The notes below the pieces were generated by a model. It ran no database searches and was not told the DNA's origin. It was given only the letters and a program-made list of their open reading frames with translations. The position numbers and the translations under genes are program-made. Of a DNA stretch of 64,000 bases, positions 1-64,000 are shown piece by piece (positions within the stretch are counted from its first letter, which is position 1; every line of letters begins with the position of its first letter). The stretch comes from Chthonomonas calidirosea T49 (GTDB lineage Bacteria > Armatimonadota > Chthonomonadetes > Chthonomonadales > Chthonomonadaceae), in the NCBI RefSeq assembly GCF_000427095.1, contig NC_021487.1, positions 2,052,674 through 2,116,673 on the forward strand, written 5' to 3'.

Positions 1-1551
1 AACACGGCGACCTCGCCATCACCTGCTCTCCTACCGCCGCGCCCTCCAGCCATTAATCCTCTTGTGCCGACCAAGCCTCCCCTAGCCTCCTTTTCTGCCG
101 ATCAAGGACGCTACTCCACACTTGTGGATAACACAAGCCTGCCGATAGGGCTGCAGACACGCTACTATGTACGCTGGCAGTTTCGCTTAGAGGGGCATGT
201 ACTGGTGAAGATGCAACGAGGCGAGCAGCTTACGGCTCCCTCCATCACTCTACTTCAGTTGGTTCCACGCCCATTTGGTAACCCTAAACTACTGGCCTTC
301 TGCCATCAGGGAGCTACCTTGCTCTATAAGAACGCACAGATAAAGGTCGCCCAACTGCGTTTCGACCCGCAAACGCGTACAGCGGACTGCCACGACGGAG
401 TGGAATTTACGCTTTCAGATCCGCATGAAGCTCCTCATGTGCTGCGATCAGATAGCGCCTTTTGGTCTTTGCCCGATCAGACTCTGCGATTTCCCAACGA
501 GGTTACGGGTCTATGGCAGGGCATTCAGTTTGCATCACGAAATGTGGCGGTGGATATTAAACGCCAACTGCTAACCGGACTTAGCGGCGGCACAATAAGC
601 GCCGATCTACCGATTTCGCTACCCAATGCCGCCCCTTCCCTTTCCAAAACAGATGTCGAGGTAAAACCAATGCCTATTCATGTGCTGCGCTCTTTCAACG
701 GTAAAACTGCGGTGGCTCTCGTTGCCTTGGCCTCCACAGCGGCCTCGGCTCCCCAAACGGCAAAACCCTCGCAAAACACAACCAAAGTTCCTTTTACGCT
801 AACCTGGACAGGCCCTTGGAGCGACTCAGCGAAAACATCTACGCGTATTGTGCATAACTTCGTCTATAAAGAGAAAGATTTCACTCTTTCCGGTGATGAG
901 CTTGTTTGGAACTACAAAACCGATCAGATTGACGCCACGGGTCACCTCACCTACGACAGCCCTCAGTACTTCGGCTCGTGCAATAGAGCACATCTTGACG
1001 ATAAAGCCCATCAAGATGTGTTTGAAGGCAATGTGGTGCTGAAGCTGAAGCCGAAATCAAGCCCACCGGCCCCCAACAAGAGCGTTGCCAGCGCAAGCAA
1101 CACACCAGAAAATGCTAACCAGCCTACCGATACCCCTGCCAACGACATTCGCGTACATGGGGTTACTCTCTACTGTGATCGGGTAGTGGAAGATACGCAG
1201 ACCAAGTTATTTACCCTTACCGGTAACTTGCATGCCATCCAGAGCTTTACCGACTCGGATGGCAAACTGATAGAGCGTAACCTTACTGCAGCCTATGCTA
1301 AGTACAACGACACGACGCAGCAACTGACCCTCTACCCTCCCGTGGACTATAAAGACAATCAGGGTACAACTGCCCACTTCGATGCCCCTATCGTCATTGG
1401 AACGAAGGAGGGCGAGGAGACGATAAGCGGCGTTGGAGGTACCATCGAAGGCACCCGCGAAGAGGAAGAGACCTCCAAATCCAGCCCTTCTCCCTCCAAC
1501 TCAACGCTTCTTCCTCCCGCAAAGGGAGGTAACAAACCGCCGGGGAAGTAG
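1..1551 (+). CDS. OstA/LptA-like lipopolysaccharide-transport-type protein, 5' end outside window
   Basis: The reading frame is open from base 1, so the gene begins left of the window; a GTG at 64 is only an internal candidate start. About 516 residues are visible. The C-terminal half holds two stretches typical of OstA/LptA/LptC jelly-roll repeats: one near nucleotides 880-1050 (phrases such as LSGDELVWNYKTDQIDATGH and FEGNVVLKLK) and one near 1150-1430 (YCDRVVEDTQTKLFTLTGN, then LTAAYAKYNDTTQQLTLYP). They are separated and followed by Pro/Ser/Thr-rich low-complexity linkers. Family knowledge: such repeats form periplasmic bridges that carry lipopolysaccharide to the outer membrane. Inference: a diderm envelope protein acting in the periplasm. 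No signal peptide can be judged. It converges on the gene ending at 1562 with a 10-base gap. The family is a judgement from pattern, so the exact role is uncertain. Confidence 0.6.
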   Translation, partial: NTATSPSPALLPPRPPAINPLVPTKPPLASFSADQGRYSTLVDNTSLPIGLQTRYYVRWQFRLEGHVLVKMQRGEQLTAPSITLLQLVPRPFGNPKLLAFCHQGATLLYKNAQIKVAQLRFDPQTRTADCHDGVEFTLSDPHEAPHVLRSDSAFWSLPDQTLRFPNEVTGLWQGIQFASRNVAVDIKRQLLTGLSGGTISADLPISLPNAAPSLSKTDVEVKPMPIHVLRSFNGKTAVALVALASTAASAPQTAKPSQNTTKVPFTLTWTGPWSDSAKTSTRIVHNFVYKEKDFTLSGDELVWNYKTDQIDATGHLTYDSPQYFGSCNRAHLDDKAHQDVFEGNVVLKLKPKSSPPAPNKSVASASNTPENANQPTDTPANDIRVHGVTLYCDRVVEDTQTKLFTLTGNLHAIQSFTDSDGKLIERNLTAAYAKYNDTTQQLTLYPPVDYKDNQGTTAHFDAPIVIGTKEGEETISGVGGTIEGTREEEETSKSSPSPSNSTLLPPAKGGNKPPGK

Positions 1552-1561
1552 GCATCTTCTG

Positions 1562-2881
1562 CTACTTCAGCTCGATATTAAGTTGCTTGAGAGCGCTTTT
1601 AAGCGCATTGGGGTCAAAGCCTTCCGCCCAATAACGCACAATGCCCTCTTTGTCAATCACCACGTTGGTGGGAATGGCCTCGATCAGATAGGCATCATCT
1701 ACCTTGTTGTCTGCATCGTCGAGAATGGGAAATGTGAGTTTGTGCCTTTTGCGGAAGTCTAAAATGGGTTGCAACTTCTCACCACCATCAATAAGGAGAA
1801 GCACGGCGCCCTGCTGCTTCAGTTGAGGCCAAATCTCGTTTTGTAGATGCGGAGCCTCCGCATTACAGGCGGGTCACCAAGAGGTGGAGAAATCGAGAAG
1901 AACGATCTTGCCGCGCAGGTCGTGCAGCGAAACGGTTTTACCGTCTATCGTCTTTAGGGTAAAGTCTGGAGCGGGTTTGCCAATCAGTTTGGCCGCACGT
2001 TTTTGGGAGGAGTCATTGGTGGCTGCATTTGGGGTACTGCCCGGGTTGGGTAGATTCAACAGCTCTGCAACGGTCTCCACCTTCTGGGCGTCCTTCGGAG
2101 GTTGATAGGTGAACAGTGAATCGGGCAGGGGTTTGTCTACCGGTAGAGGCTGGATATCCTCCACCATCTTCATAGAAATCCCCTGAAATCGCCCACGCTC
2201 AACCAGGCGCCGAATAAAGTGAGTGGCGGCATCCACCCAAACTTGGACAGTAAGGTTCATGCCAGCAGAGGCGGGCGTTGGAAGCGGTTCGGTAAACTGA
2301 AGCACGTAAGCCGGCTTCCCATCGAGCGGTTTGTAGGCAACAAGGCGGATGTCCTTGGGTATCTGGCCTGCTGCTAGGTTAGGGGCAAAAATATCAAGAG
2401 GTGATTTGATCTGGTTGGGTTCTGATAGGGAGTTATTTGTAAACCCCATGCTCAGCCCCATCACCCCTTCTGCCTCACTGACAGGTTTCTGTAGGTACCT
2501 ATTCCCTACGACCATCCATACCTGTTTGCCATCGCTGACCACGATCGGTGCCGGTAATGGGGATTCGTTGGAACCGGCCACCTGTATACGATACGCGCAG
2601 TGCTTTGGGCTGTTGAAGGCCACCTCTCCATTCATGACCCTACTAACCCTACTAATGGTTTGCTGCTGAAACTGCATGGTCATGTAGTTGGTGAAGCGTG
2701 CCTGAAACGTTTTCAATTGAGCATAGGCCTCATGCACCTTCTGCAGAATGGCAGCTGCTTTGGCTTTTTGGCTAGCTACTGCATTTCGAGAGGTTGGAGG
2801 TTGACTGGGCAGAGCGGCTCCGTGCACGGTAAGACCGAGCAGCGCAGAACTTAGCAGAATGGCGTTGACTATTCGAGACAT
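1562..2881 (-). CDS. Candidate selenoprotein: LolA-like domain fused to TlpA-type thioredoxin, with in-frame TGA as Sec336
   Basis: Two same-frame open segments (2881-1877 and 1873-1562) are separated only by a TGA at 1876-1874. Read through, they give one 439-residue protein: signal peptide (1-22), a LolA/DUF2092-like beta domain (about 45-265, with VVSDGKQVWMVVGNRYLQKP), a linker, and a TlpA/peroxiredoxin-like domain (about 290-439, from GKPAPDFTLKTIDGKTVSL). The TGA follows FSTSW and precedes PAC, so it occupies the first Cys of the usual WCxxC redox motif, giving W335-U336-P-A-C339. The rest of the fold is intact (LTFPILDDADNKV, AIPTNVVIDKEGIVRYW, including the cis-Pro loop). A SECIS-like hairpin follows at 1842-1867. 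Expected role: extracytoplasmic thiol/selenol redox enzyme. ATG 2881 has GGAGG six bases upstream and a consensus promoter. Alternatives are a TGC/TGT-to-TGA sequencing error or a recent nonsense mutation. Confidence 0.75.
1842..1867 (-). promoter_or_regulatory. SECIS-like hairpin just downstream of the in-frame TGA
   Basis: On the minus strand, ten bases after the TGA, a perfect 7-bp stem (1863-1857 with 1853-1847, ATGCGGA/TCCGCAT) closes a three-base loop GGC (1856-1854). The helix extends by four more pairs (1867-1864 with 1845-1842) past one bulged base at 1846. The loop starts 18 bases after the TGA and its first two bases are G. Published bacterial SECIS models, as I recall them, ask for an apical loop about 16-37 bases after UGA with a G among its first two bases. 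This fits. It would bind SelB and direct Sec insertion. Confidence 0.65.
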
Positions 2882-2933
2882 CTGGAACCTCCAGGAGGGT
2901 CGCTAGAGCGTTTTCTGCTAGCCCTCTTTGGCA

Positions 2934-2962
2934 ATTGTATCACGCAACGATTGCAATGTCAA
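2934..2962 (-). promoter_or_regulatory. Consensus sigma70 promoter of the selenoprotein-candidate gene
   Basis: Minus strand: TTGACA (2962-2957), 17-base spacer, TACAAT (2939-2934). Transcription would start near 2927, about 45 bases before the ATG at 2881. A GGAGG lies six bases before that ATG. Confidence 0.8.
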
Positions 2963-2978
2963 GATATTGTGACTTACT

Positions 2979-3623
2979 TTACCAAAACAGCGCGAGGAGG
3001 CCAATAGCGACGAGCATCCACCCCCACAGGTAGTCGAAGTTCAGCCAAGCGCGCCGCAAAATGGCCAGCCCTATTTTGTGATAGACCACAAGAGCAAGCC
3101 CACTTGTTACGATGAGGTAGCCGAGCGTGTGAAAGCCGACCCCAATCCAACCCTGAAGAGGGTGGAAAGAGGACGTTGGCTGCGGCATGGCGTGATGCAT
3201 GTGGGGCATTGGGTGCGGCTTCTGTTGGGGAAGGAGAAAGGGTATCAGCATAAGCCCAGCTCCATGCGCCGAGGCCATGATAAAAGACCAGAGGGTGAGG
3301 TCCCAGAAACGAACCTTCATCCCCACCCAACGCGGATGACGAACCCGTAAGAGGCGATAAAGCCCAAAGCCGATCAGCACGACGGCACTTGCCACACGTA
3401 AGAAAGGCAAGGGCAAACTGAAGCTAAGCAGTTGCAAAAGCCCCACAACGATTCCAATGGAAAGTAGATGCCCTAGCCCCAATGGCACAAGAGCCCGCCA
3501 CACGGCTCGGCTGTTCTGTTCTTGCAGCCCAAGCGCCACCGCAAACAGCCACCCCATTCCGGGGTTTAGGCCATGGTAAGCTCCCATGAGAAACAGGGAG
3601 AGCCAAATAGAAAAGGGACTCAT
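2979..3623 (-). CDS. NicO/UreH-like multi-pass membrane protein with His/Met-rich loop
   Basis: A 214-residue protein with about six hydrophobic segments. The first helix carries HGLNPGMG and a second short motif SAHGAG opens helix four, resembling the HGLxPGH and related motifs of NicO/RcnA/UreH-type metal permeases. A hydrophilic loop near residues 130-150 is rich in His, Met and Pro (KPHPMPHMHHAMPQP), as in metal exporters. This makes transport or sensing of a transition metal plausible, but the family is not certain and the substrate cannot be named. The frame extends upstream to 3704, but that start would lie inside a strong inverted repeat (3689-3718) that follows the preceding gene, so ATG 3623 is preferred. 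No good ribosome site is visible before it. It lies between the selenoprotein candidate and the selenium-binding-protein homologue on the same strand. Confidence 0.55.
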   Translation of the reverse strand: MSPFSIWLSLFLMGAYHGLNPGMGWLFAVALGLQEQNSRAVWRALVPLGLGHLLSIGIVVGLLQLLSFSLPLPFLRVASAVVLIGFGLYRLLRVRHPRWVGMKVRFWDLTLWSFIMASAHGAGLMLIPFLLPQQKPHPMPHMHHAMPQPTSSFHPLQGWIGVGFHTLGYLIVTSGLALVVYHKIGLAILRRAWLNFDYLWGWMLVAIGLLALFW

Positions 3624-3688
3624 AGAAATAATGTTTATACAGAAATCGCTCTCTTCAAGGGTCTCGCTTTCACCATGTAACGTCGGGG

Positions 3689-3718
3689 TTCGGAGCCCGC
3701 GCATAATCGGGCTCCGAA
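3689..3718 (-). terminator. Inverted repeat after the selenium-binding-protein gene
   Basis: An 11-bp perfect stem (3689-3699 with 3708-3718, TTCGGAGCCCG type) with an 8-base loop begins four bases after the stop codon at 3723. There is no clear T-run after it, so it may be a weak terminator or a stabilising 3' hairpin. Confidence 0.5.
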
Positions 3719-3722
3719 TGGT

Positions 3723-5120
3723 TTACGGGAAGCAGTAGGAATCGGAGGAGGCGTCTCCACCTTCAAGGCGAATTTGATGGGCACGAAGCGACTCATCGAA
3801 CTCGAGGAAAAAGTTAGGATCGAGTTTCATACCGCCTTCAGGCAACACATCTACCTTAGCCATCCAGCTGCGAACACCATCGGGATAAAACTGGTCGTCC
3901 CAAGTGCGATAGAGCGAGTTCGTAAAGTAGACCCTTTGTCCGTCGCGGCTTCCCTCCACCATTTGCGGGCCGCCGTTTAGGGGCTTGTTGGGGTTTTTGG
4001 GGTGTGCCGCTCTGCGCACGATCCCGCCTAAATGAACAGAGCCGGTGAGCTTTGGATGCAGAGGATCTGAAACATCATATTGGCGTAACTCGCCAGTTCC
4101 CCAGCAGGAGGCATAAAGGAAGCGGTCGTCTAAAGAGAGAACGATGTCGGTAAGAAGGGGCGGTACCGCCTTGAACCCTTGGAGAAGTGGCGGCAGCAGA
4201 GCAACATCTTCTACCGGCTCGGCAGGTATCTCAATGACCTTCTGGATTGTCCAGCCCTCTTTTGTAAGTTGCCAAAGCCAGATGGAGGCCGAGAGGTCTT
4301 TTAACGAGACCACCACACCAGCAAAACCGTAGGGCTTGGTGGGGTCATGAGCGGGGCGTAGTTCCAGCACCATTTGATGTTCCTTGCCAAGATCAACAGC
4401 CTGTTGATGGCGACGTCGTCGCAAATCCCAAAAATGCAGTGAGTGGCCGTATTGCGCGTTGAGGAGCAGTTCCGGGTTTAGACCATCCTCGATCATTTTG
4501 GGCGTGCCCCACTCGCTGGTGATCATGACGTCGTAGCCGAGATGCCACCAGAAGTCATAAGCCAAGTACTGAGGGCCTCTATCCACTTCCCAGCGACCCA
4601 GCACTTCGAATGTCTCATGATCTAACACAAAGACACCGCCGGGTCCCTCGCCATCTGGGTTGCCTAACGCGCTTACGTAGAGGCCGTCCGGCCCGCAGTG
4701 GACGGTATGGGGCCGCGAGTAACCTGCCCGCAGAAACACCTCGTTTGGCTCGATGATCTTGACAATTTGGGGGTTGCGGGGGTCAGGCTTCGTGTCGAGA
4801 ATGTAGATGCGTGAAGAGCGCAGTCCGGGTACCACTAGATAGCGACGCTCCACATGGGGATGAGGGGCGTAGGGGCAAAGGGCAGCACTACAGGCATTCC
4901 AACCGAAATGGTGCAGCTCATCGCCCTTGTTGGGCATGGTCACTTGCCCTACGATCTGGCCGTAAGATGCGGAGTTAGGATCTACATCTACCACGAAGAG
5001 GGCATCAGGGTGTTCGTTCGGATGCACACTCAATCCAGCAACGAAAGCCACACGCTCTTTGGGAGCTTGCATGGCCATGCGCGGTGAAGGATAGAACGTA
5101 GGATCGGGCTGTAAACGCAT
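3723..5120 (-). CDS. Selenium-binding protein / methanethiol oxidase family (SBP56)
   Basis: A 465-residue protein matching the SBP56/SELENBP1 family throughout: DPTFYPSPRMAMQAPKE at the start, DELHHFGWNACSA near 75, RPHTVHCGPDGLYVSALG near 140, LGYDVMITSEWGTPKM near 195, RLAPAHDP-type segment near 265 and DIVLSLDDRFLYASCWGTGE near 335. Bacterial members (MtoX) are known as copper-dependent methanethiol oxidases forming formaldehyde, hydrogen sulfide and peroxide; the animal member was first found as a selenium-binding protein. The conserved His-rich segments of the family are present here. No signal peptide is seen, unlike some periplasmic MtoX proteins. The frame extends to a GTG at 5150, but ATG 5120 has GAGAGGTG at good spacing. 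A perfect promoter lies at 5189-5217. The substrate here is not shown by the sequence. Confidence 0.85.
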   Translation of the reverse strand: MRLQPDPTFYPSPRMAMQAPKERVAFVAGLSVHPNEHPDALFVVDVDPNSASYGQIVGQVTMPNKGDELHHFGWNACSAALCPYAPHPHVERRYLVVPGLRSSRIYILDTKPDPRNPQIVKIIEPNEVFLRAGYSRPHTVHCGPDGLYVSALGNPDGEGPGGVFVLDHETFEVLGRWEVDRGPQYLAYDFWWHLGYDVMITSEWGTPKMIEDGLNPELLLNAQYGHSLHFWDLRRRRHQQAVDLGKEHQMVLELRPAHDPTKPYGFAGVVVSLKDLSASIWLWQLTKEGWTIQKVIEIPAEPVEDVALLPPLLQGFKAVPPLLTDIVLSLDDRFLYASCWGTGELRQYDVSDPLHPKLTGSVHLGGIVRRAAHPKNPNKPLNGGPQMVEGSRDGQRVYFTNSLYRTWDDQFYPDGVRSWMAKVDVLPEGGMKLDPNFFLEFDESLRAHQIRLEGGDASSDSYCFP

Positions 5121-5188
5121 TTTGGCACCTCTCAGACGAGACCTGGACACTAAGTTGATAATCTGGACTTAGATAGTAGACTTTCGCC

Positions 5189-5217
5189 ATTGTACACCTT
5201 TTTCCCTATCGTGTCAA
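5189..5217 (-). promoter_or_regulatory. Consensus sigma70 promoter of the SBP56 gene
   Basis: Minus strand: TTGACA (5217-5212), 17-base spacer, TACAAT (5194-5189). The transcript would start near 5182, about 60 bases before ATG 5120. Same -35, spacing and -10 as the promoter at 2934-2962. Confidence 0.85.
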
Positions 5218-5241
5218 CGGACGGTGCAGAGATCTACGGGG

Positions 5242-5247
5242 TACAAT
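5242..5247 (+). promoter_or_regulatory. Possible -10 box of queF
   Basis: TACAAT at 5242-5247 lies about 44 bases before ATG 5291. No recognisable -35 hexamer sits 16-18 bases upstream, so this is only a candidate. I looked for a preQ1 riboswitch in the leader and did not see a convincing one. Confidence 0.35.
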
Positions 5248-5290
5248 TTTTTTCTTGCGAGCGAAGTATAAGAGGAAGGGGTACCTAGGT

Positions 5291-5695
5291 ATGGATTTAA
5301 CACGACTATTGCGCGGAGAGATGAGCCGTGAGGAACAGGTGTCTCTTTTAGAGACCTTCGATAACCCACGCCCGGAAAGGGACTATCTCATCGTACACAC
5401 CTGCCCAGAGTTTACTTCGGTATGTCCTAAGACGGGTCAGCCAGACTTTGCTACCATCACCATTGAGTATGTGCCGGATCGGAAATGCTTGGAGCTCAAA
5501 GCGCTAAAGCTCTACTTTTTTTCCTACCGAAATCAGGGCATCTATTATGAAGCGGTGGTGAATCGCATTTTAGACGATTTGGTCTCGGTATGCCATCCGC
5601 GTCGCATGACGGTGCGCGGGGAGTTTAACGTACGTGGAGGGTTCTCTTCGGTCGTTACGGCAGAGTATCGGCAAGAGGAAGCAAAGAGAACTTAG
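5291..5695 (+). CDS. queF: NADPH-dependent 7-cyano-7-deazaguanine reductase QueF
   Basis: A 134-residue enzyme of the short (YkvM-type) QueF class, reducing preQ0 to preQ1 in queuosine tRNA modification, in the cytoplasm. The signature [14 protein letters not shown] is present with nucleophile Cys45 and Asp52, followed by [15 protein letters not shown] and the Glu of YYE. Many QueF proteins have FHE at this last site; here Tyr stands where His is found in the Bacillus enzyme, as I recall for several other phyla too. The C-terminal [14 protein letters not shown] completes the T-fold. The frame extends to a TTG at 5255, but ATG 5291 is preferred because an AGGAAGGGG lies upstream and the protein then has the family length. 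No other queuosine genes are in the window. It converges on the RibD-like gene. Confidence 0.93.
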
Positions 5696-5742
5696 TCGCC
5701 ATCGCGGTAGGGCGGGCTCTCCCTTCGCGAGGATTGAAATCG

Positions 5743-6501
5743 CTACTCCACTGCCCGCCAGGAGACGGGCGTATGCTCTAGCCGATAACGCAAGTATAGC
5801 TCATCTCCATCCCTATAAACGGAAAGGAGGTGAGCACGGAGATAGAAGTCGGGTGGAAAGCCGATTCCGCCCACCGACGTTGGCAGATGCGCGCCTCCCT
5901 TTAGTTTTGGAGCGAGGGTAAGAAACAGCTCATCCGCCAAACCTTCACGGAGCAGCGCATCGTTCAAAAGCCCTCCTCCTTCACAAAGAAGATAGCGCAC
6001 CTTCTGTTCTTGTCGCATACGCCAGAAGGCTTCCGCCAGATCCGCCTCCTCTTCACCACACAAAAGGAGCGTGGCTACCGACCGGAGACGAGCTTGGGCG
6101 TCAGCTGGCAGTTTTTTGGGAGCGATTACGAAGGTCTGCTCCAGCGTGGTCTCGAAGAAACGATTTTCGAGGGGGAGATCGCCCGTACGCGTAACCACAT
6201 AGCGTGGAAGGTTGGGAGGATAGATAACGGGGCCGGCCCGTAGGGTGCCGCCACCGATGATCACGGCGTCGGCGGTACGTTGCAGGCGTCGAAAGAGCTG
6301 CTGATCGGTTGGCCCCCCAACGCCCACTGCCGAGCCGTGAGGCTTTCCAACCACGATCTTACCGTCGAGCGTAGAGGCCATGTTGATGTAGACATAGGGA
6401 CGATGCTCGGGTGGTGCTGGAAAGACGATATGCTGATAGAGTTGATCTGGCGATACAGGGCTTTCTGTAAGATCAAGTAGGCGTTCCAAAGGCATCCCCA
6501 A
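5743..6501 (-). CDS. RibD C-terminal-domain / dihydrofolate-reductase-like oxidoreductase
   Basis: A 252-residue protein of the RibD_C family: YVYINMASTLDGKIVV (residues 36-51), then DQQLFRRLQRTADAVIIGGGTLRAG, a central FVIAPKKLP strand, LLCEGGGLLNDALLREGLADELFLTLAPKLKGG near the end. These match the NADPH-binding reductase domain that reduces 5-amino-6-ribosylamino-uracil phosphate in riboflavin synthesis. No deaminase domain is attached, so it is either a stand-alone reductase or one with another substrate. The start is TTG 6501, directly after the TAG of the upstream gene, with GGAGGG six bases before it; an ATG at 6495 would put that site 12 bases away. Likely co-transcribed with, and translationally coupled to, the M20 gene. 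Confidence 0.75.
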   Translation of the reverse strand: MGMPLERLLDLTESPVSPDQLYQHIVFPAPPEHRPYVYINMASTLDGKIVVGKPHGSAVGVGGPTDQQLFRRLQRTADAVIIGGGTLRAGPVIYPPNLPRYVVTRTGDLPLENRFFETTLEQTFVIAPKKLPADAQARLRSVATLLLCGEEEADLAEAFWRMRQEQKVRYLLCEGGGLLNDALLREGLADELFLTLAPKLKGGAHLPTSVGGIGFPPDFYLRAHLLSVYRDGDELYLRYRLEHTPVSWRAVE

Positions 6502-7716
6502 CTAAAGCCCTCCGGCGCTAAGGGGCGCATCTTGGAGATAACGAAAGGCAAGATGACAGAACACGCCGATGCCGTAAGGCAAGGGAGCATCGCCGAAATC
6601 GTAGGTGGGGGTGTGCAGGGGGGTGACCTGTTTGCCTACACCAAGGCGAAACATAGCGCCAGGGGCGTGCTGCAGATAGATGGCGAAATCTTCCGCTCCC
6701 ATAGAGGGCGCTTCCAGCGTGATAACGTTTTGCGGCCCGAGAAGCTCTCGCCCAACCTCTTCAATTAAGTGAACGATGGCCGGGTGGTTGTTGGTGACCG
6801 GTGTGCCGAAATCGTAGGTAAAACGGTACTTCGCGCGCAAGGCGCTGCAGATGCCAGCCACAACGCGCTCGAGGCGTTCGGGCATGGTTTTGCGAAGCTC
6901 GGGATCTAGGCAGCGCACAGTTCCCTGTAGTGTGGCTTTGCCGGGAATCACATTGTAAGCAGTACCCGCATGAAACTGAGCGACGGTCACCACCACTGGT
7001 TCAATAGGGTTGATCTCGCGCGAAGCGAGCGTTTGAAGCGCTAAGGTGATCTGTGCCCCCACCACCACAGGGTCCACAGCACTGTGCGGCATAGCCGCGT
7101 GAGCGCCCCGCCCCTCGATCACGATATCGAACGTATCGGCAGAGGCCATCATGGGGCCGGAGCGCACCCCTATCTGTCCTACCTCTAGCCCGGGCCATCC
7201 GTGGAGGGCAGCGATCGCATCTACGCCCTCCATTGCACCATCGGCGCACATCCTCTCGGCGCCACCAGCCACCTCCTCCGCCGGTTGAAAAATAAATCGG
7301 ATGGTTCCACGCAACAGGGGGCGTAGAGCAGAAAGCACCATAGCCGCACCTAGGAGCGTGGCCATATGGCCGTCATGACCGCAGGCGTGCATCACCCCAT
7401 CACGGCAAGACCGATAGGGTATCTCGTTCTCCTCCTGAATGGGTAGGGCGTCCATATCGGCACGAAGCGCAAAGGTTGGGCCATCGGCAGCCCCTTCGGC
7501 GGTTCCCCTTAAGGAGCCAATGACTCCAAAACCACCTACGCCTTCGCGCACTTCATCTAAACTGAGGCGTCGCAGCGTTTGAGCAATCCATTGGGAAGTC
7601 GCTTCTTCTTGGTAGCTCAGCTCAGGATTTTGATGGAGATGATGGCGCCACTGAGTCACCTCGGGCAATACCCTCTCAATCTGCCCCTGAATCGCCTGAT
7701 GTACCGAATCCAACAT
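6502..7716 (-). CDS. M20 family amidohydrolase (hippurate/N-acyl-amino-acid hydrolase type)
   Basis: A 404-residue zinc-dependent hydrolase. The metal site is visible as HACGHDGHMA near residue 105, PAEEVAGGA with the catalytic Glu pair near 140, and HGWPG near 170; LHTPTYDFGD supplies the last His. A dimerisation domain occupies about 185-295. Family members remove acyl groups from amino acids or indole-acetic conjugates; the true substrate is not evident. The frame extends to 7743, but ATG 7716 has GGGAGG seven bases upstream. First gene of a two-gene unit with the RibD-like reductase, whose start follows its stop without a gap. No signal peptide, so cytoplasmic. Confidence 0.85.
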   Translation of the reverse strand: MLDSVHQAIQGQIERVLPEVTQWRHHLHQNPELSYQEEATSQWIAQTLRRLSLDEVREGVGGFGVIGSLRGTAEGAADGPTFALRADMDALPIQEENEIPYRSCRDGVMHACGHDGHMATLLGAAMVLSALRPLLRGTIRFIFQPAEEVAGGAERMCADGAMEGVDAIAALHGWPGLEVGQIGVRSGPMMASADTFDIVIEGRGAHAAMPHSAVDPVVVGAQITLALQTLASREINPIEPVVVTVAQFHAGTAYNVIPGKATLQGTVRCLDPELRKTMPERLERVVAGICSALRAKYRFTYDFGTPVTNNHPAIVHLIEEVGRELLGPQNVITLEAPSMGAEDFAIYLQHAPGAMFRLGVGKQVTPLHTPTYDFGDAPLPYGIGVFCHLAFRYLQDAPLSAGGL

Positions 7717-8004
7717 GACTTGACCTCCCAACTGCCAACGCATTTGGAATAGGATACCTCACAAGGACGCCGGACAACGCTGAAGCCAACGTGGTTGGCT
7801 AGCTTATCTACCCATCCTCCGATTCGAGAGCGGGAACACATCAACAAGTCTATCGGCAGTCTCTTCAGACAGATGATTCCTCTCTTTTAAACTGCGCCAT
7901 CTGCGAAGGGACGGAAAGGACGGGATAGAAAGTGATAGAAAGAGAATCGCGTCAGCTTGCCCTGCAAACTGCCCTTTATCTAGAAGCGCGCGCCCGGTTT
8001 AGGC

Positions 8005-8733
8005 TCATAAGGCGGCGAGGAAGGCCTCAAAAAGACGTTTGGAACGCGGGTCGTGAACGGCTGTCTCTTCTGGGTGGAACTGCACAGCCAGAATGAAATG
8101 GTGCCGATCCGACTCAAGTCCCTCAATTACGCCGTCGGGTGCACGAGCAACCACCCTTAGGCCAGGCGCCACATCGCGCACCGCCTGATGGTGCAACGAG
8201 TTCACCGGCATCTCCGTGCAGCCCACAATGGCAGCAAGGCGGCTATCTGGCTCGATGGTGATGGAGTGACTGAAATCACTGCGACGGTACCCCAAGTCGG
8301 TCTGTCGGTGATGAATCTCAGAAGGAAATTCGCTTGGCAGGTCTTGATACAGCGTGCCTCCCAAGGCCACGTTGAGAGTCTGAATGCCACGACATATGCC
8401 AAAGATAGGCAGGTCCCGCTCTATCGCCTTCTGAACAAGCGGAATCTCGGTGGCATCGCGCACAGGCTGCACTTCGCCAAGCTTTTCGTGGCGGGGTTGC
8501 CCATAAAAGGTCGGGTCAATGTCGGCCCCACCGGTTAGCAGCAGGCCATCTATTGCGTCTAGATAGCCCATCCATGTCTCCGGCGAAGGCAAAGAAAGGC
8601 TGGGAAGAACTATCGGAATGCCGCCGGCCTCCTCGATGGCGCGAACATACGCATCATTAAGAACATGGCGAGGGCCCGATGTCCCCGTCGCCTCCGTTAT
8701 ACCGCAGGTAATTCCAACGACCTTTCGGCTCAT
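8005..8733 (-). CDS. Class I glutamine amidotransferase-like peptidase C26 (PuuD/gamma-glutamyl hydrolase type)
   Basis: A 242-residue protein with the gamma-glutamyl-GABA hydrolase layout: RKVVGITCG at the N-terminus, GLLLTGGADIDP near 64-74, the nucleophile in FGICRGIQTLN (Cys114), and AVQFHPEE with His220 and Glu222 completing the triad. Members hydrolyse gamma-glutamyl amides such as gamma-glutamyl-GABA. The frame runs far upstream to 9072 inside lgt, but ATG 8733 overlaps the lgt stop (ATGA) and has AGGAGA at good distance, so the short form is chosen. It is the last gene of an lspA-lgt-C26 operon. Its link to lipoprotein processing is unexplained; co-transcription may only be convenience. 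Confidence 0.85.
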   Translation of the reverse strand: MSRKVVGITCGITEATGTSGPRHVLNDAYVRAIEEAGGIPIVLPSLSLPSPETWMGYLDAIDGLLLTGGADIDPTFYGQPRHEKLGEVQPVRDATEIPLVQKAIERDLPIFGICRGIQTLNVALGGTLYQDLPSEFPSEIHHRQTDLGYRRSDFSHSITIEPDSRLAAIVGCTEMPVNSLHHQAVRDVAPGLRVVARAPDGVIEGLESDRHHFILAVQFHPEETAVHDPRSKRLFEAFLAAL

Positions 8734-9692
8734 GAGGGCTTCTCCTTTACAGAGGTATTGACCAAAGAAGGAGATATTTCTTGCTGGGATGCGGTAGCTA
8801 CCGACTCCCTTGGGTCGGCGCTCACGTTTTCTTCCGACAAGCCTTTGGGCAATGGCGCCGTAGCAACTTCGGGAGGCAACTCTGTATCTGCGTAAGCCTG
8901 GTATCGGCGTCTTAGAGCAAAAAGACCCCACAACCCAATAAGAATCATCAGGACGCTGACGATGTGGGTATCGGTAATGTGCAACGACGGGATGCGATAG
9001 GTGGATGTGGCGCCGGCACGCAGAAACTCCACGGCGAAACGGTAGGCACCGTACATGGCGATATAGGCCCAAAACAGCTCTCCATCACGACGCGAGCGTT
9101 TTTGCCAGCGGGTAAGCCACCAAAAGAACCCTAGATTGATAAGGGTGGCGTAGAGCTGAATAGGGTGGCTCGGCGGGGTAAGCTGGCCAGGGTGGTCTTC
9201 ATCAGGAAAGCGAATGCCCCAAGGCAGAGAGGTAGGAGCGCCATAGCAGCACCCGTTTAGCAAGCAGCCAATGCGCCCGATGGCATAGCCAAGCGGCCAT
9301 GCGGTAGCCCCGATGTCAGCAACAGCATAGAACGAGAGCTTTCGACTTCGACATATCCAAAGCAGGGTAAAAATGGCAAAAAGGAGAGCCCCATGGATAG
9401 AAAGGCCGCCCATCCAGATGCGAAATATGTCCAGCGGATGAGCCGCATAGTCGCCCCAGTCGAGCAAAACGAATACGAGGCGTGCCCCAATGATAGAGAA
9501 TATCACACCGAAAAAGGCGACATCAAATATCACATCCGGATGAATGCGGCGTGGAGAACCTACGGGACAAACGCGCATACGGTAGTCACACAACCGCATG
9601 GCGTAGCGCGTGGCCAACAACACTCCTAACATAATCAGCACGCCATAGGAGTGAACGGCGTAATGGCCAATATGAAACAGAATCGGGTGCAT
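8730..9692 (-). CDS. lgt: Prolipoprotein diacylglyceryl transferase Lgt
   Basis: A 320-residue inner-membrane enzyme that moves diacylglycerol from phosphatidylglycerol to the lipobox Cys of prolipoproteins. Seven hydrophobic segments are visible. Key motifs: SYGVLIMLGVLLATR at the N-terminus, GGLSIHGALLF near 97-107, and the signature AIGRIGCLLNGCCYGAPT near 140-157, followed by PWGIRFP and HPIQLYATL; the Cys-rich form of the signature is the one found in several non-proteobacterial phyla. The C-terminal 55 residues after the last helix are an unusual hydrophilic tail rich in Glu, Ser and Pro. ATG 9692 starts five bases after the lspA stop and the end overlaps the C26 start by ATGA, so the three genes form one operon. 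Confidence 0.93.
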   Translation of the reverse strand: MHPILFHIGHYAVHSYGVLIMLGVLLATRYAMRLCDYRMRVCPVGSPRRIHPDVIFDVAFFGVIFSIIGARLVFVLLDWGDYAAHPLDIFRIWMGGLSIHGALLFAIFTLLWICRSRKLSFYAVADIGATAWPLGYAIGRIGCLLNGCCYGAPTSLPWGIRFPDEDHPGQLTPPSHPIQLYATLINLGFFWWLTRWQKRSRRDGELFWAYIAMYGAYRFAVEFLRAGATSTYRIPSLHITDTHIVSVLMILIGLWGLFALRRRYQAYADTELPPEVATAPLPKGLSEENVSADPRESVATASQQEISPSLVNTSVKEKPS

Positions 9693-9697
9693 AGAGT

Positions 9698-10306
9698 CTA
9701 CTCGGTCTGCATCGGCTCGGAGCAAGCGGTTTCTGTCGGCTCAACAGCAGGAGGCGTGTGGGGATGGGCCTTCTCGTTCCAGAGCGACACAAGGAAATGG
9801 ATAAGCAGCAGGGTAATACCCAACGTGATGGCCGAATCGGCGATATTGAAGATAGGCCATCGGATGATGCGCACATCGAAGAAGTCCACAACGTAACCTA
9901 GGCTCAGGCGATCGGTGAGGTTACCAAGCGCGCCGCCGAGAGCAAGGGCGAAGGAAGTGCCCACCAGCAGATCGACATGGAGCATGCGATGGTAGGCATA
10001 GAGCAGGGTAATGGCCGCCACAATGGCAAAAATGATGAAGAGCGGATTGCCTCTTGGCAGCAGGCCCCAGGCGCCGCCGGTGTTATGGGTAAGCGTCAGC
10101 AGAAACGCACTGCCGAAAATGGGGCGGGAGGGGCCCTCAGGAATAAGATGCGTCTGAACCCAATGTTTACTGAGCTGATCGCTAAAAAAGACAATAGAGA
10201 CAATAAGGTAGAAGTAGACCGGTCGTAAAGCACGTACCCGCTGGGCTTCGACTTGAACTTGCTCTCTTAACGGAGCGGTTGCTACTTTTTGCACGCTATC
10301 TTCCAT
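9698..10306 (-). CDS. lspA: Lipoprotein signal peptidase LspA
   Basis: A 202-residue inner-membrane aspartyl protease that cleaves signal peptides from lipidated prolipoproteins after Lgt. Four hydrophobic segments follow a hydrophilic N-terminus of about 30 residues. Signature: FFSDQLSKHW, LTHNTGGAWGLL, GGALGNLTDRLSLGYVVDFFD and FNIADSAITLG, with the catalytic pair expected at Asp141 and Asp157. The last 25 residues are a Pro/Glu-rich cytoplasmic tail. The frame is open to 10423, but ATG 10306 gives the usual length and has a TACAAT box seven bases upstream, suggesting a leaderless message. lgt follows five bases after the stop. Lipoproteins in this window that it could process are those at 14818 and 30649. 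Confidence 0.93.
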   Translation of the reverse strand: MEDSVQKVATAPLREQVQVEAQRVRALRPVYFYLIVSIVFFSDQLSKHWVQTHLIPEGPSRPIFGSAFLLTLTHNTGGAWGLLPRGNPLFIIFAIVAAITLLYAYHRMLHVDLLVGTSFALALGGALGNLTDRLSLGYVVDFFDVRIIRWPIFNIADSAITLGITLLLIHFLVSLWNEKAHPHTPPAVEPTETACSEPMQTE

Positions 10307-10313
10307 ATGCTCT

Positions 10314-10319
10314 ATTGTA
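10314..10319 (-). promoter_or_regulatory. -10 box directly before lspA, leaderless transcript likely
   Basis: TACAAT on the minus strand (10319-10314) ends seven bases before ATG 10306, so the expected transcription start coincides with the start codon. No Shine-Dalgarno sequence is visible before this ATG. The -35 region is poor. Confidence 0.5.
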
Positions 10320-10468
10320 CCACGTCCTTTTTGGACTACGGTAGGCGTGGGGAGGCAGGTTCCCAAAGAGATGCTTAGTTCGAGACGAATGTGTCCAAAG
10401 GGAACCGTCAGTGTAGGGGACAAGGCATGCCGCCCTCTCCTAGGACAGGGAAGTTAGTCACACGAAAC

Positions 10469-11524
10469 TTAGTTTTCGGCAAGAGAACGCAGGTAGGCCA
10501 GAAGCAGCCGAAGGAGCTCATCGGGGGCCTGGCAATGCATGATCTCGTAGCCATGAGAGTTTTCCACAGGCAAGCCCAACGTCACCGGCCGCGCTACTAG
10601 GCCGTTGGCGGCGCAGCAGGAGGCATCGCTGCCACCACGTGACAAGTACTGCCAATGTGGCTGCTGACCCAGGGTTTGGCAACAGGCCGTAAGCAGCTGG
10701 CCGTCTATGGCTTCCATGGCGGCGTAGCTATCGCGCACCCAGATGGTCGGCTGTGCGTTGATAACGAAGTTGGCCTCCGGTGTCTTAGGGCCGATCTCCA
10801 GCGCAATGCAGATATCGGCTGGGTGGCGTTGGAGGTAAAAACGCGCGCCCTCCCCACCTACCTCCTCCGAGGTGGTGGCCAGAAACGTGAGAGGGCCGAG
10901 GTTCAGCAGAGGTTGCTGTGCAAGCGCTTCCAAAGCCAAAAGCCATACGGCGAGGTCAGCCCGATCGTCCAAAAAATAGGCTGCGATGTGGTTGCCGAAC
11001 TTTGTAATAGTGCGTCGTGAGGGGTCTAGAACGGCGCGCAATCCCGGCCGCACGCCCATCGCTTCAAGCTCGGCGGGCGAAAGGCCGGTGAAGAGACAAA
11101 CCTTCTCCCACTCCAGCGGGCCTTTGCGTGCCTGATGGGCGACGCTGGCCTCATGTTCGGTGTGCACGGAGCCGAAAGAGAGAATCGTCGGCAGCGGCCC
11201 TGTGGGAGTTAGCACCTGAATAGGTGCCTCACCCCATTTCCATGGATAGATGCCCCCACACGGCGCCACCTTCAGCGTCCCATCCTCCTCAATGCGGGTT
11301 ACCATCAGCGCGATCTCATCCATGTGGGCAGTAACTACCACCGATGGACGTGTCGGATCGCCAGGCAGCGTTACCACCAGGTTGCCTTTTGAGTCGGTCT
11401 GGAGATGGTAGCCGAAGCAGGTGAGGTGTGCTTTCAAAAACTCACGCACAGGCTCCTCTTGCCCCGGAGGGCCGGGAAGGGCTACCAGTTCGCGAATAAG
11501 CGATAACGCCTTGGTGTCGGCCAT
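10469..11524 (-). CDS. M42 family aminopeptidase (FrvX/glutamyl-aminopeptidase type)
   Basis: A 351-residue cytoplasmic co-catalytic metallopeptidase. Zinc ligands are seen in VVVTAHMDEIALMV (His67, Asp69), AAYFLDDRADLAVW (Asp), ATTSEEVGGEGA (Glu pair), CIALEIGP and the C-terminal ENSHGYEIMH. The insert between about residues 75 and 165 corresponds to the tetrahedral-assembly domain of the family. M42 enzymes trim N-terminal residues from peptides as dodecameric shells; some were named endoglucanase M in error. ATG 11524 begins three bases after the stop of the GMC gene and a GGAG lies ten bases upstream, so the two are probably one transcript. The Gly-Pro-Gly-Gln part of the N-terminus (LPGPPGQEEPVREFL) is typical. 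Confidence 0.9.
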   Translation of the reverse strand: MADTKALSLIRELVALPGPPGQEEPVREFLKAHLTCFGYHLQTDSKGNLVVTLPGDPTRPSVVVTAHMDEIALMVTRIEEDGTLKVAPCGGIYPWKWGEAPIQVLTPTGPLPTILSFGSVHTEHEASVAHQARKGPLEWEKVCLFTGLSPAELEAMGVRPGLRAVLDPSRRTITKFGNHIAAYFLDDRADLAVWLLALEALAQQPLLNLGPLTFLATTSEEVGGEGARFYLQRHPADICIALEIGPKTPEANFVINAQPTIWVRDSYAAMEAIDGQLLTACCQTLGQQPHWQYLSRGGSDASCCAANGLVARPVTLGLPVENSHGYEIMHCQAPDELLRLLLAYLRSLAEN

Positions 11525-11527
11525 GGG

Positions 11528-13168
11528 TTAAAAGCTCCGCACAAGGTGCTCCCCGCAGCGATACGCGAGGGCCATAATGGTAAGCACAGGGTTGAAGCCG
11601 CCATTGGTGACATGCAAGGAGGCATCTATGACGAAGAGATTATCGAAATCATGTACGCGTCCCCATGGGTCGGTAACCGAGGTTTTCGGATCGTGCCCCA
11701 TGCGACAGGTACCAGCTTGGTGTTGTCCAGCGCTTAGGTGATAACCTGGCGGGTCACCCCACACCTTTATGGCCCCGCTGGCCAGTAGCCACTCTTTGGC
11801 GCGTCCCCACATGTAGTGCGCGGTGCGCACCGTTTCGGGATGGGCTACCCCCTCGAAGCGCCCCACCGGCAGGCCATAACGATCGCGTACATCGGGGTCG
11901 AGTGTCACACGGCAGTTCGGGTTTGGAATCTCGTGTACAGGGCCCATCACATGGAGAGTACGCCGATAGTTCTCTCGCATCCAACGCTTGTTTTCCAACC
12001 CGCGGCGAGGGAGGTCGGGTGGCAGGGCGTTTTTCCAAAAGATGATAGGGAGCTTGATGAACTCGTTGGCCAACATGCCACCTCCAACGATGCCGGGGTT
12101 ATGGTGGTTGAATTGGCAAGTGGCAATGCAGACACCTGGGCCGATACCGTCGTAAACCGGCTCCTCCATAAGCCCAAAAGCCCCCGGATAGTAGTGTCCT
12201 TGAAGATTACGCCCCACAAGGTCATATCGGTTGCCAAGGCCGTTTGGGTGATGAGGGGAGGCGGAGAGCAGAAGCAGACGAGCCGACTCGATGGCCCCAG
12301 CCGATACCACAACGCGTTTGGCGGTGACCGTGTGGCGTTCCAGCCGGCCGTTCTCTTCTAGAATGTAAGAGACGCCTGTCACGTTGCCGCGTCCATCCGT
12401 CTCGATGCGCTCAGCCACAGCACGGGTTTTTAGGGTGCAAAGGCCGGTGGCCAGAGCACGGGGCAGCAGGGTATTATGTGTGCCGTTTTTTGCATTGGAG
12501 GGGCAATCGAACCCAACGCAGTGCTGGCACTGCACGCAGGCAGGCCTTCCGTTGTAGGGCACGCTGTTGATGAGCAACGGCGGGGTGCAGGTTTTCCATC
12601 CTAAGGCCTGCGCCCCACGCGCCAAAACCTGGCCGGAGCGGGTAAGGGGCATCGGTGGCATCGGGTAGCTTTTCCTGCGAGGCACCGGAGGAGCATGAGC
12701 CTCGGAATCGCTACAGACGCCCAGCTCCCATTCAGCGCGTTCGTAGTAAGGCTCAAGGTCGTTGTAGGAGAGAGGCCAGTCGGCCAGCGAGCTGCCCTCA
12801 GGCACACCGTAGAGACTGGCCATACGAAAATCCTCTTCCATAAAGCGCCAGGCTTGGGCACCGTAAACGCGCGTTCCTCCGCCCACACAGGCCGCATTGT
12901 TCTGATAGCCCCCCTCATGAGGACGCACCAGGTAGCGTTCTCCAAACAGCCCTGTCGCTACTCTCGGATGACCATCGCTATCAGGCCCGGCGTTATGGCC
13001 ATACTGCGAAAGTCGTTGATTGCGCAGATGGTCACGTCCGATCTGGCCTGTATCGAGGTTGGGACCTCGTTCAAGCAAAAGCACTTGCTTGCCGGCCTCA
13101 GCCAGCAGACAGGCCACGATCGCACCGGCTGCACCCGCTCCAATTACTACCGCGTCATAATCTGGCAT
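11528..13168 (-). CDS. GMC-family FAD-dependent sugar/alcohol dehydrogenase, large subunit
   Basis: A 546-residue flavoprotein. The FAD-binding GAGAAGAIVACLLAEAG lies at residues 10-27, with LLLERG after it; the C-terminus has HQAGTCRMG and VIDASLHVTNGGFNPVLTIMALAYR, the catalytic His region of GMC enzymes. Four cysteines at 211, 214, 217 and 222 (CVQCQHCVGFDC) followed by PSNAKNGTH match the Cys motif of bacterial membrane-type gluconate/glucose dehydrogenase catalytic subunits, where an iron-sulfur cluster can sit. Such enzymes work with a small subunit of the gluconate 2-dehydrogenase subunit 3 family; one is encoded at 14259 on the other strand, past a divergent gene. No cytochrome subunit is near. 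ATG 13168 is chosen over TTG 13186 because FAD motifs normally begin near residue 8. Confidence 0.85.
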   Translation of the reverse strand: MPDYDAVVIGAGAAGAIVACLLAEAGKQVLLLERGPNLDTGQIGRDHLRNQRLSQYGHNAGPDSDGHPRVATGLFGERYLVRPHEGGYQNNAACVGGGTRVYGAQAWRFMEEDFRMASLYGVPEGSSLADWPLSYNDLEPYYERAEWELGVCSDSEAHAPPVPRRKSYPMPPMPLTRSGQVLARGAQALGWKTCTPPLLINSVPYNGRPACVQCQHCVGFDCPSNAKNGTHNTLLPRALATGLCTLKTRAVAERIETDGRGNVTGVSYILEENGRLERHTVTAKRVVVSAGAIESARLLLLSASPHHPNGLGNRYDLVGRNLQGHYYPGAFGLMEEPVYDGIGPGVCIATCQFNHHNPGIVGGGMLANEFIKLPIIFWKNALPPDLPRRGLENKRWMRENYRRTLHVMGPVHEIPNPNCRVTLDPDVRDRYGLPVGRFEGVAHPETVRTAHYMWGRAKEWLLASGAIKVWGDPPGYHLSAGQHQAGTCRMGHDPKTSVTDPWGRVHDFDNLFVIDASLHVTNGGFNPVLTIMALAYRCGEHLVRSF

Positions 13169-13328
13169 AGCTGTTCTTCTATTCAAGGATTCGCCCTAAC
13201 GCTCGTTATCTCCTGCTTGAAGTTTGGAGTGTATCATGGCTCAAAGGGGGCCTCAGCAATACCCAAGCAGGGAAACGCGCGGCGACGGCGAATAGTATTG
13301 AAAAACACATCTATTCGGAGAAGAACTT

Positions 13329-14240
13329 ATGTCCTTAACCAAAAGAGCGTTGGGCCGCACCGGTCTACAGGTCACGGTATTGGGGTATGGAGCCATGGAG
13401 ATTCGTGGGCCCCGCATCTGGGGCGGTCGCCCCGTGACCGAACAGCAGGCCGAGACCATTCTTAATGCAGTGCTCGACGCGGGCATCAACTTTATTGACA
13501 CAGCAAACGACTACGGCCGTAGTGAGGAGTTCATCGGGAAATACCTCTCTAAACGGCGCAGCGAGTTCTACATCGCCACCAAATGCGGCTGCAAGGTAAC
13601 CTATCGGGATGAGAACACGGACGACACTCCTCATGAGTGGACTCGTGAAAACCTGTTTCGAGGCCTGCACGAAAGCCTTCAACGCCTTAAGACCGACTAT
13701 ATAGACATCATGCAGCTTCACAACCCTACCGTGGAACAGTGCCAACAGGGCGATCTGGTCAACGTTTTAAAGGAGATGCAGCAGCAGGGTAAGGTGCGCT
13801 GGATTGGGTGCTCCTCCACATTGCCGCACATCCGCACCTATATCGAGTGGAATGTTTTTGACGTTTTTCAGATTCCTTACTCGGCTTTGGAGCGTGCGCA
13901 TGAGAACGTGATCACGGAGGCCGCGCAAAAAGGAGCCGGCATCATCGATCGCGGTGGCGTGGCACGCGGAGAGCCAGGGGCTGGTTTGGGCAACCCCGAC
14001 CGATGGAAAACCTTTGAGGCCGCCAAACTCGACGAACTACGCGGGGAGGGCGAATCGCGAACGGCTTTTCTACTTCGGTTTCTCCTTGCGCACCCGCACA
14101 TTCATACCACTATTGTCGGTACTCTTAATCCCGACCACCTGCGAGAGAATGTAGCCGCTGCCGAAAAAGGCCCTCTACCGCCTGAAATCTACGAGGAGGC
14201 AAAACGACGCCTCGATGCTGTCGGAGAGCAGCCTCAGTAG
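13329..14240 (+). CDS. Aldo/keto reductase
   Basis: A 303-residue NADPH-dependent TIM-barrel oxidoreductase. LTKRALGRTGLQVTVLGYG opens the fold; FIDTANDYGRSEEFIGKYL gives the catalytic Asp and Tyr, YIATKCGC the Lys, and YIDIMQLHNP the His. The cofactor end is LAHPHIHTTIVGTLNPDHLRENV. GGAGAAG precedes ATG 13329. It is divergent from the GMC dehydrogenase and is followed 18 bases later by gluconate dehydrogenase subunit 3, so it may act on a sugar oxidised by that system; this is inference. Substrate cannot be read from sequence. Confidence 0.88.
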   Translation: MSLTKRALGRTGLQVTVLGYGAMEIRGPRIWGGRPVTEQQAETILNAVLDAGINFIDTANDYGRSEEFIGKYLSKRRSEFYIATKCGCKVTYRDENTDDTPHEWTRENLFRGLHESLQRLKTDYIDIMQLHNPTVEQCQQGDLVNVLKEMQQQGKVRWIGCSSTLPHIRTYIEWNVFDVFQIPYSALERAHENVITEAAQKGAGIIDRGGVARGEPGAGLGNPDRWKTFEAAKLDELRGEGESRTAFLLRFLLAHPHIHTTIVGTLNPDHLRENVAAAEKGPLPPEIYEEAKRRLDAVGEQPQ

Positions 14241-14258
14241 CTGCTGGAGGAAAGGTCT

Positions 14259-14690
14259 ATGACAAGCGATGTGACACCTCTCTTTAATGCGCTTCAATGG
14301 CACACCCTCTGCGCACTGGCCGACACGATCATTCCAGCCGACGATTATCCGAGCGCTATCGAGGCTGGTGTCGATCACTACCTAAAAAGAATCTTCTCTA
14401 CCGATCTCAGAGGGCAGCTTGCTACCTATCGGCTCTGCCTCGATCTGCTGAATGAGGAGACCGACATGCTTTATGGAGCCTCCTTCCCCAATCTCTCCGT
14501 AGAACAACGCGAAGAGTTGCTCGCGCGCCTTGAAGGGGGTCAGCACGCGCTCACCTGGCCCCTTCACCCTAGATATTTCCTCCATCGCCTCTATCACCTC
14601 GTAGCTGAGGGCTACTACAGCGACCCGGGCAATGGAGGCAATCGTGGCGCCATCTCGTGGAAAATGATCGGCTTCGAAGTAACAGCCTAA
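14259..14690 (+). CDS. Gluconate 2-dehydrogenase subunit 3 family protein
   Basis: A 143-residue protein with the hallmarks of the family: LQWHTLCALADTIIPADDYPSA near the start and a C-terminal LVAEGYYSDPGNGGNRGAISWKMIGFE. These small subunits accompany GMC-type gluconate, glucose or fructose dehydrogenases and usually help export the complex by a Tat signal. No Tat signal or membrane segment is seen here, so either it stays inside or the usual signal is lost. GGAGGAAAGG sits upstream of ATG 14259, and it forms a pair with the aldo/keto reductase. The likely partner is the large subunit at 11528-13168, which is transcribed in the opposite direction. Confidence 0.82.
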   Translation: MTSDVTPLFNALQWHTLCALADTIIPADDYPSAIEAGVDHYLKRIFSTDLRGQLATYRLCLDLLNEETDMLYGASFPNLSVEQREELLARLEGGQHALTWPLHPRYFLHRLYHLVAEGYYSDPGNGGNRGAISWKMIGFEVTA

Positions 14691-14767
14691 TGAACCGCCA
14701 AGAGGGAATAGCAAACTACTCTCCGTTCGCCATTCGCCAGAAAAACGAAATCGTTCCCTCTAAGGGT

Positions 14768-14773
14768 ATTATA
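14768..14773 (+). promoter_or_regulatory. Possible -10 box of the sugar ABC operon
   Basis: TATTAT at 14768-14773, 44 bases before ATG 14818. The matching -35 region is not convincing, so the call is tentative. Confidence 0.35.
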
Positions 14774-14817
14774 AAGCCGTTTGAAAGAGATTTTCTTTGT
14801 AGCGAGAAGAGAAACCA

Positions 14818-15864
14818 ATGACGCGCTCCCCTGTTCGATTTTTTCAAGCCATCGCTTTGTTCATGTTTGCCATAGGGCTGGCCGGTTGCAGAAATCCCGC
14901 GGCCGCTCCGCACACATCGGAGGCGACAAGCGGTTCGTCTCCCTCTGCATCCGCGCACTACACGCTCAACCTTCCGGAGCCACCGGAGCCAGCTATCGCC
15001 ATTCCCTCCAGCCCTGCCAAACGGCCCTATCGCATTGCGGTTAGCTTGCTTACCCGTGACGATGACTTCTACATCACCCTCGAAAAAGGACTTCGAGAGG
15101 AGGCGGCTAAAGAGGGCGTGCAACTCACGGTGGAATCGGGCGATAAAGACCTAAACAAACAGATCAACCAGGTGCAGAACTTTGTTGCCCAAAAGTACGA
15201 CGCTATTATCCTGTGTCCAGTGGATAGCCAAGGCGTGATCTCCGCGGTAACCCTCGCCAATAATGCGCACATCCCCGTCTTCACTGCCGACATCACCAGC
15301 AACGGCGGCAAGATCGTCTCTTACATAGCTTCCGACAATGTGCAGGGTGGACGGCTTGTTGGAGAGTATGCAGCAAAGAACCTCTTGCATGGAAAAGGGG
15401 AGGTGGCCATTCTCGATCTCTCCACGGTGACCTCTGTGCAGGATCGGGTAAGAGGCTTTAAACAGGCCATTGCGCAGTATCCGGGGATCCGGATCGTGGC
15501 CGACCAGGATGTTCCCGGCGCCAAACGCGAAAATGCGCTGCCGGTGGCTACCGATATCCTTACAGCGCATCCGCACATCAATCTGATCTTTGGCATCAAC
15601 GATCCGGTGGCCTTGGGGGCGCTTTCCGCCTTGCAGCAGCTCAACAACAAAGCGGTGATGGTTGTGGGTTTCGATGCTGGACCGGAAGCACAAAACTATA
15701 TCGCCTCTGGCAGCCAATTGAAAGCCGAAGCCATACAATACCCGCACCTCATCGGCAAAACCGCCATAGATGCGGTCGTCAAAGTGCTCAACGGCGGAAC
15801 GGTGCCCCCAAAAATCGCCATTCCTACCGGTCTTGTAACTCAGGCCAGCTTCATAAAGAAATAG
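14818..15864 (+). CDS. Sugar ABC transporter substrate-binding lipoprotein (RbsB type)
   Basis: A 348-residue lipoprotein. The signal peptide ends in a lipobox with Cys24 (GLAGC), then a 40-residue Ser/Pro/Ala-rich tether, then a periplasmic-binding-protein type 1 fold: YRIAVSLLTRDDDFYITLEKGL, INQVQNFVAQKYDAIILCPVD, VFTADITSNGGKIVSYIASDN, GINDPVALGALSALQ and VVGFDAGPEAQNYI. This is the ribose/xylose/allose-binding class. It would bind a monosaccharide outside the inner membrane and hand it to the permease encoded nine bases downstream. No ATPase gene is in the cluster. A GAGAAGAG lies upstream of ATG 14818. The following Gfo/Idh/MocA enzyme suggests a cyclitol or modified sugar as substrate, which is inference. 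Confidence 0.88.
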   Translation: MTRSPVRFFQAIALFMFAIGLAGCRNPAAAPHTSEATSGSSPSASAHYTLNLPEPPEPAIAIPSSPAKRPYRIAVSLLTRDDDFYITLEKGLREEAAKEGVQLTVESGDKDLNKQINQVQNFVAQKYDAIILCPVDSQGVISAVTLANNAHIPVFTADITSNGGKIVSYIASDNVQGGRLVGEYAAKNLLHGKGEVAILDLSTVTSVQDRVRGFKQAIAQYPGIRIVADQDVPGAKRENALPVATDILTAHPHINLIFGINDPVALGALSALQQLNNKAVMVVGFDAGPEAQNYIASGSQLKAEAIQYPHLIGKTAIDAVVKVLNGGTVPPKIAIPTGLVTQASFIKK

Positions 15865-15873
15865 GTTTTCGCC

Positions 15874-16935
15874 ATGCAGCCTCTTTCTGTGCCTAAGTCA
15901 CGCAAAGAGAAGACCCCCTCTTCCCTTAGCTGGAAGCTTGCCTTTTTTGGGGTTAACCCCGGCGTTATGCTGGGTTTTGTGCTGCTGGTTATTGCGCTCT
16001 GGGCTACAACACCCAGCTTTCGTCAGGTCTCTACCCTTCAAAATCTATTGCAGCAGGTCTCCCTTAACGTTATCATCTCTGTGGGAATGACGTTTGTTAT
16101 CATTACAGCGGGTATAGACCTCTCGGTAGGCTCGGTGCAAGGGCTAGTGGGCACCGTTACGGCTTTGGTGCTTATGGCCCCGCCCCTCGTGGCCCGTTTC
16201 GGAAGCGGTGTGATGGTGTTGGCCGTTTTGGCAGGGACCGGCGCTGGAATTCTCATCGGGCTTCTCAACGGTCTTCTCGTGGCCTTCCTCAACATCCAAC
16301 CCTTCATCGCTACACTGGCCACCATGTGGATATTGCGAGGCCTGGCCGAAGTGCTTACTAATGGCTCTCCTGTTGGCACCGCCATGCCCGGCACCCCACT
16401 CGCCTCGTTGCGCAACAACATCCTGGAACATCAGTTCACCATGCTCGGTATGGGCTATGTAGGCCCGCTACCCCTTTCCGCTTTAGTCGCGCTGATCACG
16501 GTCGTTGTTGGACATATTATCCTTAGCAAAACTCGTTTTGGACGACAGGTCTATGCGCTCGGCGGGAACTTGGAGGCCACACGTCTCTCCGGCATCAACG
16601 TGAAACGAATTCTGTTGGTCGTCTACCTATTGTCAGGACTTCTGTCCGGCATTGCAGCCATCTTATTGATGTCCAAACTGGTCAGCGGTCAACCTACAGC
16701 TGGTTCGGGCTTCGAGCTTTATAGCATTGCGGCGGTGGTGCTGGGCGGCACCAGCCTTTTTGGTGGGCAAGGCTCGGTCATCGGAAGCGTGATCGGGGCG
16801 CTCATCATCGGCATCATCGGCATGGGTCTTGACCTGCACGGCGTTAGCTCGTTCTGGCAACAGGTGGTTATGGGGGTACTTATCCTCTTGGCGGTGCTTC
16901 TCGACCAGGTTACCCGCAAAGCGTCGTATCGCTAA
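15874..16935 (+). CDS. Sugar ABC transporter permease (RbsC type)
   Basis: A 353-residue inner-membrane protein of the BPD_transp_2 family with about ten hydrophobic segments. The typical elements are ISVGMTFVIITAGIDLSVGS, GLLNGLLVAFLNIQPFIATLATM, the EAA-like loop region GGNLEATRLSGINVKRI, and the late stretch GGTSLFGGQGSVIGSVIGALIIG. It forms the channel for the sugar bound by the upstream lipoprotein. In most ribose-type operons a two-domain ATPase lies between or next to these genes; here it is missing and must be encoded elsewhere. The gene starts nine bases after the previous stop. Confidence 0.9.
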   Translation: MQPLSVPKSRKEKTPSSLSWKLAFFGVNPGVMLGFVLLVIALWATTPSFRQVSTLQNLLQQVSLNVIISVGMTFVIITAGIDLSVGSVQGLVGTVTALVLMAPPLVARFGSGVMVLAVLAGTGAGILIGLLNGLLVAFLNIQPFIATLATMWILRGLAEVLTNGSPVGTAMPGTPLASLRNNILEHQFTMLGMGYVGPLPLSALVALITVVVGHIILSKTRFGRQVYALGGNLEATRLSGINVKRILLVVYLLSGLLSGIAAILLMSKLVSGQPTAGSGFELYSIAAVVLGGTSLFGGQGSVIGSVIGALIIGIIGMGLDLHGVSSFWQQVVMGVLILLAVLLDQVTRKASYR

Positions 16936-16971
16936 TCCATTTCCAAGCTAAGCACAGGGGGGGTGGCGTTT

Positions 16972-18138
16972 ATGAGCTTAAGCATCGGGGTGGTGGGTTT
17001 GGGTAGCTTTGGCAGTCTATTTGCCGAACTGTTCTGCTGTCACCCAGCGGTTTCGCGGGTAGCCTTATGTGATCGCGAGCCCGATCGTATCGCTCGTCTT
17101 GCCAAACAACCTCTTTTTCAAAAGAAGTTTCGTGCGCAGGATGGGTTCACAAGCTTCGAAGCGCTTTGCAACAGCGAGGTAGAGGCCGTCGCCATCTTCA
17201 CGCAGCCCTGGCTTCACGCCCCACAGGCCATTTACGCCATGCAGCGAGGCAAGCACGTCTACAGTGCCGTGCCGCTTATCTCCGTTCCCTCCGGCGACGA
17301 GATATTAGAGTGGTGCGAACGCCTCATCACCACCTGTCGGCAAACCGATATGAGCTACATGCTTGGAGAGACCACCTATTTCCATCCTGGAGCGATGTTC
17401 TGTAGGCGCCAGGCGGCAAAGGGAGCATTCGGCACGTTCATCTATGCGGAAGGCGAATATCTTCACAGCTTCGATAGTCCAGGCTGTGATCTTCGAGCGG
17501 TCATGGCCCATCGCTTGGCGAGTCAGGCCGGTAAGGAGTGGCTTCAACAGTTAGAAAGGTACCGACAACAAGGCGCACAGGATAGCCCAATGCACTATCC
17601 TACCCACTCTACTTCTGGACCTATCAGCGTTATGCGCGCCTATGCCGTTAAAGTAAGTGCTTGGGGCACGCCATCCAGCGATTCCTACTTTCGCGAGGGA
17701 CTGACTCCCTTTAGCAACGTGACAGCCCTATTTAACATGAGCAACGGAGCCACCCTGCGCATCTGTGAACACCGTCACTGCAGCGTTCTACGCGAGACCT
17801 TCCGCATCTATGGCACCGATGGCTCCTATGAAAACGGCATTTGGTATGCGAAAGAGAGAGCACAACCTCTTACCGCGGAGGAGATGCGCGATCCCCTACC
17901 CACAGAAGTTTGGAACACCTATGTGGAGGGATGTTCTGTATCCGAGGCCTACTTGGGACATGAGGGCTCCCACGGCTATTTGGTACACGAGTTCGTGTCG
18001 GCCCTGGAGCAGGGGCGCCGCCCTTCGATCCATGCTTGGGAGGCGGTGCGCTATACAGCGCCCGGGGTTATCGCCCATAAATCCGCCTTACGAGACGGAG
18101 AGGTGCTCTCCGTCCCCGATTGGGGGGATCCGCCTTAG
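16972..18138 (+). CDS. Gfo/Idh/MocA family oxidoreductase
   Basis: A 388-residue NAD(P)-dependent oxidoreductase. The Rossmann start is LSIGVVGLGSFGSLFAELF, followed by CDREPDRIARL and the segment around IYAMQRGKHVYSAVPLIS, which replaces the usual EKP motif of the family with a less typical AVP, so catalysis may differ. The C-terminal alpha/beta domain includes LGETTYFHPGAMFC and FRIYGTDGSYENG. The frame begins at GTG 16963, but ATG 16972 has AGGGGGGGTGG at proper spacing. Being third in the ABC transporter operon, it probably handles the imported sugar or cyclitol. Confidence 0.8.
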   Translation: MSLSIGVVGLGSFGSLFAELFCCHPAVSRVALCDREPDRIARLAKQPLFQKKFRAQDGFTSFEALCNSEVEAVAIFTQPWLHAPQAIYAMQRGKHVYSAVPLISVPSGDEILEWCERLITTCRQTDMSYMLGETTYFHPGAMFCRRQAAKGAFGTFIYAEGEYLHSFDSPGCDLRAVMAHRLASQAGKEWLQQLERYRQQGAQDSPMHYPTHSTSGPISVMRAYAVKVSAWGTPSSDSYFREGLTPFSNVTALFNMSNGATLRICEHRHCSVLRETFRIYGTDGSYENGIWYAKERAQPLTAEEMRDPLPTEVWNTYVEGCSVSEAYLGHEGSHGYLVHEFVSALEQGRRPSIHAWEAVRYTAPGVIAHKSALRDGEVLSVPDWGDPP

Positions 18139-18555
18139 CATATAGGGATCGACAGCTCGCTTGCATCGGCATGAAGCTTCTCTGACAGTCGGTCTATCGG
18201 TGTATCCCCTTATAAGTCTAGCATGCCCTTGTTTGAAGTGTCGCGCTAAACCCATCTCTCCCTTTCCTCCATTTGCTAGAGAGGCGATCCGTAGGTTTAT
18301 TTATCTGAAGAGCACTTCGGTGGTCCTCTTTTCGCTAAACCTTTCAAATCGCCAGTCGCTTGGAGTGAGACAATCTTTGCCATTAAAACACAAGAGAATT
18401 AATAAAGGGGGCATAGAACGCTTTTTTCTATCTTTGAATGGAGGCCATGCAACTACGGAAAACTTTTTCGCTTCCGAATCGTCTAATAAAGTAGAAACGC
18501 ATCTTCTAGCGCATTTTTACACCGAACCGCTATGAGCTGCGGAGGGAGAGCAGAA
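18139..18555 (+). other. Gene-free AT-richer stretch before the Gln-rich secreted protein
   Basis: No supported gene. A frame open at 18161-18535 has composition unlike a protein and no ribosome site. The stretch must contain the promoter of the gene at 18556; a TTGGAG near 18359 with TTAAAA 17 bases later is a weak candidate only. No clear terminator hairpin was seen after the Gfo/Idh/MocA gene. Confidence 0.4.
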
Positions 18556-19728
18556 ATGAAAAGAACGGAGTGCCTACTTACCACTACCCTCCTTGGGATC
18601 GGCATCGCTTTTGGTATGCCGGTGGCGAAGGCGCAAAAAATCATACCGCCGCCAAATGGAAATAAAAATTCCTATGTGTACACGCCGGTGCCCTTCAACG
18701 GCTATTGGACGCCGACCACGGGTTTCTTCTTGCCTTGGGCTGTGCCTTTCGGAGGCTACTACAACTATCCCAACTTCTACTTCCAGGGCTATCCGTATCA
18801 AGGGACTCCTGGGGCGCCCTATCAGGGTTTCGGCAGACAAAGAGGGAACTTTCAGGGGCGCAACGGTAACTTTAGGCTGCGAGCCCAGGCCGGCTTTGCG
18901 ATGTTCCAGAATATTATGAGCCAGCTACCTCAGCAAGGGCCGCTGTTCCTTGACCCCACGCGCTCGAATGAAGCCCTTCTACTACGACGCGATGACGTGC
19001 GCCATGAGCTGCTGCTCAGCGGCGATCAGCAAAACCAGTTGAACCAGCTTATCATAGGCGTTCAGCGCGATACGTTTACCCAAGTCGCCAACGCATGGCG
19101 CCAAAACATCCAGCAGAACCGGCAGAACCTTCGTGACATGACCCCAGAGGAGCGGAGAGCCTTCTTCCAGCAGCAGGGTCAACAAATGGAGACTACGGTA
19201 GCCAAAATAACCGATCAGGAGGATGCTAAGCTTGAGGCCGTTCTTGATAACTGGCAAAAGAACCGCCTTCATCAGCTCGACCTCCAATGGAGAACTGCAA
19301 TGGCGTTGTCGGACGATAAGGTGGCCGATAAGCTGAATCTCACGCCGGACCAACGTGCGGCCATTAAAAAGATTGCCAACGACTTTCGCCAGCTGCAGAG
19401 GCAAACGTTGATGGCTCTCTTCCAACCCAACAACACGAATGAGGTAGCGGCGAACGGGGCCGTGCCGGGTCAGCAGCCGTCCACTCCAGGTCCTCAGGGG
19501 CCGCCTCGTTTTGATCCGGCTCAACTGCAACAGATCATGGCCACACTGTCCGATCGTGCTAAGCAAGCCGAAGCAAAAATGTATAAGGCACGTATCGAAT
19601 ATGGTAACAAGGCGCTTGCCGTTCTTACCCCCGAGCAGCGCGCGCAGTGGCAAACTTTGTTGGGCAAACCCTTCTATTTTAACCCGAACACCCTGGACGA
19701 CGTCGCCCTTGCCCAACAGCAACAGTAG
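18556..19728 (+). CDS. Secreted Gln-rich protein with Spy/CpxP-like LTxxQ segments
   Basis: A 390-residue protein with a signal peptide (residues 1-27, ending in VAKAQ). The mature N-terminus, about 30-90, is rich in Tyr, Gly, Pro and Phe (YVYTPVPFNGYWTP, then FYFQGYPYQG), a composition seen in surface or extracellular matrix proteins. From about 95 the chain is alpha-helical and rich in Gln; it carries LSGDQQNQLNQL, DMTPEERRAFF, LNLTPDQRAAIKKI and VLTPEQRAQWQTLLGKP, which resemble the LTxxQ repeats of periplasmic Spy/CpxP chaperones. The role is unknown; an envelope chaperone or structural protein is possible. ATG 18556 has GGAGGGAGAG upstream; the frame also has a possible start at 18532. 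A strong hairpin follows the stop. Confidence 0.7.
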   Translation: MKRTECLLTTTLLGIGIAFGMPVAKAQKIIPPPNGNKNSYVYTPVPFNGYWTPTTGFFLPWAVPFGGYYNYPNFYFQGYPYQGTPGAPYQGFGRQRGNFQGRNGNFRLRAQAGFAMFQNIMSQLPQQGPLFLDPTRSNEALLLRRDDVRHELLLSGDQQNQLNQLIIGVQRDTFTQVANAWRQNIQQNRQNLRDMTPEERRAFFQQQGQQMETTVAKITDQEDAKLEAVLDNWQKNRLHQLDLQWRTAMALSDDKVADKLNLTPDQRAAIKKIANDFRQLQRQTLMALFQPNNTNEVAANGAVPGQQPSTPGPQGPPRFDPAQLQQIMATLSDRAKQAEAKMYKARIEYGNKALAVLTPEQRAQWQTLLGKPFYFNPNTLDDVALAQQQQ

Positions 19729-19733
19729 GGGTT

Positions 19734-19762
19734 GTAGGGGCAGGTGCCGAGCCTGCCCCTAC
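19734..19762 (+). terminator. Perfect hairpin after the Gln-rich protein gene
   Basis: An 11-bp perfect stem (19734-19744 with 19752-19762, GTAGGGGCAGG type) with a 7-base loop starts six bases after the stop. No T-run follows. It looks like a member of a dispersed GC-rich palindrome (REP-like), which may act as a terminator or RNA stabiliser. Confidence 0.55.
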
Positions 19763-19768
19763 ATCCAC

Positions 19769-19857
19769 ATTTGAATCTACCTCCACAACATTGCCATTTG
19801 AACCTACCTCTACATCTGCCCTTGACCTACGTCTACCTTGAAACCTACCCCTATAGT
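19769..19857 (+). repeat. Degenerate short repeats, TTGAAYCTACCTC unit
   Basis: Four related copies of TTGAAYCTACCTCYACA begin near 19771, 19798, 19822 and 19838, spaced 27, 24 and 16 bases. The first two agree at all but a few positions. They sit between the hairpin at 19734 and the next gene. No function is apparent. Confidence 0.45.
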
Positions 19858-19977
19858 ACGCGTACGGAACCCTTTTCCCTGGCCTCCTGTTTAAAAACCG
19901 AAAAAGAAGGAATCGCACCCTGAAACGGTGTAGAGTTCCAATGAATAAAAAGTATTTCGAACCGAAGGAGCGATGTC

Positions 19978-21006
19978 ATGACGTTGAAAGTGGCCGTGAT
20001 TGGGGCTGGAGGCATCGGAGCGCGGCATGGACAGGTCTATATGCGTCACCCAGATGCCGAGCTGCTAGGCTATTGCGATATAGATGCGGCTCGTGCCGAT
20101 CGCCTCGCTGCACGCGATGGCGTAAAAAGTTGGCACAGCGTTAAAGAGATGCTGGCGGATGTGGGCGACAAGCTGCAGGCCGTATCGGTCTGTACGGCCG
20201 GCCCAGAGAACGGCGGGCATCACTACGAGCCGACCATGCAGTGTTTCGAGGCTGGCCTGCATGTGCTTTGCGAGAAACCCATCAGCAACAACATCCATCA
20301 CGCACGGGAAATGGTGGAGACAGCGCGTAAAAAAGGACTCTATTTTGGAATCAATCTGAATCACCGCTTTACGCCGCCGGCAGCTAAGGCCAAGGAGTGG
20401 GTACAGAGCGGAAAATTGGGACACCTCCTCCTCATGAATATGACCATGTGGATAGATAACCCCAATGAAAGCTCGCCATGGTTCCATATTCGGGCGCTTC
20501 ATCCCCACTCGCTCGATATTATGCGATACTATTGTGGGCCAGTGCGAAAAGTCCATGCCTTCTTCAATCGCGCGCCGAAGTCGGACGGGCCTGGCGGCAA
20601 GCGGGTATGCTGGTCGAACGTTCAGGTAAATTTGCTGTTCGAAAACGATGTGGTAGGGCACCTTACTGGCTCTTACGATGCCAACCCCGCCCATAACCTG
20701 GAGCGATGCGAGGTGATGGGTACGGAGGGACGCTTTGTTCTGGAAAACCTTTATGAGGAGCTAACGTTTTATCCTCGTCGTAGCCCAGAACTGACGGTTA
20801 TCCGCAATAGCATTATGGGCGGCATGACCGGGTTCGACCAGACGTTCGATCGACGCATAGGACGCTGGATAGAGCAGGTAAACGCAGGGGTGCCTCGTGA
20901 TCAGATCGAGGCGAGCGGCGAAGACGGTTTGGCCGTGCAAGAGATCATCGAGGCCGCCATTCAAAGCTGGGAAAACAACTGTGTGGTGGATGTGGAGAGG
21001 GGGTAA
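19978..21006 (+). CDS. Gfo/Idh/MocA family oxidoreductase (inositol-dehydrogenase-like)
   Basis: A 342-residue enzyme. The NAD(P)-binding motif is VAVIGAGGIGARHGQVYMRHP, with GYCDIDAARADRLA closing the Rossmann pocket. The family EKP motif is present as GLHVLCEKPISNN (near residue 100), and the C-terminal half contains FHIRALHPHSLDIMRYYCG, where the active-site His of the family is expected. The substrate is probably a cyclitol or sugar. GAAGGAG precedes ATG 19978. nnr begins 12 bases after its stop, so the pair may be co-transcribed. Confidence 0.85.
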   Translation: MTLKVAVIGAGGIGARHGQVYMRHPDAELLGYCDIDAARADRLAARDGVKSWHSVKEMLADVGDKLQAVSVCTAGPENGGHHYEPTMQCFEAGLHVLCEKPISNNIHHAREMVETARKKGLYFGINLNHRFTPPAAKAKEWVQSGKLGHLLLMNMTMWIDNPNESSPWFHIRALHPHSLDIMRYYCGPVRKVHAFFNRAPKSDGPGGKRVCWSNVQVNLLFENDVVGHLTGSYDANPAHNLERCEVMGTEGRFVLENLYEELTFYPRRSPELTVIRNSIMGGMTGFDQTFDRRIGRWIEQVNAGVPRDQIEASGEDGLAVQEIIEAAIQSWENNCVVDVERG

Positions 21007-21018
21007 CCCGTTGGCACC

Positions 21019-22670
21019 ATGCGCATTGTGACCTCCGAGCAGATGCGGGAATACGACCGCTACGTTATCGAGCAGGTAGGCCTTCCTGGCGCAGTGCTTA
21101 TGGAGAACGCGGGTGCCGCCGTTGCCCAGGTCATCGCACAAACCCATGGAGCTTTAGCAGGTGCTCCTGTTGCGCTGTTTTGCGGCGGAGGGAATAACGG
21201 CGGCGACGGCTTTGTGGTGGCGCGACGGCTAGCGCTTTTGGGCGCACATCCTACCGTCTACCTCTTTGGTAAGGAAGAGAGCCTGAAGGCAGATGCCGCT
21301 ACGCATCTTCAGGTGCTGCGACGTATGGGCCTGCCCGTGGTGGCTGGCGCCGACCCCCATCAGCTGGTCATCGATCCGAACACCGCGTTAGCAGTAGATG
21401 CCCTGTTGGGAACCGGAAGTAAAGGAGCACCTCGCGAACCGATTCGTGGGGCCATCGTCACAATGAATCGGCTCGCATGCCCCATCTACGCGGTGGATAT
21501 CCCCTCCGGCATCGACTCGGATACGGGCGCCGTGCCAGCAGAGGCCGTGCGCGCGACTCACACCATTACCCTGGCCTGCCCCAAAATGGGGCTTTTCCTT
21601 TTTCCTGCGGCCGACTACGTGGGGCAGCTTCATGTGAGCGATATTGGTTTCTGCTGGGACGCGCTCGAGTTGCCCTCCACCGGCAGGCTCTTCTCCCCTC
21701 AAACCTCCTCAGTAGCTGCTACCATATGCGGGCCTCGACATCCCAATGCCAATAAGGGCCACTTTGGCCACGTGGCGGTGCTCGCCGGTTCCCAAGGCAT
21801 GGTAGGGGCTCCGGCTTTGGTTGCAAGAGCGGCTCAACGAGCTGGGGCGGGGCTTGTAACCGTGCTGACACCCCGCTGCATTCAGCCGGTGCTGGCCGCT
21901 AAACTCGATGAGCAGATGACGCTGCCGCTTGCCGATGGGGAGGGCGCTCTTAACGAAGAGGCCCTGCCCGACATTCTCCGTTTTGCCCCAAAAGCCACTC
22001 TTTTCTGCATCGGCCCTGGCCTCACTACACACCCCCAAACCGTTGCCCTGGTGCAGCATCTGCTGGGCGTGCTTCACAAACCCATCGTGCTCGATGCCGA
22101 TGGGTTGAACGCCCTCGCCCAAAACCCTGAGTGCTTGCGAGATCGCCCCGAAGAGGCTCCCCCCTTATTCTTACCCCACACCCAGGGGAGGCTGCTCGAC
22201 TTTTAGGAACAACAACGCAGGAGATCGAGTCCGACCGTGTAGGAGCGGTCAAGTTGCTGGCCTCTCGTTTTCGCGCGATAGCGTTGCTAAAAGGGCGCTA
22301 TACGCTCATTGCTACCCCTGATGGCACGCTATTCGTAAATACTACAGGGAACCCGGGCATGGCTACAGGTGGCAGTGGCGATAGCCTAACAGGCATTTTA
22401 GGGGGTATATTAGCTCAAGTCCTTGCGCAAGAACGCAATAAAACCGATATAAGAGATAGAATGGATGTTCTAGTCGAAGCCGTGGCGCTAGCCACCTATC
22501 TGCACGGGCGAGCGGGAGACCTGGCCTGCCAAACCCTAGGTGAGGCGGCACTGACGGCAGGCGATATCATTCACCATCTGCCCATGGCGTTTGACAAACT
22601 GCTCGTGGAACCGAGTCCGTGTAGCTTGCACTTGCAGACGAGACGTCTGCACGAGGAGACGGCCGTGTAG
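21019..22670 (+). pseudogene. nnr: Bifunctional NAD(P)H-hydrate repair enzyme Nnr, frameshifted at a C6 run
   Basis: The reading frame from ATG 21019 covers the YjeF_N epimerase domain (MRIVTSEQMREYDRYVIEQ; GGGNNGGDGFVVARRL; VDALLGTG; VDIPSGIDSDTG) and the first half of the ADP-dependent dehydratase domain (GPRHPNANKGHFGHVAVLAGS; FCIGPGLTT; VLDADGLNALAQ), then ends at 22206. The domain continues in the -1 frame (LILTPHPGEAARLLG; LLKGRYTLIATPDG; TGGSGDSLTGILGG) to 22670. The switch point is the run of six C at 22159-22164, codon 381. One additional C would restore a single 550-residue protein. So this is a true frameshift, a homopolymer sequencing error, or slippage at the run. The catalytic GSGD lies after the break. 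The last 20 residues overlap a duplicated repeat. Confidence 0.85.
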
Positions 22671-22744
22671 CCTGCACCTGTAGACGGGACGTCTGCACTC
22701 CCAGGAGATGGTGTTTGACAACGGCTCGTTGAACCGAGTCCGTG
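22584..22744 (+). repeat. Duplicated block with two palindromic units at the end of nnr
   Basis: A 37-38 base segment (ATGGCGTTTGACAA through GAACCGAGTCCGTG) at 22584-22621 recurs with few changes at 22708-22744. Between the copies are two palindromes 46 bases apart: 22633-22651 (TGCAGACG, loop AGA, CGTCTGCA) and 22679-22697 (TGTAGACG, loop GGA, CGTCTGCA). The first copy encodes the C-terminal tail of Nnr; the second is non-coding and ends just before the next gene. The palindrome may belong to a dispersed intergenic family. Confidence 0.75.
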
Positions 22745-22774
22745 CACTACGGAATTCTTTTAGGAGGCATCGAA

Positions 22775-24169
22775 GTGGTCTTTAGCCCTGACCTCCCTCA
22801 TCTCTGCGATCAGGAGGCTTGGTTGAGAAGAGCGATTCCCAGGGGAACTGAGGCGGTTTGTGCTCGTGCAACCGTGGCGATTCTAGGAAGCTTGTTGTTC
22901 TGCAGCCTTGCGGCGTACGCTCAAAAGCCTGTCACCTCCTCTCCATCGGCCCCTTCTACATCGTCTAAGCCGGCGGCTCCCGTTCAGCCCACGATCCAGA
23001 TTCAACGGCAAGTGAGCGGAGATCTGCTTTATCGCTTTCTTCTCCCTAACGGTATCCCCACAGCGCCTGTACCCCTGCCAACCCCCACCGATGCCAGCCA
23101 GACCGTAGCTGTTACGCTACCTGCAAACTTGCCCCAAAATGCAGTTTTAGAGATCATTGATCGCACCACTGGTAGAGTGGCGCATTTGCCGGTCAAAACC
23201 AAAGGGGTCACCGCCCTCACAGACGCCGATTTCACCCTTGTGCAAACGGTGATGGTGCCTGTTCAGGTGGAGGGTAAGGGAGGCCTCACCGATGCGATCG
23301 TTACCCTTACCAGCGCCGACGGAAAATATAAGGCGAGTTGGCTACTGAAGGCAGCAGATAAAGGTGTCGCTCAGTTTACTAACGTTCCCATGGGTGTGGC
23401 CCTCACCGTTACGGTAAAGAACGACGATGACCCTCCTATCAGCCAAACCCAAACGCTGCCAACGAATCCGCCCGCAGAGGGCTATCATTGGCCAACGATC
23501 ACCGTCACTTGGCCGGATGCCCATAGTGTCCCCTTGCCGGCTGCTCCTACCACACCAGCGGCACCAACCACATCTCCTCCCAGCGTCACACCACCGCCGA
23601 CGTCGAACCCGATAAGCGACATCGTTTCGACCCTTATTGGGCTTGCCATCATCGGGGGAATAGGCTATGGGATTGTTTGGGCCTATAAGCAGGGCCATCT
23701 GAGGCGCTTTTTTGAGGGAATCGGCATGCATATTCCCGAATCCCAGACTCAGCCAGACCTACAACCTTTTAAGAAGCCGGAGCAACCTCCTCTTCCGCCG
23801 ATCACCGAAGGAACCGCCGACCCCCTTGCCGGACTTAGCGGTGTGGCCGGCTCTCCTCTCAACGTGGGAAGTCGGCCGCGCCTAGTGGGCACTATCGGCG
23901 TCTACGCGGGGCAAATGTTCGAACTGCAGGGCTCGCAGGTGGATATCGGCCGCGAGCCTTCTAACACGGTGGTTCTCTCGCAGGATAGCAACGTATCACG
24001 GCGTCATGCCAGTATTCAAAACCAGGGTGGGCAGTTCGTCATTGTGGATAACGGCTCCTCTAACGGAACGTTTGTCAATGGGGCTCGCATTCCCCCGCAA
24101 ACCCCTCATCCACTCCGCCCCGGTGATGAGATTCAGGTGGGTATGACGCGCTTTCGCTTTGAGACATAA
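22775..24169 (+). CDS. Secreted/membrane FHA-domain protein
   Basis: About 464 residues. A signal peptide or first membrane segment (ATVAILGSLLFCSLAAYAQK) lies near residues 36-52, followed by a Pro/Ser-rich linker, an extracytoplasmic beta-rich region of about 180 residues, a Pro/Thr-rich stretch, one transmembrane helix (DIVSTLIGLAIIGGIGYGIVW), and a cytoplasmic C-terminal FHA domain with all core elements: VDIGREPSNTVVL, SNVSRRHASI and NGSSNGTFVNG. FHA domains bind phosphothreonine. So this looks like a transmembrane link between an external domain and cytoplasmic phosphosignalling. The start is uncertain: GTG 22775 has TAGGAGG seven bases upstream, while GTG 22742 lies in the duplicated repeat. 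First gene of a five-gene FHA/VWA/PP2C cluster. Confidence 0.8.
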   Translation: MVFSPDLPHLCDQEAWLRRAIPRGTEAVCARATVAILGSLLFCSLAAYAQKPVTSSPSAPSTSSKPAAPVQPTIQIQRQVSGDLLYRFLLPNGIPTAPVPLPTPTDASQTVAVTLPANLPQNAVLEIIDRTTGRVAHLPVKTKGVTALTDADFTLVQTVMVPVQVEGKGGLTDAIVTLTSADGKYKASWLLKAADKGVAQFTNVPMGVALTVTVKNDDDPPISQTQTLPTNPPAEGYHWPTITVTWPDAHSVPLPAAPTTPAAPTTSPPSVTPPPTSNPISDIVSTLIGLAIIGGIGYGIVWAYKQGHLRRFFEGIGMHIPESQTQPDLQPFKKPEQPPLPPITEGTADPLAGLSGVAGSPLNVGSRPRLVGTIGVYAGQMFELQGSQVDIGREPSNTVVLSQDSNVSRRHASIQNQGGQFVIVDNGSSNGTFVNGARIPPQTPHPLRPGDEIQVGMTRFRFET

Positions 24170-24181
24170 GGATCTAACGCC

Positions 24182-25669
24182 ATGCGTTCACGTATCATCG
24201 TATGTACGCTTGCCGGTTTGGTAGGTGGTTTGGTCGGAGCGCTCCTTCAAGAGGCCCTTATCCACTACCAGGTAATCCGCGGGATATCTGGTGACTGTTT
24301 GCCGGTTCCTCCCACTCCGGGGCAGGTGAGGCTTCTAGCCTTTTGCGTAGGCGGGCTTCCGGGCATGCTTTTGGGAACCGCCGATGGGGTTGTTGAAGGG
24401 AACTCCCGTAAACTCTTGCGAGGCATCGTTGTCGGGCTGATAGGTGGCTTCCTGTTGGGCTACATAGGTATGATGTTTGGCAATATGCTGTACAACCTGC
24501 TTGGCGGCCCGGCAGATATGAGCTCCCGCCTGGGCTTAGGAAGCTTTCTCCATGAGGTCATCGCGCGAGCTTTTGGGTGGTCGCTGCTGGGTGCGGGCAT
24601 TGGGACCGGTGCCGCCATCAGCACGCTACACCCAAAGCGGATTGGGCGTGGAGCGTTAGGAGGCTTTCTTGGTGGATTTATCGGCGGCTTTGTCTTCGAT
24701 CTTGTTGCGGTGACGGCTGCGCCTCTTCAGGCCCCGCTTAAATCGGGCGCTTGCTACGAAGCGGGTGGGTTAAGTAGAATCATTGGGTTTACAGCCATCG
24801 CTACCTGTACTGGCCTTTTGGTGGGCATTGTGGAAGAGCTTTTGAAAGAGGCCTGGGTGCGTGTGCTGGTGGGTCGTAATGAAGGACGCGATTTCTCTTT
24901 AGAGAGGCCGGTAAACATCTTAGGACGCGACGAGCGCTGTGACGTGCCTCTTTACGGCGACCCAAGTGTTGGCATTCAGCATGCCGCTATTTGCAAAGAG
25001 GATAATCGGCACGTTTTGGTGGATGCGGGTACGCCCACAGGCACGGTGGTGAATGGCCAACCCGTGCCTCCGAACGGAAAAGTGGTGTTGCGCGACGGCG
25101 ATATGATTCAGATTGGAATGCACCGCATCCTCTTTCGAGAACGCGCTACCGCCTCCAAAGTGCGGCCGATCGGAGTGGAGACACCGCGCAGCGCCGCTGG
25201 CAATCCGCTCTCGCCTATGCCATCGCATCTTTGCCCCTACTGTGGCGCGCCTAAAGATGCGGCCGGTAATTGCCGATGTACGGTGACGCCCTCAGCACCC
25301 ATGCCCGTAACAGACCCACTAGGAGGCATGGCTTATGGCAGCAGCCTAGGGGCCTCCGCTCCGACGGCAGGGGTAGGGACGATTTTAGGTCGGCTTGTAG
25401 GAATAGAGGGGCCTATCGCTGGGCAGATCATACCGCTAGAGAAACCAAATATCACTATAGGACGTGAGGCCGGTAGAGACATTGTGATCGCCAACGACCC
25501 CACCGTTTCGCGCACTCATGCGGAATTAAGCTACGTGAACGGAGTTTGGATGGTAAGAGATAACAACTCCTCCAACGGCACGTTCGTCAACGGGATGCGC
25601 ATCAGCATTCAGGAGCTGCACCCAGGAGACATCGTGCAGTTCGGTTCGAGCCGTTTTCGCTTCGAGTAA
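24182..25669 (+). CDS. Membrane protein with two FHA domains and a zinc ribbon
   Basis: 495 residues. The first 225 are Gly-rich membrane segments (about six helices; repeated GGxxGGF phrases such as GALGGFLGGFIGGFVFDLV). A first FHA-like domain (about 232-320) has ILGRDERCDVPL but SVGIQHAAI and GTPTGTVVNG where canonical domains have SRxH and SNGT, so its phosphothreonine pocket appears degenerate. A zinc ribbon (CPYCGAPKDAAGNCRC) sits near 350. A second FHA domain at the C-terminus is canonical: TIGREAGRDIVI, PTVSRTHAEL, NNSSNGTFVNG. It begins 12 bases after the upstream FHA gene, in one operon. Function unknown; a membrane-anchored adaptor for phosphorylated partners is inferred. Confidence 0.8.
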   Translation: MRSRIIVCTLAGLVGGLVGALLQEALIHYQVIRGISGDCLPVPPTPGQVRLLAFCVGGLPGMLLGTADGVVEGNSRKLLRGIVVGLIGGFLLGYIGMMFGNMLYNLLGGPADMSSRLGLGSFLHEVIARAFGWSLLGAGIGTGAAISTLHPKRIGRGALGGFLGGFIGGFVFDLVAVTAAPLQAPLKSGACYEAGGLSRIIGFTAIATCTGLLVGIVEELLKEAWVRVLVGRNEGRDFSLERPVNILGRDERCDVPLYGDPSVGIQHAAICKEDNRHVLVDAGTPTGTVVNGQPVPPNGKVVLRDGDMIQIGMHRILFRERATASKVRPIGVETPRSAAGNPLSPMPSHLCPYCGAPKDAAGNCRCTVTPSAPMPVTDPLGGMAYGSSLGASAPTAGVGTILGRLVGIEGPIAGQIIPLEKPNITIGREAGRDIVIANDPTVSRTHAELSYVNGVWMVRDNNSSNGTFVNGMRISIQELHPGDIVQFGSSRFRFE

Positions 25670-25732
25670 AGAAAGTGTTACACCGAAAACCGTTGCACCG
25701 GCTCTGAGAGCCGTGAGAAAAGAGGCAGGAAC

Positions 25733-27061
25733 ATGGAAGATCGCACACAGATTATAGGCGCACCACCTACGCAGATGGGCGCCATGCCCACCCAAATGGG
25801 AATGGCGCAAACACAGATGGGAACTGCACTCCAAACTCTTGAAGTGGAGTGTATGTCGGGCAATCGTTATGCTCTTGCCGGCGACATTTCCCGCGAGCAC
25901 GCTCTCGTTGTGCTTAAGGCCACCGGACAACAGCTTGGACGGCGTGCCCCCATCAACGTATGTCTCTGCATTGACCGCTCCGGCAGCATGGAGGGGCCTC
26001 CGTTAGAGTATGTGAAAATGGCGTGCGACTATGTGGTGGATATGCTTGAGCCGAACGATATTCTTTCCATCGTCACCTTTGAAGAGCATGTAGACGTGCT
26101 GATGCCGGCTCGCCGCGTGGTGAACAAGGCGCTTATCAAAGAGCATATCCATCGCATTGAGCCGGGCAATACCACGAACCTTTACGATGGATTAGTTGCC
26201 GCCTTCATGCAGATCGCCGCCGTGTTGCCCCAAACACAAGGCTATGTCACACGCGTGTTGCTGCTTACCGATGGTGAACCGACGGTTGGAATCAAAGACT
26301 ATGGCACCATTGTGCAACAAGTTGCAGAACAGCGCGCTAAGGGCATTACCGTCACGGCATTGGGTTTTGGCCCAGAGTACAACGAGGAGCTTCTGGCAGG
26401 AATTGCCAAACGAAGTGGAGGCAACTATTATTACATTCAGCGCCCCGACCTCATCCCCGAGGTGTTTCGGCGCGAACTGGAGACGGTGATGTCGGTTGTC
26501 GCTCGAAACGTTCAGGTGCGTCTCCACCTATCACGATGGGTTAACCTACGCCAAGTCTACGGGCTGCAACCCTCTTTCGGCCCGCGCACCATCGAGGTAA
26601 CCGTGCCCGACATCGAGCGAGGTACCTCGCGCACGGTGTTGGTAGAGTTGGAGTTCGAGCGTCATCCGGTAGGGATTTTCCGTGTAGCGAAGGCTGTGGT
26701 CACTTACGAGGACCTTCTTGCGAACCGACCCGGTCAGGCACAAGCCGACTGCGTTTTTGAGTTCACCAAGGACGCGTCGCTTTTGGCACAAGGGGTTAAC
26801 CCCATTGTGCGTAACGAGATCGAAATAGCGCAGGCTTCCCAGAATCTACAACGCACCATCATGGGGATGCGTACGCAACAGCTCACGGCCATGGGAGCTC
26901 TTTCCGAACTGCAACGCACTCGCACCATCCTTATGCAAACAGGCCAAACAGAGAAGGCTCAACAGTTGGAGGCGGCCATGCAGTCGCTTCAGCGAGGGAG
27001 TGGCGACGTGGAGAAAACCCTCATGGGCACCATTGTAGACATCGAACAGGGCAAACGATAA
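25733..27061 (+). CDS. VWA-domain protein with N-terminal TQMG repeats
   Basis: 442 residues, no signal peptide, cytoplasmic. The N-terminal 31 residues hold three copies of TQMG about 7-9 residues apart, preceded by a related TQIIG. A von Willebrand A domain runs from about 72 to 260 with an intact metal site: DRSGS at 81-85, the Thr in GNTTNLYDGL and the Asp in LLTDGEPT. A beta-rich domain follows (about 265-350), like the inter-alpha-trypsin-inhibitor-type VWA proteins, and then a helical, probably coiled-coil C-terminus rich in Gln and Met, ending with EKTLMGT. Thr residues in TQMG and EKTL are candidate phosphorylation sites for the FHA neighbours. It is the third gene of the cluster, 64 bases after the previous stop. 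Confidence 0.82.
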   Translation: MEDRTQIIGAPPTQMGAMPTQMGMAQTQMGTALQTLEVECMSGNRYALAGDISREHALVVLKATGQQLGRRAPINVCLCIDRSGSMEGPPLEYVKMACDYVVDMLEPNDILSIVTFEEHVDVLMPARRVVNKALIKEHIHRIEPGNTTNLYDGLVAAFMQIAAVLPQTQGYVTRVLLLTDGEPTVGIKDYGTIVQQVAEQRAKGITVTALGFGPEYNEELLAGIAKRSGGNYYYIQRPDLIPEVFRRELETVMSVVARNVQVRLHLSRWVNLRQVYGLQPSFGPRTIEVTVPDIERGTSRTVLVELEFERHPVGIFRVAKAVVTYEDLLANRPGQAQADCVFEFTKDASLLAQGVNPIVRNEIEIAQASQNLQRTIMGMRTQQLTAMGALSELQRTRTILMQTGQTEKAQQLEAAMQSLQRGSGDVEKTLMGTIVDIEQGKR

Positions 27062-27076
27062 GGAGGACACCAGACG

Positions 27077-28066
27077 ATGACCGATGAACCCACCCGTATG
27101 ATGGCCTCTCCGGCCGGGCCGGAGAAAACGCTATTAGCCACACCGGAGGCCGACCCCCTACGCACACAGATGGGCGGCACCACCGTTTGCCCCGTGTGTC
27201 ATGCCACCACTCCTGCACTAGAAAGCTACTGTTGCGAATGTGGTTTTCTGTTATCAGGGCCTGTTCCAGAAAGCCTAGAGGTTGCTTTGGAAGAGGCACC
27301 TCCTGCAGAGCTCGTGGAGCTTGAAACGGGACGCCGCTACCGCCTACGCGTAGGAGATAACACGGTAGGGCGGCAAGGAACCGATGTTCTGCTTTTAGAT
27401 GCCACGGTATCGCGAAACCATGCGCGTATTCACGTGGAGAATGGGCAGATATCTGTTGAAGACCTTGGCAGTACGAACGGCACCAAGGTGGGCGATCTAC
27501 GCCTTACCCCCAACCAGCCAGTCTCTGTAACGAGTGGTACCCTGCTCCGTTTCGGTAACGTTCAGCTTCGCCTCGAAGTGCGCGGAGGCGAAACTGCAGA
27601 GAAGACGGTGGCCATAGCGGCCCCATCCTCCGAGACAACGCTGCTTGCGTCCGCTGCGCAGCCGGAAGAGACCGCCTCACCCGTAGCTCGGCTCAGAAAG
27701 TTGGAGGGGCCAGGCAACGAGCTGTCCGTGCCTGCCGGGGTTTCGCGCATCGGACGGCGTCCAACCAATGAGCTAATCGTTACTGGTGATGCCTATGTTT
27801 CCGGTTTGCACGCGGAGATACGGGTTGAAAACGGTGAGGCGTGGCTCATGGACGTCGGTAGCACCAACGGCACTTTTGTCAACGGAACGCGGCTAACTCC
27901 CAATCAGCCACAGCTTTTGGCAAATGGGGATGAGGTGAAGATCGGGCAGACAAGCTACCGTTTTGAGTGGGTCGAGCCGTCTCAGCCCGAAGAGCCCCCA
28001 CAGGATATGCGGGAGCCTCAAGTAGAACAACCAAATGAAGAGGCAAACGATGCCTCCGAGACATAA
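27077..28066 (+). CDS. Zinc-ribbon protein with two FHA domains
   Basis: 329 residues, soluble. The N-terminal tail has EKTLLAT and TQMG motifs shared with the VWA protein, then a zinc ribbon CPVCHATTPALESYCCEC near 38-55. The first FHA domain (about 90-165) shows TVGRQGTDVLLL, ATVSRNHARI and LGSTNGTKV; the second (about 215-305) has RIGRRPTNELIV, AYVSGLHAEI and VGSTNGTFVNG, where Gly-Leu replaces the usual Arg before His. A linker between them carries EKTVAI and ETTLLAS, resembling the first motif. The C-terminal 25 residues are acidic and Pro-rich. GAGGACACC precedes ATG 27077, 15 bases after the VWA gene. Organisation resembles Fha/GarA-type regulators whose own N-terminal Thr is phosphorylated; that is analogy only. 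Confidence 0.82.
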   Translation: MTDEPTRMMASPAGPEKTLLATPEADPLRTQMGGTTVCPVCHATTPALESYCCECGFLLSGPVPESLEVALEEAPPAELVELETGRRYRLRVGDNTVGRQGTDVLLLDATVSRNHARIHVENGQISVEDLGSTNGTKVGDLRLTPNQPVSVTSGTLLRFGNVQLRLEVRGGETAEKTVAIAAPSSETTLLASAAQPEETASPVARLRKLEGPGNELSVPAGVSRIGRRPTNELIVTGDAYVSGLHAEIRVENGEAWLMDVGSTNGTFVNGTRLTPNQPQLLANGDEVKIGQTSYRFEWVEPSQPEEPPQDMREPQVEQPNEEANDASET

Positions 28067-28145
28067 GAAGGATAGGTAAGCTCTTGTGTGAGGGAAGTTA
28101 GGAGATCGCAGATTTTATTCTGAATGAGGTGAAAAACCGTTACCG

Positions 28146-29141
28146 ATGACAGAGACGTATTCTACATCGCAGGGAGGCCAAGAGCCTACGGCGAAATTTG
28201 AGCGTGAGGTTTTGGTGCGAGGATGGCGTTCTTACGCCCCGCGCGCGCCGCGTTGTCTCCCCCTCATCAAGTTTGCTGCCCGCACGGACATGGGACAGGT
28301 TCGCGAAAACAACGAGGATAAGTTCGATTTTTACGAGCCGGAAGAGCCAGCTATTCTTGCGCAGCGCGGATGCCTCTATGCGGTCGCCGACGGCATGGGG
28401 GGCGCTTTGGCTGGACAGATCGCCAGTGAGCTTACCCTTAAGCGCCTGCTTTCGGCCTACTACGATCATCCGGCAGACGATCCGCATGTGGCCATGCGTG
28501 AGGCCATTTTAGAGGCAAACAACTACATCTACGCTTTAGCACAGGCCATTCCCGAACGAAACGGCATGGGCAGCACGCTGGTAGCGGCTGTCTTTATTGA
28601 AGATAGAGTTTTTATTGTGCAGGTAGGCGACAGCCGTGCCTATCTATGGCGTCGTGGACAGTTTCGGCAGGTAACGGTCGATCACTCCTGGGTAGAGGAA
28701 CAGGTACGGGCGGGCGTGCTCACACGGGAAGAGGCCGAGCTGTCTCCTTTCCGCAATGTCATCACGCGCTCCATCGGTGCAACCCCAAACGTCCTGCCCG
28801 ACTTTTATGACGAAAGCGTGCAAGAGGGCGACATCTGGCTCCTCTGTTCGGACGGTCTCACCGGCCATGTAGAGGACGCCGAGATCGCTGACATTATTGG
28901 GACGCATGCGCCCTCTGAGGCCACACGACAGCTCGTTGAACTTGCCAATGCGCGTGGAGGTCGCGATAATATTACGGTTTTTGTGCTCTCTATCCGCGCC
29001 GTAGTGGCCTATGAGGAGGCCCAAGCCTTTTTTACCGCCCCTCAGATGATGCCTAAAGAAGCGGCTGTAGACGACGGAAGCCTCAGTAGCACACCGAAAC
29101 CGGCTGCCCCTTTCTGGCGCCGCTTTTTGCTCGGGTCATGA
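28146..29141 (+). CDS. PP2C-family Ser/Thr protein phosphatase
   Basis: 331 residues. Catalytic-domain motifs in order: ARTDMGQVRENNEDKF, YAVADGMGGALAGQIAS, NGMGSTLVAAVF, VQVGDSRAYLWR, ITRSIGATPNVLPDF, LLCSDGLTGHVED and GGRDNITVFVL. These supply the Asp residues of the two-metal centre of PPM phosphatases. A 40-residue N-terminal extension and a C-terminal Pro-rich tail ending FWRRFLLGS are extra; no transmembrane helix is clear. It would reverse Thr phosphorylation read by the FHA proteins upstream. The cognate kinase is not in the window. No good ribosome site stands close to ATG 28146; an AGGTG lies 14 bases away. Confidence 0.88.
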   Translation: MTETYSTSQGGQEPTAKFEREVLVRGWRSYAPRAPRCLPLIKFAARTDMGQVRENNEDKFDFYEPEEPAILAQRGCLYAVADGMGGALAGQIASELTLKRLLSAYYDHPADDPHVAMREAILEANNYIYALAQAIPERNGMGSTLVAAVFIEDRVFIVQVGDSRAYLWRRGQFRQVTVDHSWVEEQVRAGVLTREEAELSPFRNVITRSIGATPNVLPDFYDESVQEGDIWLLCSDGLTGHVEDAEIADIIGTHAPSEATRQLVELANARGGRDNITVFVLSIRAVVAYEEAQAFFTAPQMMPKEAAVDDGSLSSTPKPAAPFWRRFLLGS

Positions 29142-29269
29142 GCTGAGGCCGCAGAATAAGCTTCTCTTTTTGGGCGGTAGAGGCTGTAGGTACCCCATAG
29201 TTAGAGCGCATCAGTAGAACAAGCAAGCTTAAAGGAAGCAAGCCCTCTTCTATCCAACAAAGCGCAGGT

Positions 29270-29297
29270 AAAAAAGCCTCCCCCATCATCGAAGGCT
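29270..29297 (-). terminator. Possible terminator after minC
   Basis: On the minus strand a short stem (AGCCT at 29297-29293 with AGGCT at 29279-29275, 13-base loop) is followed by a T-run (29275-29270). It lies about 50 bases past the minC stop. The stem is only five pairs long, so the call is weak. Confidence 0.35.
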
Positions 29298-29347
29298 GTT
29301 AAAACATAGCCATGCACGCCAAGCGCTTGAAACGGGCTGGTGATCTC

Positions 29348-30037
29348 TCAAAGGGGTGAGACTTGAATGATGCCATCTACAATACGTGCAACTTCGGGAC
29401 GCGGGCTAGCAGTCGCAACACGAGTCTCTTCCTCAGGCGCGCGAGCGATCTGGCCGGCAATGCGAAGTTGCTGGGGACGCATGTTGCCCGCTATAATGCG
29501 TGCTCCCTCGTTTCCATAGCAGCCAGCATGCGCTAAACCGCGCAACGTCCCTAGAACCACAATATCTCCACCAGCAATCACCTCTGCTCCCGGGTTTACA
29601 TCGCCACCGACAATCAGGTGCGTATGGTGGGTGAGTCTCTGTCCGGAGCGCACTGTGCCGGCATAGTAAAGCGCATTGTTTCCTGCGGCGTCCACACTCG
29701 CTTCGGTGCTAAGGGGCGCGCCTGGAGCCATAAGATAGACGCCCAGAGCTAGCCGACGGGCGGCCTCATGCGTGTGCATGTCGGTACTTACAACGGCCAC
29801 AACCAACACCCCGTAACGATCACGTAAAAGTGCCACTAAATCTTGCAGTAGCTCGTAACTAACTTGACGCACGCCAAACTCGATGGTGATCTGCACTCCT
29901 CGTACCGACATGGAGGGTTTTACCTCCTCGAGTCGCGCTTCTATCTGGGCAAGGGCCTCTTCCCACTCTAAGTCGGCAGGCACCGTAAGCAGAAACTCCT
30001 GCAGCAAACCGTTATGCCACGGCTGCAGCGTTACCAT
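29348..30037 (-). CDS. minC: Septum site-determining protein MinC
   Basis: 229 residues. The C-terminal beta-helix domain is clear: HLIVGGDVNPGAEVIAGGDIVVLGTLRGLAHAG, then IIAGNMRPQQLRIAGQIAR (roughly residues 140-205). The N-terminal domain (about 1-105) is the less conserved FtsZ-inhibiting part. MinC blocks FtsZ ring assembly away from mid-cell when bound to MinD at the membrane. minD and minE, often adjacent, are absent here. ATG 30037 is chosen over GTG 30043 because GGAG lies five bases upstream of the ATG. Convergent with the PP2C gene. Confidence 0.87.
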   Translation of the reverse strand: MVTLQPWHNGLLQEFLLTVPADLEWEEALAQIEARLEEVKPSMSVRGVQITIEFGVRQVSYELLQDLVALLRDRYGVLVVAVVSTDMHTHEAARRLALGVYLMAPGAPLSTEASVDAAGNNALYYAGTVRSGQRLTHHTHLIVGGDVNPGAEVIAGGDIVVLGTLRGLAHAGCYGNEGARIIAGNMRPQQLRIAGQIARAPEEETRVATASPRPEVARIVDGIIQVSPL

Positions 30038-30364
30038 AAACACTCCTTTTTGGTACAGAGTTTTCTACCTATTATTCGCCAAACCCTTCCAATATCCTGC
30101 TTAGTCTCCAAGGTCTCCCACAGCACGTATGTTCCAAAACCATGCTGCTTTTGTTGCGTGTTGATAGATACCAACTTATTTATCTAGATACAATTTTGCC
30201 ATCTTACATCTTAAAAGCCAGTTTACGCCAAAAAAGTTTAGGGAAACGGTTCGTGGTCTTTTAGGCCAACTTCACAGGCAGCAGAGATGAGTTACAAGCG
30301 TCCGAACTTCCCTTTTGACCAGCCGCTGTAAAGCGCCCAGCCTATCCGACCGTGCTCGCCGGGT
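30038..30364. other. Gene-free stretch upstream of minC
   Basis: No supported gene, AT-richer in its left half. It should hold the minC promoter (possible -10 near AATAAT at about 30073-30078 on the minus strand, poor -35). No clear hairpin or repeat seen. Confidence 0.4.
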
Positions 30365-30592
30365 TTAAGGCGAAATTCGCGTCTCATTACCGCGCCGTTC
30401 ACGCACCTTAACATTATACGTAGGTGCATTAAAAGCGATCTCTTGAATTCCCATCACACCCATCTGACCATCGTCAATGTCGAAAATAGGGCGGTTGTCT
30501 GAAAGGGGTGTTCCAAAGCCATACATAAAGACGCCGAAAACCTCTATCCGCCCACCATCCAATTTTAGGGCTTCGATCGCCCCATTTTCCCC
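30365..30592 (-). pseudogene. Probable gene remnant, 75 open codons
   Basis: The minus-strand frame from after a TAG at 30595-30593 to TAA at 30367-30365 reads GENGAIEALKLDGGRIEVFG, then a protein-like stretch with PLSDNRPIFDIDDGQMGVM and FNAPTYNVKVRERRG. Amino-acid composition looks coding, but the frame opens without an ATG or ribosome site at its beginning; only TTG 30562 and an internal ATG 30526 are available. I read it as the tail of a decayed gene or an unusual small protein. Family not recognised. Confidence 0.35.
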
Positions 30593-30648
30593 CTAATGCT
30601 TCTCTGCCGATAGCCGATAATCAGGCTGATATTTTTCGGAGGTTTGCA

Positions 30649-31569
30649 ATGGTTTCCATAAAGAGCACGAAGTATCTTTTAGGGATAATGCTAGGGTGTT
30701 GTCTACTTTTAATCCTTGGAGCTGGTTGTGGGAGCGGAGGAGCAGGCTCCATTCTCTTTAGTTCAAACGCCACCATTGGACTTCCCGGTGATCAAGCCGG
30801 TAACACCTCAGCAGGCAGCGTTACCGTCCTTCCAAGCAGCGGGGGATGCACCGATTCTACCTATCTTCCCAATTTTGCGACGGCGGATGACCCCGCTACA
30901 GGGTTGCCAAACCATCTCTATCACTGGACTCACTTTCCGCTTAACGTCTACATTGTGAGCAGTAATTTGGCTACGCCCGATCGTATTACCCAAGCTACCG
31001 ATGGCTTCAGTTGGTGGTCACAGGCCCTCGGAGTGATAGGAAAGTTCAATCTGGTGAATAGCTCCACACAGGCCAACATCATCGTACAGTTTGAGAATAT
31101 GGGTTTAACGAACTATGGCGCTATCACCAATTACACGGTGAACGGGAACGGCGAGATGCAAAATGCCACCATCACCTTTAATATGACCTACCTAACCAGC
31201 GTGCCTAACATCGCACCGGTGGCAGCGCATGAGTTTGGCCATGCGTTGGGGCTAGCAGGTCACAGTCCCAACGATACCGATGTGATGAGTGTTAGCGCCA
31301 ACGTCTATAACCTTACTGGCCTTTCCCAAGCCGACATTAACACCATGAAAACGGCCTACTGCGGCGTTAGCCTCACGGTTTCCGGCAGTAAGGCGGCAGC
31401 ACAACGTCTCTACTCCGGGTCGATTCCATTTTTGGGGACGGCGCGCAAGCCCGTTACGCATCCTCGCTCTGAGCTCCACAAACACACGGAGCAACTCATC
31501 GCTCCGTTCAGTGGAAGGTTTAGTGAAGGAAAGAAAACCGAGAGCCAGTTGATTGACCCTCTTCCTTGA
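30649..31569 (+). CDS. Matrixin-like zinc metalloprotease lipoprotein
   Basis: 306 residues. A signal peptide with lipobox ends at Cys27 (LILGAGC), so the protein is probably lipid-anchored outside the inner membrane. After a Gly/Ser linker, the domain YHWTHFPLNVYIVSS to about residue 245 carries the metzincin site HEFGHALGLAGH with His194, Glu195, His198 and His204, followed by a Met-turn-like DVMS. ANIIVQFENM and ATITFN match the strands of M10A matrixins. The last 60 residues form a basic, Ser-rich tail of unknown role. CGGAGG precedes ATG 30649. It converges on the Gfo/Idh/MocA gene. Substrate unknown. Confidence 0.83.
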   Translation: MVSIKSTKYLLGIMLGCCLLLILGAGCGSGGAGSILFSSNATIGLPGDQAGNTSAGSVTVLPSSGGCTDSTYLPNFATADDPATGLPNHLYHWTHFPLNVYIVSSNLATPDRITQATDGFSWWSQALGVIGKFNLVNSSTQANIIVQFENMGLTNYGAITNYTVNGNGEMQNATITFNMTYLTSVPNIAPVAAHEFGHALGLAGHSPNDTDVMSVSANVYNLTGLSQADINTMKTAYCGVSLTVSGSKAAAQRLYSGSIPFLGTARKPVTHPRSELHKHTEQLIAPFSGRFSEGKKTESQLIDPLP

Positions 31570-31599
31570 AGAATTTAAGGTAAAGCTATGTAACCATTT

Positions 31600-32610
31600 T
31601 CAGGAGGCTTCAAGTGGCAGGGTTACAGGGGCTACACGCTCTGCGGAACGGTAAGCAGCAAAGGCCACCTCAACGGCACGCAAACCATCCTCACCGGTAA
31701 TAGGAGCTGGCTTGTTCTCGCGAACGGATTCGGCGAAAGCGCCAATCAGACCGTCATCCATATTGCCGCCCCAGTTATGCCAGGTAATGCTTCTGTCACG
31801 ATCTGAATAGAGCACAAGGTTTTGGCTAAACATATCCATTGAAAGAGTGCCCTTATCAGTAACTACCTCTAAGGTAACGTCACCCCAAGTGGGAAAGCAT
31901 TTAGGGCGTGACCAGGAGGCATCTAGGGTAGCAAAGACGCCGTTATCGAACGTGAGGCTTAGAAAGCTTACGTCGTCAAACGGTTTATGCTCTATGCCGT
32001 TGCTGATCTCTGCATAGACCTGCTTAACTTCCGAGTGCGTCAGCCACCGCATAAGGTCTACCACATGCACAGTGTGATCGATAGTGGCCCCACCGCCCGA
32101 TTCGGAGAGAATGTTGAACCATCCACCAGGGTTGCGCCCACGATTGGTGCCCCGAAAGGCCAGGATCGTGCCGGCATCCCCTCGATCGAGGCGAGCTTTT
32201 AGGCGCTGCATCACCGGAGAGTAGCGGCAGGGAAAGGAGATCATCAGCTGCACTCCAGCTGCTTTACAGGCAGCGATCATGGCCTCGCCATCAGCCATCG
32301 AGGTCGCGATGGGCTTTTCGCAGAGCACATGTTTGCCCGCTGCTGCCGCCATCTCGGTGAGCTTGCGATGGCGAGCGTTCTCACTGCAGATGACGACAGC
32401 CTGCACGCGCGAATCGGCCAAGAGCGCTTCATAATCGGGAAAGGCCTGAGTTTGAAACTGCTCCGCTTTCCTGCGCGCCCGTTCTGGGTCGTGATCGGCG
32501 ATCCCAACAAGCTCCGTATCGGGGCGCGAGACAATACAGTGGGCGTAACTATCCGCATGAAGATGCGCAAACGACATGATTCCGATGCGCACCGGTTCCG
32601 TCGAAGCCAT
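31600..32610 (-). CDS. Gfo/Idh/MocA family oxidoreductase
   Basis: 336 residues. The N-terminal VRIGIMSFAHLHADSYAHC lacks the usual GxGxxG, having SFAHLH instead; this is typical of one Gfo/Idh subgroup. GIADHDPERARRKAEQF and GKHVLCEKPIATSM (EKP motif near residue 100) are standard. The C-terminal domain has GGGATIDHTVHVVDLMRWLT, with the active-site Asp/His region. ATG 32610 is preferred over GTG 32622, with GAGGAG upstream. It is the last gene of the ThuA - PhyH - GH38 - Gfo group and may oxidise a sugar released by the alpha-mannosidase-type enzyme; that is inference. Confidence 0.83.
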   Translation of the reverse strand: MASTEPVRIGIMSFAHLHADSYAHCIVSRPDTELVGIADHDPERARRKAEQFQTQAFPDYEALLADSRVQAVVICSENARHRKLTEMAAAAGKHVLCEKPIATSMADGEAMIAACKAAGVQLMISFPCRYSPVMQRLKARLDRGDAGTILAFRGTNRGRNPGGWFNILSESGGGATIDHTVHVVDLMRWLTHSEVKQVYAEISNGIEHKPFDDVSFLSLTFDNGVFATLDASWSRPKCFPTWGDVTLEVVTDKGTLSMDMFSQNLVLYSDRDRSITWHNWGGNMDDGLIGAFAESVRENKPAPITGEDGLRAVEVAFAAYRSAERVAPVTLPLEAS

Positions 32611-32726
32611 AAACTCCCTCACTCCTCTTCGCAGGTTTCTCTTTTTATTTTAATTCAACGTCATCTCCTTTTCTCCTGCACGCACGGCGATCTCCGGGTG
32701 AGAAAACGCACCGTTTTGACGGGGCA

Positions 32727-34877
32727 TTAACATTCCCGACGCATTCCTCGAGTCAGATCGGCTAGCAAAGGCGGACGATGGAGCATCAGGGCGTGGCTAT
32801 CTAATTGCCTCAAGGTCAGATCGGGATAAGAAGAGAGATCGCCCCATTTGTAAAAAAAGCGGAACCGGAACCGATGGACTCCTCTGTCTGACAGTTCGGC
32901 ACGAGCAGAGGTACCAGGATGCGGATCGTGGTGCGCCATAAGCGCGTTGCGTAGGAGGGTTAGTCGTACGCGCTCCGAGGTGGCATCGGCAGCAAAAACG
33001 TCCGGACAGACGATTCCTAACTGGGAACCATCGTCAAGGAGAATCAACATGGCATCACGGATCGGCCGTTCAGCTCCATCATTCGCCCGCTCTAACCATC
33101 CTCCAGGAATACCATCGTATCGCCTTACTGCCGGGCAAGGAAGGGGGATAACAAGTTTAAGCACCTTCCTCGGTTCCATCCAACAGAGGCTGAGACGTAG
33201 TTCCACAAACTCTTCTCCTACATATACACGCCACTCGGCCCTTATAGGACTTGAGCAAAGTTGCCCCTCTTGAAGGAACGACCCCAGAAGAGGTCCTCGA
33301 TCCAAGACGACAGGCTCTTCCCATAACGCTTTTCCGATAGGCTGTTCGACATAGCGGTCGATTCCATGAGACCACGTATCTGTAGGATCCTCCAAAAGGT
33401 CGAGATCGGGCGCTCGTAACGATAGAGAGTCGTTGAACTGAAGGCGCTTAGCGCTACAGCCCACCCCGCAATCGTTACAAATTACATGTTCGCTTATCGT
33501 AATTCCCGATGTTACTGCAGCAGGTGTTGCATTGGGCACGATGCGTGCGACGGTTCGTACCTCGCACGGCTGTAAACGTGTCCGAAAAAGCAGGCGGGTA
33601 AGCCCGTGTGAACAGGCTTCTGGCTCCATAAGCTGAAAGGGGATCGGCTGTCCTTCCGTATCCACAAGCTGCATATTTGCAGGCCATGCCTGCCAGTCGA
33701 GCCAAGGCTCATGCTCGATGTAGCCCTCGAAGGGACTATCGGAGGCGTTCATCGCGATAACTCTTTGGCACTCATCTGCAGCAAACGTTTGAAGGCGTTT
33801 GCGTAACTCAATGTGCAGCGCTTCCTCCGCATCAGCCGTAGCCGCTCCAACCTGTTCGAGGATCGTTGGATAAGCGGAAGGAATGCACGTACCTCCTAAG
33901 GTGTCGTGAAAGTGAGCGAAGCAGACGCGCTGCCAAGCGCGCCCATATTGCGCGCTTGAAGCGCCGTTTCGAGGCTCCTGCCAATCTGTTAGGAGGAGCT
34001 CGGCTTGTCGCAAGCGATGCTCGGCTCTCCTAATAGCAGTTTTAATAGGCCGATACACACTATAGCAGCCAATAGCATGGTGTTGAAGTTCGCCGGTTAC
34101 AAGGGGTAGACGCTCGCGCTGCGCAGATATAGCCTCAAAAAACCGACGAGGAGAAGAGAAGATCATTCGCCAGCCAGAGATGGCTGTTGCGTGCTTCCTA
34201 CACCAGGCAATTTGGCGCTCTGTGGGGCCGCCGCCATGATCGCCCAAACCCACAAAGCACATTGTGTGCTCTATGCCATCCGGTAGTTCGGAGAGCGCGG
34301 CCTTCACATGCTCCAAAGTAATATCGCGCGTTGTATAAGCACGCGCAATGCGAAAGACCGTAATCTCCGGATCGCCTTCAAACCCACGCCAACGGAAAAG
34401 ACGGGCAGGCAGGGGCATCTCGTGTTCTTGAGGACGCATCATCACATAGCAGTCTTGGCCGAATTTCCTCAAGAGTCTTGGTAACGTGGCGGCATGGCCG
34501 AAGGAGTCGATATTATAAGCAACACGCGGGAAAAAGCCGAACTTCTCTTCTAAGTAGCGCCTGCCGAGAACGATCTGTTTTTCAAGCCCCCAAATGCTCG
34601 GCAGATTGCAGTCCGGTTGAATCCACCATCCTCCGGCGATCTCCCAACGCCCCTCTTGTACATAAAGGCGGATTCGCTCAAACAGCTTTGGGTCTATCTG
34701 CTCTACTTGGTAGAAAGCCCATGCTTCGCCTTGTGTGAAGATCAGATCAGGGTGCGCCTCAAGTTGTTCGCAGGCACTCCGTAACGTCGCCAGCACCTCA
34801 TCCAGTCCAGCTTGCCAAGGCCATAGCCAAACGGGGTCTATATGGGCATTGAAAACCAGGTGGATGATCCTCTCCAA
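32727..34877 (-). CDS. GH38 alpha-mannosidase-like glycoside hydrolase
   Basis: 716 residues, no signal peptide. The catalytic domain carries FNAHIDPVWLWPWQAG (metal ligands His12 and Asp14), WWIQPDCNLPS (Asp89) and AYNIDSFGHAATLP with the expected nucleophile Asp124. A three-helix bundle region (residues about 270-350, HFHDTLGGTC) and a C-terminal beta-sandwich follow. GH38 enzymes retain configuration and remove alpha-mannose residues with a zinc ion. At 716 residues it is shorter than the approximately 850-1000 of typical bacterial GH38. Start is TTG 34877 with GGAGG eight bases upstream. Follows PhyH after 57 bases and precedes the Gfo/Idh gene. Confidence 0.85.
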   Translation of the reverse strand: MERIIHLVFNAHIDPVWLWPWQAGLDEVLATLRSACEQLEAHPDLIFTQGEAWAFYQVEQIDPKLFERIRLYVQEGRWEIAGGWWIQPDCNLPSIWGLEKQIVLGRRYLEEKFGFFPRVAYNIDSFGHAATLPRLLRKFGQDCYVMMRPQEHEMPLPARLFRWRGFEGDPEITVFRIARAYTTRDITLEHVKAALSELPDGIEHTMCFVGLGDHGGGPTERQIAWCRKHATAISGWRMIFSSPRRFFEAISAQRERLPLVTGELQHHAIGCYSVYRPIKTAIRRAEHRLRQAELLLTDWQEPRNGASSAQYGRAWQRVCFAHFHDTLGGTCIPSAYPTILEQVGAATADAEEALHIELRKRLQTFAADECQRVIAMNASDSPFEGYIEHEPWLDWQAWPANMQLVDTEGQPIPFQLMEPEACSHGLTRLLFRTRLQPCEVRTVARIVPNATPAAVTSGITISEHVICNDCGVGCSAKRLQFNDSLSLRAPDLDLLEDPTDTWSHGIDRYVEQPIGKALWEEPVVLDRGPLLGSFLQEGQLCSSPIRAEWRVYVGEEFVELRLSLCWMEPRKVLKLVIPLPCPAVRRYDGIPGGWLERANDGAERPIRDAMLILLDDGSQLGIVCPDVFAADATSERVRLTLLRNALMAHHDPHPGTSARAELSDRGVHRFRFRFFYKWGDLSSYPDLTLRQLDSHALMLHRPPLLADLTRGMRREC

Positions 34878-34934
34878 CCGCCTTTCCTCCTTTTAAAAGC
34901 TCTCATACCAACTCATTTGCCTCCTATTGCAGAT

Positions 34935-35846
34935 TTAGCTGCGCATGGGATGATAAGTGCGGAAGCCGCGTACCATTAGACCCTTTTGGTTCTCTTTGCG
35001 TGCCTCGGCAGCGCGCTTTTCGGCCTCCTGACGGTTCTCTACCGTCGTTGCCCCTATAATCACATAGTCCTCGGCAGCGCGGTAACGATGGATAAACACG
35101 GGGCGGGGCTTGTTGGAGCGATTCACCTGCGAGCCGTGAATAGTGCGCACGTGGAAGAAGATGGAATCGCCTGCCTCCCCGATAATGGGTAGCGTGCGCT
35201 CCCATGGCCAATCGCGCTCGTCAAGGCCGAGATGGGAAAAGGTGTCTATGTGGGGCAGCGTACCTAGCCGATGCGAACCGGGCACCACATGCAAAGCTCC
35301 ATTAACCAAGTCGGTATCCACCACATAGCTCAAACAGGCCACAGGCCCTTCGTAACGATGCTCGAAGTAGGCCGAATCCTGATGAAGGTTTTTAGGATGC
35401 CCGCCAACCGGCTCTTTATAGAGACACTGTCCGTTTATGAACAGCTCGATGTTAGGGCCAAGAATAGCCTCGGCGATATCTAGGACACGTTCGTCGAAAG
35501 CACTGCGGAAAAAAGCGGCACTGGTGGTGTAGTTGAACGCCAAAACCATGATCTGCTTATCGCGCGGGAAGTTGGGCGGGGCTGGCAGAAAGAGGGTTCC
35601 ATCGGGTGTTACCCATCCCTCAGGAACCTTCACCGCCTGTTCCAGCAGCGCAATGGCCTGTTGTGCGGCCGCTTCGATATCCCGTTGTATCTCGAGCAAG
35701 TAGGGCTTCATAAGCCCTCGAACTACGAAACAGCCGTGCGTGTGGTAAAGAGCTGCCGCCTTCTGCGGGTCGAGCGTATCGGCGTGCAGCTCAATATCCT
35801 CCACGCGCATGGTTGTGGGTTGGAAAGTTGCAGCAGATAGGGTCAT
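34935..35846 (-). CDS. Phytanoyl-CoA dioxygenase (PhyH) family protein
   Basis: 303 residues. A 2-oxoglutarate/iron(II) oxygenase fold: iron ligands in HQDSAYFEH (His155, Asp157) with the distal His probably in RTIHGSQVNRSNKPR, whose Arg would bind 2-oxoglutarate. LINGALHVVPGSH-like text (DLVNGALHVVPGSHRLG) forms the family's conserved strand. Bacterial PhyH proteins hydroxylate varied small molecules; substrate unknown. ATG 35846 has TAGGAGGTG at six bases. It sits between ThuA and GH38 in one direction; a strong hairpin lies just upstream of its ribosome site. Confidence 0.85.
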   Translation of the reverse strand: MTLSAATFQPTTMRVEDIELHADTLDPQKAAALYHTHGCFVVRGLMKPYLLEIQRDIEAAAQQAIALLEQAVKVPEGWVTPDGTLFLPAPPNFPRDKQIMVLAFNYTTSAAFFRSAFDERVLDIAEAILGPNIELFINGQCLYKEPVGGHPKNLHQDSAYFEHRYEGPVACLSYVVDTDLVNGALHVVPGSHRLGTLPHIDTFSHLGLDERDWPWERTLPIIGEAGDSIFFHVRTIHGSQVNRSNKPRPVFIHRYRAAEDYVIIGATTVENRQEAEKRAAEARKENQKGLMVRGFRTYHPMRS

Positions 35847-35870
35847 ATCTCTCACCTCCTAAAGAGTTAA

Positions 35871-35890
35871 GGAGGGCCTTTCGGCCCTCC
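35871..35890 (-). terminator. Hairpin between ThuA and PhyH genes
   Basis: A perfect 8-bp stem (35871-35878 with 35883-35890, GGAGGGCC type) with a four-base loop, followed on the minus strand by TTAACTCTTT. It lies between the ThuA stop (35909) and the PhyH ribosome site, so it may end the ThuA transcript or only reduce read-through. Confidence 0.6.
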
Positions 35891-35908
35891 GCTCACAAAC
35901 CGATGGTG

Positions 35909-36820
35909 TTATTTCCCTGCTGTAGAAAGAGGGGGGCTGGGTTTTGTGTTGGCGTGAGCAAGACCTAGGGCAAAGCGAATGCCGCCTAAAATCAGCTGCT
36001 GATAGAGCGGATCGTGCCACATCTCTTGTCGGTGGCCAAGCACGGTATAGAAGACACGCCCCTTGCCGTAACTCTTGCACCATGCGATGAGATGGTCGCC
36101 CGGCTTACCGGCATCGGGGCTGCCATCGTTCGGGTAGTGGTTCATGGAGAGAATAACGTGTACTTTGGTGCGATCGTTGTTCTTGAGAATGTACATCTCG
36201 TCAAAGACGAGCCAGGTGTGGTCGTAAACCACACTATGGCCCTGCTGCAGCTGTTCAACCGGCGTATTAGGCCCTCCACCAGCCTTTTCTCCCTCCGCTA
36301 TCAGCTCGCGAATGCCGGGGAAGTGGGTATCTTCAATGTGGATATCGGCAACACTCTGCGCATGATGGGTGAGGAATTCACCACCTAACATCTGAATGTA
36401 CTCCGAAACCCCATCCTGCTGGCCAGGCCAAGTGTGGAAGGTATCGCTGGCTGAATGCATCCCCACAAATCCGTGTCCGTCTTTGATATAGTCGAGGAAA
36501 CCTTGCGGATCGGGTAGCGGCAGCACACCGGTGGTGTTGGCAAACACCACCGCGTCGTACTTTTTGAGGGCTTCCGGAGTCATCTTCTCCTGCATCTCCT
36601 CATCGGTGCGCACGAAATCGGTGTCCCACTCACCGGTCTTCTCCCCCAACATCTGGATCACCTGCTCCGCCACGGGGATGCTATCGTGCCGAAAGCCTTT
36701 AGTGACGGTAACAACCAAAAGGTGCTTCATAGGTTTTGCTCCATGCGGTGTTGCGTTACTGACTGCGGTTCCCAGTGTAAAACAGAGGAGAACCGCCCCG
36801 AGGCTGTACCAAAGCTTCAT
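35909..36820 (-). CDS. ThuA-like domain secreted protein
   Basis: 303 residues. Signal peptide of about 23 residues (YSLGAVLLCFTLGTAVSNA). The rest is one ThuA domain (glutamine-amidotransferase-like fold, trehalose-utilisation family): HLLVVTVTKGFRHDSIP, KYDAVVFANTTGVLPLP, GHGFVGMHSASDTFHTWP, LVFDEMYILKNND, and GKGRVFYTVLGHRQEMW at the end. The family has no agreed catalytic activity; members often lie beside sugar oxidoreductases, as here. It is first in the ThuA - PhyH - GH38 - Gfo direction and has a perfect consensus promoter. AAGGAG lies eight bases before ATG 36820. Confidence 0.85.
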   Translation of the reverse strand: MKLWYSLGAVLLCFTLGTAVSNATPHGAKPMKHLLVVTVTKGFRHDSIPVAEQVIQMLGEKTGEWDTDFVRTDEEMQEKMTPEALKKYDAVVFANTTGVLPLPDPQGFLDYIKDGHGFVGMHSASDTFHTWPGQQDGVSEYIQMLGGEFLTHHAQSVADIHIEDTHFPGIRELIAEGEKAGGGPNTPVEQLQQGHSVVYDHTWLVFDEMYILKNNDRTKVHVILSMNHYPNDGSPDAGKPGDHLIAWCKSYGKGRVFYTVLGHRQEMWHDPLYQQLILGGIRFALGLAHANTKPSPPLSTAGK

Positions 36821-36881
36821 CTCTTTTACTCCTTGTTCTGGCTAAAAACTCCGTTCTCTACGAGCGGAACCTACGAGAGTC

Positions 36882-36910
36882 ATTATAGAGGGATCGAACC
36901 GATCTGTCAA
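36882..36910 (-). promoter_or_regulatory. Perfect sigma70 consensus promoter for the ThuA gene
   Basis: Minus strand: TTGACA (36910-36905), 17-base spacer, TATAAT (36887-36882). Both hexamers match the consensus exactly. The transcript would start near 36875, giving a leader of about 55 bases before ATG 36820. Confidence 0.88.
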
Positions 36911-37154
36911 TAGGGACATAACAAGAAGTCGGTTACTGCTTTCTAAGAGACAGCTTGTCCCTTGAGAGAATCGAGGGATGCTCCCTCGGAACATGATGCC
37001 CGGCCGATAGGGCAGCCAATGCCCCCTTTAAGGCGGCATTGACGGCAGCGTTAACTTGAAAGTCTAGCGCACGATGGCTGAGACAATCGGACTGATATGG
37101 AGGACACTCTCCATATCACCTCAAACGCACAGGCCCCGCCTCATGCTTACTATG
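36911..37154. other. Gene-free stretch between ThuA promoter and PepSY terminator
   Basis: No supported gene. The stretch at 36821-37211 as a whole holds the ThuA leader and promoter on its left and the PepSY terminator on its right. Nothing else was recognised. Confidence 0.4.
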
Positions 37155-37186
37155 GAGAAAAGCAGATGGGAACCCTCCCATCTGCT
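37153..37186 (-). terminator. Rho-independent terminator of the PepSY gene
   Basis: Perfect 11-bp stem (37161-37171 with 37176-37186) with a four-base loop, followed on the minus strand by CTTTTCTCC. It begins 25 bases after the PepSY stop. Confidence 0.75.
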
Positions 37187-37211
37187 TGCACAACGCGTGA
37201 ATGGAGAGGAG

Positions 37212-37601
37212 TTAGGGCTTTTTCGGGGATTTTGGAGAGCGATGGGCATTGGCTCTAGCCTTATCCGCTTTCGCTTCTGCCCTTTCCTTGGCAGCCGTTG
37301 TTACCTCCACACTGTCTATTTTGCCCGTCTTCGCATCCACCATCACCTCTCGCAAGGTTTTGCCCGAGCGCACCATCACGCTATACTGCCAAACTCCCTC
37401 CTCATTTTCCAAAGCTACCTTACCGACGACGCGGCCGTGATAGCGTTTCAGCGCGATCTGTTTTGCTTGAGCCGCGCTTATTTTGGCCATAGGGGCAGCA
37501 TGCTTTGTACGAGTAGGATGTTTTTGCGCAAGCGCAACCGTAGAGAGCATGATCGCCGCTCCAAAGGTAAACATCAACCCAAGAGTCGATCGTAACGACA
37601 C
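37212..37601 (-). CDS. Secreted PepSY-domain protein
   Basis: 129 residues. Signal peptide (SLRSTLGLMFTFGAAIMLSTVALAQ, residues 2-26). A single PepSY domain follows: KISAAQAKQIALKRYHGRVVGKVALENEEGVWQYSVMV, then LREVMVDAKTGKIDSVEV. The C-terminal 30 residues are Lys/Ala-rich (KERAEAKADKARAN) and probably helical. PepSY domains occur as protease inhibitors or as small periplasmic binding modules; the exact role is unknown. Start is GTG 37601 with AGGAG nine bases upstream. Divergent from the GH13 gene. Confidence 0.78.
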   Translation of the reverse strand: MSLRSTLGLMFTFGAAIMLSTVALAQKHPTRTKHAAPMAKISAAQAKQIALKRYHGRVVGKVALENEEGVWQYSVMVRSGKTLREVMVDAKTGKIDSVEVTTAAKERAEAKADKARANAHRSPKSPKKP

Positions 37602-37722
37602 CCTAATTGACTCCTTTCTTTTCGGATGGTCTATCCATTATATAAGAGCATCTCTTAGAAGAACCCTAAAGCTATCTGAGAATTCTTTCAGGTTACCGAG
37701 TTGGAACGTAGATGCCACCGGT

Positions 37723-37752
37723 TTGTTCTCGTACCGCTCTCTTTGGTACAAT
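37723..37752 (+). promoter_or_regulatory. Promoter immediately before the GH13 gene, leaderless transcript likely
   Basis: TTGTTC (37723-37728), 18-base spacer, TACAAT (37747-37752). Only six bases separate the -10 box from ATG 37759, so transcription would start at or next to the start codon. No Shine-Dalgarno is present. Confidence 0.6.
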
Positions 37753-37758
37753 ATCTTC

Positions 37759-40050
37759 ATGTATCAGCAGTGGTTTCCGAAACGCCGCTTTGTAGCGATT
37801 GCCCAAGGAGCAACGCTCGGTTGGATATTGGCACAAGCCGGTCTACAGCCGGTAAAAGCCCTGCATCACCCACAAGTCACAACACAAGCCATGCCCCCTT
37901 CCAAAGCGCCTTTTACACGTGCCATTACTTTCCGTTACGTCCCAACCCAACCGGCTCAAACTGTGTGCGTGGCCGGCACCTTCAACGACTGGAATAAGTC
38001 CTCCTACCCGCTAAAACTCCAGCCAGATGGCAAAACATGGGTCGGCACCTACGCCATTCCGCCAGGGGTCTACTACTACCGCTTCGTTATTAACGGTGAT
38101 ACATGGGTCAGCGACCCTAATGCCCCCGGCGTAGACGATGGCAACTCCAACATCAACTCCTTGCTCGTAGTAGAACCAGAAGACTACGATCGGTATCCAG
38201 CTCGCGTAGGCGATGGTGTCATCACCCCCTCCGCCGTTCTCCACCACCCCGATCGATCCGACATCACTCGGCTTGGAGAGCGCCGCTTTGCGTTTGCGCT
38301 TCGCACACGCCATAACGATGTGGCCCAATGTTTTGTTCTCCTCGAGAAGGCAAATGGTGAGGTCACCGCTCATCCTATGGAGATCGTGCTTAAAGACCCC
38401 CTATACGACCGCTGGAGGGGCAGCGTGGACATTCCATCTCTTAAACCGATACACTACGCTTTTCTCCTAAAGGATGGCCCTACCACGTTGCGCTACGATG
38501 CCTCCGGACACTTGGCGGCTGCAAACACACCCCCACGTTGGTTTACTCTGCAACCTACTGCCTACCCTCTTCTGGTAACGCCCCTATGGCCTCGTGACGC
38601 CGTTTTCTACCAGATTTTCCCCGACCGTTTTGCCAATGGCGACCCCTCCAACGACGGGCCCGATGTGCAACCGTGGGGCTCTAAACCTACCGGAACCAAT
38701 CGCATGGGCGGCGACCTGATGGGCGTTTTACAGCACCTTGACTATCTCAAAGATTTAGGCATTAACGCTATCTACTTTAATCCCCTGTTCACCGCGCGCA
38801 GCAACCATGGGTATGATACTACCGACTACTACCATGTTGATCCACGATTTGGTACTAACGCTCTGCTCCGCAAGCTCGTGGATAGGGTACACGCCATGGG
38901 CTGGCACGTGATCCTCGACGGGGTATTCAATCATACCGGCATAGACTTTTTTGCATTCAAAAGCCTTCGAGAGGAGGGCCCGCGCTCCCCTTACCGCGAC
39001 TGGTACTTCATCTACAAATTCCCCATTGTAGTTGCCGAAGGACAGCGAACCTATGAAGGCTGGTTCGGAGTGCCTTGGCTACCTAAATTGAACCAGGCGA
39101 ACCCGGCCACACGCGATTACTTCCTGCATGTTGGCACCTACTGGATACGCGAGGCGCATATAGACGGTTGGCGTCTCGATGCTGCCGACCAGGTGGTGCC
39201 CTCTTTCTGGAAAGCGTTTCGTAAAGCGGTGAAAAGTGCTAATCCCAACGCCTATCTTGTGGGCGAAATTTGGGGCGACGCGCATGCCTGGCTACAGGGC
39301 GATGAGTTCGATAGCGTGATGGACTACCCGTGGCGTGCCGCCGTGCTCGACTTCTTTGTGTTCGACACCAGCTCACCCTCTCGCTTCGACCAACAGCTTG
39401 CTCAAATCCGCGATTCCTACCCACCTGCCGCTAATGCCGTTCTCTTTAACCTGCTTGGCAGCCATGATACCGTGCGCCTTCGCACGCTTTGCCAAGATAA
39501 TTGGCCTAAGGAACGCCAAGCCGTCCTTTTCCAGATGACCTACCCCGGCACGCCTTGTGTCTACTACGGAGACGAGATCGGCATGGAGGGCGGTAAAGAT
39601 CCCGACGATCGACGTTGCATGGAGTGGAACCCGAAAAAGTGGAACCGCACCATCCTTCAGTTCTTTAAACAGGCCATTGCCCTACGTCGCAATACTCCTG
39701 CCCTACGCTATGGCGATTATCGGACGATCATCGCTGATGATGCCAGTGGGCTATTCGGCTTTGAGCGCACTTGGCAGCGGAGTCGCGTTCTCGTGCTGTT
39801 CAATCGAAGCGACCGGAGCCTTCAGCAAACCCTCCCTCTCAACGAACCACCCCAAAGCCGGCTTTCCTCTATGCACAACTTCCTTCGTACGCTCCTTGCC
39901 ACAAATCGTGCGAGGGCCACATGGAAAGACAATCTTTTGCAGATTCAGCTGGGACCACGTGGAGCTATTGTGCTGGAGACCCAACAAGCTCCTAAAGAGC
40001 CTGCACGCACCGTGTTAAGCGCTAAAACTCGAAGCCGAGTTGGGCGATGA
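37759..40050 (+). CDS. Secreted GH13 alpha-amylase-family enzyme (neopullulanase/cyclomaltodextrinase type)
   Basis: 763 residues. Signal peptide near 1-35. A glycogen-binding E-set/CBM48-like domain (about 52-140; VCVAGTFNDWNKSSYPLKL, PPGVYYYRFVINGDTW) precedes a second beta domain (about 160-265) and the catalytic barrel. GH13 conserved regions: DGVFNHTG (I), IDGWRLDAADQV with nucleophile Asp474 (II), VGEIWGD with acid/base Glu503 (III), and LLGSHDT with Asp570 (IV). FYQIFPDRFANGDPSNDG and YGDEIGMEGGKDPDDRRCMEW are typical of neopullulanase/CDase enzymes, acting on maltodextrins or cyclodextrins outside the cytoplasm. The frame extends upstream to 37483, but ATG 37759 gives the signal peptide and matches the promoter. 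Its 3' end overlaps the next gene by 29 bases, tail to tail. Confidence 0.9.
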   Translation: MYQQWFPKRRFVAIAQGATLGWILAQAGLQPVKALHHPQVTTQAMPPSKAPFTRAITFRYVPTQPAQTVCVAGTFNDWNKSSYPLKLQPDGKTWVGTYAIPPGVYYYRFVINGDTWVSDPNAPGVDDGNSNINSLLVVEPEDYDRYPARVGDGVITPSAVLHHPDRSDITRLGERRFAFALRTRHNDVAQCFVLLEKANGEVTAHPMEIVLKDPLYDRWRGSVDIPSLKPIHYAFLLKDGPTTLRYDASGHLAAANTPPRWFTLQPTAYPLLVTPLWPRDAVFYQIFPDRFANGDPSNDGPDVQPWGSKPTGTNRMGGDLMGVLQHLDYLKDLGINAIYFNPLFTARSNHGYDTTDYYHVDPRFGTNALLRKLVDRVHAMGWHVILDGVFNHTGIDFFAFKSLREEGPRSPYRDWYFIYKFPIVVAEGQRTYEGWFGVPWLPKLNQANPATRDYFLHVGTYWIREAHIDGWRLDAADQVVPSFWKAFRKAVKSANPNAYLVGEIWGDAHAWLQGDEFDSVMDYPWRAAVLDFFVFDTSSPSRFDQQLAQIRDSYPPAANAVLFNLLGSHDTVRLRTLCQDNWPKERQAVLFQMTYPGTPCVYYGDEIGMEGGKDPDDRRCMEWNPKKWNRTILQFFKQAIALRRNTPALRYGDYRTIIADDASGLFGFERTWQRSRVLVLFNRSDRSLQQTLPLNEPPQSRLSSMHNFLRTLLATNRARATWKDNLLQIQLGPRGAIVLETQQAPKEPARTVLSAKTRSRVGR

Positions 40051-43000
40051 GGGAGCTAACATGGTAGTTGTAACCGGATAAAGAAGGGTCTGAGTTGGTG
40101 GTGCTCAAGATTTGCCAACCCAACGAGAACTTCATCGGGCGAGCGATGTAGTAGTCTAGCCCAAACCGTAGGTTCAGCTGGTTATTGCCTAAATAACCCG
40201 CCGTCAGCGAGTCGGAGTAGTCAAAGAAGAGGCCGATCTTTGCGTTGAGAGGGTAGTCCAAATGCAAAAGATAGGAAACGGTATTTGAGCTGGTATTGGT
40301 GAGACTATTTGTTGTGCTGCCGGAGCCGGATGTCGTTGTAAGGGAGGAAGCGTTTAAGAGACTTTTATTTGAAAGCAGGAGAGCATCTAGCCGAAAATTG
40401 AGTTTGCGGAAGAGCTTTCCCGCCACATCGAGAGCGAGGGTATTGATGCTGGAGTTGCCAAGCCCGCCAGTATAGCCAATATTTTGCATATCGTAGTTGA
40501 GATTGACCTGCAGCCCTCCTCGCAGGTTCCAACCAAGCTGCAGCTGTGTGTCGGTGCGGTTGCTGTTATAGAGGTAGCTTCCAATGCTGGAGGAGGTGAG
40601 AAAAGAGATGGAGGAGTGGAATCGGTCGTTGGGATTGTAAGATAGAGTGAGATGGTGTGTGCTACTGGTTCCGCTCAGGCTTGCGATGCCGTTATAGGCC
40701 GAAAGGGTGCCTCCGGTAAGAATGCCGCTGTAGTTGCCCAGGCTTCCAAGGTTGCTGTTATAGCCGCCCCCCAAATAGCTAGTGATCGGAAGCCCCGTTG
40801 TAAAACCAGAGCCGAGCGTAGGCGTGGTGCTGCCACCACCCGTGGTAATGTCGCGCATAAGGGCGTTAGCCGCGAGAAATCGGGCTGGCACAAGAAGGGG
40901 CAGCAGCCCTCGTGACACGGTTGTCCCGCCACTAGTAACGCCCGTAGCCGTGCCCGATGAAGATCCAGAAGAGGATGTGCCCGAAGAGGAGGTTGTAGGG
41001 GAGGTGTTGATGCTGCCCGTGTCGGAAAGAGAGTAGCCGTACTGAAGGGAGATGCCGTGATGAAGATTGAAGGTAGCATTGATCTGCGCATTCCGCGCTA
41101 CAGAGTTGCCCGCAAAGAGACCTTGGTTGCTCACCTGGCTGTTCGTAAGGCTTGTATTTAGGTGGAACCAATGGTTAGGATTCCAGTTGATCCCCAAGTT
41201 CTCCGAAAGCACATTGGTGCTGCTGTTAACAAGCTGGGTGGAGGTGCCCTGCCCGCTGTTGCTAGAAGAGGTGGTAGCTGCCAAAAGCGAATAGAGCGAC
41301 TGAGACTGATTGGCATTGGAAGAGACACCCAATTGAAAGCCCAATGTGCCCAGAGTATAGTTCATTTGCAGGCTATCGGTGCGGTTAGAGCTGCTTCCCC
41401 CCTGAGCGAAAAGGGTGCTCATGGTGCTGTGGCTTAAGCTTAGAGTGCCGTTTCGGGCGAAGTTATAGTTGATATTGCCGGTGAACTGGTGATAGTTGTC
41501 GTTCCCAGTGGGCAGAATAGCTGAGTAGCCAGGTTGATAGATCGCGGAGGTGTAGGAGGGTTGCTTGGCAGTTTGCCAGTCGAAGTTCATATGCAAACGG
41601 CTTGAGGGCGTGTAGTCCGATGCGATCTCGATGGACTTCTCATTTCTATTGAAGCCTGGGCTTGCGATGGCCGAGAAGGTCGCGCCGATGTCGCGCACCG
41701 TGATGTCGGTGTGAAGCGAGCGAAGCGGATTAAGGCTGGCACGTAGTTGTACGGCCTTGCCTTGAACGCCTTGCCCGGAAAGGGTAAGGCCAGACATGGC
41801 GGTTTCCAACGTGAGACTGCCAAGACGTCCTAGTCCCAAACCGCCGTCGAGCCCGAGCACCGTCTGATTGCTGGGGATAGGGTTGGTATTGAGAGGAGTG
41901 TATTGAATGGTGACTACCTCGCTGGTGGGAACGCCGGCGACCAGGTGAATCTGGTTACGATAGACGGGGTCTATCGTGAAATCCACTCCTTGCACCTGAG
42001 GAACCCCGTTCACCTTAACGATGATCGGTTTAGAGGTATCTATTGGGTAGTCCAACACATAAGGTGACAGCGGGGTAGGATTTCCGTAGAACTGCTGGGT
42101 ACGCTGCGCGAGGCTGGCACTTCCGGGGGCCAATTGAGCGAGATAGGTAAAGCCAACGTGGTCGCTGCTATGCGGAGTGTACTCTAGGCGAAAACCGTAG
42201 ATAGACCCGCTACTCTGACCGTAGTCTAGCGTCTCATAGGAGACGGCTATGGTGGAGGAGCTCGGAATGATCAATCCGTTGAGAAACTGCAGCTCTCCAG
42301 TATCGGTGTCGAGGGTGTAGTCCTTCCCAAGCGTCATCGGCTTGTTATCTACCCGCACCTGCACACTGCCCTGCACTATCTGACCGGTGTACACATAGTA
42401 GGGGCCAGAAGAGTTATTGCCCTGGATCACCAGGGTTCTAGGGGTCGCCTTGTTGTGAGAGAAAAGGGTGGTCGTATGCCATAGGCGCGACCAGTCGTTC
42501 GTGATCTCAACCCCATTGAGATAGCGATTGAAATCTATGAGAGAGTTGCCATGAATGCCGGCGTTGATATCGCCTGCAAGCAGATGCAAAGAGGGTGTTT
42601 TATAATCTATCTGAACTCGGTTTTGATCGGGGCTTTGGTAAAGATAGTTGCTGATATGGGTTTGATAGTGCAAGGCGTGAAACAGAGTGGCATCAATGGT
42701 AATGTCGGTATCGTTGTAGAACCCTCCGCCTCCACGGCCAAAGTACTCATCGCTATAGAACGCGCTGCTAGCCTGATTTCCTCCCCGTATGTTGTCGTCG
42801 CGCAAGGTGAAGGTTGAGTGGCCGCTGATCTTGATCTCCGATCCGGTCTCCTTGCCCAGCTTCGCGAGCCAGCTTCCCAAAGAGCCTAGAAAGCCCTGGG
42901 TTCGGGGCTTCGCTGATGTAGAGGACGCAGCTGCAGCAGTGGCGGCAGGCAGGGTAAAGCCTGGTAAGACACCGAGTGGGATGCGAGCTGGCTGCACGTT

Positions 43001-43279
43001 CGGTGGTCCCATACGGGTGGTGTCTAGCACCTGCCCACCATTGCCGTATTTGCTGGCGATGTCCAGAGCGCGCATGGCCTCCCAAAGGGTGCGTGGTGCA
43101 ACGGAGAACGCAGGCAGACGAGGCGCGGAGCCCGTGGAGGCACGGGTCGGTGGTGCCGACTGCGTGGCCGCCGGTTGTGGTGGGGCCGCAGGTGCGGTAT
43201 CTCCCGCTTTGGCCAGCACGGGTTCCATACAAAGAAGAGCCATCACCAATGTAGAAGGTTTTTTACGAACTGAGAACAT
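40022..43279 (-). CDS. Large outer-membrane beta-barrel surface protein (SprA/usher-like features)
   Basis: 1,085 residues. Signal peptide (MFSVRKKPSTLVMALLCMEPVLAKA), an Ala/Pro-rich stretch, then a segment around residues 140-220 and repeated beta-rich units. Phrases such as GKDYTLDTDTGELQFLNGLIIPSSSTIAVSYE and QGVDFTIDPVYRNQIHLVAG resemble the short immunoglobulin-like repeats in SprA-type and other large outer-membrane proteins. From about residue 500 on, alternating hydrophobic strands rich in Asn, Ser, Thr and Gly suggest a wide barrel; the chain ends HVSSLIAQLGFEF, with a terminal Phe as expected for barrel insertion. A Ser/Gly/Thr low-complexity loop lies near residues 755-785. Starts up to 43351 are possible, but ATG 43279 gives a clean signal peptide. 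No family name is certain; transport or surface structure is possible. Confidence 0.65.
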   Translation of the reverse strand: MFSVRKKPSTLVMALLCMEPVLAKAGDTAPAAPPQPAATQSAPPTRASTGSAPRLPAFSVAPRTLWEAMRALDIASKYGNGGQVLDTTRMGPPNVQPARIPLGVLPGFTLPAATAAAASSTSAKPRTQGFLGSLGSWLAKLGKETGSEIKISGHSTFTLRDDNIRGGNQASSAFYSDEYFGRGGGGFYNDTDITIDATLFHALHYQTHISNYLYQSPDQNRVQIDYKTPSLHLLAGDINAGIHGNSLIDFNRYLNGVEITNDWSRLWHTTTLFSHNKATPRTLVIQGNNSSGPYYVYTGQIVQGSVQVRVDNKPMTLGKDYTLDTDTGELQFLNGLIIPSSSTIAVSYETLDYGQSSGSIYGFRLEYTPHSSDHVGFTYLAQLAPGSASLAQRTQQFYGNPTPLSPYVLDYPIDTSKPIIVKVNGVPQVQGVDFTIDPVYRNQIHLVAGVPTSEVVTIQYTPLNTNPIPSNQTVLGLDGGLGLGRLGSLTLETAMSGLTLSGQGVQGKAVQLRASLNPLRSLHTDITVRDIGATFSAIASPGFNRNEKSIEIASDYTPSSRLHMNFDWQTAKQPSYTSAIYQPGYSAILPTGNDNYHQFTGNINYNFARNGTLSLSHSTMSTLFAQGGSSSNRTDSLQMNYTLGTLGFQLGVSSNANQSQSLYSLLAATTSSSNSGQGTSTQLVNSSTNVLSENLGINWNPNHWFHLNTSLTNSQVSNQGLFAGNSVARNAQINATFNLHHGISLQYGYSLSDTGSINTSPTTSSSGTSSSGSSSGTATGVTSGGTTVSRGLLPLLVPARFLAANALMRDITTGGGSTTPTLGSGFTTGLPITSYLGGGYNSNLGSLGNYSGILTGGTLSAYNGIASLSGTSSTHHLTLSYNPNDRFHSSISFLTSSSIGSYLYNSNRTDTQLQLGWNLRGGLQVNLNYDMQNIGYTGGLGNSSINTLALDVAGKLFRKLNFRLDALLLSNKSLLNASSLTTTSGSGSTTNSLTNTSSNTVSYLLHLDYPLNAKIGLFFDYSDSLTAGYLGNNQLNLRFGLDYYIARPMKFSLGWQILSTTNSDPSLSGYNYHVSSLIAQLGFEF

Positions 43280-43439
43280 AGCCCCTTTTCCACGCTCTCG
43301 GCACAGCGGCATCCTTTTCGTAGTTTGAGGCATGGGGGATGCGCTCTTCACTGTCTAGTTTCGCAATAATCTATCAAAAAACCTGCTGGTTAGTTCTGGG
43401 GGGCAACGAACTTAAGATACCGTTCGACACGCTGGTTAT

Positions 43440-43448
43440 ATTATATCA
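43440..43448 (-). promoter_or_regulatory. Extended -10 promoter candidate for the barrel protein gene
   Basis: Minus strand TGATATAAT (43448-43440) is a perfect extended -10 element. No good -35 is present, as is usual for this class. The leader would be about 155 bases and holds an inverted repeat (CGAAC/GTTCG near 43406-43425). Confidence 0.5.
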
Positions 43449-43729
43449 CAATTCCCAAACACGGCAGGTTATTTGGCAACAAAGCCTAAATGCCAACTAG
43501 CCTACCGGCCGTAAAGAGCGTTTTGTCCACCACGCGGTAACAGGAGCTTGCTGCTCTTTTTTGTACGCAAGAGATTGAAGAAGGGGAAATAGCAGCCGTC
43601 GTCTTATGCAGTCAAGAAGCGACCATTGGGCGTATCCTGATACTATCGGGAGGCAAAGATAGAAGATTCTTCTTAAGAGCTCCGGAATCGCTAGATGCCC
43701 TGCCGCCCAACCTCGCCGTCATTGGCCCT
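43449..43729. other. Gene-free stretch between nuoN and the barrel-protein promoter
   Basis: No supported gene. I saw no convincing Rho-independent terminator for the complex I operon here; a small palindrome AGAAGAATCTTCT near 43662-43674 has no T-run. Confidence 0.4.
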
Positions 43730-45238
43730 CTAGCGAAACATAGAGCGCCCCGCTGTCATTAAGGTATTAACGAAAACCGGCACGATACCTAGCAGTAGCG
43801 TAAAGACGGCAGAGATGCAGATCGAGGCGGTTGCCCAAGTCGGCAATGGCTCGGAAGAGGCTGGGGCTGCTTCGAGCGGCTCTTGAAAGCAAGCGGCCCA
43901 GATAACCCGTAGATAGTAGTAGGCTGCGATGAGACTGGCCAAGGCAAGCGCGATGGCTAAGCCTGGCAACCCCGCCTGCAGCGTCGCCACAAAGAGGAGC
44001 CACTTGCCCACAAACCCCATGGTTGGCGGTATGCCGCCTAACGATAGCATGAAAATGGCCAGCAGGTAGGCCGCAATGGGCTCACGCTGCACAATGCCCC
44101 GCAGATCAGTAAGGGTTTGGCAGTCGTGCCCGCGTCGAGAGAGATAGACCAACACCCCGAAAGCGCCCATCGTCATGAGGGTATAGGCCAGAAGATAAAA
44201 CAGCGCTGCGCTGAAGGCAGCACCTTGCGCCGAGGTAGAGGTAATGGCCGCTAAGGCGGTGGTCAAGTAGCCCGCATGGGCGATGGAGGAGTAGGCCAAC
44301 ATTCGCTTAACGTTCTCTTGCGTGATGGCCAACAGATTCCCCACAAACATACTCAGCACCGCGATGATCTCCACAGCTCCAATCCAAAAGGCATGGGCGG
44401 GCGCCATAACCCATAGAAAACGGAGCAGGGCTGCAAAGGCCGCGACCTTCGCCGTGCAGGCCATGTAGGCCGAAGCCGACGTGGGAGCACCCTCGTAAAC
44501 ATCGGGGGTCCACATATGAAAGGGCACAAGGGCTGCTTTAAAGCCCAAACCAATAAGCACTAACGCCATGCCGGCCATCAACAGGAAGGTCGGTTCACCG
44601 TGCTGTAGTCGAAAGGCTATCTCAGAAAGCGATGTAGTGCCACCCATACCTGCCGCTTGTGCCGAGCCGCCATAGATAAGCGCCGTTCCATAGAGGAAAA
44701 AGCCTGCCGCAAAGGCGCCGAGCAGGAAATATTTCAAGGCGGCCTCCTCACTGCGCGCACTTGTTCGCAGGAAACCGGCCATCACATAGAGCGCCAACGA
44801 TAGGGTCTCTAAGGCCACAAACAGCACGATGAGATCGTTGGCCATCGCCATCAGCATTCCCCCTACCGTCGAGAAGAGGATGAGAGCATAGTACTCTCCC
44901 AAGTTCAGCTTGTGCTCTTCCAGATAGTTCATGGCTAGCAGGACGGCCAAAGCGGCCGACGTTAGCAGCACAAGGCTCACCGATAGGGAAAAATGATCGA
45001 TCACCAAAGCTCCGTTGAAGGCGTAGATGTTTCTCGCATAGGCATTGATCTGGGCGACGGCATAACAGGCAGCAAGGCCAATGCCGATAAGGCTGAGGCT
45101 ACTGCTAAGCCAACGCGAGGGAGCGCGTCGGTCTTGCCACCACCAAGACATGCAAGGCTCGGCAATCATCACAAGAATGCCGGTTATTCCTACAATGAGA
45201 ACGGGCAGAAGGGCGTGTAGGCTTTGCGAATTCGTCAT
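43730..45238 (-). CDS. nuoN: NADH-quinone oxidoreductase subunit N
   Basis: 502 residues, an antiporter-like membrane subunit of complex I with about 14 hydrophobic segments. Motifs: LIVLFVALETLSLALYVMAGFLRTSARSEEAALKYFLLGAF with the Glu and Lys of the proton path, LIGLGFKAALVPFHMWTPDVYEGAPTSASAYMA, QENVKRMLAYSSIAHAGYLTTA and LGGIPPTMGFVGKWLLF. It contributes to proton translocation in the inner membrane. ATG 45238 overlaps the nuoM stop as TGATG (a GTG at 45241 is also in frame), so translation is probably coupled. It is the last gene of the complex I operon; no terminator is clear after it. Confidence 0.93.
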   Translation of the reverse strand: MTNSQSLHALLPVLIVGITGILVMIAEPCMSWWWQDRRAPSRWLSSSLSLIGIGLAACYAVAQINAYARNIYAFNGALVIDHFSLSVSLVLLTSAALAVLLAMNYLEEHKLNLGEYYALILFSTVGGMLMAMANDLIVLFVALETLSLALYVMAGFLRTSARSEEAALKYFLLGAFAAGFFLYGTALIYGGSAQAAGMGGTTSLSEIAFRLQHGEPTFLLMAGMALVLIGLGFKAALVPFHMWTPDVYEGAPTSASAYMACTAKVAAFAALLRFLWVMAPAHAFWIGAVEIIAVLSMFVGNLLAITQENVKRMLAYSSIAHAGYLTTALAAITSTSAQGAAFSAALFYLLAYTLMTMGAFGVLVYLSRRGHDCQTLTDLRGIVQREPIAAYLLAIFMLSLGGIPPTMGFVGKWLLFVATLQAGLPGLAIALALASLIAAYYYLRVIWAACFQEPLEAAPASSEPLPTWATASICISAVFTLLLGIVPVFVNTLMTAGRSMFR

Positions 45239-47148
45239 CACTTCGCGTTACCTCCTGAAGGCACAGCCGGTGTCGTCGCGCGAGGCGTTTTGGGCGGCGA
45301 TACCATGGGTCTAGAGAAACGAGAGTTGCTGAACGGCAACCCCTGAGGCACCGATCGGCGCTGCGGATTAGGCGACAAACCCGCAGGAATGCGCCCACCA
45401 GGTGGCATCATGGAGGAGGGAGGATGCACCCCAGGTGGAAAGTGAGTAGGGATCCCTGTGGGCGCCAGACGGATCGTTCCATGCTCCCGATGAGCTTGGT
45501 AGGTCTCCTCAATCCACTGTTGGTTCAGCAACGTGGCGACGGGCAAGTCATCACGAACAGCCTCGGAGGAAGCCGGAATCGTCTGCTCCACGGGTAAGCT
45601 CATAGGGCGAACCCAATAGTGCGTCCCAATTCCCAACCAGAAGATAAGCGCGGCCAGAGGCACGAGCACCGGCCATTCGTAACGCCCCAAATCGGGCAGC
45701 TTCCGATAGGTTTCTGGCAGCGGGCCGAGCATCAGCCGTTGATACCACCATAAGATGTAGACCGCTGAAAAGATCATACCGGTGCCCGCCACAGCGGTAG
45801 GCCAAAAATTTCCTACTGTGGCCGTCTGCGAGGATATCCAACTGCCGAGGAGAACAGGAAATTCGCCCACAAACCCGCTGAAGAAGGGCACTGCCATGCT
45901 GGAGAAAGTACCAATGAGCAGCAGGGTCGCTAAGGTGGGCATCACTTTACGTAAACCACCCAAATCGCGGAAAAGGCGGGTGCCGCATCGCTCCTCTAAC
46001 ATGCCTAAACCTAAAAAGAGGAGGGGCGTGGTCAGTCCATGGCTTAGATTGGCCAACAGAGCGCCCATCAGCCCAATGCGCGTTAGGCTGAAGATGCCCA
46101 CCACCACAAACCCCATGTGAGAGACGCTAGAGTAGGCCACCAGACGCTTGGCATCGTTCTGAATACTTGCCACAATAGCGCCATAGACGATGCCGATGAT
46201 TCCAAGCACAATGAAGAAGGGGGCAAGTTGGTTTATCTGTGCAGAGAAGATAAGAAGGCAGATACGCACAAAGCCGTAGACACCCGTCTTCAATAGCACG
46301 AGCGCCACACTCCCAACCGCCGGCGCCTCCACGTACGCATCGGGCAGCCAGGTATGGAATGGAAACAGAGGGGTCTTTATGGCAAAAGCTAACGCGAAGG
46401 CGCCAAAAAGCAGCATAAGCAGATGCGGACTTAGCCTATGTAGGGCGGCGAAGGCTGCTGAATTCGGATTGGAGAGCGCCAGAATATCGAACGTACCGGT
46501 GTAGTGATAGATGGCTGCAATGGCCACCAGCATCAGCACGCTGCCCAAAAACGTGTAAAGGAAGAACTTAATCGCCGCCTTGCCGCGTTCTGGCCCGCCG
46601 TACTGCCCCACAATGAGGTAGGTGGGAATGAGGGTGGCCTCGTAGAAAAGATAGAACAGCACCAGATCTAACGCGCTGTAGGCGCCAATAAGCCCACCCT
46701 CCAGCAGAAGCAGCAGGGCTACCATCTCACGCGCCCCCCGCTTGGCCTGTGAGGCGTAAACCGCGCTTACCAGGATCACCAAGTTGGTCAGTAGAATCAG
46801 CAAAATGCTAATGCCGTCTACGCCCAGGTGGTACTCTACCCAGTGCCCCCCGCCTAAAGGAATCCAGTTCAGACGCTCTCTAAACTGCATTACCGGCCCA
46901 AGCCCTCGTACCGGAAGGGCAAGAGGGTTGGGATGGTAGGCCCCAAAGAGGACGATGGCCAACAAAAGGTTGATAGTTGTAAACAGAAGGGCGGAGTTCA
47001 CTAGCAGATCGCGTGCAAAGTCGAAACCGCCCGGCCCCAGCTGCCCCTCTTTTTGCTCGGTGCCAGGACGGGGCAAGAGCATGATGATGATGCTCTCAAG
47101 AACCGGCAGAAAAATAAGCGCGCTCAGTAGACCCGAAATCGGTTGCAT
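45238..47148 (-). CDS. nuoM: NADH-quinone oxidoreductase subunit M
   Basis: 636 residues, longer than the usual 480-530. Membrane core to about residue 525: LFYLFYEATLIPTYLIVGQYGG, FAIKTPLFPFHTWLPDAYVEAPAVGSV, QNDAKRLVAYSSVSHMGFV and SSMAVPFFSGFVGEFPVL contain the conserved Glu, Lys and His of proton pumping. After the last helix a hydrophilic, Pro-rich tail of about 110 residues (phrases THFPPGVHPPSSMMPPGG and RPMVSPPKTPRATTPAVPS) is unusual. ATG 47148 follows the nuoL stop by one base and its own stop overlaps nuoN. Confidence 0.93.
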   Translation of the reverse strand: MQPISGLLSALIFLPVLESIIIMLLPRPGTEQKEGQLGPGGFDFARDLLVNSALLFTTINLLLAIVLFGAYHPNPLALPVRGLGPVMQFRERLNWIPLGGGHWVEYHLGVDGISILLILLTNLVILVSAVYASQAKRGAREMVALLLLLEGGLIGAYSALDLVLFYLFYEATLIPTYLIVGQYGGPERGKAAIKFFLYTFLGSVLMLVAIAAIYHYTGTFDILALSNPNSAAFAALHRLSPHLLMLLFGAFALAFAIKTPLFPFHTWLPDAYVEAPAVGSVALVLLKTGVYGFVRICLLIFSAQINQLAPFFIVLGIIGIVYGAIVASIQNDAKRLVAYSSVSHMGFVVVGIFSLTRIGLMGALLANLSHGLTTPLLFLGLGMLEERCGTRLFRDLGGLRKVMPTLATLLLIGTFSSMAVPFFSGFVGEFPVLLGSWISSQTATVGNFWPTAVAGTGMIFSAVYILWWYQRLMLGPLPETYRKLPDLGRYEWPVLVPLAALIFWLGIGTHYWVRPMSLPVEQTIPASSEAVRDDLPVATLLNQQWIEETYQAHREHGTIRLAPTGIPTHFPPGVHPPSSMMPPGGRIPAGLSPNPQRRSVPQGLPFSNSRFSRPMVSPPKTPRATTPAVPSGGNAK

Positions 47149-47149
47149 C

Positions 47150-49210
47150 TCAGTACCTCATCAATCCGGCAAGTAGTCCTATCACCAAGATAACGCCTCC
47201 GAGAAACATGATCAGCGCATAGTTGCGCACATAACCGGTTTGTAGACGCCTCCCCGTGCGCCCCACCCAAGCGACAAGGGCTCCGATGCCATCCACGATG
47301 CCATCAATGATCTCCTCATCCAAACTCTTCCACAGGAAGCGGGCCACTTGTGCGCCGCCTCGTACGAAAAGCCATTCGTACACCGCATCGAACTCCCAGC
47401 GTGCGTCCAGGAAACGATAGAGCAGATTGCTGCGTTTTGCCTCCTCTGGTAACAACTCTCCGGTTTGCAGGTGTTGCCGATAGAGGTAGGCGGCTATCGA
47501 AAGCCCAACGATAGCCACAATGGCCGAGACGATGTAGCCCACGGTTGTGGAGAAGAGGGGCTGACCCTCCTGAAGGCCTCCCAAGCTTAGAGGGGCGACC
47601 GAGGGGGCAAGAAAACGTTCGAAAACGCCGGTCGGCCCCAAAACCAGTCCGCCGATGGCCGAAAGCACGGCGAGAATGTAGAGTGGGATCATCATCGAAG
47701 GAGGAACCGAATGGAGATGTCCGTGTCCCTCGCCTTCGTGTTTTTCTTCCGGGTAGTTGGTGGGGTGTTTGTCGGGCAGTTGCCCATCTACAAAACGCGG
47801 CTCGGTATAGAATGTTTTCCACATGAGCCGATTCATGTAGTAGGCGGTCATTAGAGCCGTAAAGAGCCCTATGGCGTAAAGAGCAGCGCCGTCGCCAGAG
47901 AAAGCGCGAGCGGCCGCATCCAAAATGGGGTCTTTGCTGAAGAAGCCGGAGAAGGGAGGCACGCCGGCGATGGCATAGGTGGCCACCAGCATAACCCCCC
48001 AAACGGCCGGCAGATACTTGCGGAGCCCACCCATACGGCGCATATCCTGCTCGCCGAGCATGGCATGAATAACGGCACCGGCACCCAAAAAGAGCAGCGC
48101 CTTAAAAAAGGCATGGGTTAGCACATGGAACATGCCTGCGCTAAAAGCGCCCACACCACAGGCCAGTACCATGTAGCCGAGCTGGGAAACGGTGGAGTAG
48201 GCCAGCACGCGCTTGATATCGGTTTGTACAAGGGCAATAGTGGCCCCTATAAAGGCTGTGAGCACCCCCACCCACGCCACAACGTGAAGCGCCAAAGGTG
48301 ACTGAACATACAGCCAAGAGCAGCGAACTAACAGCACCACCCCCGCCGTCACCATAGTGGCCGCGTGAATGAGTGCCGAAATAGGCGTGGGGCCGGCCAT
48401 GGCATCGGGCAACCATACAAACAGCGGTATCTGAGCCGATTTTCCAACCACCCCCACAAACAGCAGTAGGCAGATGAGCGTGAGCATGGCTTGGGGAACG
48501 GGATGCCCCAATGCATCTACCGCCCCACCTACATGGGCAGCCATCTGCATAACCCCACCCCCTGCGGGGTTAAAGAACGAGATGGTGCCGAACACCGACC
48601 AGGTTGCAAGAACCCCCAAAGTGAAGCCGAGATCGCCTACTCGGTTCACGATAAACGCCTTGTTTCCCGCTCGCGCATTATCTGAATTCACGTACCAAAA
48701 CCCGATCAGCAGATACGAACAGAGGCCAACCCCCTCCCACCCAACATACATCAGCAGAAAGTTATTGGCCATAACCAACAGAAGCATCATGAAGATAAAA
48801 AGGTTAAAATGGGTAAAGAACCTCGGCTGATCGCGATCTTCAGCCATATAGCCCGTGGCGTAGACGTGAATAAGTCCTCCAACCCCTGTGATGATAAGCG
48901 CCATGAGCACGGAGAGCGGATCCACCACCAACGTGAAATCGGCTTTGAAGCCGGCAATGGATAGCCACGGATGCTGTAAGGAAGTGCCGGGGACAAGGGG
49001 CGCAAAAAGGCGATGATCGGGGGCGCTTGCTAGGGCGCCGAGAAGCCCCAAAGCGAGCACAAAAGCAAGCAGTACCACACCAGGCGCCACATAGGCCACC
49101 ATCTTTTTCTGTAGCTGCCGATCTTTGAACAGCAGGCCGGAAGCCGCATTGAAGCCAAACCCGATTAAAGGAAGCAGAACCACCCAAGTTGCCAAAGATG
49201 CGCTCATCAT
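47150..49210 (-). CDS. nuoL: NADH-quinone oxidoreductase subunit L
   Basis: 686 residues. The largest antiporter-like subunit with the amphipathic lateral helix near the C-terminus. Conserved text: FIFMMLLLVMANNFLLMYVGWEGVGLCSYLLIGFW, KSAQIPLFVWLPDAMAGPTPISALIHAATMVTAGVVLL, QTDIKRVLAYSTVSQLGYM and AIAGVPPFSGFFSKDPIL. A His/Glu-rich loop (PEEKHEGEGHGHLHSVPP) is found near 490. It forms the distal proton channel. ATG 49210 is 13 bases after the nuoK stop; AAGGATGGG precedes it. Confidence 0.94.
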   Translation of the reverse strand: MMSASLATWVVLLPLIGFGFNAASGLLFKDRQLQKKMVAYVAPGVVLLAFVLALGLLGALASAPDHRLFAPLVPGTSLQHPWLSIAGFKADFTLVVDPLSVLMALIITGVGGLIHVYATGYMAEDRDQPRFFTHFNLFIFMMLLLVMANNFLLMYVGWEGVGLCSYLLIGFWYVNSDNARAGNKAFIVNRVGDLGFTLGVLATWSVFGTISFFNPAGGGVMQMAAHVGGAVDALGHPVPQAMLTLICLLLFVGVVGKSAQIPLFVWLPDAMAGPTPISALIHAATMVTAGVVLLVRCSWLYVQSPLALHVVAWVGVLTAFIGATIALVQTDIKRVLAYSTVSQLGYMVLACGVGAFSAGMFHVLTHAFFKALLFLGAGAVIHAMLGEQDMRRMGGLRKYLPAVWGVMLVATYAIAGVPPFSGFFSKDPILDAAARAFSGDGAALYAIGLFTALMTAYYMNRLMWKTFYTEPRFVDGQLPDKHPTNYPEEKHEGEGHGHLHSVPPSMMIPLYILAVLSAIGGLVLGPTGVFERFLAPSVAPLSLGGLQEGQPLFSTTVGYIVSAIVAIVGLSIAAYLYRQHLQTGELLPEEAKRSNLLYRFLDARWEFDAVYEWLFVRGGAQVARFLWKSLDEEIIDGIVDGIGALVAWVGRTGRRLQTGYVRNYALIMFLGGVILVIGLLAGLMRY

Positions 49211-49223
49211 GACATGCCCATCC

Positions 49224-49526
49224 TTACTGTTTCAGGAGATTTACTTCGTCTATGTTGATGGTCTCACGCAGACGGAAAATGGCCACGATAATGCCAAGCC
49301 CCACAGAGACCTCGGCGGCGGCAACGGCCAACGAAAAGATGGCGTACATCTGCCCGTTGATCTGGCCAAAGTGGCGACCCAGGGCAACAAATGCGATATT
49401 TGCTGCATTGAGCATAAGCTCCACGCACATAAAGATTTGGATGGGATTACGACGGACGAGCACACCCGCCGTCCCAATAATGAACAAGAGTGCCGAAAGC
49501 ACTAAATAGTAAGAAGTTGGTACCAT
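49224..49526 (-). CDS. nuoK: NADH-quinone oxidoreductase subunit K
   Basis: 100 residues, three transmembrane helices: [49 protein letters not shown] with the conserved Glu of helix 2, and [23 protein letters not shown] with the second conserved Glu. The frame is open up to 49640 inside nuoJ, but ATG 49526 has GAGGAG six bases upstream and matches the family length. Confidence 0.95.
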
Positions 49527-49555
49527 TGCAATCTCCTCAAAACTTTCTCTATGGG

Positions 49556-50074
49556 CTACACCTTGCGCTTCGCCATGACGATGGCGCCCATCATGGCCGC
49601 CAGCAGCAACACCGAAGTTAACTCGAAAGGAAACAGCCATGGCTCAGAGGGCGCATAGAGGTGGCGTCCAACGCTCTCTACGGTGCCCAAATCGTGGGCG
49701 ATTAGGGGCGTTGTGGTAGATCGCGGCAGATTGAAGAACACGCCGGCCTGTAACAACACCCCCATCAGCACCACACAGAGCACAAGGGCCACCAAAGGTT
49801 GCACAGAGCGCTTCTCTTGCAGCGCCTGTGGTGCTCCTAGGTTTAAAAGCATGATGACAAATAGGAACAACACCATGATGGCGCCGGCATACACGATGAT
49901 CTGCACAAAAGCGAGATACTGCGCCGAAAGCGTGATGTAGTAGACGGCCACACACAAAAAGGTAACCACCAGCGCTAGCGCGCTACGAACGGGGTTCGGT
50001 GTGGCGATCATGTAGAGGGAGGCGCCTACAGCGATGACGGCCAAAATGAAGAAGACCACGAGCGCAGGTGTCAT
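49556..50074 (-). CDS. nuoJ: NADH-quinone oxidoreductase subunit J
   Basis: 172 residues, five hydrophobic segments. [54 protein letters not shown] is the typical ND6 stretch, including the helix with the flexible break used in energy coupling. ATG 50074 begins two bases after nuoH ends, with GGAGGAGGAAAA upstream. nuoI, which in most operons lies between nuoH and nuoJ, is absent from this junction. Confidence 0.94.
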
Positions 50075-50076
50075 GC

Positions 50077-51327
50077 CTATTTTCCTCCTCCTTGTCGTGC
50101 AGAGATGGGCATAAATTGAATGGAGTGTCGAGGGGTTGGCGGTGTTGGCACGATAGAGGGCGTTGGGGCTGGCAGAGCGGTTCCGGTTTTCGGTGTACGG
50201 AGGAGGCTATAACCGCCGAGCAGGAAGAGCCAAATAAGTCCTATAGGTAACATGCGCTTCCAACCGAGTTGCATAAGGGCGTCGTAGCGCAGCCGGGGCA
50301 AGGAGGCCCGTAACCACACATAAAGGTAGATGCCCATCATGATCTTGATGCCGAACCACACAAAGCCGGGGATGAGGGTGAAGGGCACGCAGTTGAATGG
50401 GGGAAGCCAGCCCCCCCAGAAGATGGTGGCGTTAAGCCCGCTGATAAGCAACATGTTGATGTACTCCGCAGCGAAGAAGGTGGCGAACTTCATGGCGGAG
50501 TATTCGGTGTGATAACCGGCTACAAGCTCCGATTCGGCTTCGGGAAGGTCGAAGGGAGGGCGATTGGTCTCTGCCACCATAGCGATCGTGTAGATAACCA
50601 CGGGCACGACAAGCGACTGCAGCCAGAACCAGGAAAAGAGGCTGCCCTTAAAGAGGGCCGGCAGATGCCACCCAAAAGGTAGCTGGTTTTGTGCCTCCAC
50701 GATCTGCCCCAAATTTAGTGAACCGGCCAATAGCACCACACATAGCAGAGCCACGCCCATCGCCAACTCATAGCTGATCACCTGAGCCGAGGCTCGTAGC
50801 CCTCCTAGCAAGGAGTACTTGTTGTTGGAGGACCAACCGGCCAACACCAACCCATAGACACTCAGAGAGGACATGGCGAGAGCATACAGCAGCGCCACGT
50901 TGATGTTGCCCGCGGTTATAGGGACAAGAAAAACCCGTCCAGCTGCATCGCGGAAGGCTATGGAACCCCAAGGCAACACGGCGCCAGCAGAGATCGCAAT
51001 GGTCATACTGAGAAAGGGCGCCAAAAAGTAGAGAAATCGGTCTACGTCTCGTGGGCGGATATCCTCTTTAAAGAAGAGCTTTATTACGTCGGCGGCAGGC
51101 TGCATGAGGCCGCGCGGACCAACACGGTTTGGCCCGATACGGTCTTGCATAAGCGCCACCACCACACGCTCAATCCAGATGAGGAAGGGCAACATGCCGA
51201 GAGCAAAGGCAAGAATGCCTACTAGCCCCAGATAAGGCACGAGACTCGGTAAATGGATGCCGTGCCAATACTCAGGGAAGATAAATAGGTTGTACCACTT
51301 TTGTAGAAGACCGGCTTGTGTCGTCAT
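50077..51327 (-). CDS. nuoH: NADH-quinone oxidoreductase subunit H
   Basis: 416 residues, eight helices plus a tail. The quinone-cavity signature is intact: [89 protein letters not shown]. The last 40 residues ([24 protein letters not shown]) are a Pro-rich extension. ATG 51327 (AGGAAG seven bases upstream) is chosen over 51366. It anchors the hydrophilic arm in the inner membrane and forms part of the quinone site. Confidence 0.94.
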
Positions 51328-51423
51328 TGTCAACTTCCTAAGCAGCGCACGCACCCTCCTGCACATGGAGCGATACGGCGCCTACCTTGAACGAAAAATC
51401 GCTTTGGTGTTACTTCATCGCTT

Positions 51424-53706
51424 TCAGCTCGCGTGATAATCCACCGGAATAGGTGCGGGAGCGGTTCTTTGCCCAGCCGGATACTCCCACCGTCGGCCAC
51501 CCTCCCCTAACGTCTGCGGGTTTATATCGCAATAGAGCGGAACCTCTGCCGCGATGGCGCGAAGAATGTCTCTTGCGGAGACGTAGGGCATTGGATGGCC
51601 GAGGATATCGGCCGTTTCGGCGAAGATAAGCCAATCAGGCTTGATGGTCGGCGCCAGCTCGAAGGCGCGATGAATTCGCTGCACGCGGCGTTCGCAGCTA
51701 GTGAATGTGCCGTCTTTTTCGGCGAAACTGGCGGCAGGTAAGACCAGATGCGCCTGCAGAGCCGTCTGCGTGAGCGTTAATTCGTTCACTACCACGAAGG
51801 GGCAGTTAGCGAGCGCTTTTTGCACCAGGTCGGCATCGTGATATTTGGCCATGAGATCGGCCCCAACGATCCAGAGCATATGCAGCTGCCCCCTCGCCGC
51901 CGCTTCCAGCATCTGGTGCGTGTTGAGGCCAGGGTTTTCCAGCGGCCGATAGCCAGGGCCTACGTCCGGCAATACACCCATATCCATGGCACCCTGCGCA
52001 TTGCATTCGAGAACGGGCACGTTGAGGTTAGTTACTGGGTTGTCCGTGACAAGCAGAAGGTTGCCAAGAGCGGCCACAACATCTGCGTAGAAGGGGTGCT
52101 CCATCACCGTACGCCCAGCAATGATGGCCATTGGTTTGCCGATTAGCAGATGAGCGGCCTTGCGAATCGCCTCTTCTGAGACCCCGGTCTCTTTGGCTGT
52201 CCGCTCGGGTGTCCAACGCGCCACACTCTTTTGAAGGGCGACAAAGGGCTTCTCCTCATGTACCGGCAGTAGGTTTTCTTCAAACAGCACGTGCAGCAGG
52301 CCATTCAGCAGGGCGATCTCGGTTCCCGGTTTGTAGAGGAGGTCTACTTTGGCGAAGTCACGTACGTGAGGCGGATCGCCTGTAGGCGGTGCGGAGTTGG
52401 CGTTTAACACGGTAGCCCCCTTATAGCGCCAGGCCTTACGTACGCGCAGGTAGATGATGGGCTGCTCGTCCACCAGTTCCGAGCCGAACACGAAGATCGT
52501 TTTCATCTGTTCAAGCTCGGCGATGGCGTTGCCCATGCTGTGAAAGCCGTAACGATCGTAGAGGGGAGCGTTGGTAGGTCCTTGCCAGCGCCCCGTGCGA
52601 GAGTCGAGATTGTTAACGCCTAGTACCTCACGGAAAAGCTTTTGGAATAAAAAGTTATCTTCGTTTGTGCAGCGTGCCCCCCCAATGCCGCCGATACTTT
52701 TGCCGGCCATCTTCATATGCATGGTCAGTAGCTGATAGGCATCGGCCCAAGAGATGGGGCGCCACTCGGTTCCATGACGCACCAAAGGGGTTTTAAGGCG
52801 CGATTCGGACGACACATAGTCGTGCCCGAACTTGCCTTTATCACATGTCCACTCCTCGTTCACCTCCTCATTGAGGCGGGCATTCACCCTAACCAACGTG
52901 CTCATGCGGTAGTCGAGCTTAACGTTGCAGCCGTTGGCGCATTTTGTGCAGATAGAGGGGGTGGTGAAGAGATCCCATGGGCGCGCCTTGAAACGATAGG
53001 TGCGTGATAGGAGAGCGCCTACAGGGCACAGCTCAATCACGTTTCCGCTGAAGCGACTATGGAATTTGGTTTGAGCGAAGGTCGCCACCTCCATGTCGGC
53101 ACCGCGCTTCAAGAAGTTGAGCTGTGCATCGCCGCTGATATCTTCGGTGAAGCGGGTGCAACGCGCGCAGTGAATGCAGCGCTCTCGGTCGAACACAACA
53201 TAGTCGGAGAGAGGATAGGCCTTGGGATAGTGACGCTTCTCCTCAATATAGCGTGTGGTGGCCGGCCCGTAGAAGAGCGTGTTGTTCTGGAGCGGGCATT
53301 CGCCTCCTCGATCGCAGATCGGACAGTCCAGCGGATGGTTGATCAGCAAAAATTCGAGAATACCGCGTCGGTCTTTGGCCACCTGCTCGGTTTCGGTCTC
53401 AACGATCAGGCCTTCCGAGGCGGGTAGGGTACAGCTGGTCTGCGGCTTAGGCATTTTACGCACGGAGCCGTCCGGCGCCTTCGTGGCGACCTCCACGAGG
53501 CACATACGGCAGTTCGCCGCCTGCCCTTTGGAGAGGCGTGGGTGGTAGCAAAAGTAGGGGATATCTATGCCGGCTCTCCGTGCCGATTCGATGATGTTTT
53601 CACCTTTTGGCACCTTCAACTCGATACCATTAATGGTGATATTTACCAACTCCTGCGAAGGAGGGTTTAACGAGGGTTCTGTTTGTGTTAGTCTATACTC
53701 AGCCAT
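51424..53706 (-). CDS. nuoG: NADH-quinone oxidoreductase subunit G
   Basis: 760 residues. N-terminal 2Fe-2S ferredoxin fold (ITINGIELKVPKGENIIESARRAG; PYFCYHPRLSKGQAANCRMCLVE), the His-Cys cluster N5 motif HPLDCPICDRGGECPLQ, cluster motifs CIHCARCTRF and the LCPVGAL segment, a further CTKCANGCNVK motif near 270 for the extra N7-type cluster, then a molybdopterin-oxidoreductase-like domain. Its normal place in the electron wire is between NuoE/F and NuoI/B. ATG 53706 has GAGGA upstream; the frame begins at 53736. It is separated from nuoF by the ADP-ribosylglycohydrolase gene. Confidence 0.94.
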   Translation of the reverse strand: MAEYRLTQTEPSLNPPSQELVNITINGIELKVPKGENIIESARRAGIDIPYFCYHPRLSKGQAANCRMCLVEVATKAPDGSVRKMPKPQTSCTLPASEGLIVETETEQVAKDRRGILEFLLINHPLDCPICDRGGECPLQNNTLFYGPATTRYIEEKRHYPKAYPLSDYVVFDRERCIHCARCTRFTEDISGDAQLNFLKRGADMEVATFAQTKFHSRFSGNVIELCPVGALLSRTYRFKARPWDLFTTPSICTKCANGCNVKLDYRMSTLVRVNARLNEEVNEEWTCDKGKFGHDYVSSESRLKTPLVRHGTEWRPISWADAYQLLTMHMKMAGKSIGGIGGARCTNEDNFLFQKLFREVLGVNNLDSRTGRWQGPTNAPLYDRYGFHSMGNAIAELEQMKTIFVFGSELVDEQPIIYLRVRKAWRYKGATVLNANSAPPTGDPPHVRDFAKVDLLYKPGTEIALLNGLLHVLFEENLLPVHEEKPFVALQKSVARWTPERTAKETGVSEEAIRKAAHLLIGKPMAIIAGRTVMEHPFYADVVAALGNLLLVTDNPVTNLNVPVLECNAQGAMDMGVLPDVGPGYRPLENPGLNTHQMLEAAARGQLHMLWIVGADLMAKYHDADLVQKALANCPFVVVNELTLTQTALQAHLVLPAASFAEKDGTFTSCERRVQRIHRAFELAPTIKPDWLIFAETADILGHPMPYVSARDILRAIAAEVPLYCDINPQTLGEGGRRWEYPAGQRTAPAPIPVDYHAS

Positions 53707-53751
53707 AGCGTCCTCTGGCCTTGGGCGGCAGTTCACACGCCGCCGTAAAGT

Positions 53752-55092
53752 TTACCGCAAGGTTTCGATAAGTCGCATCGTTTCGTGTGCCATATCGGCC
53801 AATTTCACCGTATGATAGCCTGCCACACCGGTATGGAGGGTATCGTTTATTCCCTCCGTCCAGTGGGTGGGTAGGTTCTTTCTGCCGTACAGGATGCCCA
53901 AAATGGAGCCGGTGGTGGCGCCGTTGCAGTCTGTATCGAAGCAGGGTTGCACCGCACGGCAGATGGTTTTTGCGAAGTCGCCCTCACCCCACAGCAGGGC
54001 GACGGCCACGATCAGGGCGTTGGAGATGGTATGGCACCAATCATGTGCACGTGTCTCATCCCACAGCTCATGAACTCGATAGACCGCCGTATCGTAGTCC
54101 ACGCCCACCTCCTGCCACTCGAAAAGGCTTTCGATGGCGTCGGCCAGGCGGCAGTTTGCCGGGATCTGAGCCAGCCCTGCGCGAATGATCGTGGGGATAT
54201 CCTCCGTAACGAAGGCTGCAGCCGTCATAGCGGCAACCCACATAGCCCCGTAGATGCCGTTTTTCACATGGGAGATGCAGGCGTCGCGCCAAGCCCATTC
54301 TGCCGCGCGCTCCGGGTTGCCTGGAGCAGCATACCCCCAAAAATCGGCCCGAATCTGAGCACCTATCCACTCTCTATAGGGATTTCGGAAGGAGGCGGAG
54401 GCCGGTGGAGAAACAAGGTTGCAAAAGTTGCGATAGGCCACCCGTTCAGCCGTGCAGGTGTGCAGAATAGGGATATCGCTCATCCAAAACTGGGCCACCT
54501 GCTCAGAGGTAAAATCCGGCCCAAAGCGCTTCATAATGGCCAGTGCCGTGGTGGTGTAGTTCAGATCGTCATCTTCCGGCATGGCGCTTACAAGGTCGGC
54601 AAACGGAGCCCTTTCCGAAAGCTGATACTTCTCCTGTACCTCCTGCGGCACATGGTAACGGAAGAAATCGGAAAGCGGCCAGCGCCCAAGGTCTTTTAAA
54701 TAGCCCCACATACGTGGTCGGCGCCAACCCTCTACGGGCTTGCCGAGTAAACAGCCCACAGCGCGCCCTGTCCAGGCACCATAAACCTTGTCCTCTAAAG
54801 CCGCATCGCTAAGCTGTAGCTTGGGCAGAGAGGGAGCTGTTTTAGGCCGTGCCGCACGAATAGCTTGTAGGTCAGACGGCTCCTCAAACGGAAAATCGGG
54901 GCGGATGGGGGCCTGAAGGGTTTTATCGAGCAAGGCCTGCGCTGCCGGCTGGTTGGCAAGGTTTTCGAGGTCAAGAGATTGAACGTAGGCGAACTCTTCT
55001 TCAAGCGTACTAAGATCTCTTCCCTCTTGCTCGCACTGCAGGCGCTCCGTTGCGATATCTTCTTGTGTAAGATAGAGCCAGATAGGTTTCAA
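53752..55092 (-). CDS. ADP-ribosylglycohydrolase (DraG/ARH) family protein inserted in the complex I locus
   Basis: 446 residues. After a 100-residue N-terminal region of unknown function, the ADP-ribosylglycohydrolase fold begins with EDKVYGAWTGRAVGCLLGKPVEG (near 108-130). The dinuclear metal site is seen as PEDDDLNYTTTALAIM near 180 (usual DDT) and CFDTDCNGATTGSILGILYG near 405 (usual DTD). Family members remove ADP-ribose from proteins or small molecules; some are inactive. Start TTG 55092 with AAGGAG upstream, 61 bases after nuoF and 45 before nuoG, on the same strand, so it is most likely in the same transcript. Its natural target is unknown. Confidence 0.83.
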   Translation of the reverse strand: MKPIWLYLTQEDIATERLQCEQEGRDLSTLEEEFAYVQSLDLENLANQPAAQALLDKTLQAPIRPDFPFEEPSDLQAIRAARPKTAPSLPKLQLSDAALEDKVYGAWTGRAVGCLLGKPVEGWRRPRMWGYLKDLGRWPLSDFFRYHVPQEVQEKYQLSERAPFADLVSAMPEDDDLNYTTTALAIMKRFGPDFTSEQVAQFWMSDIPILHTCTAERVAYRNFCNLVSPPASASFRNPYREWIGAQIRADFWGYAAPGNPERAAEWAWRDACISHVKNGIYGAMWVAAMTAAAFVTEDIPTIIRAGLAQIPANCRLADAIESLFEWQEVGVDYDTAVYRVHELWDETRAHDWCHTISNALIVAVALLWGEGDFAKTICRAVQPCFDTDCNGATTGSILGILYGRKNLPTHWTEGINDTLHTGVAGYHTVKLADMAHETMRLIETLR

Positions 55093-55153
55093 CCTCGAAT
55101 CTCTCTCCTTTTTATAGAGCCGCTTTCGGCAAACTTAGGTTGTCGAGATCAGT

Positions 55154-56491
55154 TTATCTTGCCGGCAGCAGAGATAGAAGTTGCTGAGAGAACTCCGGCA
55201 GTTTCGGCACACAGTGGGCCCCAACGGGCGAACGCTTGTGCTCGATCCAGTAGTCGAACTCCTCACGAAAGGCTTTGATGGCCCCAACAATGGGCCAAGC
55301 GGCCGCATCTCCTAAGCCACAGTAGGAGCGACCATCTATTTGCTTACAGATATCGAGCAGCAGCTCCACGTCACCAGGGCGTCCTCCCCCAGAGACGATG
55401 CGGTCGAGCGTTTTGAATATCCAGCGGGTTCCCTCACGACAGGGGGTGCATTTGCCACACGACTCGTGCATATAGAACTCGGCGGTGCGTCGCATGAGCA
55501 ACACGATATCGGTGGTGTCGTTAAATACCATACAGCCTCCAGAGCCAAGCAGCGTGCCTGCGGCCATGCAGCCCTCATAGTCCAATGTGACTTTCTCGCA
55601 CTGGGCGGCTGTCATGATCTGCACAGAGGAACCGCCGGGGATAACCGCTTTAAGACGTCCGTTGACCACCCCTCCTGCAGCTTCTATTAACTCCATCAGC
55701 GGTGTGCCCATCTCCACCTCATAGTTAGCGGGTCGAGCGATATGGCCACTGACCGACATGATCTTGGTGCCCTTGCTCTTCTCGGTGCCATAAGAGGCGT
55801 ACTCTGCACCGCTGTGCTGCAATATCCACGAGGCTGCACAGTAACTTTCCACGTTGTTGATAAGAGTGGGCGCCTGCCATACACCCTCCACGGTTGGAAG
55901 CGGAGCATGGGGGAACTTGAGACGTGGCTGTCCCCGCTCGCCCATGAGGCTCGACATAAGGGCCGATTCCTCACCGCACTCATAGCTTCCCGCACCCATG
56001 TGAATATAGAGGTCGAAATCGTGCCCGCTGCCGAGGATGTTCTTGCCAAGATAGCCTTTCGCGTAGGCCTGGTCTATCGCCTTACGTATCTGCCAAGCCG
56101 GTTCCACATACTCCCCACGAATGTAGATATAGCCCTTCTGGCTCTTTGTGGCGAAACCGGCAATGGCGATGCCCTCCACCACGAGGTGGGGCAGCTTAAG
56201 CATTAGTTCACGGTCTTTGAAGGTACCTGGCTCCCCTTCATCTGCGTTGCAGAGCACATAGTGCGGCTTCCCCGATTTGTCCGAAAGCACGCCACTCCAT
56301 TTGATCCAGGTAGGAAACCCGGCGCCTCCACGCCCTCGAAGGCCAGAAACTTTTATCTCGTTCACGGTGGCTTCCGGCCCGATCTCAATAGCTCGTTTCA
56401 GGCCGGTGTAACCGCCGTGCGCCTCGTAGACCTCGATATGGTCAATGCCCTCCACATCGCGATGGGCAAACAACAGATTGCGTATTCCCAT
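55154..56491 (-). CDS. nuoF: NADH-quinone oxidoreductase subunit F
   Basis: 445 residues, the NADH-binding subunit with FMN and cluster N3. Conserved: LRGRGGAGFPTWIKWSG (NADH/FMN), VLCNADEGEPGTFKDR, GAGSYECGEESALMSSLMGERGQPR, and the 4Fe-4S site ESCGKCTPCREGTRW with the later Cys in SYCGLGDAAAW. ATG 56491 lies three bases after the nuoE stop. It hands electrons from NADH to the NuoE/NuoG clusters in the cytoplasmic arm. Confidence 0.95.
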   Translation of the reverse strand: MGIRNLLFAHRDVEGIDHIEVYEAHGGYTGLKRAIEIGPEATVNEIKVSGLRGRGGAGFPTWIKWSGVLSDKSGKPHYVLCNADEGEPGTFKDRELMLKLPHLVVEGIAIAGFATKSQKGYIYIRGEYVEPAWQIRKAIDQAYAKGYLGKNILGSGHDFDLYIHMGAGSYECGEESALMSSLMGERGQPRLKFPHAPLPTVEGVWQAPTLINNVESYCAASWILQHSGAEYASYGTEKSKGTKIMSVSGHIARPANYEVEMGTPLMELIEAAGGVVNGRLKAVIPGGSSVQIMTAAQCEKVTLDYEGCMAAGTLLGSGGCMVFNDTTDIVLLMRRTAEFYMHESCGKCTPCREGTRWIFKTLDRIVSGGGRPGDVELLLDICKQIDGRSYCGLGDAAAWPIVGAIKAFREEFDYWIEHKRSPVGAHCVPKLPEFSQQLLSLLPAR

Positions 56492-56494
56492 GGC

Positions 56495-57166
56495 TCACTC
56501 CACCTCCGAAGTCTGGGATGGCGGCACCTCTTCTACGCGCCAACTGCCACCGCGCTTTTGGCTACTGCCAGGGATGTGAAGCTTGACGATGGAGTCGGCC
56601 AGTTTTTCAGGCGTGTAGTTCGATGTGTCGCGCAACATGGCGAGGAGATCGGGCACCTGTTTGGGGGTAAGATGGGTAAAGTAGCGATCGCCGATTTGAG
56701 CCACCACAGCGCCCGCACAGTAGTTCAAGCACTCTACCTCTGACAGCGTAAACTCCCCATCCTCCGTTGTTTCGCCCACACGTATGCCCAACTCGTGTTC
56801 CAGAGCATGCACGACATCATAGGCACCGCACACAGCACAGGTAAGACAGGTGCAGACCTCGATATGGTGTCTGCCGCGCGGGCGCAAGTTGTACATGGTG
56901 TAAAAGCTGGCAACTCCCTCCACTTCCACACAGGGCATGTCAAGCAGCTCGGCCACCTCTTTAATCGCTGATGGGGTAAGATGGCCCCCATATTCCCTCT
57001 GTGCTATCCAGAGGGCGGGCAGGCAAGCCGCCTTGCGCTCCGGATAGTGACTGGCGATCTCCTCTAGTTCGGCCAGCGCCTCAGGCGAGAAACGCTTTTC
57101 AAAGACGGGTTCTTCCTCTCTTGGGGCGTACCCTCCGCCACCTAGTCGGTTGTTATTTGCAGACAT
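56495..57166 (-). CDS. nuoE: NADH-quinone oxidoreductase subunit E
   Basis: 223 residues, thioredoxin-like 2Fe-2S protein (cluster N1a). The four ligands are in HIEVCTCLTCAVCGA (C-x4-C) and EVECLNYCAGAVVAQIG (C-x3-C). The helical N-terminal half has YPERKAACLPALWIAQREYGGHLT. A C-terminal tail of about 35 residues is longer than usual. ATG 57166 is seven bases after nuoD ends. Confidence 0.94.
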   Translation of the reverse strand: MSANNNRLGGGGYAPREEEPVFEKRFSPEALAELEEIASHYPERKAACLPALWIAQREYGGHLTPSAIKEVAELLDMPCVEVEGVASFYTMYNLRPRGRHHIEVCTCLTCAVCGAYDVVHALEHELGIRVGETTEDGEFTLSEVECLNYCAGAVVAQIGDRYFTHLTPKQVPDLLAMLRDTSNYTPEKLADSIVKLHIPGSSQKRGGSWRVEEVPPSQTSEVE

Positions 57167-57173
57167 AGGCCCT

Positions 57174-58424
57174 TTACCTATCTATCTCTCCGAGAATGAT
57201 GTCAATGCTGCCGATGATGGCGACCACATCGGCGATGAGGCGTCCCTCGCACATCTTGGAAAGCGCCTGCAGATTCATAAAGCAGGGGGGACGAAGATGG
57301 GCACGATAGGGACAGTTGGAGCCATCGCTTACAATGTAGAACCCTATCTCGCCCTTTGGCGATTCGAGAGGGACATAGGCCTCTCCCACCGGCGGATGGA
57401 ACCCCTCTGTCCACAGCTTGAAGTGATGGATTACGCCCTCCATGCTGTTATCCAACTCCTGCCGTGGCGGTGGCACCACCTTGCGGTCGTCGCTATTAAT
57501 GGGGCCAGGCGGCATGTTTTCGATGCACTGTTTCACGATCTCGCGACTCTGATACATCTCGGCAATGCGCACCCGATAGCGGTCGTACACATCGCCGAAC
57601 TCCGCTGTAGGCACGTAGAAGGTGTAGTGCTCGTAGCCGCAGTAAGGCTCGGCTTTGCGCACATCGTGGGCGATGCCGCAGGCGCGCAATGTGGGGCCGC
57701 TTACACCCAATGCAAGGCACTCTTCGGCGCTGATCACGCCGATGCCCTGCGTGCGTTCGCGATAGATTGGGTTGGCGCTAAGGAGGTCTTCCATCTCCTT
57801 TAACGCGCTTGGGAACTGGTTAATGAAATCAGCGGCACGCTCCAACCATCCATCGGGAGCATCGCCGCGCAGCCCACCGGGAACGATCCAAGAAGGCATC
57901 ATGCGCACGCCGGAGATCATCTCTACGAGGTCAAGAATGTATTCGCGTTGCTGAAAGGCGTAGAAATAGACGGTCATCGCCCCGATGTCAAGAGCATGGG
58001 TGCCAAGCCACACGAGATGGCTGGCAAGGCGCTGCAGCTCCATCAGCATCACGCGTAGGGCCTGTCCGCGCGGCGGTATCTCAATGCCGAGGAGCTTCTC
58101 CACCGCGAGCGAATAGGCCGCATTGTTGATGAGGGCGGAGACGTAGTCTATGCGATCGGTAAGAGGAACCGCTTTGAGGTAGCTGTTGTACTCGATGGTT
58201 TTTTCAATGCCCGTATGCACATAGCCCACGTGGGGAGTTGCCCGCACGATGATCTCGCCGTCGAGCTCTAGCACAACCCGCAGCACGCCGTGGGTACTTG
58301 GGTGCTGCGGCCCCATGTTCATCACCATGGTCTGGTCGTCGAGCACATCCAGCTGTACCCCTTGAGCCGCGAGGGCTGCGCTGTGCTGAAACGTCCGCTG
58401 CATCTGTTCTATTTCGGTTCGCAT
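57174..58424 (-). CDS. nuoD: NADH-quinone oxidoreductase subunit D
   Basis: 416 residues, the 49-kDa subunit facing the quinone pocket. Signature MNMGPQHPSTHGVLRVVLELDGE near 35 and the hairpin with the conserved His, VGYVHTGIEKTIEYNSYLK; the C-terminus has PPCFMNLQALSKMCEGRLIADVVAIIGSIDIILGEIDR. The intergenic gap of 119 bases before it holds a TTGTG-N8-CACAA operator, so it may have its own promoter. ATG 58424. Confidence 0.95.
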   Translation of the reverse strand: MRTEIEQMQRTFQHSAALAAQGVQLDVLDDQTMVMNMGPQHPSTHGVLRVVLELDGEIIVRATPHVGYVHTGIEKTIEYNSYLKAVPLTDRIDYVSALINNAAYSLAVEKLLGIEIPPRGQALRVMLMELQRLASHLVWLGTHALDIGAMTVYFYAFQQREYILDLVEMISGVRMMPSWIVPGGLRGDAPDGWLERAADFINQFPSALKEMEDLLSANPIYRERTQGIGVISAEECLALGVSGPTLRACGIAHDVRKAEPYCGYEHYTFYVPTAEFGDVYDRYRVRIAEMYQSREIVKQCIENMPPGPINSDDRKVVPPPRQELDNSMEGVIHHFKLWTEGFHPPVGEAYVPLESPKGEIGFYIVSDGSNCPYRAHLRPPCFMNLQALSKMCEGRLIADVVAIIGSIDIILGEIDR

Positions 58425-58485
58425 GGTTCTTATCCCTTTGTGCTCACGTCACGCCCTTGTAGCGAGAGCGAAGCAGAGGCCTAGT

Positions 58486-58503
58486 TTGTGCAATTTATCA
58501 CAA
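58486..58503. promoter_or_regulatory. Operator TTGTG-N8-CACAA upstream of nuoD
   Basis: TTGTGCAATTTATCACAA at 58486-58503, an inverted repeat in the nuoC-nuoD gap, about 62 bases before ATG 58424. The same site (15 of 18 bases identical) precedes nuoA. One position departs from perfect TTGTGA-N6-TCACAA. It fits either a Rex-type (NADH-sensing) or CRP/FNR-type protein. Confidence 0.55.
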
Positions 58504-58543
58504 TCTGGCGCACATAGAAGCCCTTTCCCACCTCTTTCGAACG

Positions 58544-59254
58544 CTAAGGTCTCTCAGGCGGTAGCTGCTGAATCTCTAACGGTGAACGCGCCTGAATCTG
58601 CTCGGATTCGGGGAGGGGGCGAGTTGGCGTCGTCTCCTCTCCGAGCACATCCCCGGTCTTTCCATGATACGACTCGCCGGGGTGTGCTACCAGAGGCTCG
58701 CCCACCGAGGGGCCGAATCGCCGCTCCGGAAACTGCACGCGCTCTCCGCCCAGCGGATAGTCTTTCCGCTGCGGATGCCCCACCCAGTCTTCCGGCATAA
58801 GAATGCGGCGTAGGTCAGGGTGTCCGCTAAAGCGGATGCCAAACATGTCAAAAATCTCTCGTTCTGGAAAGTTCGCCCCTGGGTAGACCTCGGTGACGCT
58901 CGGCACCACAGGGTCTTCTTCCGGCACCGGAACTTTAAGAAAGATTCGCCTACCGGTTCCTTTTTGCACCCCACCCTGTTCGTAGCGCACCGAGTAGAGG
59001 TTATAGACAACCTCAAAACGGTGATCGGGGTACTTGTCGAGATAGTCTACTCCTAGACATTCCGAGAAGAAGTTGTACTGTAGGTCGGGATCGTCACGCA
59101 GAAGGCGGCAAACCTCCACAATATACTCTCTGCGCAGAAGGATACGGGTATCTCCGCGAAAGGTCTGTACCTGAAGGATAGCGTCGGGGAAATGCTGGCG
59201 GATCTTCTGAACTTCCAGGAGCTCTTCTGTTGTTACCTCGGCCGCCTCTGTCAT
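58544..59254 (-). CDS. nuoC: NADH-quinone oxidoreductase subunit C
   Basis: 236 residues, the 30-kDa subunit. [25 protein letters not shown] and [51 protein letters not shown] are the family signature. A C-terminal stretch of about 60 residues (rich in Pro, Glu, Gly) is extra. ATG 59254 overlaps the nuoA stop (ATGA). nuoB, normally between nuoA and nuoC, is not present. Confidence 0.94.
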
Positions 59255-59829
59255 CGCTCCTCTCCCGTCGGTAGTAGTCGTACGGTCGTCTGTTCAAGGG
59301 GTTGGCAAAGCTCTTGTGCGCTCGCCCCATACACAGGTACCCGAGGCCCAACCGGTATTTTTTCAAGGTCTACAGGCCCGGAGTTCTCATTCCCAAACCG
59401 AATGGCAGGCCGTGGGGCAAGCACGATCGGATCGCGCTTTAAGGCCTCCGCCACAGCCTCCTCTTCACCCCAATCAAGGGCGCCCTTGCCGAGAATATAG
59501 AGATAACCTGCGAAAAGGATAGCAACAAAAATGACCATTTCGATGTAGTTAAAGGCTTTGAGCGCGTAGGGCAGATGACGGTAGTTCACCGCCCAAGGGT
59601 AGAGGAAGATGGTCTCCACATCAAAAACGATAAAGATCATGGCGACCAGATAAAACTTAATAGGGAAGCGCTCACGGGCGCTACCCACCGGCGTCATTCC
59701 GCACTCGTACGGAGAGGCCTTCACCGCGCCAGGCTTTTTAGGGCCGAGCAAGGCAGATCCAAAAACCATGACGAACGCGATCAGAGCGCCAATAACGATC
59801 ATTACGAAAACAGGGATATAGCTATCCAC
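59251..59829 (-). CDS. nuoA: NADH-quinone oxidoreductase subunit A
   Basis: 192 residues, against about 120 for most homologues. Three transmembrane helices with [43 protein letters not shown], the conserved loop with the redox-accessible Cys. The C-terminal 75 residues ([28 protein letters not shown] onward) form a hydrophilic extension. Start is GTG 59829 with AGGA upstream. First gene of the complex I operon. Confidence 0.93.
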
Positions 59830-59895
59830 CGTTTCCTAAGCCTCCTCCCTATCTGTTTACGCTGCGCTTCGACGAGAGATTGCCATTTTGCGAAT

Positions 59896-59913
59896 TTGTG
59901 ACGTTTATCACAA
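59896..59913. promoter_or_regulatory. Operator TTGTGA-N6-TCACAA upstream of nuoA
   Basis: TTGTGACGTTTATCACAA at 59896-59913, a perfect 6+6 inverted repeat, about 67 bases before the nuoA start. On the minus strand it overlaps TGTGATAAA, a possible extended -10. It matches CRP-like TGTGA-N6-TCACA exactly and Rex TTGTGAA-N4-TTCACAA except the innermost pair. Second copy upstream of nuoD. Confidence 0.65.
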
Positions 59914-60238
59914 TCTGCGACGCAAACAGCCATTCCCTTTCATGCTGCTTTCTTATCTTTTCTATTTTACCTTCTCTTTGCCCATTCTGCATGGTCTACC
60001 ATCAAAAACCTCTTCCCATTGGCAATAGAGGCGCTTTGCGGCAGTCTATGCTACGGAGGGTGTTTGTTCGGAACAACCATCTCCCCAACAGCCCATTTTA
60101 CTGAATGAGCCCTATAGGGTAGACTCTGAAGAACGACCTGTCCATAAGAACAGGTAGTGAAACGGGCTGTAACTCGGTAGGCTCTAAGCTTGGCATTCGC
60201 CAAATGCGAATACAAAATACAAAGAAAGGAGTGCGAAC
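59914..60238. other. Intergenic stretch between nuoA and the aldo/keto reductase
   Basis: No supported gene. Apart from the nuoA operator region it contains two small inverted repeats near the right end: ACCTGT/ACAGGT (about 60136-60155) and ATTCGC/GCGAAT (about 60194-60210), the second close to the start of the following gene. AGAAAGGAG forms the ribosome site for ATG 60239. Confidence 0.45.
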
Positions 60239-61207
60239 ATGCAATACGTCAACCTCGGACGTACGGCTCTCAAGGTAAGTCGCCTCTGCCTCGGCACCAT
60301 GAACTTCGGCCCTCTCACCAGCGAGCAGGATAGCTATGCTATTATGGATCGTGCGCTAGAGCTCGGTATCAACTTTTTCGATACGGCCAACGTGTACGGT
60401 TGGAAAAAGGGAGAGGGCGTTACCGAGCAGATCATCGGCCGTTGGTGGGCACAGGGTGGAGGACGCCGCGACAAAGTGGTCATCGCCACAAAGGTCTATG
60501 GAGACATGGGCGATTGGCCGAATACCAGCCGCCTCTCAAAGCTACATATGCGCAAAGCACTTGACGACAGCCTGCGCCGCCTTAAAACGGACTTCATTGA
60601 CCTCTATCAGTTCCACCATGTCTGGCGCGAGGCCACCTGGGACGAAATTTGGGAGTTCTGCGAATGGGCTCACGCTGCGGGCAAGGTCCTCTACTTCGGC
60701 TCCTCCAACTTCGCAGGTTGGCACATTGTGCAGGCCAACGAGGCAGCCAAGCGTCGTAACTTTCTTGGGCTCGTATCGGAACAGTCCATCTATCATCTGC
60801 TTCGCCGACAGATCGAAATGGAGGTGATCCCTGCCTGCGTCGCCTATGGTGTGGGGATCATCCCCTGGAGCCCGCTGGGTGGGGGTTTGCTCGGCGGCGT
60901 GCTGCAGAAGTTAAGCGAAGGCCGTAGGGCCTCTGAGGGCATGCAACAGCAGGTGGAGGCACACCGTGAGAAGCTAGAGGCCTGGGAGAATCTCTGCCGA
61001 GAGCTTGGCGAGAAGCCGGCGAACGTGGCCATTGCCTGGATGCTGCAAAACCCCGCGATCACCGCGCCTATCATTGGGCCGCGCACCATCGAACAGCTCG
61101 ATGACATCGTGCGCGCGCTTGAAATTAAACTGGACGAGGAGACCAACAAACGCATCGAGGCCATCTTCCCAGGCTATAAAACCGCTCCGGAAGAGTACGC
61201 CTGGTAA
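60239..61207 (+). CDS. Aldo/keto reductase
   Basis: 322 residues. INFFDTANVYGW supplies catalytic Asp48 and Tyr53; VVIATKVYG the Lys; IDLYQFHHVW the His. GVGIIPWSPLGGGLLGG and ITAPIIGPRTIEQLDDIVRALEIKL are the cofactor end of the barrel; this is the AKR class related to YghZ/voltage-channel-beta proteins. Strong ribosome site AAAGGAG. A clear terminator follows, so it is a single-gene unit. Substrate unknown. Confidence 0.9.
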   Translation: MQYVNLGRTALKVSRLCLGTMNFGPLTSEQDSYAIMDRALELGINFFDTANVYGWKKGEGVTEQIIGRWWAQGGGRRDKVVIATKVYGDMGDWPNTSRLSKLHMRKALDDSLRRLKTDFIDLYQFHHVWREATWDEIWEFCEWAHAAGKVLYFGSSNFAGWHIVQANEAAKRRNFLGLVSEQSIYHLLRRQIEMEVIPACVAYGVGIIPWSPLGGGLLGGVLQKLSEGRRASEGMQQQVEAHREKLEAWENLCRELGEKPANVAIAWMLQNPAITAPIIGPRTIEQLDDIVRALEIKLDEETNKRIEAIFPGYKTAPEEYAW

Positions 61208-61229
61208 ATTTCCTGCTTCGCTTAATAGC

Positions 61230-61268
61230 ACCACCTTTGGAAGCTTCTTTCCAAAGGTGGTTTCCCTT
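61230..61268 (+). terminator. Rho-independent terminator of the aldo/keto reductase
   Basis: Perfect 13-bp stem (61230-61242 with 61249-61261, ACCACCTTTGGAA type) with a six-base loop, followed by TTCCCTTT. It begins 23 bases after the stop codon. Confidence 0.8.
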
Positions 61269-61283
61269 TCTACCCTGAACGAG

Positions 61284-62381
61284 ATGCCCCCTCTAGTCCG
61301 ACTCCTTTCCTTGGGGGTAACAAAGGTTCTCTTCCCAGTGCAAATGCCCGCTGAATCAACCTACGTAACTCGGTGGCCTGCTGTCTGGCAGGCGGCACAG
61401 CACCTTCTGTCCCCGCATGTTCCCTTGGCCATCTGGGCTGGACTGACAGGTGAGATAGCGCTTAAAGCCGATGCCGATCTCCTCTTTGAAGACGTCACTT
61501 TAGGACTGCTTCCCGGCCTAGCCGGTTTGGGCATAGAGGGCCGCCTCACCGCCCTTACAACACCGTGCACTATGGCCAAACTGCGCCGGCATCTGGGTCA
61601 ACACCCAAAAGTCCTCTTCGGGTTTGGCAGCGGCCCAGAGCCCGATCCACCGCTCTATCCGGAGGAGGCGCAAGAGTCGAGCGAGACCGCACAAAAGCTC
61701 TCTCCCCCTTTGCCACCCGTTGCCTCGCCACTTCTATACCAACACTGCCTCTCAAGGTTGGACGTGGTGCCTTTTCCCACTATAAAACTTGAAGCAGCGT
61801 TAAGGACGACCCCTTTTCTGCTTCTGCTCTCTTTGCGGAGGGCGGCACGCAAGGGCCGGCTCTCACGGCATCTACAGGAGGCGCTGCGCCGCTATGCCGC
61901 CTTTATCGTGGCCTTTCCCAGTCGCCTCCCGTACATTGCACCTCTCGATCTGCCCATACGGCATGTAGCAGCGGCGTTTCTGCAGGAGCTAGCAGGCCAA
62001 AAACGGCATCGTATGGCGAACCGTCTGCGTTGGGCTGCACAGCTCCTCTCAGAGGGGCGTACCGAAACGGAGATATCTACGGCCTACTCCTTCGTCGTCG
62101 AAGCCGCCTGTCTCTCCTTCCAGATATCGCACGAGGTCGAGCGAGCTTTGCTGCTTCCGGCCCAAAGGCCGCTGAGCCAGGTGCAGCGTCATGAGCTGAT
62201 CTACCTATCGCGTGCCGGCGCACCCGAATTGCGCACGTTGGCGATTGCACGTCTTGTGAAGGAGGCCGAACAGCCCTCTGTGCAGGCTACGCTGCGGGCG
62301 CTGCAGTTCGACCCCGATCCGCGCGTGCGCAGTGTTGTAAAAAGAGCGATGCTGTCTGAAGAGACGGGCGCCTTGTCCTAG
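61284..62381 (+). CDS. Uncharacterised protein with HEAT-like C-terminus
   Basis: About 365 residues from ATG 61284. The frame extends upstream into the preceding gene, which is clearly unrelated sequence, so the start must lie near the terminator; no ribosome site is clear and a later ATG at 61347 is possible. The N-terminal third has hydrophobic helices (WAGLTGEIALKADADLLFEDVTLGLLPGLAGLG). A Pro/Glu-rich linker follows near 115-140. The last 60 residues (LIYLSRAGAPELRTLAIARLVKEAEQPSVQATLRALQFDPDPRVRSVVKRAM) look like two HEAT-type helical repeats. No catalytic motif was recognised. Convergent with galK. Confidence 0.6.
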   Translation: MPPLVRLLSLGVTKVLFPVQMPAESTYVTRWPAVWQAAQHLLSPHVPLAIWAGLTGEIALKADADLLFEDVTLGLLPGLAGLGIEGRLTALTTPCTMAKLRRHLGQHPKVLFGFGSGPEPDPPLYPEEAQESSETAQKLSPPLPPVASPLLYQHCLSRLDVVPFPTIKLEAALRTTPFLLLLSLRRAARKGRLSRHLQEALRRYAAFIVAFPSRLPYIAPLDLPIRHVAAAFLQELAGQKRHRMANRLRWAAQLLSEGRTETEISTAYSFVVEAACLSFQISHEVERALLLPAQRPLSQVQRHELIYLSRAGAPELRTLAIARLVKEAEQPSVQATLRALQFDPDPRVRSVVKRAMLSEETGALS

Positions 62382-62432
62382 CAAATCATAAGATTTTCTC
62401 GGCCTTCTTGTACCGGCCTGGACGGACAGCCT

Positions 62433-63614
62433 CTAAAGGATTCGTTCGGCACCCTGTGCAGCGCGTGTAATAAGAATGGAAGCCTCTCTTCCCGTCGTCT
62501 CCTGGTAGCGCTCTGGCACCTCCTTACAGAACCGCTCCAAAGCCTCCTCTGCCACCAGGCTCACGGTACAGCCACCAAAGCCGGCGCCCGTCATTCGGGA
62601 ACCGTAGACCCCTGGCAAAGCCCATGCCGCCTCCACAAGCGCATCTAACTCTGTGCAGCTGACCTCATAGTCATCTCGAAGGCTACGGTGCGAGGCGTTC
62701 ATCAAACTGCCAAACAGAGCGATGTCTCCTCTTTTCAGCGCATCCACACTTTGCAGAACGCGCTCATTTTCAGTGATTACATGACGTGCTCGTTTGCGCG
62801 GCACCTCCGGCAACCTTGCTTCCCATCGAGTGAACTCCTCCAGGGTTACATCACGGAGAGCACGAATGGAGGGAAGGAAGCGTCTTAGACAGTCCAGAGC
62901 CTCTTCACACTCCGCACGCCTTTGATTGTAGGCCGAATCCACCAATCCGCGCGGTTTATTGGTATTAGCAATAACAAGAAAGACGCCGGATGTGGGCAGG
63001 GGCACCGCTTCGTAGTGCAGGGTACGGGTGTCAATAAAAAGGGCATGATCTTTTTGGCCGAGTGCGGAGATGAACTGGTCCATAATCCCCACATTTACCC
63101 CAACGAACTCTCGCTCGGCCTGCTGTGCCAAGAGAGCCAGCTCCACGAGGTCTAGCGTTTGGTGAGCGGCAGCCAGTAACAGCAGCCCGCAAGCCACGAG
63201 CAAAGCCGCCGATGAGGAGAGCCCGGCTCCTGGTGGGATATCACCTTGAAGTACAGCCTGCACACCACGCAGGGAAAAACCCTTGTTTTGCAGCGCCCAC
63301 GCCATGGCACGCGGGTAGTTGCTCCAACGCTCCTCCTCAATGGAGGCCTTTTCGATAGCATCGAGGGTAAAGGTCGCGGAGAGGCCCATATCGAGCGAAA
63401 AGAGGCGCACCTGTTTATCGGGTCGCACGGAGGCCGCAATGAGAATATCTCGTTCAATGGCTGCAGGAAACACGTAGCCTTCGTTGTAGTCGGTATGTTC
63501 TCCGATAAGGTTTACCCTTCCCGGAGCACGCACCATCAGCTCCGGCGCCACACCGTACAGCTCTTTAAACTGTTGTACCAGTCGTTCCACTCGGTTAGCA
63601 GATGCCTGTTGCAT
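62433..63614 (-). CDS. galK: Galactokinase
   Basis: 393 residues, cytoplasmic GHMP kinase that phosphorylates galactose at C1 in the Leloir pathway. The galactokinase signature RAPGRVNLIGEHTDYNEGYVFP is at residues 29-50, the ATP loop GDIPPGAGLSSSAALLVACGL near 125, and the third GHMP motif SRMTGAGFGGCTVSLV near 345. Asp180-type catalytic region is GVNVGIMDQF. ATG 63614; the only purine-rich site, AGGAGAAC, is about 15 bases upstream, farther than ideal. No galT or galE is in the window. Confidence 0.94.
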   Translation of the reverse strand: MQQASANRVERLVQQFKELYGVAPELMVRAPGRVNLIGEHTDYNEGYVFPAAIERDILIAASVRPDKQVRLFSLDMGLSATFTLDAIEKASIEEERWSNYPRAMAWALQNKGFSLRGVQAVLQGDIPPGAGLSSSAALLVACGLLLLAAAHQTLDLVELALLAQQAEREFVGVNVGIMDQFISALGQKDHALFIDTRTLHYEAVPLPTSGVFLVIANTNKPRGLVDSAYNQRRAECEEALDCLRRFLPSIRALRDVTLEEFTRWEARLPEVPRKRARHVITENERVLQSVDALKRGDIALFGSLMNASHRSLRDDYEVSCTELDALVEAAWALPGVYGSRMTGAGFGGCTVSLVAEEALERFCKEVPERYQETTGREASILITRAAQGAERIL

Positions 63615-63702
63615 AGCGTTCTGTATCGAGGTTCTCCTTTATAGTCTACTTTCACCTAACCTAAGCTGCGCTAAGGGATGCAAGCTAAAAAATCGGATTA
63701 TT

Positions 63703-63930
63703 CTAGCTGTACAACGGTGTAACCGTCAATAGGAGCTGCCACTCCTCCACAAAATTGTCACTCCCATACCAAAACTGTGCTGTTACGGCTGGTACCGGGA
63801 TACGTTGTATGCCCTCGGCAATACACATTTTCTGGTTCGTATGACGGCGAGGTAGGCTGTGGCAAGCCGTGTTGGACCAAGTGGAGGGCACCACGCAGCT
63901 ACACGGTAGCAGAAAATGCAGAAGAGACAT
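63703..63930 (-). CDS. Possible small hypothetical protein
   Basis: 75 codons from ATG 63930 with AGGA five bases upstream. The start SLLHFLLPCSCVV could be a short hydrophobic segment; the end is VEEWQLLLTVTPLYS. No family recognised and no repeat or conserved motif seen. It may be non-coding. The rest of 63615-64000 shows no other feature. Confidence 0.25.
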   Translation of the reverse strand: MSLLHFLLPCSCVVPSTWSNTACHSLPRRHTNQKMCIAEGIQRIPVPAVTAQFWYGSDNFVEEWQLLLTVTPLYS

Positions 63931-64000
63931 AGAAATCCTGTAGATTTTGGTATTATTTGTATAACCGAAACATCTGAAACCACGACGGCTTGATGGGGAG

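Follow-up and report, generated by a model that had tools for sequence, protein, structure and literature searches.

The window analysed here, meaning the whole stretch of 64,000 nucleotides, spans positions 2052674-2116673 of contig C1, which is the entire Chthonomonas calidirosea genome (3,437,861 bases). Five consecutive ORFs on its + strand, with gaps of 12-79 bp between them, encode FHA1, FHA2, a VWA protein, FHA3 and a PP2C phosphatase, and an AGGAGG site precedes the GTG start of FHA1. Pfam finds five FHA domains across three proteins, one VWA domain and one PP2C domain in this module. The consecutive same-strand FHA/VWA/PP2C set reported in the first-pass annotation is thus borne out by ORF calls, Pfam and NCBIfam. 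Genome-wide, there are seven FHA domains, three PP2C genes and six kinase matches (five clear and one atypical), none of the latter close to the window; no kinase gene lies within 22 kb among the ORFs listed around the module. Because five of the seven genomic FHA domains fall here and the gene order recurs across Armatimonadota, the grouping is more than chance. The assignment of the module as a phosphothreonine reader/eraser set is supported. A promoter and terminator scan gave a result no better than chance level. Downstream, outside the module, a MinC_C gene (29348-30043, - strand) occupies the place that the kinase gene holds in relatives and marks the site of a broken operon. Upstream lies nnrDE (NAD(P)HX epimerase/dehydratase; 21019-22670, + strand), a conserved neighbour in 37 of the 61 loci compared. 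A frameshift close to six consecutive C (about 22160-22165) interrupts this gene, in what is the sole genomic copy of the stretch; it may be a sequencing error or a real mutation.

FHA1 (22775-24169, + strand), defined from the ORF list, Pfam and an AF2 model, consists of a signal/anchor helix, an external beta-sandwich region (about aa 70-250), a Pro/Thr-rich linker, a TM helix (aa 279-306; about 294-312 in ORF numbering) and a canonical cytoplasmic FHA domain (23942-24142), whose pThr-binding residues are invariant in 16 orthologues. The model has a pLDDT of 80.3, with the external part mostly above 90 and showing confident beta structure, which supports the external domain that had been proposed for this protein. 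The 50 best Foldseek matches are all FHA-domain structures and include no named relative of the external domain. FHA2 (24182-25669, + strand; ORF list, Pfam and residue inspection) has an N-terminal membrane domain of four hydrophobic segments, a first FHA domain (FHA2.1, 24917-25117), a zinc-ribbon motif CPYC...CRC (about 25232-25279) and a second, canonical FHA domain (FHA2.2, 25451-25645). The pThr site of FHA2.1 is without Ser and Asn in C. calidirosea and relatives alike, and this degenerate site is perhaps structural; the other four of the five FHA domains in the module keep their pThr-binding residues.

FHA3 (27077-28066, + strand), assigned from Pfam and an ArnA-like layout, has no membrane segments. 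Its N-tail carries the motifs EKTLLAT and RTQMGG and is followed by a zinc ribbon, CPVC...CCECG (about 27190-27247), and two FHA domains (27362-27556 and 27746-27946). Its best PDB matches are GarA/OdhI, with weaker matches to ArnA chains (E 3e-6; 5a8i, 8s05_C). The count of five FHA domains, two membrane FHA proteins (FHA1 and FHA2) and two zinc ribbons (Cys motifs in FHA2 and FHA3) given previously is therefore confirmed. The last gene (28146-29141, + strand; Pfam and NCBIfam) encodes a Ser/Thr phosphatase that scores above the cut-off of the Stp1/IreP family NF033484 (246.6 versus 230 bits). Some relatives vary this part of the locus. At L084:3223-4425 and L075:10273-11352, FHA3 and a DnaJ J-domain form one fusion protein, hinting at a chaperone link, and DnaJ-like sequence similarly accompanies FHA3 in L067, L069 and L072. 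A gene for an RDD-family membrane protein stands between FHA3 and PP2C in L055, L067, L071, L072 and L084.

The VWA protein (25733-27061, + strand), described from Pfam, an AF2 model (pLDDT 85.9) and Foldseek, consists of a disordered N-tail, a VWA domain with an intact MIDAS (DRSGS), a split beta-sandwich and a C-terminal four-helix bundle. The top Foldseek match of the model is 8S05, ArnB in the ArnAB complex (E 2.5e-27, TM 0.68/0.78), followed by 4FX5 and the ArnB paralogue 5A8J, and a sequence-profile match to ArnB extends over residues 92-436 (E 1.1e-17). The N-tail contains a series of threonine repeats (RTQIIG, PTQMG, PTQMG and QTQMG; 25733-25822, + strand) and is a predicted target of the kinase and FHA domains. 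Across 60 VWA tails, with the consensus D-P-N-[RK]-T-Q-[MA], we counted 122 [RK]T[QAVMLI] motifs versus 12.7 in shuffled tails (maximum 24). In the helix bundle, all 24 diverse VWA orthologues compared keep T375, T396 and T429, and T381 is present in 23 of them. The bundle ends in an EKTLMGT motif (27011-27031, + strand) that contains T429, recognized by its conservation among orthologues; the pattern [EDQG]KT[LI]xG is present in all 60 VWA loci. At the DNA level, 4 of 19 genome matches to a TQMG-coding pattern fall inside the VWA and FHA3 genes, and among the 12 places read there was one more in-frame match in a long ORF. Judged by the threonine-repeat tails and the modelled ArnB fold, the VWA protein is likely to be the phosphorylated hub that was suggested for it. 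Plasmid-borne VWA relatives in cyanobacteria and Deinococcus share 29-41% identity with it, mostly over the VWA domain only, and the three such neighbourhoods read contain no FHA, PP2C or kinase annotations nearby. In two cyanobacterial plasmid loci (L271 and L273), a gene for a MerR-type regulator lies directly ahead of the hub-related VWA gene.

We searched 291 Armatimonadota genomes for the VWA protein, and read and profile-scanned 60 neighbourhoods. The full order FHA1-FHA2-VWA-FHA3-PP2C-kinase on one strand occurs in 18 of the 60 loci, and a further 10 have the kinase plus a part or variant of the remaining set. Five loci hold the set without a kinase in reach, among them L041, which is cut by a contig end, and L043, where the contig ends soon after PP2C. 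FHA1-FHA2-VWA only is found in 14 loci, the VWA gene only in 7, and other partial sets without a kinase in 6. A lack of conserved order in any relative had been named as grounds for discarding the module; the order is found again and again in Armatimonadota. Gene order supports just part of the set in many relatives, the large family f15 among them, since FHA3, PP2C and the kinase do not adjoin the VWA gene there. Conserved neighbours comprise only acpS and nnrDE upstream, with an RDD or J-domain addition in some loci; a gene for an output was not seen among the conserved neighbours of the compared loci. Using thresholds of E <= 1e-50 for the VWA protein and E <= 1e-75 for the kinase, set by eye at gaps in the distributions, 179 of the 291 genomes contain orthologues of both, 12 have the VWA protein alone, 10 have the kinase alone, and 90 lack the two. 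Incomplete genomes account for many of the discordant cases. Since the genomes are non-independent, a Fisher value for this co-occurrence serves as a rough guide.

Altogether, a Ser/Thr kinase gene lies downstream of PP2C in 28 of the 60 VWA loci. Its orthologue in C. calidirosea is found at C1:1685732-1687726, 388 kb from the module, with no module genes within the surrounding 20 kb. The relocated kinase shares 43-47% full-length identity with the operon kinases of close relatives, versus 27-37% for other comparable kinases of the genome, in the kinase domain only. A maximum-likelihood tree places it in a clade of 34 members (support 100/99), made up of the 28 operon kinases, five unlinked ones and the C. 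calidirosea copy. The kinase of the genome's FhaA-like cluster was ruled out as the operon-kinase orthologue by the tree, in which it and the other kinases lie outside the clade, and by identity. In all five other genomes examined for this (G034, G045, G054, G079 and G134), the kinase is likewise unlinked to the module yet orthologous. Operon dispersal is a documented trait of C. calidirosea (PMC4959169). The earlier view that a writer is missing therefore stands for the local gene order only: as a kinase-less system the module is refuted by the operon kinases and the unlinked orthologue, and the situation named beforehand as refuting it, a kinase gene next to the others within their operon, occurs in relatives and not in the C. 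calidirosea genome.

The kinase itself is unusual. In place of the GxGxxG loop, all 34 clade members carry a motif such as REIARSNDIVYEA, in which SND is invariant, while HRD, DFG and the post-loop lysine are retained; the catalytic activity of a kinase with this glycine-less loop is a prediction from sequence. The relocated protein has one TM segment and, in its C-terminal half, weak TPR matches below Pfam cut-offs. It falls below the PASTA/PknB cut-off NF033483 (316.7 versus 450 bits) and has no PASTA repeats. A DNA pattern for the loop, from which the distribution outside Armatimonadota was judged, matched at least 120 records among GTDB contigs; these were picked by the loop itself and are hence uninformative on its invariance. 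Among the 80 matches listed, 79 are real kinases and one (L190) is a chance match. The 79 come from Armatimonadota-named or unnamed records, bar one archaeal MAG contig: L197, labelled Methanoregulaceae archaeon, bears an Armatimonadota kinase at 6263-7894 and is probably mis-binned.

A close mechanistic counterpart exists in archaea, a starvation and motility switch that controls the archaellum. In Sulfolobus acidocaldarius, ArnA (zinc finger plus FHA) and ArnB (VWA) act with the kinase ArnC and the phosphatase PP2A, and when ArnC phosphorylates threonines in the ArnB helix bundle, the binding of ArnA changes from loose, through the zinc finger, to tight, through FHA (PMC6509490, PMC12852372). 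Unphosphorylated ArnA and ArnB associate loosely via the zinc finger, and ArnB-fold proteins without a known phospho-switch include E. coli YfbK and C. acidiphila 4FX5 (PMC12852372). The statement that no system of this composition had been described was thus too strong in part, given ArnA/ArnB/ArnC/PP2A (PMC6509490, PMC12852372). Like ArnB, the modelled hub combines a VWA domain, a split beta-sandwich and a C-terminal four-helix bundle, and it has conserved threonines in the bundle, phosphorylation of which is predicted here. Directly downstream of it, FHA3 resembles ArnA in joining an N-terminal zinc ribbon to FHA, and the Armatimonadota kinase, like ArnC, may have a TPR-like region, to which it gave the weak matches. 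There are also clear differences. FHA3 has two FHA domains whereas ArnA has one, and the membrane proteins FHA1 and FHA2 are additions relative to ArnAB. The linked eraser is a PP2C of the Stp1/IreP family and not PP2A, and the kinase differs from that of Arn in its membrane location and its glycine-less loop. The ArnB phosphosites lie in the helix bundle and not in the N-tail, whereas the Armatimonadota hub has a long threonine-repeat N-tail; finally, the setting is bacterial, with no archaellum. By its anatomy the system would work like ArnAB. As the eraser linked to it belongs to a different family and its phosphorylation steps are predicted, we do not count it within the Arn network.

We consider it likely that the locus supplies five components of a six-part phosphothreonine switch conserved in Armatimonadota, with its kinase 388 kb away and an ArnAB-like mechanism. 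This reading draws on gene composition and order, the kinase orthologue, co-occurrence, the threonine motifs and the ArnB fold, from which we infer the phosphorylation events, the binding partners and the direction of signalling. The kinase would phosphorylate threonines of the VWA N-tail, the VWA C-terminal helix bundle and the FHA3 N-tail. FHA3 and the VWA protein would first make a loose contact via the zinc ribbon, as in archaeal ArnAB, which would then become tight through binding of FHA to pThr. The phosphorylated hub could be drawn to the membrane by FHA1, with its external domain as a putative sensor, and by FHA2, and PP2C would reset the switch. The six-part system is apparently undescribed; no description of it was found in the literature searched. 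The more specific proposal of a phylum-restricted bacterial ArnAB counterpart, built of an ArnB-fold hub with tails of multiple threonine sites, three FHA adaptors (two of them in the membrane), a PP2C and an SND-loop kinase, is about as likely as not.

If true, this would extend ArnAB-type signalling to bacteria in the form of a linked operon and add a new Hanks-kinase subfamily. While FHA/PP2C/kinase signalling itself is well known, a system with its own VWA hub, a dedicated kinase and marked threonine targets has wiring that is directly testable, and a kinase family without a glycine loop sets a well-defined problem for biochemistry. The ArnB-like fold points to a greater age or a wider spread of FHA-VWA phosphoswitches than the archaeal system would lead one to expect. 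It was comparison with relatives that completed an 'orphan' module in a genome of scattered operons.

The same circuit might have envelope growth or division as its output, in the manner of the mycobacterial FhaA/PstP/PknA/PknB system, and not starvation or motility; we regard this as possible, if rather unlikely. In its favour, FHA1 and FHA2 are anchored in the membrane, the former with an external domain, the kinase also carries a TM segment, the PP2C is of the Stp1/IreP class, and the conserved neighbours acpS and nnrDE are housekeeping genes. The mycobacterial FhaA-FhaB-PstP-PknA/PknB cluster likewise encodes FHA readers, a PP2C eraser and a TM kinase together. However, the conserved neighbours include no recurring cell-wall gene. 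The module has no RodA or PBP, and the mycobacterial cluster is not known to have a VWA hub. A separate cluster in the genome suits the envelope role better: at L007:9030-13639 (G000:C1:1267-1272 kb), genes for FhaA_N-FHA-FHA, PP2C and a kinase lie in a row in an FhaA/PstP/Pkn-like arrangement. The FhaA_N domain found there is absent from the proteins of the window, and this cluster is the genome's better match to the mycobacterial one than the module.

The same cluster supplies a candidate for a different writer. As the genome has five clear kinases plus one atypical, and its FhaA-like cluster (C1:1.27 Mb) has FHA, PP2C and kinase genes of its own, the module might be written by another kinase such as that cluster's, the relocated kinase having drifted to other work. 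This seems improbable, because the relocated kinase retains the clade-specific loop and its full-length similarity, and the VWA protein and kinases of this type are present or absent together across the phylum. Alternatively, the VWA protein might be mainly a metal-dependent scaffold whose helix bundle and tails bind FHA proteins without phosphorylation, as in the zinc-finger association of ArnA and ArnB (PMC12852372), with the kinase and phosphatase acting on different targets. The tail threonine motifs are conserved and strongly non-random, and the FHA pThr residues are conserved in four of five domains, which together make this reading decidedly improbable. A last reading, in which the module is left over from, or related to, the T6SS threonine phosphorylation pathway PpkA/PppA/Fha1, is scarcely credible and was rejected. 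The two have four domain types in common (kinase, VWA, PP2C and FHA), and PpkA itself bears a VWA domain fused to the kinase (PMC1262709). Against this, the sheath protein TssB/VipA has no match in the genome, as expected from the reported lack of T6SS genes, the VWA domain here is in a protein separate from the kinase, with an ArnB fold, and the FHA proteins score under the TagH cut-off (51-88 versus 120.25 bits).

Two further kinds of system resemble parts of the proposed six-part switch. A threonine motif in a disordered tail beside FHA, as in FHA3, is also a feature of GarA/OdhI, which the module's FHA domains match best by sequence in the PDB. GarA and OdhI are each one small protein with a role in regulating 2-oxoglutarate metabolism, and their switches are not known to have a VWA partner. 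Triads of the YegL/YegK/YegI kind bring VWA, PP2C and kinase genes together; they differ from the module in being without FHA and in having another VWA. Elsewhere in the genome, at L008:6280-10237 (G000:C1:3094-3098 kb), genes for a small VWA protein, a PP2C_2 protein and an atypical kinase bearing WD40 repeats lie beside dnaK and dnaJ, a locus separate from the module that we take to resemble the YegL/YegK/YegI type.
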